A stretch of DNA of 64,000 bases from Membranipora membranacea (Eukaryota > Bryozoa > Gymnolaemata > Cheilostomatida > Membraniporidae): contig OU612067.1 of NCBI GenBank assembly GCA_914767715.1, positions 3,844,001 to 3,908,000 of the forward strand. The letters are read 5' to 3'. A program made the position numbers and the translations under genes. Shown here in pieces: positions 1 through 64,000 of the stretch (the first letter of the stretch is position 1; each line of letters opens with the position of its first letter). Below the pieces are notes generated by a model, which was not told the DNA's origin, ran no database searches, and saw only the letters and a program-made list of their open reading frames with translations.

Positions 1-603
1 TATGAATGCAGAATTTTTTTAGTTTTTAAGTTTCTAGTTTTTAGATTTTCTTATTTTTTGCAATACTTAACATTAATTAATTTTTGTATTAGATTTCTGT
101 TGAGTTGTTTTTGTAAAATGATAAACTAAACTTAATAAAAATGCAGCGGTATGGTCTGATAGTCTACACCAGACACGTCGAGACTAGAGTCGCAACCACC
201 CGATTAAACAAAGCTGAGCCCATCCCAATCCGACAATCGACCGGGAAGCCCCATCTACCAAATGCCCCCTACATATCACTCCCCACAAAACCTCTGCCAG
301 CCAACCCCGCAGCCCCGACGGCCCGCTCTACTCCTCCCCCATTAGGTAACTGTAGAACAGGTCAACAGTGACCACTCCCCTCTGCAGTTGTTGACTCTCT
401 GAGGTTGAAATTTCAAATTTGATCTTGTATTTTCGTTGTGGTTTAATTTAGGGTAAAATTTGATTTCATTTACTTATATAATAAAAAATAAAATACATCA
501 AATAACATCGAAATTGGCATGATTTTGAGCTTTTTTGAAATTTTTTAACACTTTGATTAACGTTGTGTTCAAGACTACAGAAGGACAAAGCAATATATAA
601 TTG

Positions 604-735
604 GGCAGCTAGGACTGTAGTAGTTATGCAATCCAGGTAAAAATTATGTGTAGCTATAGAAATTGCCCCCATATTTCATCAATTGAGCGTATGAGGTTTC
701 AAATCTGCAGCACCAGAGCAATAAATTACCACTTC
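604..735 (-). mobile_element. tRNA-like SINE, minus copy
   Basis: On the minus strand this reads as a SINE of about 140 bp. Its head has an A-box-like GGTAAT/GGTAGC stretch and a degenerate B-box before CAATTGATG. The body contains ATGTGTAGCTATAG and the tail ends in TTGCATAACTAC then AGCTGCC. It lies head to head with the plus copy at 862-1052. The tRNA origin is inferred from box-like words only; the unit is clearly repetitive, with at least six copies in the window. Confidence 0.55.
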
Positions 736-861
736 AATATCTTTAATTGATGATTATTCCCAAATAAGTTAAAAATAAATGTATCTGCAGTGTCAGGAGC
801 ATTGTACGATTATAGTAGATAACATTGTTCATTAACCTTCACAGTACCTTAGAGTTGATAC

Positions 862-1052
862 AGGTGGTAGAATTTTGTTCTGGAAGAGAAGTAGATGTTG
901 AAACAGCATAGGCGCAATTGATGAGAAAGGGGTACAATCTCTAAAGCTACACATAATTTTCACCTGGAAGAGCTTTCAATTTTTTGTCAGTGTCAAAATA
1001 TTGCATAACTACTGCAGAACTAGCTGCCAGAATATATATTATATATATATAT
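862..1052 (+). mobile_element. tRNA-like SINE, plus copy with TA tail
   Basis: This copy reads AGGTGGTAGAATTTTG, then CAGCATAGGCGCAATTGATG, then AAAGCTACACATAATTTT, then TTGCATAACTACTGCAG, and ends in an ATATAT run. The sequence GTCAAAATATTGCATAAC here is uninterrupted. It is the empty version of the site occupied by the foldback element in block C. It lies about 100 bp beyond the polyadenylation signal of peptide gene copy 1. Confidence 0.6.
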
Positions 1053-1326
1053 TACTTTGGGTTCTGAAGTTTTTGCATAAATAACACTCGTACCAATAAG
1101 CTGAATTATTAATTTTAAGATCATATTTTTCAGGTCAGAACAAAGTTTTATTTTTTGTATAATGGTAACAGATTATATTTATGTGGATGAATCATCTGTC
1201 TGCTTAAATGAAACAGCAAAAAAGTAACCCCCTCAAGCTATTTTTTGTGCAGAAATTAATCGATAAGAATCTATCCATTAAGATTATTTTCTGATATCTT
1301 CTTTGTCCAAGGCAGCTGTTTGTTGA

Positions 1327-2783
1327 TTAACAGCAGCAGTACCCTTTGAGGGGATAACAGTTGGCTCCTGAAGGTGTGTCTTTGTACCAGTAGTTCTTTG
1401 GGCAGAGTAAATCTCCGTAACCAGAAGGCCTGGTTGGTGGTGGTGGTGGTGGGGGTGGTGTATTCCATCCTCCGCCACCTATACAAATAAATAAAGCTCG
1501 TTATTTTAAAGTTGCCTTACATGATCTTTTTACACGCTACACCAGATAATAAATGATATGACTGGGTAGTGGTGACTCTCTGCTGACTGACAAGAAGAAA
1601 CAGATATTATTTGGTTGTGTATAAATGACCAGGATTCTATATTCCGTTGCAGATCGATATTTATTAGTGGCGGAGCAAACTTACCTTGATAGAATGTTGC
1701 TCTGCTTAACAGAAATTTCAGAATATTTGTTAAGATCTTTCCAATTTGGTAAACTTTCACTAGGATAAAAGTCCAAAGATTAAATTTGGAATGATATGCT
1801 CCTTCATCCTCGGCCTATTGGCTAAGATCAAAGTGTCACTTCAAAGTGGGTGATTAGTGCCTGGATGCATTCTTGTTTTCTAGGATTTATCACACTCCTA
1901 GTAAGAGGGTTTTTTGGCAACTTGCGTCCCTCTTCAGGGGCAACCCGACCTCTTTTATGCCAAAAACAGGGCTTTTCCTTAAAAAACTGCATCTCAGCTT
2001 ATTGGCTTAGATCAAAGTGTCACTGCCAATGGGCGATTAGTGTCTATTTAGTTTTTTTATGTCATCTTGTGTCACTCAAGTCCAGGACTCACTTCTAGGA
2101 TGCATTTTAATTTTCTAGTATGTATCACACTCTCAGTATAAGGATTTCGGGCGACTTGCGTCCCTCTTTAGGGGCAACCCACCCTCTGTTTTGTCATAAA
2201 CAGGACTTCCTTGGATGAATCGGAAGAAAATTGCTATTTAACTTACAGCTCCTTTTTGCCCTTGCCCTTGGTTGTCCTGGGTTCCCCTGACAACCAGGCT
2301 GACCTGGATAGCCAGGCTGTCCTGGAGCTCTCCCTGCAACAAGACTGCTAAGTGCCAGAAATCCAGCCATACAGAGCATGATATACCTTCAAATAGTACA
2401 TAATATAGACAATTTAACTAGGAACAACACCGGGAAATTGCCTTTGCAGCACAATATTATGACAAGTTCAGAATAGTTATTGCTGAACAATACTGCAGAG
2501 GATACCCATATCATATTACAATACCCTAAGTTCCTGTGTGACGAGTAATTAAATCTACGAAGGGGACCAATGTTTGCTGGTGCGGAGAATGTTTACAACA
2601 TGCATTAAAACAGTCAATTGTCCTCTACCTGCGGTACGAGATTCTCCTAATGAATGAATGCCATATTTAAAGATAACCAAATGATTATGTATAACAAATT
2701 AGATGGCAATAAGTTGTAATGAAGTTTGTACATAATATTTTTCGAGAACGGTTATTAGAAGATATGAGCACTTACATTTTCAT
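1327..2783 (-). CDS. Secreted Pro-rich/Cys-rich peptide, copy 1 (99 aa, 3 exons)
   Basis: Exons on the minus strand are 2783-2776, 2386-2247 and 1478-1327, with GT-AG introns and phases 2 and 1 that join into 99 codons plus TAA. The product starts with a hydrophobic signal peptide (…AGFLALSSLVAG), followed by collagen-like Gly-X-Y triplets (GQPGYPGQPG), a basic ARAKR site, SCGGGW, eight prolines, and a C-terminal module with Cys spacing C-14-C-6-CCC ending at the stop. Cleavage after KR would leave six cysteines, enough for three disulfides. A TATA box lies 83 bp upstream and an AATAAA complement at 1147-1152. I recognise no named family. The collagen triplets plus polyproline recall minicollagens, but the cysteine pattern differs. 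The U2-SINE pair sits in intron 2. Confidence 0.8.
1685..1759 (-). other. Conserved 75-nt cassette exon candidate (copy 1)
   Basis: Inside intron 2 a segment has a strong acceptor (TTTTATCCTAG) and a perfect donor (AAG|GTAAGT). It is 75 nt long and starts and ends in phase 1, so including it keeps the downstream frame. In this copy it is open: it replaces the Cys after RS with Leu and adds 25 residues rich in hydrophobics (ending ATFYQG). The homologous segments in copies 2 and 3 carry an in-frame TGA. Whether it is ever spliced in is unknown. Confidence 0.5.
1803..2203 (+). mobile_element. Two tandem U2 snRNA-headed SINEs
   Basis: Copy 1 (about 1803-1970) and copy 2 (about 1992-2203) each begin with a version of the first ~30 nt of U2 snRNA (CGGCCTATTGGCTAAGATCA in copy 1). 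A body follows with GATGCATT…TTTTCTAG…ATCACACT and a 3' end TTGCGTCCCTCTT…GGGGCAACCC. Copy 2 ends in the small hairpin CTGTTTTGTCATAAACAG. Blocks B and C lack this insert at the matching place in intron 2 of the peptide gene, so it arrived after the duplication. Identity to U2 stops before the branch-site recognition sequence, so this is not a U2 gene. Confidence 0.75.
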
Positions 2784-2860
2784 TTTGATGTGAATGTGTT
2801 TGTTTTTAACTTTGTCTAACTGTTGTGTCTATGTGATACAGTCCCTAAAGTATGCATTGG

Positions 2861-2867
2861 TTTTATA
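2861..2867 (-). promoter_or_regulatory. TATA box of peptide gene copy 1
   Basis: TATAAAA on the minus strand in the context CACAGTATAAAACCAATGCA. It is conserved at the same distance (about 83 bp from the ATG) in all three gene copies. The 5' UTR between them is also conserved. Confidence 0.65.
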
Positions 2868-3990
2868 CTGTGAAATAAGGAAACATATTTCCTCTAACTA
2901 TGAACTATGAGTTTGTCACTGCCAAAAGTGAATCAGTCCTCCACTAGTAAGGTCTTAACAGGCATGAATCTAGCCAATGTGTTGGTTCTGATTTGGTTGG
3001 TTGGGTGGTTGGTGGAGAGAGCCAATTTCAGTTGTTGAGGAGGTCTTTGACAATTTATTGTTTGACTACTCATCACCTATGTCTTGGTAGAAAGAAGGTA
3101 GAGCATATAGTCGGTAGCCCATGTGTTAAAGTCCCACTCAACTTATAATCCAATTCAAGATATTAATTGGTGAGAGTAACTATGGGAAAATATAAATCTA
3201 ACCAAAGCTATATCAGACGTTTTCTGTTACTTACGCATTAGCTTATTTCCTTATCAGTTTTAGCTTCAGGTTCCTTTCGTTGGAACAACAGCACAAATGA
3301 TTACCCAGGTGCTTTAGAGCAGCATAAAAAAACATTAACTGTTTTTAAATTAGCAAAGTCAATATCACCTTTTCTGCCCTGATCTTTCAAGTACAAAGTT
3401 GCTTAAGGTTTTACTAGGATGAAGGTTGTGGTAAGGTGTTTCTGATTAAGACTGAATCAAAGAGAAAATCGAAAAGATAGATGTCCATGCCACAATCAAG
3501 AGTCAATCGTTTTTTATTGTACCAGTTTCATAGGATCAAAGTCCCTTTTGTTGTCATTTGTTTTTCCTTTATGTTGTTTTTTTAGTAATATAATAGTATA
3601 ATAGAACAAGCTGTAACATATGAACATACTGACAAAAAATTTAAAGAACAATAACCCGAAGGATCTTGATCAGCAGTTAAGTTAATTTATGAACGTCGAT
3701 TCCCTAATCTGTTGGGATGGAACAATTTGAGACAAACTTTATCCAATTTTTCGTTACATGTCACTTGCACATGTGCATCGATGTCAGAGCAGGTAAATGA
3801 ATTTTTTTATGAGTCACAGCAAAGAATCAGTGCTTCAACCTATGATCTATGTCAATTTCACTATCAAAGTAAACTTCTCCCACATAAGGATGCAATCTTG
3901 TTAGCAAGAGGCATTTCTAGATTCCTGGTATAGCATTATACAGGAACTCATTGGGCAAAATCACAGTAATCTGACTGAGTGTCCGCCATA

Positions 3991-4411
3991 GACATACAAC
4001 ACAGCAATACTCCTGCAACGACTAACTGTTTGATTTGAGTATACAGGATCTTTAGTTCTACCCCTATATCATGTACAGATAAAATCTTTGGACTTCAGGT
4101 AAACTCTCAACATACTGTTCACCATAGGGATACTCATGTTGTTTTGCTGTTCTTACTCACAAACTTAATCAGGGTGCTTGGTCACTGGGTGCAGGCCCCA
4201 GGGAACTGAGAAAAAGGTTCATTGCGTAAGGCGGTCCTTGCACTCTGCTTTGCGTTGCTTAAACCTGCCTATGGTTACCAGATTGAATCATGTCAGGTGT
4301 TTAGTCCTGATCATGATACTAATTTTGTTGACAGACATGTGAAGACATCTGTAACAGTGACACATGGCCAACAGCCTTTCTGGTTCAGCATTTGAGGCCA
4401 ACAGCCTATCT
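3991..4411. other. Unassigned spacer between block A and LINE
   Basis: No gene seen. Just before the LINE there is a short direct duplication of the word GGCCAACAGCCT (about 4362-4405), probably filler at the 5'-truncation junction of the LINE insertion. Confidence 0.4.
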
Positions 4412-6170
4412 GGTACAAATTTGAGTGCAGATCAATTTAACAGCCATTTCACATCCATTGCAAAATCAATCACAAAGAACCTTGTTGTAACAGATGAGAT
4501 GACATTTCCCGTATCCGAACATAATTTGACAGACATACCACAATTCACCCCTTTCACATGTACAAGAATATTGTTCCACATTCCTGATAGTAAAAGTACA
4601 GGACCTGACAGAATTACAGTGAAGATGTTGAAGCTTGTTTGGCCTTATATTGTGGATATTGTCACCGATATGTTTAACAGGGTTTTATGCAAAGGACAGT
4701 TCCCTTCAACTTGGAAACTAGCTCGAGTTTCACCAATACATAAATCTGGGGATATAAATAAAACATCAAATTATAGGCCAATTTCAGTCTTGCCTGTTCT
4801 TTCAAAAATATTTGAGAAACACATAAATCACCATCTGCAAGAATATCTCACTAAGAACAAAATCATCTATGAGCTTCAATGTGGATTTAGAAAAGGCCAT
4901 TCTTGTTCAGACAGTTTATTTAAAATTATTTCAGACTCTTTGGTGGAGAAAATTAATGGAAATGTTATGACATTACTTTTTTCTGGATTTTAAAAAGGCA
5001 TTTGACTGTGTATCCCATGTTTTACACAATAAGTTGAAGGCTTGCGGCATCGGAGGAAATATGTTAAAACTTCTTGACACCTTTCTGACAGACAGAAGGC
5101 AGTTTGTTAAACTCAATAATATTGAATCGTGTAGATTGCCTATCACAATAGGGGCCCCTCAAGGTTCAATCCTAGCACCAACTCTGTTTCTCATCTTCAT
5201 AAATGATTTATTAACGTCATCATCATATGCATATGCTGATGATATAGTGTTCCTGTCATCTAATAAAAACCTTCAGCAACTAAAGGCAAAGGCAACTGAA
5301 GATTTAAGTGGCATTTTGGATCGGTGCAATCGTAACCGGATGGTTATAAATGTTCAGAAATCTCATTACATGCTACTTAATATCTCAGATCCGCTTTGTG
5401 ACCTGGAACTGTACATAGGGCATGAAAAAATAAACAGACAGAGAACTACAAGGCTTCTGGGTTTGGTGTTGAATGACTCGCTTTCATGGCAGGATCATCT
5501 AGAGTATGTATATAAAAAGGTACAACGGAATGTTTACCTACTTCAAAATTTGAGATACTTCTTGGATATAGCAAGTGCCCGCACATTTTACTTCCAGTTT
5601 ATTTATTGTCACCTTTTATCATATATCCATATCATTGGCAACTTGTCCTGCAATAATGCCCTCAATAGATTATTTTTGTTGCAAAAGCGGGCTTTACGCA
5701 TTATCACAAATGTGCATTACATCCCATATTATCTCATTCCAACCAAATCCATTACACAATCATTACAACTCCTACCTCTTCCTAAGCTTGTTTGTTATTT
5801 CACTTCACTTTATTCGCATAAGATAAACAATTTTTTAACACCTCCATTTATATATAGAGGATTTAAGAACACTACCAAGATCAATTTTCGTGATAAAGAT
5901 TTACTTTTATATCATACAGACAATCTAAGATACAAAGTTTCTGCTACATACAATTGTTTACCGTTACATTTGAGATCTAAAGAGAAGTTCAGTTCATTCA
6001 AAACTTTACTTTTCAACCATATATTATCGACTTGACCAACATCATTGATGATATTATTTCCTTTTTGTTTCTCTTTTTTTGTTTCAAAAAATGTTTTTCT
6101 GGCACTGAGTGCAAAACATTTCGAATGAGATGACTTTGGTTGCCAATAAAAGTATATATATATATCATTT
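4412..6170 (+). mobile_element. 5'-truncated CR1/L2-like LINE (RT part)
   Basis: The translated pieces carry non-LTR reverse transcriptase motifs in order: the fingers region (DSKSTGPDRI), RPISVLPVLSKIFEK, the palm motif around KAFDCVSHVL, GAPQGSILAPTLF, and the active-site SYAYADDIVFLS. The 3' end is CCAATAAAAG followed by TATATA repeats. A one-base insertion near 4980 (…LLFSGF then stop, against LLFLDFKKAFD in the sister copy at 42300-46485) breaks the frame between the two open pieces, 4364-4993 and 5034-6035. The copy starts inside the ORF2 N-terminal third, so endonuclease and ORF1 are missing. The two copies are very similar, which implies recent activity. Confidence 0.85.
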
Positions 6171-6778
6171 ATAGTAAGAATGCCTGATTAAAATTGACTG
6201 CATGACAAGATGAGTAGTTTTTAGATTTTCTCATTCTTTGCAATACTTACCAATAATGCTGTATTTTTTTTTTATGAGGTTTCTGCTTGAAATTTTTTAG
6301 TAAAATGATAAACTGAATTCAGATAAAAAATGCAGCGGTGTGGTCTGATAGTCTACACCAGACCGGTCGAGACTCGAGTGGCAACCACCCGGTTAAGCAA
6401 AGCTGAGACCATCCCAATCCGACCATTGACCGGGAAGCCCTATCTACCAAATGCCCCCTAAACACCGTACCCCACAAAGCCTCCGCCAGCTGTCCCTGCA
6501 GCCCCGACGGCCAGCTCTCCTCCTCCCCCATTAGGTAACTGTTGAACAGGTTAACTCTCTTTGTCAACAGTGACGGCTCCCCTCTGCAGTTGTTGGCTCC
6601 CTGACATTGAAATTTCAAATTTGATCTTGTTTTTTCGTTGTGGTTTAATTTAGGGTATAATTTGTTTTCATTTTCTTGTTTTACGAAGAAAATAATATGA
6701 CAATATTCAAATAACATTGAAATTGGCATGATTTTGAGCTTTTTGACATAATTTAACACTTTCATTAAAATTTTTAAA

Positions 6779-6901
6779 CAGCATAGGCGCAATTGATGAG
6801 AAAGGGGTACAATCTCTAAAGCTACACATAATTTTTACCTGGGAGAGCTTTGAATTTTTTCAGTGTCAAAATATTGCATAACTACTGTAGAACTAGCTGC
6901 C

Positions 6902-6938
<37 letters not shown>
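6779..6938 (+). mobile_element. tRNA-like SINE, 5'-shortened copy in block B
   Basis: Matches 862-1052 from AACAGCATAGGCGCAATTGATG to AGCTGCC and then a long TA run. The head-to-head partner found in A and C is missing here, through a deletion just before 6779. The site TTGCATAAC is intact and single, a second empty-site witness for the foldback insertion. Confidence 0.55.
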
Positions 6939-7221
6939 CTTTGGTTTTTGAAGTATTTACATAAATAACACTCGTACCAATAAGTTGAATTATTAATTTT
7001 AATAAGGATCATATTTTCAGGTCAGAACAAAGTTTTATTTTTGTTTTGTATAATGGTAACAGATTATATTTATGTGGATAGATCATCTGCCTGCTCAAAT
7101 GGAACAGCAAAAAAATAACCTCCTCAAGCTATTTTTTTTGTACAGAAATTAACCGATAAATAAATATATCCATAAAGATTATTCTCTGATATCTTCTTTG
7201 TCTGAGGCAGCTGTTTGTTGA

Positions 7222-8262
7222 TTAACAGCAGCAGTACCCTTTGAGGGGATAACAGTTGGCTCCTGAGGGTGTGTTTTTGTGCCAGTAGTTCTTTGGGCAG
7301 AGTAAATCTCCGTAACCAGGAGGCCTGGTTGGTGGTGGTGGTGGGGGTGGTGTATTCCATCCTCCGCCACCTATTAAAATAAATAAAGCTCATTATTTTA
7401 AAGTTGCCTTACATGATCTTTTTACACGCTACACCAGATAATAAATGATATGACTGGGTAGTGGTGACTCTCTTCTGACTGACAAGAAGAAACAGATATT
7501 ATTTGGTTGTGTATAAATGACCAGGATTCTATATTCCGTTGCAGATGGATATTTATTAGTGGCGGAGCAAACTTACCTTGATAGAATGTTGCTCTGCTTA
7601 ACAGAAATTTCAGTATATTTTTTAAGATCTTTCAAATCTGGTAAACTTTCACTAGGATAAAAGTCCAAAGATTTGCTTTGGAAGAAAATTGCTATATTAA
7701 CTTACAGCTCCTTTTTGCCCTTCCTGGTTGTCCTGGGATCCCCTCACAACCAGGCTGACCTGGAGCTCCACCTGCAACAAGACTGCTAAGTGCCAGAACT
7801 CCAGCCATACATATCATAATATACCTTCAAATAGTACATAGTAAACGGTAATAAATAGTAATCGTAATATTAAATAGTACATAATATAGACAAATAAACA
7901 AGGAACAACACCGGGAAATTACCTTCGTAGCACAATATTATGACAAGTTCATAATAGTTATTGCTGAACAATATTGCAGCGGATACCCGTATCATATTAC
8001 AAGACCCTAAGTTCCTGTGTGACAAGTAAATAAAACTATGAACCAGTATTTGCTGGTGCAGTGAATGTGTGCAACATGCATTAAAACAGTCAATGGACCT
8101 CTACCTGTGGTACGAGATTCTCCTAGTAAATGTATGCCATATTTAGATAAGACAAGATAACCGAATGATTCTGTAAAACAAAATAGATGGCAATAAGTTA
8201 TAATAATAATGAAGTTTGCACATAATACTTTTGAGAACGGTTATGAGTACTTACATGTTCAT
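7222..8262 (-). CDS. Secreted Pro-rich/Cys-rich peptide, copy 2 (91 aa, 3 exons)
   Basis: Exons on the minus strand are 8262-8255, 7824-7706 and 7370-7222; lengths 8+119+149 give 92 codons including TAA. The first exon codes only Met-Asn plus two bases of the next codon, before a perfect GTAAGT donor. The product has a signal peptide (MICMAGVLALSSLVAG), Gly-X-Y triplets (GAPGQPGCEGIPGQPG), the basic RAKR site, CGGGW, seven prolines, then LLCPKNYWHKNTPSGANC and the terminal CCC. Relative to copy 1 it lacks one GYPGQP repeat and one proline and has two Lys/His-type changes in the Cys module. The frame is intact, so a functional gene is likely. Family unknown. Confidence 0.8.
7577..7651 (-). other. 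Conserved cassette exon candidate, poison version (copy 2)
   Basis: Same acceptor and donor as in copy 1 and the same 75-nt length. Joined to exon 2 it reads a few codons to a TGA (…VYQI, stop). Inclusion would therefore end the protein before the polyproline and cysteine module and could trigger nonsense-mediated decay. Confidence 0.45.
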
Positions 8263-8338
8263 TTTGATGCGAATGGTGTTTGGTTGACTTTGTCTCACTT
8301 TTGTGTCTCTGTGATACAATCCCTAAAGTGTGCATTGG

Positions 8339-8345
8339 TTTTATA
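8339..8345 (-). promoter_or_regulatory. TATA box of peptide gene copy 2
   Basis: TATAAAA on the minus strand, in the same context and at the same distance from the ATG as in copies 1 and 3. Confidence 0.65.
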
Positions 8346-9305
8346 CTGTGAAATTAGGAAACAGATTTCCTCTAACTATGAACTATGAGTTTTTCTCTGC
8401 CAAAGGTGAGTCAGTGTTCTACTAGTAAGGTCTTAACAGGCATTAATCTAACCAATATGTTGGTTCAGATTTGTTGAGTTGGTTGAGAGAGCCAATTCCA
8501 GTTGTTGAGGAGGCCTTTGACAGTTTATAGTTTGACTCATCATCACATATGACTTGGTAGCAAGATGGTAGAGCACATGGTAGGTAGCCCATGTGTTGAA
8601 GTCCCACACGACTTATAACCCTAATCAAGATATTAATTGGTGAGAGTAACTATGGGAAAATATAAATCTAACCGAAGCTATAGGAGACGTTTTCTGTTAC
8701 TAACGCATTAGCTTATTTCCTTATAAGTTTTGGCTTCAGGTTCCTTTCGTTTGATCAAATGATTACCCAGGTGCTTTAGAGCTGCAAACAAAACATTACC
8801 TTTTTTTAATTAGCAAAGTCAATATCACCTTTCCTGCCCTGATCTTTCAAGCACAAGGTCGCTTAAGGTTTTTTCTAGGATGAAGGTTGTGGTAAGGTGT
8901 TTTTGATTGAGACTGGATCCAAGACTAAATCAAAATAATTTTTTTAGTTATAACGATAGTATAATAGAACAAGCTGTAATATATGAACATACTGACCCAA
9001 TTTTGAAAAATCAATAACCCGAAGGATTAATTGCAGTTAAATTAAATTATGAACGTTGATTCCCTAATCTGTTAGGATGGAACAATTTGAGACAAACTGT
9101 CATCCAATTTCTCGTTTTATTAGTCACAGCAAGAAATCAGTGCTTCAACCTATGATCTCTGTCAATTTCACTATCAAAGTAAACTTCTCCCACATAAGGA
9201 TGCAATCTTTTTAGCTAGAGGCATTTCTAGATTCCTGGTACAGCATTATACAGGAACTCATTTGGCAAAATCACAGTAATCTGATTAAGTGTCTGCCATA
9301 AACAT

Positions 9306-9501
9306 GGGGGTGTGGTGCATAGTCAGCAGGCGCGGCGGGCGGGGTTCCTTGGGCTGTCTTCGGCCACATAGTTCTTGGTCATACTGTTTATCGGGCGGTC
9401 GCCATTCTAGTCTCTGACTACCTGATTGCTCCGCTGTCATCATTTTCTTTTAGAAGAACCTTTTATTACTAATAAACACAAACAGAAACCGGAAAAAAAA
9501 A
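9306..9501 (+). mobile_element. 196-bp polyadenylated retrocopy
   Basis: Block C has the uninterrupted word ATAAACATACC where block B has a 196-bp insert. The insert starts with a GC-rich 5' part (CAGCAGGCGCGGCGGGCGGG), carries AATAAA about 25 bp before its end, and ends in a run of nine A. That is the form of a reverse-transcribed short polyadenylated RNA, or of the 5' UTR of a LINE. It has no coding sequence. Source unknown; target-site duplication not clear. Confidence 0.55.
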
Positions 9502-9580
9502 TACCATTGAGCTTGAGGAAGAGTGTGAATCAAAATAACTCAAATCGACCACAGTGCCAGGGCAATTCCAATCATCTGCC

Positions 9581-10138
9581 ATCTGCCATCTGTCATCTGC
9601 CGTTTGCGTTTCGAATATTTGTATCTGCTGACGTTTTATAAAATTGTTAATAGTTTAGTCCCAATAATTGATACCAATCTGCTCCCCGAGAAATTAACTA
9701 GTAAAACTCGGCTTGCTAAAAGTTCTGGGTTTAGACTATCCAAGGAAAATTTTAGATTTGCTTTAGCTAATTTGGGTGCTCAGAAGTTTAACGAATTACC
9801 CAATCATGTTAAGCTGAGTCAATCCCTTGCTACATTCAAAAATGCCACTCGGAGCCACGTCCTCAAACTTCTCAATTAATGAGTCAGTTCTTATCATTTC
9901 ATTTTAGCCTACTGCTACATTGTTCTAACTTTTCTTTTCCTAGCTATTGTGTATCAACTTGTGTAATGTTTTACTGCTAATTAATGCCTGCCTGTACGTT
10001 GTAATTTTACCTGTCATTGTTCTTGATTTTTAGTTACATGTCTTTTTAATTCTACACCATATTTTTATCAATTTTTCTGTTTTCTGGGTACAAGTCCTAA
10101 AGACTTATTCTTCTCCAGAATAAACATGGAATATATAT
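9581..10138 (+). mobile_element. LINE 3' end inserted in block B
   Basis: Absent from the equivalent point of block C, where CATCCGCC is directly followed by ACACTG. The insert encodes the C-terminus of a non-LTR RT (frame 9604-9879, …LPEKLTSKTRLAKSSGF… ending HVLKLLN). A 3' UTR follows, ending GGGTACAAGTCCTAAAGACT…AATAAACATGGAATATATATA. The same 3' UTR occurs at 41240-41478. The left edge has four near-copies of ATCTGCC, perhaps target slippage. Confidence 0.75.
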
Positions 10139-11390
10139 ACACTGGGGTAAGGTAAAGTAAAATCATTTTGCTGTTTTGTGAGTTTCTATGTGTCGGATTA
10201 GCAGAAAGAAGTTGAATGGATGGCAGTGTAATATTTTTGAGAAGTATTACAGCACAATAAATGATCACTCACACACGGTACAGCAGCTCCTTTGACTAGC
10301 ATACAAAAACAGTAACTCATGTGGAGAAGCAAATATCATCTTTCCTGTCTTGATCCTTTGAGTACATGGTTACTCAAGGTTATTCCAGGATTAACGTTGT
10401 GGTGAGGTATTTCTGATTGGGAAAGGAGTCCTTATTGAATAAACTATCCAATGGATAGGTGTTCATTAGCCAATGTGTTGGCTCTGATTGGTGGGTGCTT
10501 CAGCCTATGAATTATCTAAGTTTCACTATCAATCCAAATATCTCCAACATACAGTGACAGTCTCTTTGGCTAGCAGCAGGCATAGAATCCTGGTACAGCG
10601 GTATACGGGAACTCATTTGGCAAGATCACAGGAATGTCATACTGTAACATTGAGATTGAAGAAGAGTGGGAGTGATAATAGCTGAAGTTGACTACATTGC
10701 CAGGACAGTTCTAGTCATACACTACACTGGTGGGTAGATTGATGGGCCTTATTTTTGAGGTTTTATGTATCTGATTGGCAGAAAGAATTTGATTGGATGG
10801 CAATGGAACATTATGTGAGAAGTATGAGTCACTAATGTTTTCCTCTTCCGTGATACATTTCCAATATTGAGCTCATTGCATACCCATAAATAAAAATTGA
10901 TTAACCAGATGAAAGTTTATGATTTTCAATGAATATTTTCGTTCCCAAAACCTAAATCTAGATTTTCCCTCCTACAATCAACAAAATTTGTAAATTGGTT
11001 TGGGTTGCTTATTTTTGGGGATTCCCAGTCGCAGTTGATATTGATTAAAAGAAAAAAGAAGCACAACATCTGCCATATAAAATAAAATGAAGCATTATGT
11101 AAAAAATTGACTAATTTTATTTTTTACTTGATTTCTTAATATGATTTTGATAGAACCAACCAACAATGATTTGGTTTGAAAATTCTGCAAGTCCTGCCTT
11201 TTCAGCAGGAAACTTTGAAATATGAATTTTCCTAACAAATTTCTTATTGATACTATTTCATGGATGACTATTATTGCGCAATCTAGGTAAACATTACAAT
11301 ATTTTTCATTTTCAATCTGAAAATTTGAATAATTGGTCTTTTTCTTTTGCACAACAGCTTTGTTTTATTTTATAATGTCTCATAATTTTT

Positions 11391-12592
11391 GCTAAATATA
11401 ACAGTTATTCCAGATTGTTTGAGAGCAACAGCTAATTCGTATCAAAATTTGTCGATATCAAGTGTCACATTTTAAAACAGAGTAGGAAATCATTCTGCTT
11501 AATTTTGTTGGTAAAAATGTCAGGGAACTTTAAGTTGAGAATCTTTCTAATCTCAAGTCATCAGGTTTGGCATTCATTGACACAGTGCAATTATTGTCAC
11601 CAAAGCAAACATGACATTCTGTGCTAAACTGCATACAGAAATATTTTAGGGATGCTCACGAAAATAGTCTAAATTGATACAAATTGCTCTTCACACCTAC
11701 CTTTACTTTTCATACACCAAAGCTAGCGAGATCGAAAAGATCCTCAGATTAATGTCAAGGTCATATATGCCCAAGAGTTCTCTCAGATGGAGAAGAAATC
11801 GATCTCTGTATAACTCAGGTGTAGAAATGTTGATTTGATACTTTATAGAGAAGGCCAACTGGGCTATACGCTGCTCATTTTCTATATGATAAAATAATAT
11901 AACATCCTTTTATTGTCAGACTACCATCATTTTTGGAATGATTTGAACGCAGTGAAAAGAAAATGGATAATGATAGATAATGACAAAAAAACACTAATAA
12001 AAATATTTAACAATATTTAAAGTGCTTTGATAGAAGTTGAATAATATGAATAATATGTTAAGTTGTGTATTATATCTTTGAAAGTAGTAGTTATCTTTTT
12101 CTCACTTGGTCGTTTTGTTGATGTATCAGATATTTGTCTATGCTAGCTGAAATAAATATTTCGAGCTATTTGAAGGCAAAAAAAACATGTGAATTGACCA
12201 GCAACCAGCAAGGAAAGGAGAAGGAATTAAACTGCGAGATGTATGTAAATCTCTGTGGTATAGATGAGAGGATATGGGATACGATTGTAATTTTCTTCAA
12301 GCTGACAAGCCCTCCTTTGGAGGCAGCATATTCCTTCAAGAAGATTTAGTTATTGGTTGAGATGGGTTTCACAACCAATAAGAACCAACGTGTTGGCTAC
12401 CAGCATATGTATTCTGTCAATTACACAAAACACTGAAGATCACCCTAAGTAACTTTACCATATGCAGTTCAGATTCTGTTTGATATGTTTCGAACAATAG
12501 CAGAATTGATACAAGTAACTCCCAGGTTCTTTAAGAATATTGGAGGTGAAGCTTAGCCTTGTCAAGCAGCTTCTTTTTTATTTTGGGGGGGG
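11391..12592. other. AT-rich non-coding stretch
   Basis: No gene, repeat or motif that I can support. It ends in a G-run (about 12585-12593) next to the hAT target site. Confidence 0.4.
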
Positions 12593-12600
12593 GTAGCCTT

Positions 12601-13642
12601 TAGTGATGGCAACGAGACGAGACAATTCCCGGTCTCGCAGGTATTGTCTCCTCGGGACGGTCTCGCGGGTATTGTCTCCTCGGGGACAGTATCTTGCACC
12701 GTCGAGACAGACAACTCTTATTACAGGTCGGGACTACTCACATTGCCTTCACCCAGACTTGATCCAGTGACCTAGTGATCAGCAGTCCACGCTCTTAGCT
12801 CTTACCCACTACGTCAGGGTTATTATATGTTGTCAGATGAAATTCAGACATCATATGATGGAAAATCATGCTTTTTCTGCAACTATTAAACGGAAATGTT
12901 AACTGATTGGCTGTCAGATTTGATTGATTGGCTGTCTGTTTTGATCGATAAGTCAAGGCCATATCTATGTAAACAACTTCCATTAAAAAGATGGAATGGA
13001 TGATCAATGTGGAGCTTTCTCATTGATTTGGACCTGGGGCAAGAGGGAGAAGGGATACAATGACTAATGGGGTATCAAATTGTATTAATATGATGAGATA
13101 GTTGAGCCTAAGCATATCCAGAAGCTGAATCACTGGACTGGTTGGTATAATAAACAAGAAGAAACAGCTTCTCCTTGGTCCTATTTAGTAATCACTGTGA
13201 CTATAGGCCTATGGTTTAGATTGGCTGAGGAGGATTACAGTAGGATTACAACCACAAATCATGAGTACGAATTTGGGCAATGACAATCATGTGTGGCAGG
13301 CTGCTATTCGTATGAAATTTAATTTGCAAGAATTAGTGGAAAGTTGCACGAGCGTGTGGCCTTCTATAATTCAATAAATACTTGACAGAATTTGATGAAA
13401 CTTGGTCTCAACATAGCTCCTTATTGCTATAGATGATAAGTTACAACTTGAATCAAATGTACTATAAGCTGATTGCACTAGTGATAGTGAATGAATATCC
13501 ACCATTCTTTTAAATTGTGATATCTGAAGAATGTTTTATCGGCATCGATATATGTCTCGGTCTCGTCCCGGTCTCGTCCTGAATTTTCCTGCTGTCTCGG
13601 TCTCGTCCCGTCTCGCCAAAATCTGACAATTTGCCAGCACTA
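12601..13642. mobile_element. Non-autonomous hAT-type transposon, 8-bp TSD
   Basis: The element is flanked on both sides by the 8-bp direct repeat GTAGCCTT (12593-12600 and 13643-13650). Its ends are inverted: TAGTGATGGCAA on the left and, read inward from the right, TAGTGCTGGCAA (11 of 12). Both subterminal regions are packed with GTCTCG/CGAGAC words (about 12612-12730 and 13555-13617). An 8-bp duplication with short inverted ends and subterminal repeats is typical of the hAT superfamily. No transposase frame is present in its 1042 bp, so it would need a transposase in trans. Confidence 0.75.
12740..12815 (-). other. tRNA-like segment inside the hAT element
   Basis: On the minus strand TGACGTAGTGGGTAAGAGC resembles a tRNA A-box region. 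About 35 bases later GGATCAAGTCTGG resembles a B-box. The stems are poor, so this is at best a tRNA-derived SINE head or pseudogene captured by the element. Confidence 0.25.
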
Positions 13643-13909
13643 GTAGCCTTGTATTTTTTGCCATAGTATGAGAAATTGTATTTTTTAGTTCTAAACAACA
13701 CCACTATGAGATATCAGATATCAATTTCCTTTCATTGGTAAACAAATTAATTTTTCATTGGTAAATAAATTAATTTAAATACTTCCCTATAACAGAATAA
13801 ATAAAAACAAAACTCATTCCCCTGAATTATTTCAGTAACATTATGAAAAAGTGAAAAACTGATATCCAAAAAATCAAGCTTTTGCTATACATATTCCTGA
13901 ACAGACTTC

Positions 13910-14055
13910 GTAGAATCTCGAATCAAAGCTTGTCACTCTAGTAGAATCTCAAATCAAAGCTTGTCACTCTTGTAGAATCTCAAATCAAAGCTCGTCACTC
14001 TTGTAGAATCTCAAATCAAAGCTCGTCACTCTTGTAGAATGTCAAGTCAAAGCTA
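13910..14055 (+). repeat. 31-bp tandem repeat, ~4.5 units
   Basis: TAGAATCTCAAATCAAAGCT followed by a CGTCACTCTTG-type end recurs at 13911, 13942, 13973, 14004 and 14035 (period 31). The units touch without spacers, so it is a minisatellite. The fifth unit decays. Confidence 0.85.
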
Positions 14056-14068
14056 TTTTTATTTGTTC

Positions 14069-14071
<3 letters not shown>

Positions 14072-14113
<42 letters not shown>
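14072..14113. repeat. (TA)n microsatellite
   Basis: About 42 bp of uninterrupted TA dinucleotides. Shorter TA runs end the SINE and LINE copies at about 1038, 6903 and 6160. Confidence 0.9.
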
Positions 14114-14116
<3 letters not shown>

Positions 14117-14420
14117 AAAACACATAGATAGATAGATTGTACATGGACCCTCACAGTTTTCTATCAAGAAGAAACTGCTTAAAGCGCAGAATAATGAGTC
14201 TCCCTAATCGGTACCACTCTGCTCTGCTATTCAATACATACGAACACTAAGCAGGGTTTGGGCTATATATATATAATCGTCTTGTCTTGTTTGTTTACCG
14301 TGATCTTGTACTGCTATTGAGTTGTTTTCTGAAAGTACCCAACAGCTCTGTGAGCTATTGAAATACCTCTCTGCTTGCACTATTTTGCTACCAATATGCA
14401 AAAGTTTCCATGGTAGGGGG

Positions 14421-14438
14421 GGGGCGCTTAAGCGCCCC
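14421..14438. repeat. Perfect 18-bp GC palindrome
   Basis: GGGGCGCTTAAGCGCCCC, perfect over 9+9 bases, preceded by more G and followed by TCCCACACCCTCCCC. It stands out in an AT-rich setting and may be the edge of a transposable element. No partner end was found. Confidence 0.5.
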
Positions 14439-14663
14439 TCCCACACCCTCCCCGCCGTGCCTACAGCGTGTCGATTGGGCTGCTCCCGATCATTATGCTC
14501 ATCTCTAAAAACTCAGTTAGTGAATTTTTTTAGAATATACGCCCCTGCCCCCCCCCCAAAAAAAACAAAAACATAGTGACAAGGCTAGATAAAGTTTATT
14601 ATTGTAACCTCTACTGAGCATGTTGATGACATAGTTGTCCATAGCTACTTCATAATATATAGG

Positions 14664-14906
14664 ATGAGAAGACTCCAGCGTCCAGGAGCAGGGGTAAATA
14701 CCAGACGACCTTTTACTCATATTCTCTCTATCCTCACTTACGCCGCCCCAGCTTGGTTGTCTCTCATTACTCATCATAGTATGAATAGGCTCGAGCAAGT
14801 TCAGCATAGGTTCAGCGAAGTGCAAATCATTCACCCAGACTTCTCCTACGATGACATTCTCTCAATACTTCAGCTGCTGACAATAGAGACACATTTAACT
14901 AGCTAG
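14664..14906 (+). pseudogene. Non-LTR RT C-terminal fragment
   Basis: The translated piece contains ILTYAAPAWLSLITHHSMNR and LEQVQHRFSEVQII, the pattern found just after the palm domain of many LINE reverse transcriptases (a …YAAPAW… motif, then L..VQ.R..). It is short, without catalytic motifs, and ends in a stop. It is a dead fragment of a LINE different from those at 4412 and 42300. Confidence 0.55.
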
Positions 14907-14999
14907 CAGTAGCTACTATCACAAGATCGTAAACAGCACCGACCATCCACTCTTTGACATCATTACACAAAATACCTGTTCAAGATATCTAAGCGCGAG

Positions 15000-16400
15000 A
15001 CAACATGCACAAACTCCTGTCTGCTTAACTACTTAGTATGCACACAGTTTTCTTTTTATCGATTATGCTTTTTTATGTTAGTGAACAACGTGTCAATCTA
15101 CTTATCTATTTTAAGTTTCATGATTTTTTTCCAGCTCAAAATTGCCAAGCATTTTTTGTCAAGTTTCTTCTATAAACCATTTAATTTCAACAATTTCTCA
15201 AAAACCTTCTGTAGAGTGTTTAAAATAAATCTTATCTTCAATTATTTTGGGTAGGTAAAAAAACAACCAGAAGAACAAAAAGATGAATCATATTCTTAAG
15301 ATTGCTGATCATGTCACAAACTGCTGTTTAACTTAAATCAACACGTTTGCACGAACAAGGGCATCTTAAAGATTTTCGGGCAGGGGAGCATTCTTTAGTT
15401 AAAGAAGATCCAGTTGTTTCATTTAACTGTATGTGTAGACCATCTGAATTGGTAGTCAAGTTATTTCAGTCAAATTGTTGTCAATTTGATTATCTGTCAA
15501 AATTTACATGTAACATTATAACAGACTGGATAACAGTACTAGATATCATCAGTCTGCTAGTAGAGAACACCAAATGTCTCACCCGCATCACAATCAACAA
15601 TTGGTTCACTATTTAAACTTAGATAAAATATACACCTCTGTGCACAGCCACAAGCCTCCAAACCTCAATCAGTGATCCTTAGTGCGTTGTATTAGATAAA
15701 TTTCATTTAGCTTCATGAGAATTATAGTGATCAACTGGTATCTGCCTTCATCAACACCTTGTTTTAAATTGAACGATCAAAGAGACTGCAAGTTACAGAA
15801 AGGAAGAGGTGCTTCACCAGCCTAAAAATGGTGGTAGCTACATAAATTTTACAATTAATTAAAATTTCTCCCACATGGATGCATCATTTGAGCTAGTATA
15901 ATTTTTAGAATCCTGGTACAGCAGTATACAAATGTTATAAGTCCAAAATTAAGGAAATTTGATCATTCGTATCATTGAGCTTGAGGAAGAATATGAATCA
16001 AAATAACTCAAGTTGAACACGATGTCCAGCCAATTCTTGCAGTTCACTATCCCCTGTTGGCCTTCTTTTTAGGACCAATGTAATGGATTAGCAGAAAGGA
16101 TATGATTGGATGGCATTGAGAGATCCTGTGCAAATTATGAATCACTAATTTCTTCCTCTTCCTTGGAACCTCTCAAATATTTAATATAAAACCGAATAAA
16201 TGAAAACCGTTGTACAGCATACATAAAAATGCTAATTCATGGTCATACCTGTTCAGTGTTCCCTTTAATAACGGGCAAAACCTGACACAATCCCATTAGT
16301 ATCCATGTGTTATGAATGCTAATTGACTGTTTCTTTGTGGATGCATTCTTGATAAGGGCTGTTATAAATATAGAAAATCTGAATCAGAGCAATCAGATAA
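15000..16400. other. Non-coding stretch with a diverged copy of the block B/C module
   Basis: Part 15830-16200 shares the words TCCTGGTACAGCAGTATAC, GAGCTTGAGGAAGA and GATTGGATGGCA with the modules at about 9190-9560 and 10560-10850. It matches 18545-18650 inversely. I see no gene in the rest. Confidence 0.45.
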
Positions 16401-16763
16401 TTTCATTTTGCAAACTTTGAAACAAAGCTGTTGTACAGAGGACCAGAACCTTTCAGACTAGATTTTATTTTGAGATGATTCAAACTGAAAATACTGTATT
16501 GTCTGCCAATTGGGCAATCACCTAAGACTACCCAAATACCAACCAGGTATTATCACCAGGTCTTGTTACATATGAAAGGAACATCTGAGATAGTTTCAAA
16601 ATGGATGATATTCTCCAGCTGCAATCTGATAGCAGAGTTGCTCGTCCTCTGTTTTAAATTTGTGAACCTTACGATGGTCTTGATGTCTTTATACCACGGA
16701 ATAATCATTCAGTGACAAAAACCTGTCACTGAAATTACTTTTTGTCTCATAGCAGGGTGTTAA

Positions 16764-17325
16764 AGCATCCATGAAGTGAAGATGGGGATTATCAAAGCTG
16801 TTTCTGCAGCTAATTAGCTTCGAAACAAGCCCAAAATTGACCTTGTCGGACCACTGCAAGCTTTGCTATGAGGCATTGAAGTCGGCCCTTTCAATAATTG
16901 CTTGTGAAATTGGAAAGCCTGGGTGTGAGGTCACAGCAGGGTTTGCGACCGATATTCGACATTTTTTGTCTATGGAACTATGATAGTGAAACCAACTTTT
17001 TTCCCCAACGAAATATGCGTTTATCTCCTTCAATTTTTTGCTTTGGATTAATCTTTATGATGTCATGAGCTACGTTGGATTTCATTTCATCTAATTTTGA
17101 CGAAATTACACGAGTCCAAAGTTTTTGATGGTAGACATATACGCAAAATGTATGTCTATGACATCATATCCCCCTGCGCAAGGCGAGCGAGCGTCAGCAA
17201 GGCCTAACTTTGATAAGACGTAACTTTAGCCGTAGTTGACTAATTGAGCTGTTCTTGGGCTCTTTTTAAAGCTTATAAGCTGGAACAGTTCCTTTGATTA
17301 TTTTAAGGTTCATTTCATGGATGCT
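16764..17325. mobile_element. TTAA-flanked MITE, family 1 (562 bp)
   Basis: TTAA at 16760-16763 and 17326-17329 flanks inverted ends AGCATCCATGAAGTGAA and, read inward from the right, AGCATCCATGAAATGAA. A TTAA duplication is the hallmark of piggyBac-type transposition. No transposase frame inside. Confidence 0.7.
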
Positions 17326-17486
17326 TTAAAGTTGTACCATCACTGATGGAGGCAACACCATCAATGATTCCTTGCCGGGGAGCTATGAATTCTTATACTA
17401 TTCAATTTTGCATTACTTTGACATAAGTATCTGCCTGATTGTAAAATGCATGGGTCTTTGGGTAGTCAATAAAGTGGCAATATTAA

Positions 17487-17863
17487 AGGGCAACCAAAGT
17501 TTCGCAGCAATGCATTAATGGGTAGCAAATAATGTGCTGGGCAGCATCAGCTTTGTGCATTTGGCGATGCAAAACTCAAAGTAGTTGCTGACTCTAAGCT
17601 GGGTAACGCTTCAGTTTAGGGGAGGTTCCAAAACTTTGCTGTAATAGTGATAGAGCACAGGCTAAATAATAACAGGAAAAGGAAACTGCTATGTGGTATT
17701 CTCTTTTAGCTGAGTTTGAGTACCTGATGGAAGAAATGTTTCACAAGAATTCTGGCTGAAAAATCATCCAAATTATATTTTGTCTTTTTCCCCATGCAGA
17801 AGGTGCAATCTGCTATTAATCAATGGCCATCAATGAGAAGTGGTTTGAAACCTTGGTTGCCCT
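17487..17863. mobile_element. TTAA-flanked MITE, family 2 copy 1 (377 bp)
   Basis: TTAA (17483-17486 and 17864-17867) flanks inverted ends: AGGGCAACCAAAGTTTC on the left and, inward from the right, AGGGCAACCAAGGTTTC. The internal sequence matches the copy at 18005-18387 closely and is non-coding. The family differs from the element at 16764 in ends and body. Confidence 0.75.
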
Positions 17864-18004
17864 TTAACAATGTATATACATGAATATACCTGTATGAGGA
17901 TTGTTATTGTAACTCATATTTCAACATTCACTGAAATGGATGGAATATGGAAAATATTGAAATACAGATGATTCTTTGTATCAAAAGCTATACCTGGAGC
18001 TTAA

Positions 18005-18387
18005 AGGGCAACCAAGGTTTCGCAGCAATGCATTAATGGGTAGCAAATAATGTGCTGGGCAGCATCAGCTTTGTGCATTACGCGATGCAAAACTCAAAGT
18101 AGTTGCTGACTCTAAGCTGGGTAACACTTCAGTTTAGGGGAGGTTCCAAGACTTTGCTGTAATAATTATAGAGCACAGGCCAAATAATAACAGGAACAGG
18201 AACAGGAAACTGCTATGTGGTATTCTCTTTTAGCTGAGTTTGAGTACCTGATGGAAGAAATGTTTCACAAGAATTCTGGCTGAATATTCATCCGAATTAT
18301 ATTTTGTCTTTTTCCCCATGCAGAAGGTGCAATCTGCTATTAATCAATGGCCATCAATGAGAAGTGGTTTGAAACCTTGGTTGCCCT
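18005..18387. mobile_element. TTAA-flanked MITE, family 2 copy 2 (383 bp)
   Basis: TTAA at 18001-18004 and 18388-18391, with 17-bp perfect inverted ends starting AGGGCAACCAAGG. It lies in the same orientation as copy 1, about 137 bp away. Any frame reading through the right end into flanking DNA (for example 18318-18539) is accidental. Confidence 0.75.
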
Positions 18388-20925
18388 TTAAAGGATCATC
18401 CAAACAAACTTACTTTACTCGTTTTGTTGGTTGCAGGAGGGAAAACATAATTCAATTTTTTGGCACCTGGAGATTTGAAAAATCATACCCTTTAATTTGG
18501 CAAATCAATGCTTATTGTAGTCATGAGCCAAATATTTGAGAGGTACCAAGGAAGAGGAAAACATTAGTGATTCATAATTTTCACAGGATCTCCCATTGCC
18601 ATCCAATCATATCCTTTTCTGCTAATCCATTACATTATGAGACATTATAAAATAAAACAAAGCTGTTGTGCAAAATAAAATTATTCAAGTTTTCAGATTG
18701 AAAATGAAAGATATTGTATTGTTTATCTAGATTGCGCAATAAAAGTAATCAATGAAATAGTTTCAATGAGAAATTTGTTACAACAATTCAATTTTCAAAG
18801 TTTCCTGCTGAAAAGGCAGGACTTGCAGGAATTCAAACCAAAGCATTGTTGGTTTGTTCTATCAAAATCATATTAAGAAATCAAGTAAAAAATGAAATTA
18901 GTCAATTTTTTACATGAATGCTTCATATTATTTTATATGGCAGATGTCGTGCTTCTTTTTTCTTTTAATCAATATCAACTACGACTAAGAATCCCCAAAA
19001 ATAAGCAAACAAACCAGTTTACAAAGTTGTTGATTGTAGGAGGGAAAATATAGATTTAGGCTTTGGGAACAAAAATATTCATTGAAAATCATAAACTTTC
19101 ATCTGGTTAATCAATTTTATTTATGGGTTCGCAATGAGCTCAATATTTGAGATGTATCAGGAAGAGGAAAACATTAGTGACCTATACTTCTCACATAATG
19201 TTCCATTTCCATCCAATCAAATTCTTTCTGATAATCTGATACATAAAACCTCAATAATAAGGCTTATCAATCTACCCACCAATGTAGTGTATGACTAGAA
19301 CTGTCCTGGCAATGTAGTCAACTTCAGCTATTATCACTCCCACTCTTCTTCAATCTCCGTGGTACAGTATGACAGATACTTGATCAGATTCCTGTGTTCT
19401 TGCCAAATGAGTTCCTGTATACCGCTGTACCAGGATTCAATGACTGCCGCTAGCCAAAGAGACTGTCACTGTATGTCGGAGAAATTTGGATTGATTGTGA
19501 AATTGACATAGTTAATAGGCTGAAGCACCCACCCATCAGAGCAAATAAATTGGCTAATGAAAACATATCTATTTGATTGTTTATTGACTCCTTTCCCAAT
19601 CAGAAATACCTCACAACAACGTTATTCCTGGAATAACCTTGAGTAACCATGTACTCAAAGTATCAAAACAGGAGAGATGATATTTACTTCTCCACATGAG
19701 TAACTGTTTTTGTATGCTAGTCAAAAGAGCTGCTCTAAAGCGTGTGGGTGATTATTTGTGCTGTAATACTTCTCAAAAATGTTCCACTGCCAGTTATTAA
19801 ACTTCTTTCTGCTAATCCGATACATAGAACCTCACAAAACAGCTTAATGTTTTTACTTCACCTTATCTCAGTGTGGCGGATGACTAGAAATGATTACCCT
19901 GGCACTGTGGTCAATTTGAGTTATTTTGATTCACACTCTTCCTCAAGCTCAACGGTATGTTTATGGCAGACACTTAATCAGATTACTGTGATTTTGCCAA
20001 ATGAGTTCCTGTATAATGCTGTACCAGGAATCTAGAAATGCCTCTAGCTAAAAAGATTGCATCCTTATGTGGGAGAAGTTTACTTTGATAGTGAAATTGA
20101 CATAGATCATAGGTTGAAGCACTGATTTCTTGCTGTGACTCATAAAACGAGAAATTGGATGACAGTTTGTCTCAAATTGTTCCATCCTAACAGATTAGGG
20201 AATCAACGTTCATAATTTAATTTAACTGCAATTAATCCTTCGGGTTATTGATTTTTCAAAATTGGGTCAGTATGTTCATATATTACAGCTTGTTCTATTA
20301 TACTATCGCTATAACTAAAAATAATTATTTTGATTTACTCTTGGATCCAGTCTCAATCAAAAACACCTTACCACAACCTTCATCCTAGAAAAAACCTTAA
20401 GCAACCTTGTGCTTGAAAGATCAGGGCAGGAAAGGTGATATTGACTTTGCTAATTAAAAAAAGGTAATGTTTTGTTTGCAGCTCTAAAGCACCTGGGTAA
20501 TCATTCGTGCTGTTGTTCAAACGAAAGGAACCTGAAGCCAAAACTTAATAGGAAATAAGCTAATGCGTAAGTAACAGAAAACGTCTCCTATAGCTTCTGT
20601 TAGATTTATATTTTCCCATAGTTACTCTCACAAATTAATATCTTGATTAGGGTTATAAGTTGAGTTGGACTTCAACACATGGGCTACCTACCATGTGCTC
20701 TACCATCTTGCTACCAAGACATATGTGATGAGGAGTCAAACTATAAACTGTCAAAGGCCTCCCCAACAACTGGAAATGGCTCTCTCAACCAACTCAACAA
20801 ATCTGAACCAACACATTGGGTAGATTAATGCCTGTTAAGACCTTACTAGTGGAACACTGACTCACTTTTGACAGTGAAAAACTCATAGTTCATAGTTAGA
20901 GGAAATCTGTTTCCTTATTTCACAG

Positions 20926-20932
20926 TATAAAA
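20926..20932 (+). promoter_or_regulatory. TATA box of peptide gene copy 3
   Basis: TATAAAA in the context CACAGTATAAAACCAATGCA, 83 bp before the ATG at 21009, conserved in all three copies. Confidence 0.65.
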
Positions 20933-21008
20933 CCAATGCACACTTTAGGGATTGTATCACAGAGACACAAAAGTGAGACAAAGTCAACCAAACACCATTC
21001 ACATTAAA

Positions 21009-22081
21009 ATGAACATGTAAGTACTCATATCTTCTTATAACCGTTCTCAAAAGTATTATGTGCAAACTTCTTTACAACTTATTGCCATCTATTTTGTTTT
21101 ACAGAATCATTCAGTTATCTTATCTTATCTAAATATGGAATACATTTATTAGGAGAATCTCGTACCACAGGTAGAGGTCCAATGACTGTTTTAATGCATG
21201 TTGTACACATTCACTGCACCAGCAAATACTGGTTCATAGTTTTAATTACTTGTCACACAGGAACTTAGGGTCTTGTAATATGATACGTGTATCCGCTGCA
21301 ATATTGTTCAACAATAACTATTATGAACTTGTCATAATATTGTGCTACGAAGGTAATTTCCCGGTGTTGTTCCCTGTTTATTTGTCTATATTATGTTCTA
21401 TTTAATATTACGATTACTATTACGATTACTATTTATTACCGTTTACTATGCACTATTTGAAGGTATATTATGATATGTATGGCTGGAGTTCTGGCACTTA
21501 GCAGTCTTGTTGCAGGTGGAGCTCCAGATCCGCCTGGTTGTGGGGGGATCCCAGGACAACCACAAAGGAGCTGTAAGTTAATATAGCAATTTTCTTCCAA
21601 AGGAGGAAAGAGCATATCATTCCAAATTTAATCTTTGGACTTTTATCCTAGTGAAATTTTACCAGATTTGAAAGATCTTAAAAAATATACTGAAATTTCT
21701 GTTAAGCAGAGCAACATTCTATCAAGGTAAGTTTGCTCCGCCACTAATAAATATCCATCTGCAACGGAATATAGAATCCTGGTCATTTATACACAACCAA
21801 ATAACATCTGTTTCTTCTTGTCAGTCAGAAGAGAGTCACCACTACCCAGTCATATCATTTATTATCTGGTGTAGCGTGTAAAAAGATCATGTAAGGCAAC
21901 TTTAAAATAATGAGCTTTATTTATTTTTATAGGTGGCGGAGGATGGAATACACCACCCCCACCACCACCACCAACCAGGCCTCCTGATTACGGAGCATTG
22001 CTCTGCCCAAAGAACTACTGGTACAAAGACACACCCTCAGGAGCCAACTGTTATCCCCTCAAAGGGTACTGCTGCTGTTAA
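21009..22081 (+). CDS. Secreted Pro-rich/Cys-rich peptide, copy 3 (88 aa, 3 exons)
   Basis: Exons 21009-21016, 21463-21572 and 21933-22081 join in frame (8+110+149 nt, 89 codons with TAA). The signal peptide is nearly the same as in copy 2. The Gly-X-Y stretch is degraded (GAPDPPGCGGIPGQPQRS) and the dibasic KR is lost (QRS), so the propeptide may not be cleaved like the other two. The mature part CGGGWNTP plus polyproline (seven prolines in all), then LLCPKNYWYKDTPSGANC and the terminal CCC, is fully kept. An AATAAA lies at 22264-22269. It is transcribed away from copy 2, being in the inverted block. Confidence 0.8.
21652..21726 (+). other. Conserved cassette exon candidate, poison version (copy 3)
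   Basis: 75 nt between TTTTATCCTAG and GTAAGT, as in the other copies. Joined to exon 2 it meets TGA within seven codons. Keeping both splice sites in all three copies while the coding content decays argues for a regulatory role, or for very recent duplication. Confidence 0.45.
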
Positions 22082-22402
22082 TCAACAAACAGCTGCCTCA
22101 GACAAAGAAGATATCAGAAAATAATCTTCATGGATATATTTATTTATCGGTCAATTTCTGTACAAAAAATTAGCTTGAGGAGGGTATTTTTTTTGCTGTT
22201 CCATTTGAGCAGGCAGATGATTTATCCACATAAATATAATCTGTTACCATTATACAAAACAAAAATAAAACTTTGTTCTGACCTGAAAATATGATCCTTA
22301 TTAAAATTAGTAATTCAGCTTATTGGTACGAGTGTTATTTATGTAAATACTTCAGAAGGACAAAAGTAATATATATATAGTCTGGCAGCTAGTTCTACAG
22401 TA

Positions 22403-22411
22403 GTTATGCAA
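22403..22411 (+). repeat. 9-bp target-site duplication, left
   Basis: GTTATGCAA. The same nine bases recur at 33283-33291, on the other side of the foldback element. The empty site in blocks A and B has it once (as TTGCATAAC). Confidence 0.85.
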
Positions 22412-23816
22412 GGAAGCGCGACAACTTGGCCCGAGCCAAACTTGGCCCCAGCCAAACTTGGCCCGAGCCAAACTTGGCCCCAGCCAAACTTGGCCCGAGC
22501 CAAACTTGGCCCGAGCCAAACTTGGCCCGAGCCAAACTTGGCCCTAGCCAAACTTGGCCCGAGCCAAACTTGGCCCGAGCCAAACTTGGCCCTAGCCAAA
22601 CTTGGCCCGAGCCAAACTTGGCCCGAGCCAAACTTGGCCCGAGCCAAACTTGATCCGAGCCAAACTTGGCCCGAGCCAAACTTGGCCCGAGCCAAACTTG
22701 GCCCGAGCCAAACTTGGCCCTAGCCAAACTTGGCCCGAGCCAAACTTGGCCCGAGCCATACTTGGCCCCAAATATATAACTTGGCCCGATGCAATGAAAC
22801 CTGGCCCCAATTAGTAAAGCTTTGCCCCAATTAGTAAAACTTGGCCCTTAGTACTGAAACTTGGCCCCAATTAGTAAAACTTGGCCCCAAACATAAAACT
22901 TGGCCCCATGTACTGAAACTTGGCCCCAATTAGTAAAACTTGGCCCCAAATATAAAACTTGGCCCCATGTTATGAAACTTGGCCCCAATAACTAAGACTT
23001 GGCCCGAATAGAAAACTTGGAAGCGCGACAACTTGGCCCGAGCCAAACTTGGCCCGAGCCAAACTTGGCCCCAAATATATAACTTGGCCCGATGCAATGA
23101 AACCTGGCCCCAATTAGTAAAGCTTGGCCCCAATTAGTAAAACTTGGCCCAATGCAATGAAACTTGGCCCCAATCAGAATAAATTGGCCCCATGTACTGA
23201 AACTTGGCCCCAATTAGTAAAACTTGGCCCAAGGTACTGGAACTTGGCCCAAATTAGTAAAACTTGGCCCCAAATATAAAACTTGGCCCCATGTACTGAA
23301 ACTTGGCCCCAATATGTAAAACTTGGCCCCAAATATAAAACTTGGCCCGATGCAATGAAACCTGGCCCCAATGCAGTGAAACTTGGCCCTTAGTACTGAA
23401 ACTTGGCCCCAATTAGTAAAACTTGGCCCCAAACATAAAACTTGGCCCCATGTACTGAAACTTGGCCCCAAATAGTAAAACTTGGCCCCAAATATAAAAC
23501 TTGGCCCCATGTTATGAAACTTGGCCCCAATAACTAAGACTTGGCCCGAATAGAAAACTTGGCCCCATGCAATGAAACTTTGCCCCAATTACTAAAACTT
23601 GGCCCCAATTAGTAAAACTTGGCCCCATATACAAAACATGGCCCAAGGTAATGAAACTTGGCCCCAATAACTAAGACTTGGCCCAAAATATAAAACTTGG
23701 CCCCATGCAATGAAACTTGGCCCAAATTAGTATAACTTTGCCCCATGCAATGAAACTTGGCCCAAATAACTAAAACCCAATGAGATGAAACTTGGCCCCA
23801 ATTAGTAAACGCAGCC
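22412..23816 (+). repeat. AACTTGGCCC minisatellite, left arm
   Basis: A constant decamer AACTTGGCCC is followed by a variable part. From 22425 to about 22760 the unit is 16 bp (AACTTGGCCCGAGCCA), itself a near-palindrome (TTGGC-4-GCCAA). From about 22760 the units are mostly 20 bp with interchangeable ends such as CAATTAGTAA, CAAATATAAA, CATGTACTGA and CATGCAATGA. The terminal word GAAGCGCGACAACTTGG reappears inside at about 23010, so larger blocks were also duplicated. The 16-bp unit has no stop in any frame, which creates six overlapping false ORFs. Confidence 0.95.
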
Positions 23817-24055
23817 AACAAGGATAGCCAGCAACCTTCTATAGAGGTTGCCAATGGGTAGCTTTATTGTTGGCCAATATCCTCTGACTTCACCTGTCTT
23901 TGATAGGTATGCCAGAGGGAGCCACATATCCCCATCTCCCAGCAACAGATATAAGTGGTTGTAGATGCTTCTGCTTTTACACTCTATTTTCTTGCCATTG
24001 GCGGTTGCAGAAATAACTTTTCTGGACTGACAACACATAGCCAACACTTAAATAT
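23817..24055 (-). repeat. Foldback inner arm, left
   Basis: The reverse complement matches 28498-28737 over about 235 bp (words CAGTCCAGAAAA, TCTGCAACCGCCAA, GATATGTGGCTCCCTCTGGC). Fragments of open frame occur on both copies but differ in length and frame, so I do not call a gene. Confidence 0.75.
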
Positions 24056-24660
24056 TAATGTATCTACCATCCATTAGTATTGCTCCAGCATGAGAGCAGT
24101 TTATATTCGGTGGTACACATTTACTGCGGTACCAACCCTAGAGGTCTAGGCTGGGTGTAAAAATGGTTGTCACAGCTAGGTCGATGTAATTTGTAGACCA
24201 AAGTAGCATTTGTCTCCCCTAGCGAGTTGCTTAGTTATAAGAATTAGTTACATCCAGACACAAAGCCCTATTTACTTCCTGTGAATCTGTATCACATCCA
24301 GGAAATTTGAAATAAGTCAATACGTAGCCTTTGATTGAATAAACTGCCTTTGGCACCACCTCATACTCAACACAAAAAGTGGTGGTCAGGAAATGTTACT
24401 AAAGGTACTACATGAATCAGCAAATCCAGCTTGGTATCTGAATACCTAAGGCTAAATGCTAAATACTTAACTGGCACAGGGGCATCTTGGATCAATAAGC
24501 AATTGGCATTCGAAGAGGAAGGTTGTGTTCATATTCTCTCTCTTTAACTGCAACAATTAAGTTTGTATAGCTATCCCTTGCAGATTATAGAGTAATTCTT
24601 TAAATCTGTGATTATTTGGACTAGGATATAAAAAGCTCCCAACCCCAATAGCCCTTTTCA
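24056..24660. other. Foldback core, non-coding
   Basis: No gene or motif recognised. It lies between the left inner arm and the Tx1-like LINE. Confidence 0.35.
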
Positions 24661-24672
24661 GGGCTGACTTGT

Positions 24673-25455
24673 GTGAGGTGTGTGTGTGTGGTGCGTGATG
24701 GCTGGACCTGGAAGAAATCTGAGCGATCTGTGGAGTTCAATCATGTGGATGGATTTACTTCTGTTAAAAATTTGATGAGTTTTTTGAGTAGCTATTGTAT
24801 TAGTGTGGGGGATGTTGATGGTCTGAATTTCGGTCGCAGCAAAGGGGTCGAAGTCACTGCGAAGTCTGTGTCAAAGTACAATGAGTTGATGCGAAAATTG
24901 ATGGATGTTGAAGAGGTTGAAATAATAAGGAGCAGTGAGGTTTACACTGTGGTTACACTGCATAATGTGCCTTTTGAGTTTGACTTGAAGATTGTGTACC
25001 CAAAGATGGGGGAATACGGCAGGGTTCTGGACCATGTCAAATTTGTCCATGAAGATTTCCCATCCATTTATAATGGTGTATACAAAGTCAAGATGGATTT
25101 GAAGAGCTTTCCCCCGTCAAACTTTAGCTTTAGCCGCCGTAATGTGATGGTGAACTTCCCAGGCCAATCTCGTAAAGGCCTGAAGTGTGGTGAGGGGGGT
25201 CATATGATCAGGGACTGCACATCCGACCCAAAGTGTAGAAACTGCGGTGAGATAGGCCACAGGGCAAGGGACTGTTCCTCCGAGATTGTTTGCAGTGTAT
25301 GTAGTGAAACCGGTACGAATAGTTTGGCTAAAATAGCGGCAAGAAAACCGAAACGGGGCCCAAATAAAAAAACAGGGGGAATGGGTAGTAGGAGGAAGCA
25401 AGATGGTAATACAGGAAGCGATAAAAGTGATGACATCAGCCAGCCAGGGTCATGA
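24673..25455 (+). CDS. LINE ORF1 with CCHC zinc knuckles (Tx1/L1-like)
   Basis: A 260-residue open frame. An N-terminal nucleic-acid-binding-like region (about residues 1-165) is followed by zinc knuckles. The first knuckle (KCGEGGHMIRDC) lacks its opening cysteine. The second (CRNCGEIGHRARDC) is a complete CX2CX4HX4C. The third is partial (CSVCSETG). A basic tail follows. This layout, upstream of an endonuclease-RT frame, is that of ORF1 RNA-binding proteins in L1/Tx1 LINEs. The start codon is uncertain and the true 5' end may lie earlier. Confidence 0.75.
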   Translation: MRCVCVVRDGWTWKKSERSVEFNHVDGFTSVKNLMSFLSSYCISVGDVDGLNFGRSKGVEVTAKSVSKYNELMRKLMDVEEVEIIRSSEVYTVVTLHNVPFEFDLKIVYPKMGEYGRVLDHVKFVHEDFPSIYNGVYKVKMDLKSFPPSNFSFSRRNVMVNFPGQSRKGLKCGEGGHMIRDCTSDPKCRNCGEIGHRARDCSSEIVCSVCSETGTNSLAKIAARKPKRGPNKKTGGMGSRRKQDGNTGSDKSDDISQPGS

Positions 25456-25689
25456 GGGGGAGCAAAGGGGAGTTGTAACACGGGAAGTAAGCCAGCTGAC
25501 CCTCCATTGCAGGTTTCAGAGCCACCAAACATAGAACCGAATAAAGTCAAGTCCTCTTAGGTTGAGATCTGCAACTGAGGTTTCAAATGTGTAGAGTATG
25601 TTTTCTTCTTTCTGTTTTATGTAAGGTTCATCTAGCAGAGTTTTCTGGTTCCATACACTTAACAACTATATGGAATCAACAACAACCGT

Positions 25690-27165
25690 GTCTCATTCTA
25701 CAAAGTTGAAGTTTATGACTATTAACGTCAATGGTATTGGCAATCAGGCTAAAAGGCAGAATGTCTTGTTTTTTCTCGAAAACCTTGATTGTGATATTGT
25801 GTTTGTCCAGGAAACTCACTGTTGAGTTACCTGAATGGAAGGGGGAATATGTTGCTAGTTAGGGGGCTAGTAACGCTCGAGGGTGTGCTATTCTCATGAA
25901 GCGTAACATTGCTGATGGCCTTTTATGCTATGTGGACATGGATATCAATGGTCAGAAGATTAGGCTAGTTTGTGTGTATGCTCCTAACCATCCCACTGGT
26001 AGACAGAGATTAAGATCAGATGAATTGTCAGCCTCGCTTTCTCAAACTAGCAAAAACATTGTGGCTGGAGATTTCAATTGTGTCCATTCTTTCGCATCAG
26101 ACACTAAAAATGGCTCAGCTCAAAGTGAGGTTGGGTCTTCCGAACTTGAAGAGATGTGCACACTTTCGGTTTACATGATTCTTGGAGTGTAAATAATCAC
26201 CAGGCTGTAAGGTTTACATGGAGGCGGCCGGGAAACGATGCAAATCAAGCTAACCGAATTGACCGTATCTATTTCCCTTGGGATATCCCCATTGTGTACG
26301 ATTATTTGTCTTGTCCTTATAGTGACCATGATTGTGTTTGTGCATCATTGGATCTGGCACTGTTAGCCCGTGACTGGACTCCTGTTACTGGTAAACCATA
26401 CTGGAAACTTAATTGTTCAGTCTTGAGTGAAAGTGGATTGAGAGACATGTTCCTTGAGCTGTACTCAATGTGGCAAACACTAAATCCAGCTTATAATAAT
26501 CCTTTAAAATTGGTGGGAAAGTGTCAGATTAAGAACAAAATATTTTTGTATTGAAACTGCTCAGAGCGTAGTTTAGATTTATAAACAGGATTAAAAATCT
26601 ATCAGATGAGCTACACTTGCTTATATCCAACTCAGCCGTCAAAGCTGAGGTGGAAAGAGTAAAATTAGAGATTTATAATTTGAATTAGACAAAGCTTCAA
26701 GCTCTTAGAGTTAGGTCTAGAATTAAAATCTTTGAGCAGGATGAGAAGAACACCGCTTTCTTTTCCAGAAGAATCAAGCAGCATAATAAACTAATATTGT
26801 TGAATCTGTCCAGGAAAAGGGCACTGGTCAACTGATTCATGATTGCCAGGGTATCGTTCATGTGATTTTTATTCGGATTTGTATACTCCAGTGCTGACTG
26901 TTTGATCAGAGGTAGATTTCCTTTTAGATTTCTTGGGTCCTTCAAACTTCGTAAATACTGATTCCACAGAAGATGGCAATAGTCCGTTTTCTATCCCTGA
27001 TATTAAGCAGGCTATCATGTCAATGGAAAACAATAAAAAACCTTTGTCCCCATCCTTGTATGCTATGTACATGGAGACGATGGTGAGAGCTATCACACAG
27101 TGCAGGCTTCTGTCCGGCTGCCCTGTTCCTGGCCCTGACAGTTGGAAGTGTTTATGCCCAGCGCC
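25690..27165 (+). pseudogene. Tx1/L1-like LINE ORF2 remnant (endonuclease, start of RT)
   Basis: An APE-type endonuclease signature begins near 25715 (TINVNGIGNQ … DCDIVFVQETHC). It continues in 25896-26192 (VYAPNHPTGRQR … IVAGDFNCV) and 26156-26554 (TWRRPGN … RIDRIYFP … YSDHDCV). Stops and frameshifts near 25825, 25862 and 26190 break the frame. The RT region (to 27165) is shredded and ends abruptly where AACTTGGCCC repeats begin. The element is dead and 3'-truncated. Confidence 0.75.
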
Positions 27166-27445
27166 AATTGGCCCCAAATATAAGACTTAGCCCCATGCAA
27201 TGAAACTTGACCCCAATCAGTAAAACTTAGCCCCAATTAGTAAAACTTTGCCCCAATAAATAAAACTTGGCCCCATTCATTAAAACTTGGCCCCGCCAAA
27301 TGAAACTTGGCCCTAATTATTAAAACTTGGGCCCATGTACTGAAAATTGGACGCAGTAACTAAACCACGGCCCCATACAATGAAACTTGGCCCCAATTAG
27401 TAAAACCTGGCCCCAAATATATAACTTGGCCATATGTACTGAAAC
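27163..27445 (+). repeat. AACTTGGCCC minisatellite, internal degenerate block
   Basis: About 14 decayed units of the 20-bp type, in the same orientation as the left arm, directly abutting the broken LINE. A word like the array terminus (GGAGCGTGACAACCTG) lies at about 27583. It may be the original continuation of the left arm, separated by the LINE, or a nested element. Confidence 0.85.
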
Positions 27446-27599
27446 TTGCCTCTGATAATATGATAATAGATAATATGAAGTCCAGCCAACTTTCAATGTA
27501 TAATGTAAGGTGAAATGGACACTGGACACAAGGCTAATCAGATGGGGATCTTTGGGAGAACAAACCATGAAAATAAGCCAGGAGCGTGACAACCTGTAA

Positions 27600-28497
27600 G
27601 GGCAATGTGTATGTAAGCCTACAGCACATCTGGCTGGTCATTGCATCAGCAGGCTGAGGATCTGCACTCGTCATAGTCTCACCTTGCCAGTACAGAATTT
27701 CCTAAACCTGTAGAGAAGGCTGCTCTGACAACCTACAAAACTCAGCCCAGCGGGCAATTAGTTGTCTAAACTGAGTTGGAAAGAGGTTACCAGAAGAGGC
27801 TGAACACTGTTGCCAATTGTATGCCATATGGACCGGTGGAAGAGGTTGCCAATGAGGGATTTTTAGCAACTTCTTCAAGAAGTTTAATATAGGTTTTATA
27901 TCCTTCTCAGGGAAGGATATAACAGGGATATTGCTAACTGTCTCTATCCAATATTAAAATTGAAAAGTTTATTTATTTGTTATATATATTTATTTAATAT
28001 GTTACTCATAAGGCCAGTAGGGAGGGAGTCAGGGGTACTGTCTGAGTGAGCCTGCTGTAGAAGGCTTCTGCCTTGCTCAGAGCATTAAGCCTAAGAGTGC
28101 AAAGACTCAACTGGAATCAATGATTCATGTTACAATAAATGTATCATTTCATAACCACCAATTTTTGTGCTGAGTGGCAAGTGGTGCCAGAAGCAGTTGA
28201 TTCAATCAATGGCCACATATTTGCCCGTTTCAAATTTTTTGGATGTGATACTGGTTCACAGGAATTAAATAGGGATGCTGATTTCTTATTTGGTTGTTTG
28301 GTGTCTGGGTGTGGAGAATTCTCGAAAATAATCGATCCGCTAGGGGAGATAAAGGCTATGTTGGTCTGCGAATTACATCGACCTCGCATTGACAACCATT
28401 TTTATACTCAGCCTAGACTTCTATGTACTATTGAAAACAGTGATGAATAAACTGTTCTCATGCTTGAGCCATACTAATAGGTGGTATATACATTATG
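27600..28497. other. Foldback core, mostly non-coding
   Basis: A 103-codon open frame (28139-28450) shows no recognisable domain. I do not call it a gene. Confidence 0.35.
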
Positions 28498-28737
28498 ATT
28501 TAAGTGTTAGCTATGCTTTGTCAGTCCAGAAAATTATTTCTGCAACCGCCAACGGCAAGAAAATAAAGTATAAAAAGCAGAAGCATCTAAAACCACTTTT
28601 ATCTGTTGCTGGGAAATGGGGATATGTGGCTCCCTCTGGCATACCCATCAAAGACAGGTGATGTCAGAGGATATTGGCCAACAAAAAAGCTGCCCATTGG
28701 CAACCTCTTCAAAAGGTTGCTGGCTAAGCCTTGCCGG
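28498..28737 (+). repeat. Foldback inner arm, right
   Basis: Inverted partner of 23817-24055. In the left arm this sequence joins the minisatellite directly. Here about 3.9 kb containing a LINE separates it from the array at 32670. Confidence 0.75.
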
Positions 28738-28744
28738 CTGGGAG

Positions 28745-31700
28745 AGTAGCCTTTCAAATCCTTTGCAAGCTTTATTCCAATTTGGATCATGAAGTCTCAC
28801 AAGAAATAAAATACATACTGGCAGGACGTCGCCAAGGATAAAAATTGCAAACAGCTTATGATCTGAATTTTGCTTTGTTGAACATTAGAACGATGCTTGA
28901 TCGTGATAGAGCAGATAGACCAGAAAGGCGAAGTGGCATCATTGTACAAGAGCTAAAGAAATATAGAATTGATGTTGAAGCACTAAGTGAGGCTTGTTTT
29001 GGTGATACTGGTAGTGCTAAGATCTCAGAAATGAAGAGTGAATCAATGCTGTCATCGCCAATATGACTGAAGACCCCCAAATCTGTAAATGATAGAATGA
29101 TCACCCTTAAACTCCCTCTAAACAAGAACAGATATTGTACTATCATTGCGGTGTATGCACCTACCGTTAGGTAGCGTATTGTAACCACGTGGCTTGTTGG
29201 TGAACAGGCCTGGATTAATTTAGGAAACAAAACACAGATTTTAGCCATATCACACCAGCAAGCCCACTGTAATTTAACCACAATATTTAGCCGCCCAGGC
29301 AATATAATGATCAAGAAATGTGCACACTATGTGTTACATGCTAATGCCTTCCCACCACACTGCACAGACCTGACCACAGCCGTCAGCTGTCCTACTAACT
29401 TCTTCAAAACAAGACATTATGATACATTTCTGTCTGCCATAATAATAACCATTGCATCGACTGGTTGGGGAAGAAGAATGCTGATTGGTTAACTATTGGT
29501 CAGATCGTTTCTAATTGGATGATAATTTTATGGAGGTGTAACGAGGCGACAACTGCTTGACCTTGAAGGTCAATACATTGAGCTCCACATCCTTATATGT
29601 CTCTTCTGAGGTCAGATATTGGTAATAAAAATAAGAGATATATAGTCGCTGCTAGCATGTTACAACTGAGTTAGTATGTATGTTCACTGATTAGCTGCCT
29701 GCCTATAGAATTTGGAAACAATGCCCTTATTATAACCGCGGTGTGCTTGACTAAGTTTTAACCACTCATGGACATTAACTATGCAGCTACAATAAGCGAC
29801 CTTACGGTACAAGGACGAATAGCCCTGAGAACATCGCACAGTTTTATCGGCAGCTTGATTCCACCTTGATGACAGTACCTAAAGAAGCTAAAATTATGTT
29901 CCTAGGTGACTTTAATGCTAGAGTTGGCCAAGATAATGAGATCTGGAATAATGTGTTTGGAAAATTTGGAACTGGACGATCTAATTCTAATGGTGAGCTT
30001 TTACTGTCTATCTGTACTGAACATCAGCTGGTGAAAACGAATACGAGCTTTAAGCACAAAGCTAGCAATAAAAACACATGGATGCATCCGAGGGCTTGAC
30101 ACTGGCACCTAATTGACTTCATTGTCAACCGCCAATGTGAATTGTGTGACATCAGTGATACTAGAGCTAGTGCCAACTGCAGCACTGATCACATCATCAA
30201 CAGGTGTTACACCAGGCTCAGAGTGCGGAAGCTCATGTGTAAATCAAGTCAGCGTCCTAGAAAACTCAATGTTAACACTATGTGGTCTGATACCATCAGA
30301 AGTGAATTAGAAACTAACATGAATGAAAAGCTCCCTGCTCTGGCAGGCTCAGTGGAAGAGAATAATGGTCCGCATTCAAGTCAACGGTGTATGAGGTGTA
30401 CAAAGAAATCTTGGAATATGTGGAGAGATAATATGCAGACTGGTTTGAGGAGAGCGATAAAGAACTGTGTGAACCGATAGCTGCTTGTAACCATGCCCTG
30501 AATGAAATGTTGAATCGTAATACCAGATCCATCAAAAACAGGTTTAGACACTACTCATGTCGTCTGCAAAAGAAATGTCATGAATTGAAAAATGAATGGT
30601 GGCAGAGTAAAGCTGCTGAACTACAGGAGCTGGCAGACATGAATGACACTAGAGGTTTCCATCAAGGACTTTAGGCAGTACGGGGTCCGAGGGTTGATCA
30701 ATCTGATCAGCTACTTTCCTCCGACAATCAGACTTTACTAACTGAGAAAAAGACCTTCTCCCTTGTTGGACAGAACATCTCAACACTCTTCTCAATGAAA
30801 GCAATGAGATTGATGATGCTCCTGACTTGGACAAAGTGAACAATGCTATGTATATGCTCAGCAATGGAAAGTCACCCGGTGCAGATAGAATACACCCTGA
30901 AATATCATATTCAGAGTGGCTCTACTAGTGCAGCACCTGCAACACCATGAGATCATTGTTGACTCTTGGAAGAGCGGAGAGCCTCCACAAGATTGGAAGG
31001 ATGCTCAGCTTATAACCCTGTTTAAGAAAGGTGATCGACGTCTCTGTGGGAAATATCAAGGCATCTCACTTCTATCAACACCTGTTAAGTATTAGCCTGT
31101 GTGTTACTCAAAAGGCTGAGCCTTTATTCAGAGGACCTACTCCCAGAGGCACAATGTGGATTTTTTGCAGGCGAAGACACTGTAGATATGATATTCTTCC
31201 TGAAGCAAATTCAAGAAGATTATGTTGAGCCGAGGATGTAATGGTGTTTTGACTTTTGGCTTTGACACTGTGAACAGAAATGCCTTGTGGGCTATTCTAG
31301 AGAAACTTGGTTGTCCTGCCAATTTCACCAATCTTGTGTCGGCCCTACAAAAAGGAGTGAATACATCAGTCAGCAGGTGAAAGGGCTTTGGTACGTGAAC
31401 TTATATTTGCAGATGATACTCCAGTTGTTGCTCAAGACCATGCAGATGCACAGGAAACTATATCTGGTTTTGCCCAGTCAGCCAAACAGTTTGGGTAAAA
31501 GATTAGCATAAAAAAGACTGAGGTGATGTACCAACCTTCACCGGGCTTATCTGACGCAGGAGATGACATCCATATTGATGGTGAAAACCTTGCTATGGTT
31601 AGCAGGTTTAAGCATCTTGGTACAACTGACACCAACGACAACAAGCTCGACACTGAACTGGAGATACGCATGTCCAATGCCTCAAAAGCCTTTGGGAGAC

Positions 31701-32660
31701 TCAGAGATCATACATGGGACAATAAGGATCCTACCATCAAGACTAAAAGTGCTGTGTACAGAGCCATTGTTCTATCAGTTCTTCTCTATGGTGTCGAATC
31801 CTGGTTTGTGTACAAGGTTACTGTTTATAAACTTAATGCATTTATGATGAGACACCTGAGACAGATACTCAACATAAAGTGGTGGCAGTTTATATCAAAT
31901 GAAAGGATCCTAAAAACAACTTCCTTACCTGGCATGTACGATATTCTCATCAGCAGATGCCTCAGCAGGACCGGTCATTTCCACAGTCTAGATAACACCC
32001 GAATACCAAAACTTATATTGCACTCACAACTCACTGATGGTACATATGGAATTGCATGCCCAAAGCTGAGATACGAGGACATCATCAAAAGAAACCCTGA
32101 AAGATCGGGAGACCCCCCTCAGATCTTGGCAGAGCCTATCCCGAAGCAGAGACGATTGGAGACTATTTATTCGTAGACGAAAGACGTCATCATCGGCCAC
32201 GATGGACAGCTAAATACTAAGAATGCAAAAATTAGCAACATGGAACTCTTTAGGGATGGCATGCTCACAGGTTTAAAAGAAACTTTTATGATGCAATTAT
32301 CACAAACCAGAATACTGTGGCTGTTGTTTGAGTTCAGAATTGCCTTCTTAAAGCATAACACAGATAACTCCAGAAATAAACACACAGTAAGCAGACCATA
32401 AATGCGGTAACAATTAGCATGTTCGCTCATTATATTGACTATTTATTTAAGGTGGTTTTCTGTAATACTTAATATATGCCACATGGAAGCTCATTTGAGC
32501 GAGATTTATACAATTTAGTTTCAATGACATGACCAACTAGCTGCATCGCCAGGTAATACTGTAGAACTGTCTTAAATGATAGGAACTGGGCGGCTAAACA
32601 TCTGTACAAGAAACTCCTACTCAGCCTAGTATATAGTTCACTTGCGAGAGATTAATATTG
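28745..32660 (+). mobile_element. Degenerate LINE in the right foldback arm
   Basis: The endonuclease start is recognisable at 28845-29066 (NFALLNIRTMLD … RPERRSGIIVQELKKYRIDV). The DFNARVGQ motif is in 29866-30099. RT/linker pieces follow at 30142-30480. The C-terminal domain is at 31523-32176 (FKHLGTTDTND … LYGVESWFV … HLRQILNIKWW). Many stops and frameshifts, plus a foreign-looking stretch at about 29200-29760, show it is dead. The clade is uncertain (RTE- or Nimb-like). Its limits are set by where the arm homology stops and resumes. Confidence 0.7.
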
Positions 32661-32669
32661 TATGAGGCA

Positions 32670-33282
32670 TGCATGGGGCCAAGTTTTATATTTGGAGCTA
32701 AGTTTTAGTATTTGGTCCAAGTTTTACTAATAAGGGCCAATTTTAATATTTGGAGCCAAGTTTTGGTTTTTGGGGCCAAGTTTTACTAATTGGGGCCAAG
32801 TTTCATTGCATGGGGCCAAGTTTTAGTATCTGGGCCAAGTTTTACTAATAGGGTCAAGTTTTATATTTGGAGCCAAGTTTTGGTATTTGGGGCCAAGTTT
32901 CATTGCATGGGGCCAAGTTTTAGTATCTGGGGCCAAGTTTTAGTATCTGGGGCCAATTTTTAGTATTTGGGGCCAAGTTTTACTAATTGGGGCCAAGTTT
33001 GGCTCGGGCCAAGTTTGGCTCGGGCCAAGTTTGGCTCGGGCCAAGTTTGGCTCGGGCCAAGTTTGTCTCGGGCCAAGTTTGTCTCGGGCCAAGTTTGTCT
33101 CGGGCCAAGTTTGGCTCGGGCCAAGTTTGGCTCGGGCCAAGTTTGGCTCGGGCCAAGTTTGGCTCGGGCCAAGTTTGGCTCGGGCCAAGTTTGGCTCGGG
33201 CCAAGTTTGGCTCGGGCCAAGTTTGGCTCGGGCCAAGTTTGGCTCGGGCCAAGTTTGGCTCGGGCCAAGTTGTCGCGGATTC
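32670..33282 (-). repeat. AACTTGGCCC minisatellite, right arm
   Basis: Same family on the minus strand. Mixed 17- to 20-bp units lie at about 32670-32990, then about 17 near-identical 16-bp units at 32991-33268. Three of these carry the shared variant GTCTCGGG for GGCTCGGG, evidence of local unit spreading. The terminal word GTCGCGGATTC mirrors the left end. The homogeneous 16-bp units lie at the outer tip in both arms and the varied units inside. Confidence 0.95.
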
Positions 33283-34060
33283 GTTATGCAATATTTTGAC
33301 ACTGAAAAAATTCAAAGCTCTTCCAGGTAAAATTATGTGTAGCTTTAGAGATTTTCCCCCTTTTTCATCGATTGCACCTATGCTGTTTCAACATCTACTT
33401 CTGTTCCAGCGCAATATGCTACCACCTGTATCAACTCTAGAGAACTGTGAAGGTTAATGAACAATGTTACTACTATAATTGTACAATGCTCCTGACACTG
33501 AAGATATATTCATTTTTAACTTATTTAGAAATAATCATCAATCAAAAATTTGGAAGTGGTAGCGTATTGCACTGGTGCTGCAGATTTTGAAACCTCATAG
33601 GTTCAATCGATGAGAAAGGAGGACAATTTCTAAACCTACACATTTTGTGTCGAAATATTGCATAACCACTGCAGTCCTAGCTGCCCAACTATTTATTGCT
33701 TTGTCCTTCTGTAGTCTTGAACACAATGTTAATCAAAGTGTTAAAAAATTTCAAAAAAGCTCAAAATCATGCCAATTTCGATGTTATTTGAATATTGCTA
33801 TCAACCGGTCAATGATTAAATCGGGATGGTCTCAGCTTTGTTTAATCGAGTGTTGCCACTCTAATCTTGACCTGTCTGGCGTAGACTATCAGACCACACC
33901 GCTGAATCTTTATCTCAATTTAATTAATTTTTTTATTAGAAAATTTCAAGCAGATACCTAATATAAAAAAAAGTAAAGGATTATTGGTAAGTATTGCAAA
34001 GAATGAGAAAATCTAAAAACTACTCATCTTGTCATGCAGTCAATTTTAATCAGGCATTCG
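33283..34060. repeat. Duplication block C, outer part (inverted)
   Basis: Begins with the right GTTATGCAA duplication (33283-33291). It continues as the reverse complement of about 1000 back to 1, holding the SINE pair (minus at 33292-33437, plus at 33554-33690) and the CAGACCACACCGCTG module (about 33780-33920). It is not adjacent to the rest of block C because of the foldback insertion. Confidence 0.85.
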
Positions 34061-34561
34061 TACTATATATATATTGTCTTGAGCCAACAAAAATTTATTG
34101 ACTAACAAGTTCTGCATTTGTAATCAGTATGTCATGACGTTGCTGAAAACATAGCAGTCCTTTGCCTGAGGCCTAAACAACGGAAACAGTTTTTCTTGCC
34201 TTTCGCTGGCTGACTAAAAAACTTGCAAAAGCAGCAGAAGCATTACACCAAAAGTCAAAATTTTGGATATTGAAAGACATTGAAGAAATAAAAATGTCGA
34301 TGATGATAAAAATCAATAGCGAATTTTTTACAACGTCATAATCATATAAAACAAGCAATTTTATATTAATAATGGATCATGAAGCAACGAAGCCAAACTA
34401 ATCTAGATTTGGTCTAAGTTCATGGGGAGGGGGGGGGGGGGTTGTGCTTTATTAAGGTCACTGTCATCTCCTAATCCCACCTATCCTGATTGTATTTTAA
34501 AGCTGTGAAACAAACATATTTTTACTTCGCTATATTATATCTTCAATTGAAAGGCCAAATC

Positions 34562-34745
34562 AATATATTATAGTCTGTCTGCTATATCTATAGTATAGTT
34601 ATGCAAAAATTTAACACTGGGAAAATGCATAGCACTGCAAGGCAAAAATGATGTACCATATTAAAAATTGCTCCCCCCCCCCCCTTGTCCTCATCCATTT
34701 ATTGGTGTGTAATATGCAAGCCCAACAAGCTACCACTTCTATCTG
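34562..34745 (-). mobile_element. tRNA-like SINE, solitary diverged copy
   Basis: On the minus strand it keeps the head words and the tail TTGCATAACTATAC, but no head-to-head partner. It shows the unit can exist alone and that the pair in blocks A and C is not one obligate element. Confidence 0.4.
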
Positions 34746-35279
34746 CTTTAGATAATAATGAAGGCTGAATTCCCAAAAAATTGTTTTACAATATCTCCTC
34801 ACAATAAAAGTAAATATTTATTTTTAATTTATTTGAGGAAAAAAGTATTTAAAAATATAGTGAAGTGACAGCTTATTGGGCTTGCACACTACATACCCAT
34901 GAATAGCTCATTGATGAGCAGAGGGAGACTTTGTTTCAAGCGTACTCGAACTTGACCTGGCCCGGTCCTGAAAGTGGTCAAAACCCAGAAACCCGACCCA
35001 GTTCTGGTTTTGTGAACCTGTTCCAGCCTTAGCGCCTATTAGCTAGCCTGCTACTCAACTCTTAATTTCCCGTCACCCTCTCAGGCATATTGTTATAATA
35101 CGAGATGATTTATCCTCATAAACTATGCCAGATCTTGATGTCTAAAATTTCATACTGAGAGCTAGGTTTGACATCAATATAAAGGTTATATTATTATCAT
35201 CAATAATGGCAGTATGACATCATGTGTCCAATGACTGTAATTTCCTGACATCATAATAATATATAAATAAGTTTTTAAT
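34746..35279. other. Non-coding
   Basis: No gene or named repeat recognised. A G-run lies just before the SINE, at about 34420-34441. Confidence 0.35.
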
Positions 35280-38200
35280 CAATAAACAGGGAAACATTTC
35301 CTACTTTCAGAGGCCATATGAGGAATAACTTTTTTTGGCCTCAATTGGACTCCCATGAGCCTAGTCACGTGGCCATTTTTTGTTTTGGTCATGTACTCAG
35401 GCTAGATTGCCAAAGTTTCCACTAACAGCTACCGGGGTTGATGTATTTTTTTGTAAAGTGCTTATCAATGACACCTAATGATTGACCAGTGCTCATTACA
35501 TTCCTGCCCTCCCGTGTATCTGGTGTAGCAATAATCAAGCAGTTTAGCAATACATTTGTGGTTAGCAAAGCTTCAAGTTGACCAAGTTTGTTAAATTAGT
35601 TAGCAGTTTAGATTGAAGTGCCGCGCTGGTCTTCCACTTGTGGCAGTGAACCTTGGTTATTTTATGTTATTGGTTATGTTATTGGTTATGTTCGGAATCC
35701 AACTCATCACATCACATTAGCCCAGGAGCCATAAGGAACAGGAAAAGATTAATTATGGTCAGAGATTAGCTGACAATTCCAGCATTAAACTAAAATAACT
35801 GCCAGTAGACTTTTCTAATACAAATCTCATTTAACACATTTACCCTTCATTCTTCCTTGGGATGCATGATGCAAACCTGTTGGATTTCTTATCAACAAAC
35901 TGTGAATTGGATAAACAGAATCAGCGGTGGTGGGACGATTTTTTCCTGAAGGTGCTGGGGCAGGGACAATTAATCTGGCCGAGACTCCTTCTGCAATGTT
36001 TCCCTGCAGTGAATAGCTTACCAACTGTGTCATCCAACTAACCTTAAAGTTTGGAATTGTGCACTTGCATCAATAGGTACTTGCTGTGATACATATTAGG
36101 TCTGCTGTCAGTGTCAGGCTGTGGCTGATACTGTAATGCCCCTTTGCAACCCATTGCACTACTGACATAATATTAATATGGGTCCTTAGGACAAGAAATT
36201 TTACCATTTATACCAGGGCATCAAACCACGTTTTGCTTCAGAAGGAAATGAAAACTGCAGCAGAAATATATGATTGTATTCATTGTATTCTGTCTCTGAT
36301 GCATGTAGTTAAGAGTTCCTATGTTTTAAGAGCTAAGAGATCTGATAAATTGTTTGTAAGAAATGACGATTTAAAATTTGCAATCAGTGTGATCTAAAAC
36401 ATTGTCTACATAGCTCTATTCTAAATTTGATGTTAAGGTAGTGCCCTGATGTTAGAGTGTCTTATATCAGTAGGGGCTTGGAGTCATTTGCATACATTCA
36501 AGGGCAACCAGCACAGACTTTAAGAAAAAACCTTGAATGAAAGCATCGAGTAAAGACGTGAAGTTTTCACAAGATGTCTGCTTAGAGGTGTAAACTTAGG
36601 GGTGAGAGCTAGTGGTACATGGTCAGAGTTCCCTAATTTGCCTAGAGAGAAGCTCTTAAAGCAAATTTGAATTCGACATTGCACTTATGTAACGTGTTTT
36701 TGAGTTTCCAGTTTGATAAATGTCCTGCTGTAAGTTTAGGAGTTTTATGTCGAAATGGTTTAGGTCACCAAGTGTTATGATTTAAAAATAAGGGTTGTCT
36801 TTCTCATGAGTATCCTTCTCTTGGCTGACTGTTTTGACTGTTACCATGGGCGTGGTCTCACACAATGCTGCGTGTATCAATAAAATTTCAATGACTGAGA
36901 TTTCAGGTGTTTAATATGGCCTCAATGAGATTTCTGTGAGCTCTGTCACACGGCCACTTATTTTGTGACAAAGCTAGATTGTAATAGTTTTTAACAATGG
37001 TTTCAGTGGGTTGATGGGATATGGCAAGACCCAATCAATGTTTGTTTATGTAAAGCACTAACCAACCACCTAATATTTCACCTGTGCTAATTGCATTCCT
37101 GTTCGCCCATACCAATGATTAATTCGCTAAGGTTATTAGGTATCTCAGAAATTTATCTGAAAGCCAATGTATCTGGTGTAGCAATGGTCAAGCAGTTTAG
37201 CAAAGAAATTGGGGTCAGCAAAGCTTCAAGCTGACCAACTTTATTCTACACAAATGGTTACTAATAGCTAGCAGATTGTAGTGCTGCATTGGCCTTTCTC
37301 TTGTGTTTGCGCATTTTCCGACCCAAGCTCTCATAACTCTTTCTTGCTCTGTGGCAGCTTAAGATAACTGCAATCAATTGTTCTCTCATAATTGTCAGAC
37401 CATTTTTTATTCTATCAGAAGGGCTGATTGTCCTCCAAAATAACAATGGGCGAAATACGGCTGCCACTTTGCAGCACTATGAAAAAGTCCATCTAAAAAC
37501 TTGAAACAATTTGCTACACTCGAAAGAATTTCCCATCATTTTGGAATTTCTTTATTTTAATGGAGATCGATTGCAAGGAATCAACGAGTTAAAGAAGATC
37601 AACATGTGACAAGTTGTTGAATAAAATCCAGCTCAGTTTTTGATGTTCCACCATAATAATTGATCAAGTGCGGAAAATCTACATATCACAACATCGGGAT
37701 GGCATGTGTTGTGTATTGCAATGGCATGCAGTTCACATTGGAGATTTTGTAGCTTAGAATAGTCTTATTTCAATGGTCTTTGAGATCCTCTGTAACTTCA
37801 TGCTGTGAAAGTATTATGATCCATACACTACTTACTATGAAGGGAGAAATGAAGCCTGATTTATCATCATCAATCTCTATGACGTTGATGTAAACAATTT
37901 ACTATGTAAAGCTGGTGTGTTCAGTGAGCAGAACCTTATTTTTAGTTCACCAGGAAACTCACTTCCTGCTGTTTGAGATGGCGTAAAGAAAAACATGATG
38001 AAATAGTTCAGAACAGTCATAGTTAAATGATACTAACTAAAATTATACCATCATTCATGGTATAATTTATTTTGTTTGCTTTTAATACATATTCATTGTG
38101 GCCGTAAACATCTATTGCCATATCACATTAGCTCAGAGCGTAACAAGGAACAGGAAAATATTAATGGTCAGAGATTACCTGATAGTTCAATCATTAAACA

Positions 38201-38330
38201 AGAATAGAGTAGAGTTTTATATTAGAAGTTTGATTTACAACAATTACCCTACCCCTTTACTTGGGCTGAATGATGCAAAATATTGAATTTCTTATTGACC
38301 AAACTTGATTTGGATAAAGAGTACCAGCAG
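35280..38330. repeat. Diverged direct duplication (about 35280-36060 and 36900-38330)
   Basis: Both parts contain, in order, TGGCCTCAAT, GGGTTGATG or similar, GTAGCAAT plus AAGCAGTTTAGCAA, GCAAAGCTTCAAG, and later CACATTAGC…GGAACAGGAAA and TTGGATAAA. Short frames (35827-36033 minus, 37261-37467 minus) are not conserved between the parts. I take the region as non-coding repeat. Confidence 0.5.
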
Positions 38331-38809
38331 TGGTTTAAAGTCCCCCTGTCCTGGTTGGCATCCCCAACCTCATATTTTTTACCACTTCTGACACTTATAG
38401 TTTGTACCCGATAACACTTACCCTTCTTTCAGTATTTCGCAGATGAAGGTACAATTATATTGACTAAAAGTTCTTGAGCCCTGTGACATGAAAAAAAGAA
38501 CTGCAACGATTATTTATTTCTTGTCGGTGAATGTGAAAACTTGTTGCTGGTACATTGTGAGAGAAAAAATTTTGATTGCTTCACCAACTGCTCTGCAAAC
38601 TCTAAAAAATGTGATGCCCTTTGTTGATCGAGTTTACGACCAGGTCCATCATAATCAGTTCCTTCTAGTCAGCTTTCTCTAACAACAAAGCCAGCCAGCC
38701 AGCTATCAATGATCACATTGGAATAAAAATGATCAGAATTTGATGAGGAATTCTGATGACACAACGCAGGTATGATTCAATTGGCTGGATGATTAAATTG
38801 CAATCTTAC

Positions 38810-41800
38810 CCTGAGCAATTTCCAGCCCGCCGCAAGTCCAAGACTGTTTTCCGTGCTGCCTTGATCTCAACTTCATAAACTGGCAAAACATTGAAAGAAT
38901 AAATATTTTGGCCCACTATAGCTAACCGCTGCAACATCTGCTACTCCTTCATTGTTGTTTTTGCAATACTGCGTTAATATCGTACTTTTTTTTTATTGAC
39001 AATTGATAAATTACCAACCTAGTTTTCCACAAACATGACAGGCTACCTCTTGAGAACGCTCACAGACACAAGTATCCACACTAAATCTGAGTCCTGGAGG
39101 GCAGCAGTGAGTGTGAGTGAGTCTGGTATTGTTATCATAATGAGTCAACTTTTCACATTTCTCTTCTGCCAGTTGTATGTAATTGTTCCCATTGCTCTGA
39201 CAAGCTGTTGTGTACTACAAGATGAAGAATATGGATTTACAGTGTAACACAATATTTCATCAACAGTTTCTATGTACTAAACAGCATTGATACCAAATAA
39301 TTCCTTCCCTTCTTCATTCCTGTTGTAAATGATGGTAAACCCAAAACAGCATTAAAATCAGGGTCGTAGTCTGCAGAACCTTAAGAATGAGGTCAACAAC
39401 ATGAAAATGCCTTCATGCAGTGAGAGAGAGAGATTGTTTTATTGCTTGTCATCAATGATGAAGCAAAATTATGGTGACTGTAAGAAGGCGTTATCATTTA
39501 GGAGTCTGATACTAAAAGGTATGAAACTGTTTAAAAACGAGTTGTGCAACACTTAGCTGATAAAAATGTTTTCCTACCTGGAACATAATGTTTGTTAAAT
39601 ATATGGTCTTCATCATCAATAAAATTTACTGCAAAATTACTAAGAATTCGGTCTGAGATCAGATTAGGAATGTCACAGCTGTATGAGGTAGAAATAGGAG
39701 ATAATAGCCGCAATCTCTCCTTTGTCGTGCAAGAGTTAAACCAAACTTCTAAATTATATAATAAAATCGGTAATATAAGAGATCGCACAAAATACTCATA
39801 TTGAGTATTGGACGGATAAAAAGATTTGAACTTAAACAATGCATAAAATCTGCTGTTAATATTATCACAGAAACAGATCTGGTTAACGCGATATATCGCT
39901 TTTTAAAACTTCTTAATATTGTATTGGTGATCATGTCTAATAGTTATTTTGACAGTTGAAACCTCCCAAATATTTGACATCGAGTCGCAGGAACCTCTGG
40001 AAGTTCATTTTGGGGCCAAAAGTGCCCTTTTTAAATTGAGCCCTCTGTGCCGTGTTTCTGAGGTATTTGATTAGTTTATGCTTTCACCATATAGAGGAGG
40101 CATGGCACAAACTGGAGGATTGACATTTTGGTGAAACTTAATGATTTTAGGCCTCATGTCTTCGAGACATGAAATTGATTATTGCAATAGTAATAGTACC
40201 ATTTCTGACCCCTCATTACATGGGACCCCGATAATGCAGAAACTAAAATTTCCAATTTATTATACCATTTTGGTCTTGTACTGTCACTTCCATCAATAAT
40301 CTTACCAGATTACAGATTCTGGTTGTCACAACTGTAACAGAAAATATACCAAATTTTGTCTTTGGGTGGAAGATTACCAATAAAAGGGCAATTATGCTCA
40401 GGTTGTCCACTTCATAGGTATTAAAAAGGAAAGCTATATCACTGTAACTTTTGTTCTTTCCTTAGTCTGCAATTTTATATTCAATGCCAATCAACCAACT
40501 AATCTAGGTCAAAACAAATTGTCTGCTTTCCTTTCCCCTGGAGTTTTGTAGCATTTATGGCTGCACATTTCTAGTCTTGTTATTCAACACATATAACTTC
40601 TCACATATTTCAGCACATAACTGTGACTGTCAGAGAAATAGCAACCCAGCAAACGGCCAACATTCCTATACCAGGATGATAACATTGCTATAACCTTCAA
40701 GATTTCTCACCAGAGCATTTTTGTGTGATGTTATAATTGCGAAAACTGTGGACACGTTTTAACGTTACGGTCATGTTATTTCAAATGTTATTGATTCACA
40801 GCTATCAAATGTTGTTACCCAACATCGTTAGAACGTGATTCGATAACGTTATAATATCGCCAGGTGACAGTAGATTTCGATGTTATAAAAATGTCATGAA
40901 ATAACATTACAGGATGATGGTGCAGTTTTGTCCGTAAGAGGAAGCCAATTTATATGGCATAGTAATGTTTTGGCAATGTGGCCATAGTATTACAACAAAA
41001 CATATTTCAATGCACTTATAGTGACCTTTGCAAAGGTCATGCTAATCTTATGGCGACGGCTACAACAGCAACCTCATGTGGGATTCCCATCATTTCATAC
41101 TGTGCATGATAGTCTATTATCAAAATTGAATTTGAGCTGTCTATGCATATTTTTTAATATTCAAGAATTAAATCGAAAAGATAATTTCTTGAACTCTGTA
41201 TCAAAGAAAAGTAGTGTGCAACATAATAAGATCATAATGACAATTAATGAGTCAGTTTTTATCATTTCTTTTTAGCCTACTGCTGCATTGTTATAACTTT
41301 TCATTTCCTAGCTATTGCGTATTAACTTGTGTAATATTTTACTGCTAATCAATGTCTGTGTGTACTTTGTAATTTTACCTGTCATTGTTCTTGACTTTTA
41401 GTTACATGTCTTTTTGGGTACAAGTCCTAAGGACTTATTCTTCTCCAGAATAAACATGGAATATATATATAACATCTTAAAAGATCAATTTGAAAATCAA
41501 CATGTAATAATTGTGCATTTTATTAATTAATAACCACTAAAAGGTGTCAAAATAAGTTGTAATATCTGATGCAGTGGATGGGGCATTCAATTACCATTAA
41601 AATGATGCAAAAACTTTTGAAAATAAGGGAATAAGATTAAAGAGTTTAATATCGGGAACTGGGAGGAATTTGAGAACTATTCATCGGAATTTTCCAAACA
41701 GCTTGTTGATTCTTTTTGTGCCCTGTTAGACGGAGGTAACAGAAAGCAGAAAAGGGACATATTATATATATATATTCACAATAAATTCCACTTCAGATTG

Positions 41801-42201
41801 GTAGATAATGAAAGAATTAAAAAAAAATTCAGCAACTATTTTTAAGTGGTAAGGGACAATGTGAGAAAAGGTATATTATGTGAATACTGAGTTGTCTGCC
41901 CTTTGTTAGTGTCACTACAACTCCCAGTAAAATTTAATTCCCAAATGTCAAATGTCAAAAAAACAATTGGTGATCAAAAAGTCACTCCTTAGAAATTACT
42001 AATGCTTGCCAAAATATTTGCACACAAAACATGTATAGGATTATGAATATTCAATTGAAGAAACTCTTATCATAAATATCAAGTCTTTCAAACAAGTTAC
42101 CTTGTATTTTTTGCCACCCTTTTGGTGAGGGGTAGCTCTCAGTACGTCAACTATTTTCAGATCTATCTCCCTTTGGGTATAACCCTGCTGTATCAGTGCT
42201 C
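38810..42201 (-). CDS. Candidate spliced gene with a chitin-binding (CBM14) exon, partial
   Basis: Three minus-strand exons have good splice sites and compatible phases. Exon 42201-42101 (33 codons, GYTQREIDLKIVDVLR … GGKKYK) ends in phase 0. Exon 39214-39019 (phase 0 to 1) has the acceptor TTCATCTTGTAG. Exon 38879-38810 (YEVEIKAARKTVLDLRRAG) has the acceptor TGTTTTGCCAG and donor GTAAGA. The middle exon has the CBM14/peritrophin-A cysteine pattern (CPPGLRFSVDTCVC), the fold that binds chitin in secreted proteins. The donor of the middle exon (GTTGGT) is weak; reading through it gives a stop after GKLGW. A further exon at 38480-38422 is possible. The 5' exons lie beyond the LINE inserted at 42300. 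Confidence 0.5.
39420..39960 (-). pseudogene. LINE RT 3' fragment with (TCTC)n tail
   Basis: The minus-strand frame contains FVRSLILPILLYNLEVWF, typical of the region after the LINE palm. It runs to a stop and then a 3' end CAATAAAACAATCTCTCTCTC near 39425. It sits in the intron between the exons at 42201-42101 and 39214-39019. Confidence 0.6.
40645..41000 (+). repeat. Degenerate AACGTTATAA-type repeat with CCCAGCAAACGG end
   Basis: Starts with CCCAGCAAACGG and continues as a patchwork of words like ATAACATTG, GTTATAA, AACGTTA and GATAACGTTATAA, spaced roughly every 10-15 bp. The same end word, inverted, closes a similar stretch at about 48865-49450. This looks like a MITE-type family whose body is a decayed short tandem repeat. 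Confidence 0.5.
41240..41478 (+). mobile_element. LINE 3' UTR fragment (same family as 9581-10138)
   Basis: Shares AATTAATGAGTCAGTT, TTTTAGCCTACTGC, ACAAGTCCTAAGGACTTATT and the tail AATAAACATGGAATATATATA with 9880-10138. It is 5'-truncated and has no coding part of its own. Confidence 0.75.
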
Positions 42202-42342
42202 CTATAACACAATAGAATATCAATTTGATAAATATGATAAATTAAATCATATTGGATGAATTGTTGAATTCTTGAAGCGCAAGGCTGAAAAAATCTGAGC
42301 TTCAGAAAAATTGACAATAAATCTGGGTAATTTTCACCCAAA

Positions 42343-43209
42343 ATGAACAAAGACAAGAAGAGAAAACTCATTTCCAGTAATAATCCTGATGAGGATGATG
42401 CTGAGGATGATATCTTCGCCTATTCGCTCAACAAGTTGAAGGCATTACAAAAGAAAATCGACTCTACTATCACTGATGAGTCTATCACCAGAAAAGGTAA
42501 TCCGGGAAGCATCCAAATTTTCGTTGACTGTAGCACAGCTGTTTTTGAGCTTGTCAGATCTATATTTCAAACATCAATTCAGGAGCAATATCTTTATGTA
42601 ACTAAGAAAATGAATAAAGGTAAGGACAAAAACACAACAGCCACCATATCCACCGTTAAAAACAAGAAGAAATCGGATAGACGCCTTTATACTGCAAAAT
42701 TTTACCATACCACCTTTAGAATACTGGTGAATGCTATCAAATATGTGGATGTGTTTATTAGTCACTACTCTAAGCTGGTAGGTGAATTTCAGCCAGAAAC
42801 AGTTGCCAATTTGAACAAGAAAGTCCGTTCCTCATGCTCAAATGCAATGGAATCGCTAAAAAGTAAACAAACCAATGCCAACAGCAGTACAACTCAACAA
42901 CAAAGCACACAAGGTGCTCTAGGGGGATCTACAGTTTCACTGCCAGAGTCTTCTCAGTGTTCTCTGTCTGAGACAATGGAGACTTCTGCTCCATTCGTCG
43001 ACAGCGCTCCCAGTCATTCCAGGGACAGCATGCAGGAGAAGAGGGACAGCATGCAGGTTAAATTGGATAAACTTACTAGTGCTTTTTCTGAGAGCCCTAG
43101 TACAAAGGAATGTCCATCAAATTCCAAAAATACCGTACAACAAACATATCTTCCAACTCAAACTCTTAACACCACAAAACAATGGTCATCAGTTGCAAGC
43201 AGCAGTTGA
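42343..43209 (+). CDS. LINE ORF1 protein, no zinc knuckle
   Basis: A 288-residue frame from MNKDKKRKLISSNN. It has an acidic segment (about residues 13-24), a helical middle part (about 35-160) and a Ser/Thr/Gln-rich tail with a short duplication (RDSMQEK RDSMQVK). Position and composition match ORF1 of a CR1-like LINE, but no CCHC or esterase motif is visible. Overlapping frames downstream to about 43840 suggest the original ORF1 was longer and is frameshifted. Confidence 0.6.
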   Translation: MNKDKKRKLISSNNPDEDDAEDDIFAYSLNKLKALQKKIDSTITDESITRKGNPGSIQIFVDCSTAVFELVRSIFQTSIQEQYLYVTKKMNKGKDKNTTATISTVKNKKKSDRRLYTAKFYHTTFRILVNAIKYVDVFISHYSKLVGEFQPETVANLNKKVRSSCSNAMESLKSKQTNANSSTTQQQSTQGALGGSTVSLPESSQCSLSETMETSAPFVDSAPSHSRDSMQEKRDSMQVKLDKLTSAFSESPSTKECPSNSKNTVQQTYLPTQTLNTTKQWSSVASSS

Positions 43210-43825
43210 CAACTCCACAGAAATATTCCTTCATCAACAACACATCAACAACACACCAACACCAAGTTCACCGGCAACTACATCCAACACACCAGATCAC
43301 ATGCCATCTATTAGAAAAACCACATGTCCGAACAACTTCAACTCCAAGCACTGCATCGTAATAAGTATCAACAAGTCATCAAAAACCTACCAAAACTATA
43401 ATCAAGACAACATCAGGTGTGAGATTAACCGTGAATTCGGCCCAACCATAACGACATAACGACCTACAATTTCAAGACAGAATCTCCAAAAATTACGCTG
43501 CACCTTCGCGATGAAAAGTTGATAAACACTTGGAAAACATAACTATTTGAAAATTCGCAAGTAAGAAAGACAATCAATCCAGAATCAGCAAAAGTCAACA
43601 CTGGTATGCTGAGAGGCATTCCTATCGATGCTGATGATGAACTTGTAATATAAGAGATATCACAGAATTTCCCCAACTCTTCAGCTATAAGGATTTACAA
43701 GGGGAAAAAGAAAATGCGCATCTTTAAAGTAAAGTTTGACACTCAGGACCAATACAACAAGGTCCTCAGTCAAGGTATGATTTTAGACTCACTAAAACTT
43801 AAATGCCATTTTGAAAAACTTCTAT

Positions 43826-46370
43826 GATGGCAATGAATTTTCATAGCGCATATCTTAATATCCGCGGATTGGCAAGCAAACTGGAAGAGGTTCGTTTAAT
43901 TCTTAGTGATCACAAATTTAGTATACTGTGTTTGGTTGAAACATTTTTGAATATAAAATGATGACAGCTGCCTATATGAGGAACCAGGATATACGGTGAT
44001 AAGAAGGGATAGGCTCTGTAACAATGGTGGGGGATTACTCTGCTATGTGCATAATTCACTGGTCATTGAACAACTGGAAAATTTAGATCTTTACATGGAT
44101 GAGAGTATAACAGTCAAGGTCAGACCCAGAAGCCAAAAGAGTTTTTTGGTCAACTTATATCTGAACCCACTCGCATAACTAATTCATCAAGGACACAATA
44201 TTGCTAAATCTGGTGTCATCAAATATTCACTGAGTGATCATTTCATGATAGTAGCTTCAAGAGAGATTGATAGAAATGTTAAAATATCTAAACAAAGATG
44301 CAAGGTAACATTTTTGGATTTTTCATTTGCAACACCTGAAAACACTTTTAACACATTCTCAAGGGAAAATTTTGGTTACGTGCTGTATGAAAGATCAATA
44401 GACTCAATGTTTGAGAAGTTCTATAGCCATTTGCGAATCATCTTATATCAAAACTCGTGTTTGAGAAGACTCGTTTTGTAAGAACGCATAGTCTTTCAAA
44501 ATGGTTGGATGATGAGGTAAAAATGAACGTCAAAATCAGAGATCAACTCAAACAAAACGGTGATTGGAAAGGATATAAAAAACAGCGAAATTATGTCACT
44601 AATATGATCAGACAAAAGAAGAAAAGAGCTATTTCTAATACTATTAAAGAGTCTAAAGGTAATACAAAACCTGTTTGGGATGTATTAAAGAATAAAAAGA
44701 AGGAGACTTTCCCTGCGACAAATTTGAGTGCAGATCAATTTAACAGCCATTTCACATCCATTGCAAAATCAATCACAAAGAACCTTGTTGTAACAGATGA
44801 GATGACATTTCCCGTATCCGAACATAATTTGACAGACATACCACAATTCACCCCTTTCACATGTACAAGAATATTGTTCCACATTCCTGATAGTAAAAGC
44901 ACAGGACCTGACAGAATTACAGTGAAGATGTTGAAGCTTGTTTGGCCTTATATTGTGGATATTGTCACCGATATGTTTAACAGGGTTTTAAGCAAAGGAC
45001 AGTTCCCTTCAACATGGAAACTAGCTCGAGTTTCATCAATACATAAATCTGGGGATATAAAAAACCCATCAAATTATAGGCCAATTTCAGTCTTGTCTGT
45101 TCTTTCAAAAATATTTGAGAAACACATAAATCACCATCTGCAAGAATATCTCACTAAGAACAAAATCATCCATGAGCTTCAATGTGGATTTAGAAAAGAT
45201 CATTCTTGTTCAGACAGTTTATTTTAAATTATTTCAGACTCTTTGGTGGAGAAAATTAATGGAAATGTTATGACATTACTTTTTCTGGATTTTAAAAAGG
45301 CATTTGACTGTGTATCCCATGTTTTACTACACAATAAGTTGAAGGCTTGCGGCATCGGAGGAAATATGTTAAAACTTCTTGACACCTCTCTGACAGACAG
45401 AAGGCAGTTTGTTAAACTCAATAATATTGAATCTTGTAGATTGCCTATCACAATAGGGGTCCCTCAAGGTTCAATCCTAGCACCAGCTTTGTTCCTCATC
45501 TTCATAAATGCTTTATTAACTTCATCAAAATCAGACTCATCATCATATGCATATGCTGATGGTACAGTGTTCCTGTGATCTAATAAAAACCTTCAGCAAC
45601 TAAAGGCAAAGGCATCTGAAGATTTAAGTGGCATTTTGGATTGGTGCAATCGTAACCGGATGGTTATAAATGTTCAGAAATCTCATTACATGCTACTTAA
45701 TATCTCAGATCCTGGAATTGGAACCTGGAACTGTACATAGGGCATGAAAAACTAAACAGACAGAGAACTAAAAGGCTTCTGGGTTTTGTGTTGAATGACT
45801 CGCTTTCATGGCAAGATCATCTAGAGTATGTATATAAAAAGGTACAACGGAATGTTTACCTACTTCAAAATTTGAGATACTTCTTGGATATAGCAAGTGC
45901 CTGCACAGTTTACTTCCAATTTGTCTATTGTCACCTTATATATGGTATCCATATCATTGGCAACTTGTCCTGCAATAATGCCCTCAATAGATATTTTTTG
46001 TTGCAAAAACGGGCTTTACGTATTATCGCAAATGTGCATTACATCCCATTTTATCTCATTCCAACCGAATCCATCACACAATCATTACAACTCCTACATC
46101 TTCCTAAGCTTGTTTGTTATTTCACTTCACTTTTTGCGCATAAGATAAACAATTTTTTAACACCTCCATTTATATAAAGAGGATTTAAAAACACTACCAA
46201 GTTCAATTTTCGTGATAAACATTTACTTTCATATCATACAGACAATCTAAGATACAAAGTTTCTGCTACATACAATTCTTTACCGTTACATTTGAGATCT
46301 AAAGAGAAGTTCAGTTCATTCAAAACTTTACTTTTCAACCATATATTATCCACTTGACCAACATCATTGA
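43826..46370 (+). pseudogene. LINE ORF2: damaged endonuclease and reverse transcriptase
   Basis: The endonuclease begins at SAYLNIRGLASKLEEV (about 43840), with a stop near 43960, RRDRLCNNGGGLLCYVHN at about 44010, and SLSDHFMIVAS at about 44230. The stretch before SDH is shortened, so an internal deletion is likely. RT is open in 44457-45227 and 45243-45578. The active site reads YADG instead of YADD, followed by a stop at 45577. The last piece is 45788-46177. The element is therefore inactive, while the truncated sister at 4412-6170 keeps YADD. Confidence 0.75.
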
Positions 46371-46489
46371 TGACATTATTTCCTTTCTGTTTCTCTTTTT
46401 TTGTTTTAAAAAAAAAATTTCTGGCACTGATTGCAAAACATTTCGAATGAGATGACTTTGGTTGCCAATAAAAGTATATATATTGTGTG

Positions 46490-48180
46490 TTAAATAATTC
46501 AAAACAGAATCAAAATCAAATTACTGGTTGCCAAGAAATTCACAAAAGTTCACTTTGCAGTGACAGTAAGCCAACTACTAACAAAGTACGTCACTATGAT
46601 TTTGTCACTGGCAACAGGGCCAACTGATGCCCAATGTCGGGGCACCTACTATCCCTGCAAATCAATAAAGAGTTGAATCTGATTCTTTTTCAGGAACGAC
46701 CTCATATCGGCCAATGACTGTAATTCAAAATGATAAGTCATTCTTTTTTTCCAGTTATAACTTCTGTTGTGATAGCTCATGCCCGCCCAATTAATTCAAT
46801 CAAAATTGCAGCGCTGATTGCTTTAGGTAATCAGCTAGTCCATTTTAGATGCTTCCATAGCCAAGTGAATAGAATTTTCAACACCCTAATTGCTCTCTAG
46901 GCTTTTTTGGAATCATTGTCTGTGATTAAAACAGATGTTCACTTATAGCATCCTCATGAAAAATCGCAAGAGATGAATCTTGACCATAAAAACTATGTAT
47001 AATCTTGCTCAGGTTCAAAATCTAACATCACAAAATTTTTATCTTTTATATTTGCCTTAAAAATAGATGAATCTTAAGTGCGCTGTCTAAAAAACTGTCG
47101 ACCAAATACTAGGATAGAGGACAACTCTAAATAGCAGTACCTGCAATAGCTAGGTTTGAGATAGGCATCAGCACCTACAAGCTATTTCATATTTAAAATA
47201 ATCATGGACTTAATCATTTTCCATTATCTATTCTATATCGATATTTTATTTTTATAAATCATTAGTTGTAGTGTGAAAGAAAGCCCTGAAACAGAAAATA
47301 AATAACTGGAAACAACAAAAGATCATGTCAGCTTACCAGATTGTCAAAGTTGACAGCAATAATTTGTTAAAGATCTGACAGCCACTTTTGTATTTACGTT
47401 GCAGCGCGGCAGGCTGTTTGGATTTTGTATTTTTGAGCGAAAGGACGACGTTAGAAATAACTAACTAACTAATGTATCAGGAGCATACTCCATTTACTAT
47501 ATAAACGTGAGAATACTTGTATAATTATCTGACAGCTGGTATGAAGGCAGAACTGATTAAGAATTGGTCTGACATTGTGAGATAATGAAGGATTTTGCGC
47601 GGGTAATAATTCCTATACCCCATTTTATAGGTGAAAAAGATAGGTGATATCAAACAAAACCATGAAATTATGATGATGATAGCGCAGCTTTCTTATTCAC
47701 TAGAAATCTGCTACATTTCAGCTATTATAACCAAATAATACACTCTTGGCATATTGGTCTTAACTTAATATAACTTGATGTTATTGAAAGTCAAAGATAT
47801 CACTATCCAAAATCCACAAGTATTAAAACCCCTAGGGAGCACAATGAACAAATTTGAGTGATGTTAGGCAACTTAATCTTTTTTTTTTGCTCAATGGGAC
47901 TTACTGTAAAAGTTTATTTTATTACCAATTGGTTCACCAGGGGCACAGATTTAAATATTTATAACGCCGAGGTGAGGCGGATTAATTATCTTGCTCAGTA
48001 AGTCTCATCATACTGCACATTTTTGTTGTGGCCATTTTTCCTGCTAATTGCCAGAAATGATGTTATTAATTAAATTAGTATTATACCTCATTCGTAACTT
48101 CACTCATACTAGGAAATGCTGCTCTAAATAGTGAAATATAATATGAAAATAATGATATAACTTAGTACATTGCACACATG
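46490..48180. other. AT-rich non-coding stretch
   Basis: I see no gene, repeat or element I can support. Confidence 0.35.
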
Positions 48181-48190
48181 TTTTATTGGA

Positions 48191-48334
48191 TCAATCAATC
48201 ATCAGTCTGGCAATCTGGGATATTAGACCAAAGTGTTGTCCCCTCATGTGAATGGAAGAAGACAACTCAACAGAGCGATTGAGCTGTAATGCCATTTGTA
48301 CAATCCCTGATGGTAATTTGGCCTCAAGTTTAAC
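48191..48334 (-). CDS. Possible 3'-terminal exon of an unknown gene
   Basis: On the minus strand a TTTGCAG acceptor opens a 47-codon frame (…LPSGIVQMALQLNRSVELSS…RGQHFGLISQ…) ending in TGA, followed four bases later by AATAAA (complement of 48182-48187). The acceptor, open frame and polyadenylation signal together suggest a real last exon. I recognise no domain and found no certain upstream exon. Confidence 0.35.
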   Translation of the reverse strand, partial: VKLEAKLPSGIVQMALQLNRSVELSSSIHMRGQHFGLISQIARLMID

Positions 48335-48384
48335 CTGCAAACATAATAAAGGATGAAAATGTCACTGATGGTGACTTGACTTGT

Positions 48385-48560
48385 GCTGGAATCACACCCT
48401 TAGATCTAGGGGAGGTAGGACATATTCATTCCCTAGAAAGCTAAGTAAAGTGGATTGTCCGTACTCCGTCAAATTCTGTAAAACTGCAAAGGCACAAGCT
48501 TGGGACCCTCAAGGATTATTGCTCATCCTATATTATTTCTAAACCGCGGCCCTGGAAAGT
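48385..48560. mobile_element. Possible small MITE, diverged
   Basis: The left part TCTAGGGGAGGTAGG and the right part CTAAACCGCGGCCCTGG resemble the ends of the clearer element at 49668-49885. Target duplications are not evident. Confidence 0.3.
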
Positions 48561-48864
48561 TGAAAATTTGTGAGCTCCTGGTAATACTGTTTGTGGACAG
48601 GTAGTCATTGGAATTTGCACAGGAATTGGTAATGTTAGTTGTCAATATTACGGATAGTTTTAATGACCAAAAATATAATATTGTACCTCATTTCAATTCG
48701 GGTAATTGTAATTCAAATCTGTATGCAGTATAATTTCGAAAAGTAATAAGAAATATTTTGAGATGAATAACTTGTTGTTGATGTAATCACATCATTTTCT
48801 GATATATTTTTTAACATTGTTCTAGTGTTGTTAATATGCCTTCCAACATATTATTTGTAAGTGA

Positions 48865-49450
48865 GTATTGAAACATTGCTGCGGCAGTCATCATATCCCA
48901 TTACAGTCACGCTTTTAATTGAGAGGACAATCCAACGCTCTCATATCCTTACGATAATGATGATGTGTAACCATTATGATGAGAGAATACACTGAATGTT
49001 GTGACCGTGTTATGATAAAACATTCCTACGATACCTTTTGTTGTGAGCCGATCATTGGTTATAATGTGGTTGTCACAGCGTTATACAATAACCCTCATGA
49101 GATGATCATAAAATTATGATGTCATGATGGAAGAACTGTGATGCTATAACATTGTTACAATTAGATGCTATTTGATGGCATTATCATAACATCATTCAAG
49201 TGCTAATTATGAGCTGTTATCTTGTCATTACATAATGAAGCAATCATCACGTTGAAAATAACATTTGACAAATACTCAATTCTGAAGATTCTGCTATAAC
49301 AAAATCTGAACATTGTGATTACCATTCCGTAACCTATTAGACAATAACCAAAGCCTATCATTTTTACACAATGTTAGCCAACTGTTAACAGAATGTAATA
49401 TTTAATAAATTTGTATGCAACACGTTGTCACGATGTTCACCGTTTGCTGG
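48865..49450 (-). repeat. Degenerate AACGTTATAA-type repeat, second copy
   Basis: A patchwork of GTTATGATAA, ACATTGTTAC and ATAATGTGG words. Its right end reads CCGTTTGCTGGG, the inverse of the end at 40645-40656. That end lies inside what would be the 5' part of the CBM14 exon copy. Confidence 0.5.
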
Positions 49451-49619
49451 GAATCAATACATACAGTTAGCAGAAGAGAACTGTGAAAAATTTACTCAGT
49501 ATGACAACACCACCAGACTCACTCACATTCACACTTGCCCTCCAGGACTGAGATTTAGTGTGGATACTTGTGTCTGTGAGCATTCTCAAGAGGTAGCCTG
49601 TGAAGGTTGTGGACCATAA
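49451..49619 (+). pseudogene. Truncated CBM14 (chitin-binding) exon copy
   Basis: From AATCAATACATACAGTTAGC onward this matches the exon at 39214-39019 (YIQLAEE-CEK … CPPGLRFSVDTCVCE…QEVAC) and ends in TAA. Upstream of 49451 the exon's acceptor and first codons are missing and replaced by the end of a repeat. The frame stays open for a few codons into that repeat (…CSPFAG). Translation from a TTG at 49425 is not credible. It is probably an exon fragment, unless spliced from a site I cannot see. Confidence 0.6.
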
Positions 49620-49667
49620 GGTAGGCAACCATCGCTTTCGTCATCATCATCACCACTAGGGATTTCA

Positions 49668-49885
49668 CAGGCCCGTAGTTCTAGGGGAGGTAGGGAAACA
49701 CTGCCTCCCCTAGAAAGATAACGACAGTTGCCGAAAACACCATAATTTAATAATCCATATTGGAATCGACTCTTCTGGAATTATCATTTACTTGTTATAT
49801 GGATTAAATTGCTTTGGGAGTAGCATACAGCACCCCTCCCTTTTGCCTCCCAAACCATTTTTTTCTAAACTACGGCCCTTATGCA
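49668..49885. mobile_element. Possible MITE with GGGCCGTAGTTTAG-like ends
   Basis: The left end reads GGCCCGTAGTTCTAG. The right end read inward is AGGGCCGTAGTTTAG. Near the left end is a perfect 12-bp stem, TTCTAGGGGAGG (49679-49690) with CCTCCCCTAGAA (49704-49715). No coding sequence. Confidence 0.4.
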
Positions 49886-49987
49886 GCTAGACAAGACAAT
49901 TCCTGGACACTAATCATCACTTTTCATTCTAAACACAAAAATGCGATAAGCAAGGAAATATATTGCAGTACAAACTCTTTTCATAAA

Positions 49988-50215
49988 CACCGCTTCTCGG
50001 CCTATTGGCTAAGATCAAAGTGTCACTGCCAATAGCCGATTAGTGCCAGTTCAGTTTTGGCAGCTCGCTGCACACCCAAGATTAGGAGATCCACCATGGC
50101 CTCACCTCTAGGATGCATTCTAGTTTTCTAGGATGTATCACATTCTCAGTATGAGGATTTAGGGCACCTTGCGTCCCTCTTTAGGGGCAGCCCAATCTTC
50201 TGTTTCTTCGCAAAC
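49988..50215 (+). mobile_element. U2 snRNA-headed SINE, best 5' end
   Basis: Begins CCGCTTCTCGG and continues CCTATTGGCTAAGATCAA, matching U2 snRNA from its third nucleotide for about 30 nt with one substitution and one inserted A. The body includes CAGCTCGCTGCACACC, GGAGATCCACCATGGCCTCA, CTAGGATGCATTCTAG and TCTCAGTATGAGGATTT. The 3' end is TTGCGTCCCTCTTTAGGGGC…CTGTTTCTTCGCAAACAG, again a terminal hairpin. Confidence 0.75.
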
Positions 50216-50219
50216 AGCA

Positions 50220-51560
50220 ACACCTCATATTTTTACTTAGGCCACTCCAAATTAATTCCTTGATCTAGATGAACGCCCGCCACCTTGTCAGAGCCTTGAT
50301 AAAATCAAAATACCGCCAGACGCCAGTTGGAAGTAGTCATAAAATAATAAAGTAATTTACCTCCTGGTCAATTGACCAAGTAAAATATAAAACATATACC
50401 CCTAAACGCCTGTGAATTCCCTATATGTATGCACATGGTATGCATGTTATATATTTTTATTACCTATGGTGAGTGGTCACTCAATATTCATGAAGAGAAC
50501 AAAATATGAAACATGAACATTTACATTTCTATCCATCGCGAATTTTGCAATAGTAGTTTCAGTTTAGTTCAGTATTTCTGATTGGCCAATTAGTAGTGTG
50601 CTTGACCAATGTGAGGCAACCACTGAATTAGATTCTTCTCTTAGAATAGAAATAGTATCATAGCGTTATACAGTTAGGACACTAAACACAGGGACCCATC
50701 TGACTGTTATCTGATTGGCTGTCCCTAGTAGCATGAATAATTAGCCTGAGAAATTGTCTTGTTTACAAAATTGCAAACAGTAATTATACCCCTACAGTGT
50801 CGATGATTAGGGCATTTCTAGATTGCTACTAGGGACTGGCTATTTTTGCAAGCCCTTTGTTTTGCAAAAGAAAGCTAATGATGCTATTCCAGATATGGAA
50901 TTCAATGGAGGCAACCTATTATCTTTTACTAATGATAGAAATTGTTGCAGCTAGGGTAGGAGGTGTGGCTTGTTTCTATTGTGTCATTGGCTACTTAACT
51001 GTATACAAACATTGTGAAAGCACACGGTTACACAGTTGTATAGATCATATATGCCTTATAGTAGACTTAGTGCAGAGATGGCTTGCAATTTGAGTTAATG
51101 GAGCAGGGATGGTTGGAGAGAGGGAGATAAAATAAAAAAAGAATTTTCAGCCCTTGAGTTCATGGTACAGACTACAGATAAATTAAAAAAATGTTTTAAC
51201 TCTAGCTGTTTTATGGGGCTAAAATATAAAATAAAAAAATACCTCCCTCCACCTACGAATCCTCAAAATGATATCAAGATTAAGGTATTAATTTTGAGTG
51301 GCCTTATAACATATAATGGAATGACTTGGAACCCTTCAAATGCAAAATTGTATACAACGATTTGTTTTATTGGCAGTTTGTGAAAATGAACTGAACAAAC
51401 ACATTTAAAGAGCTTATAGATCTACGGCGGAACGGGGACTGCTCTGCGTAAGTCATCCGATCAGAAATAGCTTTTTGCGTTAGAATCCCTGATTATCACT
51501 AAATCATAAAATTCTGTTTGATTGGGGAAATAGAAGAGTGTCAGAATAAATGAAACTGTG
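50220..51560. other. Non-coding stretch
   Basis: No supported gene. Short frames at 50857-51093 and 51162-51383 have no recognisable features. Confidence 0.35.
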
Positions 51561-51565
51561 AACCA

Positions 51566-52085
51566 CTGTTTATGACAAAACAGAGGGTGGGCTGCCCCTA
51601 AAGAGGGACGCAAGATGCCCGGAGTCCTCGTACTGAGAGTGTGATACATCCTAGTAAACTAGAATGCATTCTAGAGGTGAGGCAACGGTGGACCTCCTAA
51701 TCGTAAGTGTGCAGCAAGCTTCCAGAAACTGAAACAGGCACTAAACAGCCATTGGCCATGACACTTAGATCTTAGCCAATAGGCCAAGAAGCAAAGCTGT
51801 GAAATTCTGTTTATGACAAAACAGAGGGTGGGCTGCCCCTAAAGAAGCTGTGAAACCCCCTGTTTATGACAAAACAGAGGGTGGGCTGCCCCTAAATAGG
51901 GACGCAAGTTGCCCGGAGTCCTCGTACTGAGAGTGTGATACATCCTAATAAACTAGAATGCACCTTAGAGGTGAGGCCATGGTGGACCCCCCAATGGTGA
52001 GTGTGCAGCAAGCTGCCAGAAACTGAAACAGGCACTAATCAGCCATTAGCCATGACACTTTGATCTTAGCCAATAGGCCGAGAAA
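51566..52085 (-). mobile_element. Cluster of U2-headed SINEs (two full, one tail fragment)
   Basis: On the minus strand: a full copy at 52085-51859, a tail-only fragment at 51846-51806 and a full copy at 51794-51566. All share GGGGCAGCCCACCCTCTG and the hairpin CTGTTTTGTCATAAACAG, and the full copies have CGGCCTATTGGCTAAGATC or the close variant in the second. The tail fragment between them and the shared GCTGTGAAA spacers suggest template switching or unequal exchange within a tandem array. Confidence 0.8.
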
Positions 52086-52089
52086 CTGT

Positions 52090-53870
52090 GAAACTGCCAA
52101 TTCTTAGCCAATTAGAAGGCACTGATCAGGGCTCTCTGTCGTAAACAAGCAATTTTCTTTCTCAAAAGCAATGCATTTTCATAAAAAAAGGAACTCATCC
52201 GATGTATTTCTTAGGTATTCGCCTCTAGCATCATTCGACAAATTAATTGTCCTTATTGGTACTAAGACTTCCTAAAAACTTTTATATTTGTTAGGAAACA
52301 GCAATAATCTGATACTTTTTTTTTAACAGGGGAGACAAACTAGTAAACGATATCATACAAAACTGGGTTGTCAAAGATCTGCTGATGTTTCTATCACCAC
52401 TTGTCAGATGATCCCAAGCATATTGTTTCCAGTAACTATAATTATGTATCCACTTTGATAAACACCATCTTTTTAAAATTTTTTTTCAAAGAAATCTTGT
52501 CAAGTCAAGCGCTTGACATATCATGGAAAACGGCAGATTGATCAATAATACTTATGTTGCCAAATAAATGAATTCATAATAGTATATCTGAAAGAAATGG
52601 ACATGGACTGGTATACCAATTCAAGAGAAAGCCTAGGAATTTGAATGGTATTGGAATGATATTTCTCAATAGATAAGTTTAAAAAGAATATCTGATTGTT
52701 TTATCTTGGCAGCGTATTGGTTCTAAGGTTATTTAAAAAAACAATAAGTATATAGCTTAGGCCAGATGTCAAAGCAGCCACAGAATCGAAATGCTATCAA
52801 TGAAATATTTACTCTTCTTCGCCAGCTGATGCTTTGCAAGTCAAATACGGTTGCACATATGGCAAAGATCTGGTCTGACAGCTAGCAGTATTGGTCAGTA
52901 GTCTAAGTCTCATCCTATGATTTTGATACTCTCAAAGAACTCCAGAGCCTCATTGTAATTCTCATAAGGGACATAATCCAGAAAAAGAAATCGCCAAGTG
53001 AAGAGTTGCTACTTATTACAAAATGTGTTAAAGTATTGTCTTACATTAGAGATGAGAGTGAAACTTTTTGTAAAATTATTTTAATCTGGTGAGGATAAGT
53101 GATCTACACTTTGACATTCGAAAAAAACGCAGGAATGCACTATCAAAATTGAGTAGTTTTAATTAATCAAAAATTTCATTCTGACGACAACCTTTGTCAT
53201 TTTTAATTTTAGAGGGATGGTGACTTACTGGTTAATTGATCAGCTGCACATGATAGCAAGGCTGAAGTAGAGGTAGAATGATAATAGTATGACATACAAA
53301 TTTTGTGTTATGAAAATTTGATACTACAGCCATCAAATTCTACTACATCGAAACCTTTTGAAAATTACGATATTGTTGATGAATTTTTAAAAGTTTTTCT
53401 AGTGGTTTCGAGTAGAATTAGATTTTGACAAAAACTTTTTCTTTTAAATAAGTGAGGGGTCACACAATAACTGTCATACAGTTAGCGGAGTCGAAGATAT
53501 CAGTGTCCAGCTCAGCACACTTTGTCTCCGCTATACAAACATAGTACAATCTGATGACACTCACCTGCTGCATATCTACACGACCATTGGCAAGCAGATT
53601 AAATCAAAATCAAGAACTGCACTGATATCTAAGTCACTTTTTCAGAGATTTTTGTAATTTTTAATATGATTCAATATTTTTTCCACTATAATTTTGAGTG
53701 TGCATTTTTACTTATGTATATGTCTCAATGTATCACATATTCAAATATTGTATACCCTGAATAACCTTGTGCATCTCATATACTTGTCACAATGTGATAT
53801 AACATTTGACTGAATTATTATACTTTGTTTGGATTTGGTTTGAGTTCCGTGAAATACGGGTAGCCACACT
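52090..53870. other. Mostly non-coding, one possible exon
   Basis: At 53008-52910 (minus) a 32-codon frame with a TAATAAGTAG acceptor reads QLFTWRFLFLDYVPYENYNE… and stops. It could be a last exon of an unknown gene. Nothing else supported. Confidence 0.25.
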
Positions 53871-53879
53871 CCTTAATCA

Positions 53880-54880
53880 ACTGTTTAAGCTGTTTAAGAC
53901 ATTCGACCTTACTGATGAGGATCGAAAAAAGCTAGGTGAGGTATAGAAAACGTTCACCGAATACTTTTCACCACGTGTGACGGAAGAGTTTGAGCGCTAC
54001 CGTTTTTACACACGTGTCCAGCGAAAAGATGAGAGGTTTGATTCGTTTCTTGGCTCACTACAGACATCGATTGCAACGTGCAATTTTCATGCAGATGAGA
54101 AGGATAAGGCTCTACGAGACAGAATCGTGAAAGGCATCACGTCAGAAGCAGTAAGAGAAGAACTGCTCAATGTGCATAAATGTCTGCCAGAGAGCTGAAG
54201 CGACCAAATCCTACCTAAACCAAATGGCTGAACCAAATTCCAGTCATTTTGGTTGTGCTGTGGACGCTGTCAGCATACCTAAGTACTCACCTGACAATAC
54301 ACTAAACAATAATAGAAGCAGAAACACGGATGTAAAGAACTGCAAATACTGCGGTCAAGACCACCCGCGCAGAAGCTTTCTGGCTTGTGGCAAGATATGC
54401 AGGCTCTGTGGAAACAAGAACCACTTCGCCAAAGTGTGTAAGATTCAAGGCTCAGCCAACACTGCCGGTAATACCAAACCAATCTCTGCTATAATAGCTG
54501 ACAACTCAGTTTCAGATGATATTGCATTTACTCTCAAACCTAAGAGACATGCATCTGAATGGTTCATCACAGTGAAATGTGTTAAAAGCCGCTGAAGCTT
54601 AAAATTGATACTGGTGCATCATGTAATGTTATACCCAAATCGATATTCAATGCTCTGTCTAAGGAAAATCAGCTTAGGAAAGATATGTTCGGCGCTGAAC
54701 TGACATCATATAGTGGGCACACGCTGCCTGTATTAGGTGTTACCTCTTTACTGCTAGAAAGAGATCATGATTTTTCTGTGCATGATTTTAAAGTCACCAA
54801 TGCTGGTGATCGCTGTTTATTAGGATTTCCAAGTGCATGCTCTATGGGATTGGTGAAACCTATAGATGCCATTTCTAATT
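53880..54880 (+). pseudogene. Gypsy-type gag and protease remnant
   Basis: The gag-like frame (about 53890-54198, …FTEYFSPRVTEEFERYRFYTRVQRKDERFDSF…) has an in-frame TAG near 53945. The nucleocapsid zinc knuckles are at 54340-54450 (CKYCGQDH … CRLCGNKNHFAKVC). A retropepsin with the catalytic DTGA triad begins near 54607 and ends in the LLGFPS flap-side motif near 54825. Stops at about 54196 and 54592 break the frame. No 5' LTR or primer-binding site found. Confidence 0.75.
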
Positions 54881-54884
54881 CTGG

Positions 54885-56340
54885 GTGTCCAAGGAAGCCA
54901 TTGAGGATGTATCAATTCCTCTACATGATATTATCAACCACTCACTCGACACTGGCACATTCCCTGATATGTGGAAACGCGCGCAAGTAGTTCCAGTACC
55001 GAAGACCAAAACTCCCACCATCTACAAAGACTTCCGACCCATCAGCCTATTATTTCATCTCGGCAAACTCCTAGAGCAGGTGATCCTAAGTAAGATGACG
55101 ACACATCTTGCTGATGTAATAGATGTGAATCAATATGCCTACCAACAGAAACTGAGTACCACTGACGCACTACTGCAGCTACTCGATGACTGGACATCAG
55201 CTCTTGATCAGAACTCAAACATTAAATTTGTCCAGAACGCAGTTTTAGATTTTTCAAAGGCGTTCGACAGAATGCAACACCCGATCTTATTGTCTAAAAT
55301 GAACTCGCTAGGATTTAATTCCAATGTTATCAACTTGGTAGGAAGTTTTCTAAATTCAAGACAGCAGTGTGTCAAGTTTTCTGGACAATTTTCCACATAC
55401 AAGCCCATTGATGTTGGTGCACCACAAGGCACTAAGCTTGGGCCTATTCTCTGGCTGATATACGTTAATGACTTGAAAGCTGAAGGTTTTAATTGTGTGA
55501 AGTACGCAGATGACACCACATTTTATAAGCCTATTGTAAACCTCACCGATGACAATGTCTCTGATGCTATATCAAATGCTAATAGTTGGTCTTTAGAAAA
55601 CAGTATGCTTCTCAACTCAAGTAAGACTGTTGTATTGAATATTGCTTTTTCTGACCGACCTGGTATGAACCTCGATGTAAACCCCAGTGATGATACTTTT
55701 ATCTCCCCATCTAAATCTGCTAAACTATTAGGAGTCACTGTAGACTCTCAACTGTCTTTTAGTGACCACATAGACTCTGTCGTGAGCAAATGCAATTGCA
55801 GACTGTATCTGATGAAGCAGCTTAAGACCATGGGTATGAACACCGCAGGACTGATAACATTCTATGCTGCCAATGTCAAACCCGTTCTTTCCTACGCCTG
55901 CCCAGTATGGTTTCAGTTTATCTCCGAAGCCGATAAAGAGAAACTAGAGAAAGTGCAGAGATACGCTACACGCATGATGATGCCACACATAGAGCACTAT
56001 GACGATAGACTGACCAAGCTAGCCTTACCCTATATATCCAACTTCTTAATGTCTCTATGCAGCGAACACTTTTTAAAAATTTCAACCAATAATACCCATC
56101 CGCTGAACAATAGAATCAGACCTAACACTCAAAGAAAATCCGCCCGTAAAGCAGTAATCGACAAATACCGACCCAGCAAATGCCGCACTGTAAAACGGCA
56201 GAACAGCTTTTTTGAATTTTATATGAGATTTTTCAACTAGTGCAATATTTTTCCATCAATTTTTATGTAAACATTTCAATTTTGTCAACCTTTTTAGGAG
56301 TGATACCGGAAATGTCCAAATAAACAAACATCAAACATTC
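54885..56340 (+). mobile_element. LINE RT inserted in the Gypsy pol gene
   Basis: An unbroken 451-codon frame (to 56240) with non-LTR RT motifs: FRPISLLFHLGKLLE, LDFSKAFDRMQHP, GAPQGTKLGPILW, and the active site KYADDTTF, then the post-palm CPVWFQF. It starts inside the RT N-terminal part (5'-truncated), ends with a 3' tail AATAAACAAACATC, and separates Gypsy protease from Gypsy RT. It is the best preserved RT in the window and a different family from the LINEs at 4412 and 42300. The apparent overlap with the protease frame is accidental. Confidence 0.8.
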
Positions 56341-56349
56341 TGTATCATC

Positions 56350-57553
56350 GCAATTTTCTATTGTTTTTGAGGGTTTAGGAAAACTAGACTGTACACATGC
56401 ACTAAGGATAAAAGATGATGCTAAACCTGTCATACAGAGCCCTCGTAGAGTACCTTTTAGGATAAGAGATAAATCACGCTCTACATTAGATTCTATGGAA
56501 GCCTCACACTATAGTTAAGGTCAAAATCCCTACTGATTGGGTACACCCTATAGTAAATATACTGAAGCCAGATGGTTCACTGAGGGTTTGTCTGGACCCC
56601 ACTGAGCTAAACAAGTGCATCGAAAGGGAGCATTATGCTTTGCCTACTGCAAGTGAGATATTTTCCAGGATTTCTGGATCCCGTGTGTTCTCAACTCTAG
56701 ATGCAACGTCAGGTTTCCTTCAGTTAGAACTAGATGAAGCTAGCAGCTATCTTACAACATTTGCCACACCATTTGGGCGATACAGATTTCTTAGACTGAC
56801 ATATGGCATGAGTTCTGCCCCAGAAGTTTTTCACAGGACCGTAAATGAGTTATTTTGTGATATTGCGAGTGTTGAGACATATGTTGATGATATTTTGATA
56901 CATGCACCCACAAATGCGGAGCATGATAAAATTCTAAAAGCTGTGCTAGCTAGATGTGAGAAGAAAAATCTCAGGCTAAATCTAAGCAGATGTAAATTTG
57001 AGAAAGCAGAACTCAAATATTTAGGTCACATAATTGGCAATGGCCAAATCAAGGCTGACCCCGAAAAAATTCAGGCCATAATAGAGATACCTGAACCAAG
57101 CTGCTCGGAGGAAGTAAAGCGCATCATAGGCATGGCTACGTAATTCCCGAAATTCTGTCCAAACCTCTCTGAAATTACAGCACTGTTGCGTAATCTGACA
57201 ACCAAAGGCGCTGAATTGGTTTGGGGCAAGCAGCAGCAAAATTCTTTGGATCAACTGAAGCAACTTTTAAGCGCAAGTCCTGTGGTAAACCTTTGATCCC
57301 AGTAAACCAGTCACGCTGAATGTAGATTCAAGTAAAAGCGGCATGGGAGCTGTCATCATGCAGGACGATCAGCCTATTGAATACGCGAGCTGTGCGTTAC
57401 CCCATGCTCAACAGGCATATGCTCAGATAGAAAAGGAATTCTTAGCAATACAGTATGGCCTTAATCACTTTAATCAGTATGTCTATGGACAACAGGTCCA
57501 TGTGGAGACTGACCACCTACCATTGTTAGGTATTATGAGGAAGGGTCTAAATT
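56350..57553 (+). pseudogene. Gypsy-type reverse transcriptase and RNase H remnant
   Basis: The connection VFEGLGKL lies near 56370. RT motifs follow: VNILKPDGSLRVCLDP, LDATSGFLQL, TFATPFGRYRF and the active site YVDDILIH (about 56880). RNase H begins at LNVDSSKSGMGAVI near 57320 and continues through EKEFLAIQYGL to ETDHLPLLGI. Frameshifts or stops occur near 56515, 57140, 57290 and 57553. Motif order and YVDD are typical of Ty3/Gypsy pol. Confidence 0.8.
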
Positions 57554-57555
57554 AG

Positions 57556-59112
57556 TTGACCCCTAGGCTGTTGCGCATGCGATTACAAACACAATATTAC
57601 GACTTCAGACTAACATTTAAGCCAGGCTCGAAAATGTTCATATCTGATACTCTGAGTCGCGCATACCTAGATGAGATATGCGAATTCCATGATGATTTTG
57701 TCACATGTGACTATAACCAGGTGCATGCTGTTGTCACTGGTATACTGTCAAACCCTTCACTCAAACAGAAATTCAAAAATGCAGTTTCTGATGACGCAAG
57801 CATGAAGGTACTTAAGTCATACATACTTGGCGGCTGGCCAAATAGCAAGCATGGCTGTATAGAACCACTAAACGCGTTCTTGAACGTGAAAGATGAGTTT
57901 TCCTCCCATGAAGACTTCATTCTGAGGAATAATCAGCTTGTAGTACCACTAGCAATGCGGCGAGCTGATGTACACAAAGGACATTTAGGGATATCAAAGT
58001 GCCATGAGCGTGCTAGAAATGCAGTTTATTGGCCTGGATATCATGGTCAGATTTCTGACATGGTAGAAAGCTGTAGCGTGTGTCAGGAAAATATGCGTGC
58101 TAATGCCAAAACAATACTTGAGCCATACGAAATACCAGAATACCCAATGCAGACTGTAAGCATGGATGTTTTTTACCTTGAAGGTAAAGAGTTTCTAGTC
58201 ACAGTAGACAGATTTTCAAAGAGGCCGAGCTGTTATGAGCTCAAACAATGCAGCTCAAAAGAAATCATCGAAATTCTTGATAGGCAATTTCTTGATTTTG
58301 GAAGACCTGAAACTATTATATGTAATGATGCCACATATTTCACATTATATGAGTTTCAATGCTTCACTGAAAGTGCAGATATAAAGCTTGTTACTGTCAG
58401 CCCATATACTTCTAGATCAAACGGCCCAGCAGAGAGCATGAATCAGACTGTAAAATCATGCCTAACTAAAGCTAAGCAGACAAATCACACTTTATTTGAT
58501 TTAATAAGAGCAATAAGGTCTGCGCCGATTGGTGATGGATTACCCTCCCCTGCAGTGCTTTTGCAAGGTAGAGCGCTGCGGAACCGTCCAAACATTACTC
58601 CAACACAGCTAAAACATCAGAATATAGTCTTGGAAAGTATCGATAGGCGCTTAAGGCAGCGACATGCTAGAGGTAACAATGATAATAAGGCAAGCAAGCC
58701 TAGCGAATTTGAGTTTATTGAAGGGATGGATGTGTGGAGGAAATCAGGACATAGAAAATGGTTAGAGGACAAGATCATTGGCCATGCATATACCCCAAGA
58801 AGCTTTATGATTGAACTAGCTGACGGCCGGGTATTCAGATGCAATCAGTCGTATCTTAGGGCAAGGAAACCTGTAGTTCAGACTGAGGTCAACCGAGATT
58901 CACCTCAGAGACCATCTCGACTAATCAACAATAGTAATATAAGGGCAAGAGAGCATAATGGCCCCACAACTCAAGCAGCACAAATATCCAGCTCTAGTGC
59001 TCCCAGACATACCCCCAGTTTGCAATCAAGATCCAGTGTGCCCACAAGGTCTGGGCGGACATCAAACCCTGGCAATCTATTTGGGTACAAAAAGGATTTT
59101 GGTGTTCTCTAG
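57556..59112 (+). CDS. Gypsy-type integrase, long open piece
   Basis: A 518-codon open frame following a single TAG. It holds the end of RNase H (DTLSRAYL), an H2C2-like zinc domain (HKGHLGISKCHERAR … CSVCQENM), and the catalytic core with three acidic residues: D in VSMDVFYLEG, D in ICNDATYF, and E in NGPAESMNQTV. A C-terminal tail follows (WRKSGHRKWLEDKIIG … YLRARKP). No 3' LTR or env-like frame follows; it ends 175 bp from the lysozyme stop codon on the opposite strand. Confidence 0.8.
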   Translation: MTPRLLRMRLQTQYYDFRLTFKPGSKMFISDTLSRAYLDEICEFHDDFVTCDYNQVHAVVTGILSNPSLKQKFKNAVSDDASMKVLKSYILGGWPNSKHGCIEPLNAFLNVKDEFSSHEDFILRNNQLVVPLAMRRADVHKGHLGISKCHERARNAVYWPGYHGQISDMVESCSVCQENMRANAKTILEPYEIPEYPMQTVSMDVFYLEGKEFLVTVDRFSKRPSCYELKQCSSKEIIEILDRQFLDFGRPETIICNDATYFTLYEFQCFTESADIKLVTVSPYTSRSNGPAESMNQTVKSCLTKAKQTNHTLFDLIRAIRSAPIGDGLPSPAVLLQGRALRNRPNITPTQLKHQNIVLESIDRRLRQRHARGNNDNKASKPSEFEFIEGMDVWRKSGHRKWLEDKIIGHAYTPRSFMIELADGRVFRCNQSYLRARKPVVQTEVNRDSPQRPSRLINNSNIRAREHNGPTTQAAQISSSSAPRHTPSLQSRSSVPTRSGRTSNPGNLFGYKKDFGVL

Positions 59113-59286
59113 TGTGTGAGGATATTTTTAATCAATAGTATTTAGGTCAAGCATCAATGTAGTGGAATTTTCCTGTTGTAGATTTTAGAACCTACATTCA
59201 TTTTAATCAAGTTTGTGTGTTTAACCTTAATTCGCTACCACTGATTTTGTTTTCATAAACTGCTGACTATTAAGACATTTTTAATT

Positions 59287-60608
59287 TTAGTATGTTTCCC
59301 AAAGAAAATGATCATGATCAAAGATTCTACCATATGTATGACAACACATATCGGTTACAGTTCCTCCTAGATGCGCAGCGCATGCAGCCTGATGGATTTG
59401 CATGAACAGCTTGATACACCATCTTGCACATGTGTCATCAAATGAGCAAGTCTGCCAATCCCAACCAGCTAGCAAAATATAGACAAAAGAGCATTGACAA
59501 ATCTTCACATCGAGAAAGGCATGTCATCAATGCTTCGGTTACGGTGCGAAAGTCAGTGGAAAGAAGGCAAATCTACACCAATTAAACATGTAAGTCTTCA
59601 TTCTGAACTATCCCAATGTTCAAATAACAGAAACACTTTCCCCTACAAACTCACAATCTGAATTCTGCTTGCAGGATAGTTTGGTGATTAATACTGCAGC
59701 ACATCAATTGCGGCTCTACTTTCTAACGATCACTTAACAAAAACCCCTTCCAAATTTAGGTACTCAGTCTAGGAACACATTTGCCTTGACAGTGTGCAAA
59801 TGCACAGAGGGTATTGCTTAAATCATTCATTTTCAAGAAAAGCTTGGTTTCTGCCAAAGTCATATTGATTTTAAAAATAATCATTGCATTACCACAACAT
59901 TATGCTATACAGATATCTCACATGGTATTAAGAAAACAATTAAGTTGTTTTTAAAAATAAAAATCAGATGAGTCATGTTTAGAATCTGAAATAAAACTTT
60001 GTTCAGGAACTGAAAATATATTATCATTATTTTCTCATTGAATGATTAATAACCTTAAATTGTTAAACTTTGGACAAGTGCATAATGATATTGTAAATAA
60101 AAATATTATATGATTCAACCATAAAATAAACATGTACAAACCTTCTGGAATACTGCAGGTATCGTAGAAGGCTTCGCTAATTCTGTACTCCCCACATTTC
60201 TCTACACCATCAGTGGTATCACAGGTATTAGCTGTCCCATTTTCAACCTAAAAAACACATCAAACTCACGATCAAAAGACTACCGACGGGATAATATTAG
60301 TTCTCCTCTACAACACAGATATTAAAATTCCGACTTGCCTAGAGCAATGCAAAAAATTGATAAAGCTACCAAAATAAACGTCCAGTTCCTCAATAGAATT
60401 CAAAGCAAGCAAGTTGACTTTCATCAGCAAAAGCCAGTAAAAGTGTATTAAAAATCTAGCTCCATAACCCCATTCAAGCATTGCAACTCTCTCATAAAAA
60501 AATATGTCTTACCGTTTTGAGGCAGTCAATGCATGATTCGGTGATCAAGCAGTTGCCACTTGAAACAAGAGCTGAGAAAACAACAAGAACTGTAACCAAA
60601 TTATTCAT
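59287..60608 (-). CDS. i-type (invertebrate/destabilase) lysozyme, 127 aa, 3 exons
   Basis: Exons 60608-60513, 60247-60142 and 59468-59287 join in phases 0 and 1 to 128 codons including TAA. Exon 1 encodes a signal peptide (MNNLVTVLVVFSALVSSGNC) and CIDC. Exon 2 carries VENG and CDTTD, matching the positions of the catalytic Glu and Asp of clam-type i-lysozymes, then CGEYRISEAFYDTC, equivalent to the family motif CGxxQIKxxYxxDC. Exon 3 gives WDWQTCSFDDTCARWC and CCHTYGR with a His/Asp-rich end. Length and cysteine richness fit a secreted muramidase that cleaves peptidoglycan, in digestion or defence. The usual ESGC cysteine is missing (ENGT), so one disulfide differs and activity is uncertain. 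Confidence 0.8.
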
Positions 60609-60687
60609 TGTGACAATTTTAAATCTTTTTGATGTTCAGCCGATAGTGCCTTCAGATCGTAACTGGTTGTCAAGTGAGATACAGCTC

Positions 60688-60695
60688 TTTATATA
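60688..60695 (-). promoter_or_regulatory. TATA box of the lysozyme gene
   Basis: TATATAAA on the minus strand, 80 bp before the ATG at 60608, a spacing like that of the three peptide genes. Confidence 0.6.
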
Positions 60696-60729
60696 TAGCT
60701 CAGATATGATCAGGTTGCGGATAGATTAG

Positions 60730-61750
60730 AGCTTTAACTGTTTTACTTGACTGCACCATTTGACTGCACCTGCAGCTCTTTGGAATAGTGGCTGAATATC
60801 AATACAATGGTATTCCTGTTATATAATTTATTTCAACTCTGGTTGATGCCATTTACAATAATGCTTTCTATCTTGAAAATCATTGGTTAGTTTGAACCGT
60901 TGCCGAATCTCGATTTGATCATATTATATACAGAATAAACATGGGAATCTCATACTTATTTATTTACATGGTTTTTGATTGCATAGTTTCCTATCTGACA
61001 GACCGATGACTCATATATTTATAGAAAATGTGTTCTTTTGAAGCTGAAGGTTGTCAATCTGGTACAGAGAATGAGTGAAATACTTTCTGTAACTAGACTC
61101 TGAACGTAAAATCATCTCTACTGAAGCTGAGAGATACTTTTATAAGCTTCCAATGATATCCATCCTGCACACATTTATTTTGGCAAAAGTTAATAAATTC
61201 CAAAATTCATTGATAAAGCTGTACCACACCCAAATTCACGAAGAAAACATTTATGCTTATGTACAATATAGTCGAGCCAATCAAAGAGCTGATTGTTGAT
61301 GGAGGAAATTATCTAGCACTAAAGCGCCTGTAGAAGTTCTCTTTGTTCAAACATGATGGAGTTTTAATTTTTACTTGTCGATACTGGAGCATTTTTCATC
61401 CCATAAGGTTATTTTATATATAATCAAATGCTAGATATGAGTCATATATGTGTAATAAATCAATCAACACAGAGTCAGCAGTAAACATTTAATATAAATG
61501 TAAGAATTTTGATAATAGATTGTGTAGATTTTGTCCGCCCAAAAGCCAATGCAGAAATGAGAACAAGCTTAGGTCAAAAACACACTATGGTACAACAACA
61601 CTTTGAGGACACAATTCCCAGTTTTGTTAAGAATTTTGATTTCATTATCACAGACAGCATGCATGTTCTTACATAGCTGAATTCTAAGTATTATTATAAG
61701 CATTATAAATAGTTAGGTTAGAAGGTTGATGCTTCCTGCCATTTTATAGC
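60730..61750. other. Non-coding stretch upstream of the lysozyme gene
   Basis: No gene or repeat recognised. Confidence 0.35.
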
Positions 61751-64000
61751 AGGTGTCAATTTTAACAACATTTCTAGGATTTGAGTGTCGAATCACCTAA
61801 GTTTAAAAACTACACGAAGACCAGAATCATAATTAAGTCAGGCAGCTAGTTCAGCAGTAATCATTGAATAGTTTTAGAAAAATAAATGGTATAGCACTTC
61901 TTTGTTATATTTTTGTTTTGTGTAAGAAACTGTTTCCTATGCCCAGTGGCAGTTTTCTGAGCTTGCATCAATAGCGAGCAATGGGACAATTTTTACTCGG
62001 TCCATAATTTTTACTCAGAAGAACTGTAAAGGTCTTGCGCAACTAATGCAGGACTGGAGGTTTGACTGTATATTGATTTGACCTTTGAGTAGACTTTGAG
62101 TTAACCATCACAGATATTCATTCCTTGGATATGAGTAGAGTAGACCAACCACTCTTATTTTTGAGGCAGAAATTCACAGAAAATATATGAAAGGGTTGAT
62201 TTTGTTTGTGGTACAGAAAATGGAGAATTCTTCGCCTAGCTACTGATTATGCCACTAAAATGAAGCCCAAGTCTTTGACAGGCTGCTTGCCAGTGAGTAA
62301 AGTTTGTTTTCACTTATTGTAGGTTCAGGAAATCATGCATACAGTAAAACACTGAACAGAACAAAAGTCAACATTTATTCCTAATAGCTGGCAACATCTG
62401 CACTATCTAGCCAATATTACAAAATAATTAATAATTAAAGGGTATAAAAAACTTACACCCTTACATCATGAATTCCCCGCCTCCCTTTCTCTGATCAATT
62501 AATTCATATTGTGTGGGATGGCAATGTTTTGCCCTCTAAAAAATGGAAGAAGAATACTGAAAGCTGTGATAGTTGGCAGTTCAGTAGTTAGCTGAGAGGA
62601 AGGAAATGAGACCCACAACTATGAGGGAATTTTCTAATAAATCAACTTAATCAACATAGTGAATTCATGCTCAATCACAAGATATGGACAAGAAGGGTAA
62701 ATTCTGGGTTAGGAATGGTAACATTGCAGGTGAATAACCCTTTCCAAAAATGATATTATCACACATATAACCACTATGAAAGTATCTAAGCTTGCGATGG
62801 TAAATAGAAAGCTGATCATTGCATGAGGAAGTTGTCTAGCTTCAAACTGCCTGAAGATGTCCAATGGGTAGCAATTTTCATCTCAATTATACACTTCGCT
62901 GTTAACAGCAAAATGTTTCATCTTGATTGTATTGGATCAAATAAGAAATGATGACGAGATTTGAATGATAATTATAGTTATAATTCAGGAGGATATAGTC
63001 TTTACACACATTTACTTCCTCATAGAGTTTAATACTGGCTAAGCTCTTTATAATTATATCCTTTGCATACTTAAATTGACAGGCGATGACAACACGCTAA
63101 TCAGCTCAAAGAACTGAGGCTCGTCCAGCACGCACAAAAACAAATTATACTGTTGTAGCTGTAATTTTGTTATCTGATCCAGACTATAGTGTCAACAAAA
63201 CCAAATTTCCTCATAGGGAAGAAGTAAACACTGGCTGGACTCTCTTAGTATAGAAGAGGAAGCATCAGATTAAGAACTAAGTGTCACTGCAACCAAACTT
63301 CCTCGAAGTCAGCTTGTAAACATTGGTGGGACTTTTTCATGGAGAAACTGTCACAAGCGAGAAAGGTCCGTTCTCTAGATTCACAAATATTCGTACATGG
63401 GACAACATATTCATTATGAAAAAAAATGACGATGATTTATGCTTCACCAATTATGCACAGCAAAATCGTTTAGCTATTATTTGAGACAATCAGGCAGGGT
63501 TATCCGGAAGCACTTTTAGAATTAATGTATTGAATCACCTAGGTTTAAAAACTACACAAAGACCAGAACAATAAGACAGGCAGCTAAAAACGTTTTGTAG
63601 TACTTTTTTGTTATATTTATGTATTGTGTTTGCTGAGCTTGTAAAGAAAATATCCCTCTGTTGCGTCGATAGCGAGCAAGGGGACAATTTTTACTCAGTC
63701 CATAATTTTGTACTCCGAAGAACTCTTCCCACTGTAAAGGTATTGCACAACTAATACAGGACTAGTTCTTTGACTGTATATTGATTTTGCCTTTCACTAG
63801 ACCTTGAGGTAACCAGATTTGAAAATATTTGAAATAGTGGTTATTAATTGTGGTACAGAGAATGAACAATTCTTTGCCTAGCCAGTAACTAAACTTTTGA
63901 AAGTCACTGATCATGCCACTTGAAGTTTTCATTTTATCTTGATTGTATTGGATCAAATCGGAAATGATGAGATTTGAGATTTGAAAGGTAATTATAGTTA
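61750..64000. repeat. Direct duplication (61750-62990 and 63510-64000), cut by window end
   Basis: Shared words in the same order include GAATCACCTA…GTTTAAAAACTACAC, GGGACAATTTTTACTC, CTGTAAAGGT, TGACTGTATATTGATTT, and CTTGATTGTATTGGATCAAAT at 62922 and 63937. No gene recognised in either part. Confidence 0.6.

What the first reader, a model, noticed from the sequence alone, without database searches (positions are those of the whole stretch)
22403..33291. A 10.9-kb foldback transposon whose inverted ends are built from a self-complementary minisatellite
The sequence shows a 9-bp duplication (GTTATGCAA) on both sides, inverted termini, and arms of AACTTGGCCC repeats of opposite orientation. 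Homologous blocks A and B show the same SINE site empty, with a single 9-mer, so the boundaries are defined without a database. FB elements of Drosophila and TU elements of sea urchin share this architecture (established knowledge), but this unit sequence and the hairpin inside each unit look new to me. Having no transposase, it may be mobilised by a MULE-type or other 9-bp-TSD enzyme (inference).
Basis: partly seen in the sequence, partly recalled or inferred. Interest (0 to 1): 0.9.

Follow-up and report, generated by a model that had tools for sequence, protein, structure and literature searches.

The report
Foldback transposon family, Mutator type

Summary
The element is 22412-33282, inside the 9-bp duplication GTTATGCAA; two homologous blocks in the window show the empty site. 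The host genome (339 Mb, 18 contigs, unnamed) holds the terminal word 100 times exactly. Of 28 inward-facing end pairs examined, 22 have 8-9-bp target duplications, against 4 of 756 mismatched pairings. Each of the 22 has one GGAAG-type cap (once GTAAG) and one GAATC-type cap. Arms carry 1-39 leading 16-mers. This copy encodes no recognised transposase. Nine sister copies keep decayed FLYWCH zinc-finger and MULE transposase exons, below Pfam cut-offs, the combination known from Tm1 of nematodes and Muta1 of mosquitoes. So this is a new, here non-autonomous, family of Mutator/Foldback transposons. Its interior carries LINE-type endonuclease/RT pieces that were broken before they were multiplied. 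Only the outer 16-mer arrays are clearly self-complementary. No intact autonomous copy was found; the search meant to find one did not complete.

The parts
22403..22411 (+). target-site duplication, left copy (GTTATGCAA)
22412..22423 (+). left terminal cap GGAAG-CGCGACA
22423..22768 (+). left outer array of 16-mer AACTTGGCCCGAGCCA (21 leading units), self-complementary
22760..23018 (+). left inner array of about 20-mers ACTTGGCCCCAATTAGTAAA, outer copy
23019..23030 (+). internal second terminus GGAAG-CGCGACA; tandem duplication of the arm start, the same junction as in sister copy L021
23031..23809 (+). left arm continued: 2 x 16-mer and the long 20-mer array
24652..26551 (+). cargo 1: broken LINE-like pieces (zinc knuckle PF00098 2.2e-11; partial Exo_endo_phos 0.0014, below cut-off)
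   Evidence: parts of it also in L021, L023, L035, L037
27168..27448 (+). internal degenerate 20-mer array in left-arm orientation; in L011, L013 and L032 its counterpart lies directly beside cargo 2
27746..28742 (+). later nested insertion (ends CCCAGCGGGC...GCCGGCTGGG) absent from L011, L013, L032
28743..32640 (+). cargo 2: broken LINE-like endonuclease/RT segment, 96.7-99.2% identical in 12 of 13 other stretches aligned
32674..33000 (-). right inner array of about 20-mers
32990..33271 (-). right outer array of 16-mers (17 units), self-complementary
33271..33282 (-). right terminal cap GAATC-CGCGACA (read on the - strand)
33283..33291 (+). target-site duplication, right copy (GTTATGCAA)

Best explanation
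A non-autonomous member of a new Mutator/Foldback (Phantom/Muta-like) DNA transposon family. Shown: two asymmetric caps on inverted tandem arrays bound a unit that has inserted at many loci with 8-9-bp target duplications, and sister elements with the same ends carry remains of a FLYWCH-MULE transposase gene. Inferred: that transposase, supplied in trans by an intact copy, binds the repeated 16-mer units through its FLYWCH finger, pairs the two ends, cuts at the caps and pastes the DNA with an 8-9-bp stagger. Inferred: unit number changes by slippage or unequal exchange, and exchange between arms of different copies shuffles the interior, so that DNA lying between two caps, here dead LINE pieces, becomes cargo.
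For: Empty sites in the window. 100 exact terminal words in the genome, 0 in the reversed-pattern control; 262 caps with up to 2 mismatches against 24 in the control. Among the 100 caps that one search listed, neighbours within 25 kb face inward in 28 cases, outward in 1, the same way in 4. TSD in 22 of 28 pairs (20 exact, 2 with one mismatch) against 4 of 756 cross-pairings (2 exact); each of the 22 has one cap of each type. L012 and L024 share a 5831-bp stretch at 99.7% with different flanks and TSDs, so movement is recent. With L016's own exon stretches as query, FLYWCH remains are found in 9 of 9 subfamily-B loci, the DGTFK stretch in 7 of 9 and the DFEKG stretch in 8 of 9, L016 itself counted. 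Of 10 ORFs scanned, two matched FLYWCH (best 7.3e-4) and three MULE (best 0.005). Muta1 and Tm1, known FLYWCH-MULE foldbacks, have the same TSD range and TIR plan.
Against: FLYWCH (20.1 bits, cut-off 23.6) and MULE (17.7 bits, cut-off 27.6) are below Pfam's curated cut-offs, and stops or frame breaks show in some copies. Five of the 10 ORFs matched nothing, and of 10 earlier ORFs from L012 and L018 none matched FLYWCH or MULE. The genome search with PF10551 (32 matches) reported none of the subfamily-B loci. No intact autonomous element was found. 6 of 28 pairs lack a TSD (L016, L017, L021, L022, L026, L027). L009/L010 look like one duplicated locus, as do L026/L027, so independent cases are nearer 21 of 26. 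In L031 I paired the inner left cap; its outermost pair gave no 8-9-bp TSD. The cap at C5:19747026 lies 3 kb from another MULE ORF, and two caps lie beside yet another MULE outside the element, so the link between family and enzyme rests on subfamily B.
Confidence: 0.87

Rival explanations
1. A foldback transposon moved by another class of transposase, for example a P-superfamily enzyme as in Galileo, with the MULE exons of subfamily B being captured cargo like the LINE pieces.
For: The family demonstrably carries foreign cargo; foldback arms arose in unrelated superfamilies (passages). FLYWCH/MULE matches are sub-threshold.
Against: 8-9-bp TSDs match the MULE range in Muta1 and Tm1; Galileo has 7-bp TSDs. 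FLYWCH-MULE with tandem-repeat arms is a known combination. No other named transposase family was among the 9 Pfam families matched by 73 interior ORFs from six loci (one match, DUF7869, is of unknown function).
Confidence: 0.09
2. A retrotransposon-driven structure: the LINE-like endonuclease/RT inside moves the element.
For: EN/RT pieces fill much of the interior of this copy and many sisters.
Against: Stops are shared across copies at different loci: a stop at window 30097 in 10 of 11 copies with letters there, at 31496 in 9 of 11; 8-9-bp TSDs at fixed caps; L012 and the roughly 100-bp L009 have such TSDs without this segment.
Confidence: 0.02
3. An assembly or recombination artefact of minisatellite arrays.
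Against: Empty sites in the window, TSDs at 22 of 28 pairs, and elements of about 100 bp that need no long-array assembly (L009, L010).
Confidence: 0.02

Closest known systems
Muta1 of Aedes aegypti (active MULE, called a type 2 Foldback; PMC5225508, passages and one section seen)
   Same: 8-9-bp TSDs; terminal motif followed by subterminal tandem repeats (9 x 12 bp); transposase in two exons, FLYWCH in 13 of 14 families of that study; over 300 non-autonomous derivatives with variable repeat number
   Different: Muta1 has 145-bp TIRs and identical full-length copies; here arms reach 1.4 kb, units are 16 and about 20 bp, the caps differ between ends, and no intact copy was found
Tm1 of root-knot nematodes (Mutator/Foldback; PMC3169594, passages and one section seen)
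   Same: 8-10-bp TSDs, mostly 9; asymmetric terminal motifs (7-bp A1/A2) outside a tandem-repeat TIR of variable length; Phantom-type MULE with FLYWCH; non-autonomous classes
   Different: unit sequence and length (13-15 bp there, 16 and about 20 bp here); cargo here is LINE EN/RT pieces, there a histone-hairpin sequence in one class
Tetris of D. virilis (PMC4079207, passages seen) and FB elements of Drosophila (recalled)
   Same: inverted arms with tandem repeats, 8-10-bp TSDs in Tetris, variable middle domain, no transposase found
   Different: unit and caps differ; no sequence comparison was made
Pack-MULE / Pack-TIR elements (PMC8277862, passages seen)
   Same: foreign DNA carried between TIRs and multiplied by transposition
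   Different: that survey of 100 animal genomes counted only non-TE cargo of 100-5,000 bp, found a median of 224 bp and no Pack-MULE; here cargo is several kb of broken LINE DNA in a MULE-like element

Membership tests
Foldback-type transposon | long terminal inverted repeats built of tandem repeats | tested here: met
Foldback-type transposon | insertion as a unit with target-site duplication | tested here: met
   22 of 28 pairs against 4 of 756 cross-pairings; empty sites
Mutator (MULE) superfamily | 8-10-bp target-site duplication | tested here: met
   9 bp in 11 and 8 bp in 9 of the 20 exact cases; two more with one mismatch; none in 6 of 28
Mutator (MULE) superfamily | MULE transposase encoded between the same ends | tested here: inconclusive
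   decayed exons in subfamily B, MULE 17.7 bits against cut-off 27.6; B loci absent from the PF10551 list; this copy has none
Phantom/Muta subclass | N-terminal FLYWCH zinc finger | tested here: inconclusive
   FLYWCH 20.1 bits in L022 and 20.0 in L016 against cut-off 23.6; remains in 9 of 9 B loci
Phantom/Muta subclass | transposase groups with Phantom on a tree | not tested
   fragments too short; no reference Phantom protein at hand
Galileo / P superfamily | 7-bp TSD and a P-type transposase | tested here: not met
   TSDs are 8-9 bp; no P-type domain among families matched by 73 interior ORFs of six loci
Autonomous transposon (this copy) | encodes its own transposase | tested here: not met
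   only zinc-knuckle and endonuclease matches among 10 interior ORFs scanned; no tblastn match of genome MULE ORFs to the window

The most novel reading that the evidence does not exclude
An open-ended cargo shuttle: the mobile identity lies wholly in the two asymmetric caps plus a few copies of a two-fold self-complementary 16-mer that may serve as a symmetric, countable transposase binding site, so that interiors from almost nothing (about 100 bp) to about 20 kb, including pieces of other transposons, are swapped by recombination between arms and still move. This would be multi-kilobase Pack-MULE-like traffic, probably in an animal.
Probability: 0.35. Interest if true: 0.55.

Novelty: new member of a known kind. 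Interest (0 to 1): 0.42.

Why it matters
It adds a recently mobile Mutator/Foldback family with a natural series of arm lengths (1-39 leading 16-mers; end pairs about 90 bp to 22 kb apart) and fixed asymmetric caps. That series makes a standing question testable: how many binding-site repeats a foldback end needs, and whether arm exchange rather than capture builds the interior. It also shows a DNA transposon multiplying dead retrotransposon sequence as freight.

Tried and rejected
Pattern scans of viral and prokaryote contig collections with the 16-mer found nothing; Rfam and tRNA scans of the window found nothing. Translated array peptides were used as bait in the protein database: weak hits; two small metagenomic ORFs (P0002, P0004) end in a cap-like GQVV(A/V)DS, a lead only. 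The MULE ORF near the cap at C5:19747026 (L064) was considered as the autonomous copy and set aside: the array there ends after about five units at a roughly 203-bp multi-copy repeat, no second cap was seen in the fetched 1.5-kb right flank, and the longer matches of the downstream DNA lie at places more than 10 kb from any listed cap. The MULEs at L052 and L065 lie outside their caps and were not counted as evidence. LINE-driven movement was rejected on shared stops. Row L034 (74.9% identity, partly misaligned) is kept in the stop counts but is not reliable; in L014 the stop at 30097 follows a 1-base deletion, and in L016 the stop at 31496 is TGA where the others have TAA. The tool listed only the first 100 of 262 caps, so the pairing counts cover exact caps down to contig C9. 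Paired loci were chosen by eye; six further inward pairs visible were not fetched. The 756 cross-pairings include those between the duplicated loci L009 and L010.
Full report
Observation. The duplicated 9-mer, the inverted arrays and the empty sites are present as described. The element proper is 22412-33282 (10,871 bp). Each end begins with a five-base cap that differs between ends (GGAAG left, GAATC right), then CGCGACA, then 16-mers AACTTGGCCCGAGCCA, then about 20-mers that keep the ACTTGGCCC half. The 16-mer arrays fold on themselves far beyond shuffles, the 20-mer stretches tested do so hardly or not. The left arm repeats its own start at 23019; the same junction occurs in sister copy L021.

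Genome-wide test. The window lies in an unnamed 339-Mb genome of 18 contigs; that it is an animal is inference. I fetched the inward pairs that I recognised in that list. With the window and one nested pair (in L033) these gave 28 pairs for the duplication test: 22 have 8-9-bp duplications (20 exact: eleven of 9 bp, nine of 8 bp; two with one mismatch), against 4 of 756 cross-pairings. L009/L010 look like one duplicated locus, and so do L026/L027, so independent cases are nearer 21 of 26. Each of the 22 carries one cap of each type; the two pairs with like caps (L016, L021) have none, as expected of recombinants; L017, L022, L026 and L027 have unlike caps and no duplication. In L033 an element sits inside the array of another copy, with a duplication made of array sequence. 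Among the 100 caps listed (of 262 counted, control 24), 28 neighbour pairs within 25 kb face inward, 1 outward and 4 the same way, and 25 of the 28 have one cap of each type.

Variation. Sixty parsed arm rows (one cap listed twice) hold 1 to 39 leading 16-mers; of 558 16-mers counted (nested ends counted more than once) 398 are ACTTGGCCCGAGCCAA. In most pairs the arm with the GGAAG-type cap has the longer 20-mer array; L017, L022, L026 and L027, all without a duplication, are exceptions. The smallest elements (L009, L010) are about 100 bp, little more than two caps back to back. L012 and L024 differ at 17 positions of a shared 5831-bp stretch while having different flanks and duplications, so the family moved recently.

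Interior and cargo. The window copy holds broken LINE-like pieces: a zinc-knuckle ORF and endonuclease fragments. The segment 28743-32640 is not a late insertion into this copy: it is 96.7-99.2% identical in 12 of 13 other stretches aligned (L034, 74.9%, is only partly alignable). Of the elements these stretches come from, only L016 and L021 lack a duplication. A stop stands at window 30097 in 10 of 11 copies with letters there (window counted) and at 31496 in 9 of 11. The segment was therefore most likely dead before it was multiplied, and it travels as freight. A later insertion at 27746-28742 is absent from L011, L013 and L032.

Which enzyme. The window copy encodes no recognised transposase. 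Eight sister elements (L012, L024, L029, L020, L022, L019, L028, L031) share with L016 a different 5-kb centre, wholly or in part, at 90.8-97.6% identity. With L016's own stretches as query, FLYWCH remains appear in 9 of 9 loci, a MULE stretch with DGTFK in 7 of 9 and a second with DFEKG in 8 of 9. In Pfam, 2 of 10 ORFs match FLYWCH (best 7.3e-4, 20.1 bits, cut-off 23.6), 3 match MULE (best 0.005, 17.7 bits, cut-off 27.6) and 5 match nothing; 10 other ORFs from L012 and L018 matched neither. The pieces lie in different frames, separated by what look like introns, and stops occur in some copies. This is the domain pair of Phantom/Muta MULEs. Genome-wide, PF10551 gives 32 matches, none of them in these nine loci, and only one of the MULE ORFs there (L051) has even a weak tblastn match to subfamily B (E 0.003). 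A MULE family with an 804-aa open frame (L066; L067 98% identical with one stop) shows no match to the element loci at E 0.01.

Comparison. Muta1 (8-9-bp TSD, terminal motif plus nine 12-bp subterminal repeats, over 300 defective derivatives with variable repeats) and Tm1 (asymmetric 7-bp end motifs, 13-15-bp repeats, 8-10-bp TSD, Phantom-type enzyme) have the same plan. Galileo's tandem repeats contain transposase binding sites (abstract), which suggests what the 16-mers do here. Hence a new family of a known kind. A 13-base piece of the unit was not found in the paper library. In the listings (titles and starts of abstracts) I saw no paper on a Mutator foldback carrying LINE EN/RT freight; a survey of 100 animal genomes, limited to non-TE cargo, reported no Pack-MULE (passages).

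Limits.

Noticed in passing
27746-28742: Nested insertion with ends CCCAGCGGGC...GCCGGCTGGG and a possible 2-bp AG duplication, absent from L011, L013 and L032; it contains an inverted 78%-identical partner (28081-28740) of 23812-24460.
   Followed up: partly
22384 and 33677, also 604, 1020, 6893: The target site lies in a repeated segment bounded by GGCAGCTAG and its inverse CTAGCTGCC, which looks more like a TIR element than a SINE.
   Followed up: no
4415-6161 and 44718-46483: Two 94.9%-identical copies of a region with an RT-like ORF (by eye).
   Followed up: no
54155-59112: ORFs resembling an LTR retrotransposon (zinc knuckle, protease, RT, integrase-like), judged by eye from the ORF list, not searched.
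   Followed up: no
L066, L067 (C8:16127587, C10:19582518): MULE ORFs, 804 aa open in L066 and split by one stop in L067, 98% identical in protein; further PF10551 matches of nearly the same score at C6:23442626 and C7:28441141 were not compared. Probably a separate, recently active MULE family.
   Followed up: partly
L052 and L065 (C5:26802667, C5:27086165): A MULE ORF lies just outside a foldback cap in two 95.6%-identical loci; larger composite or duplicated neighbourhood.
   Followed up: partly
L033:296-4438: An element inserted into the array of another copy of the same family, with duplication GGGCCAAG taken from the array.
   Followed up: yes
P0002 and P0004 (metagenomic ORFs): Two short predicted proteins that read like this array ending in the cap; possible relatives in other organisms.
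   Followed up: partly
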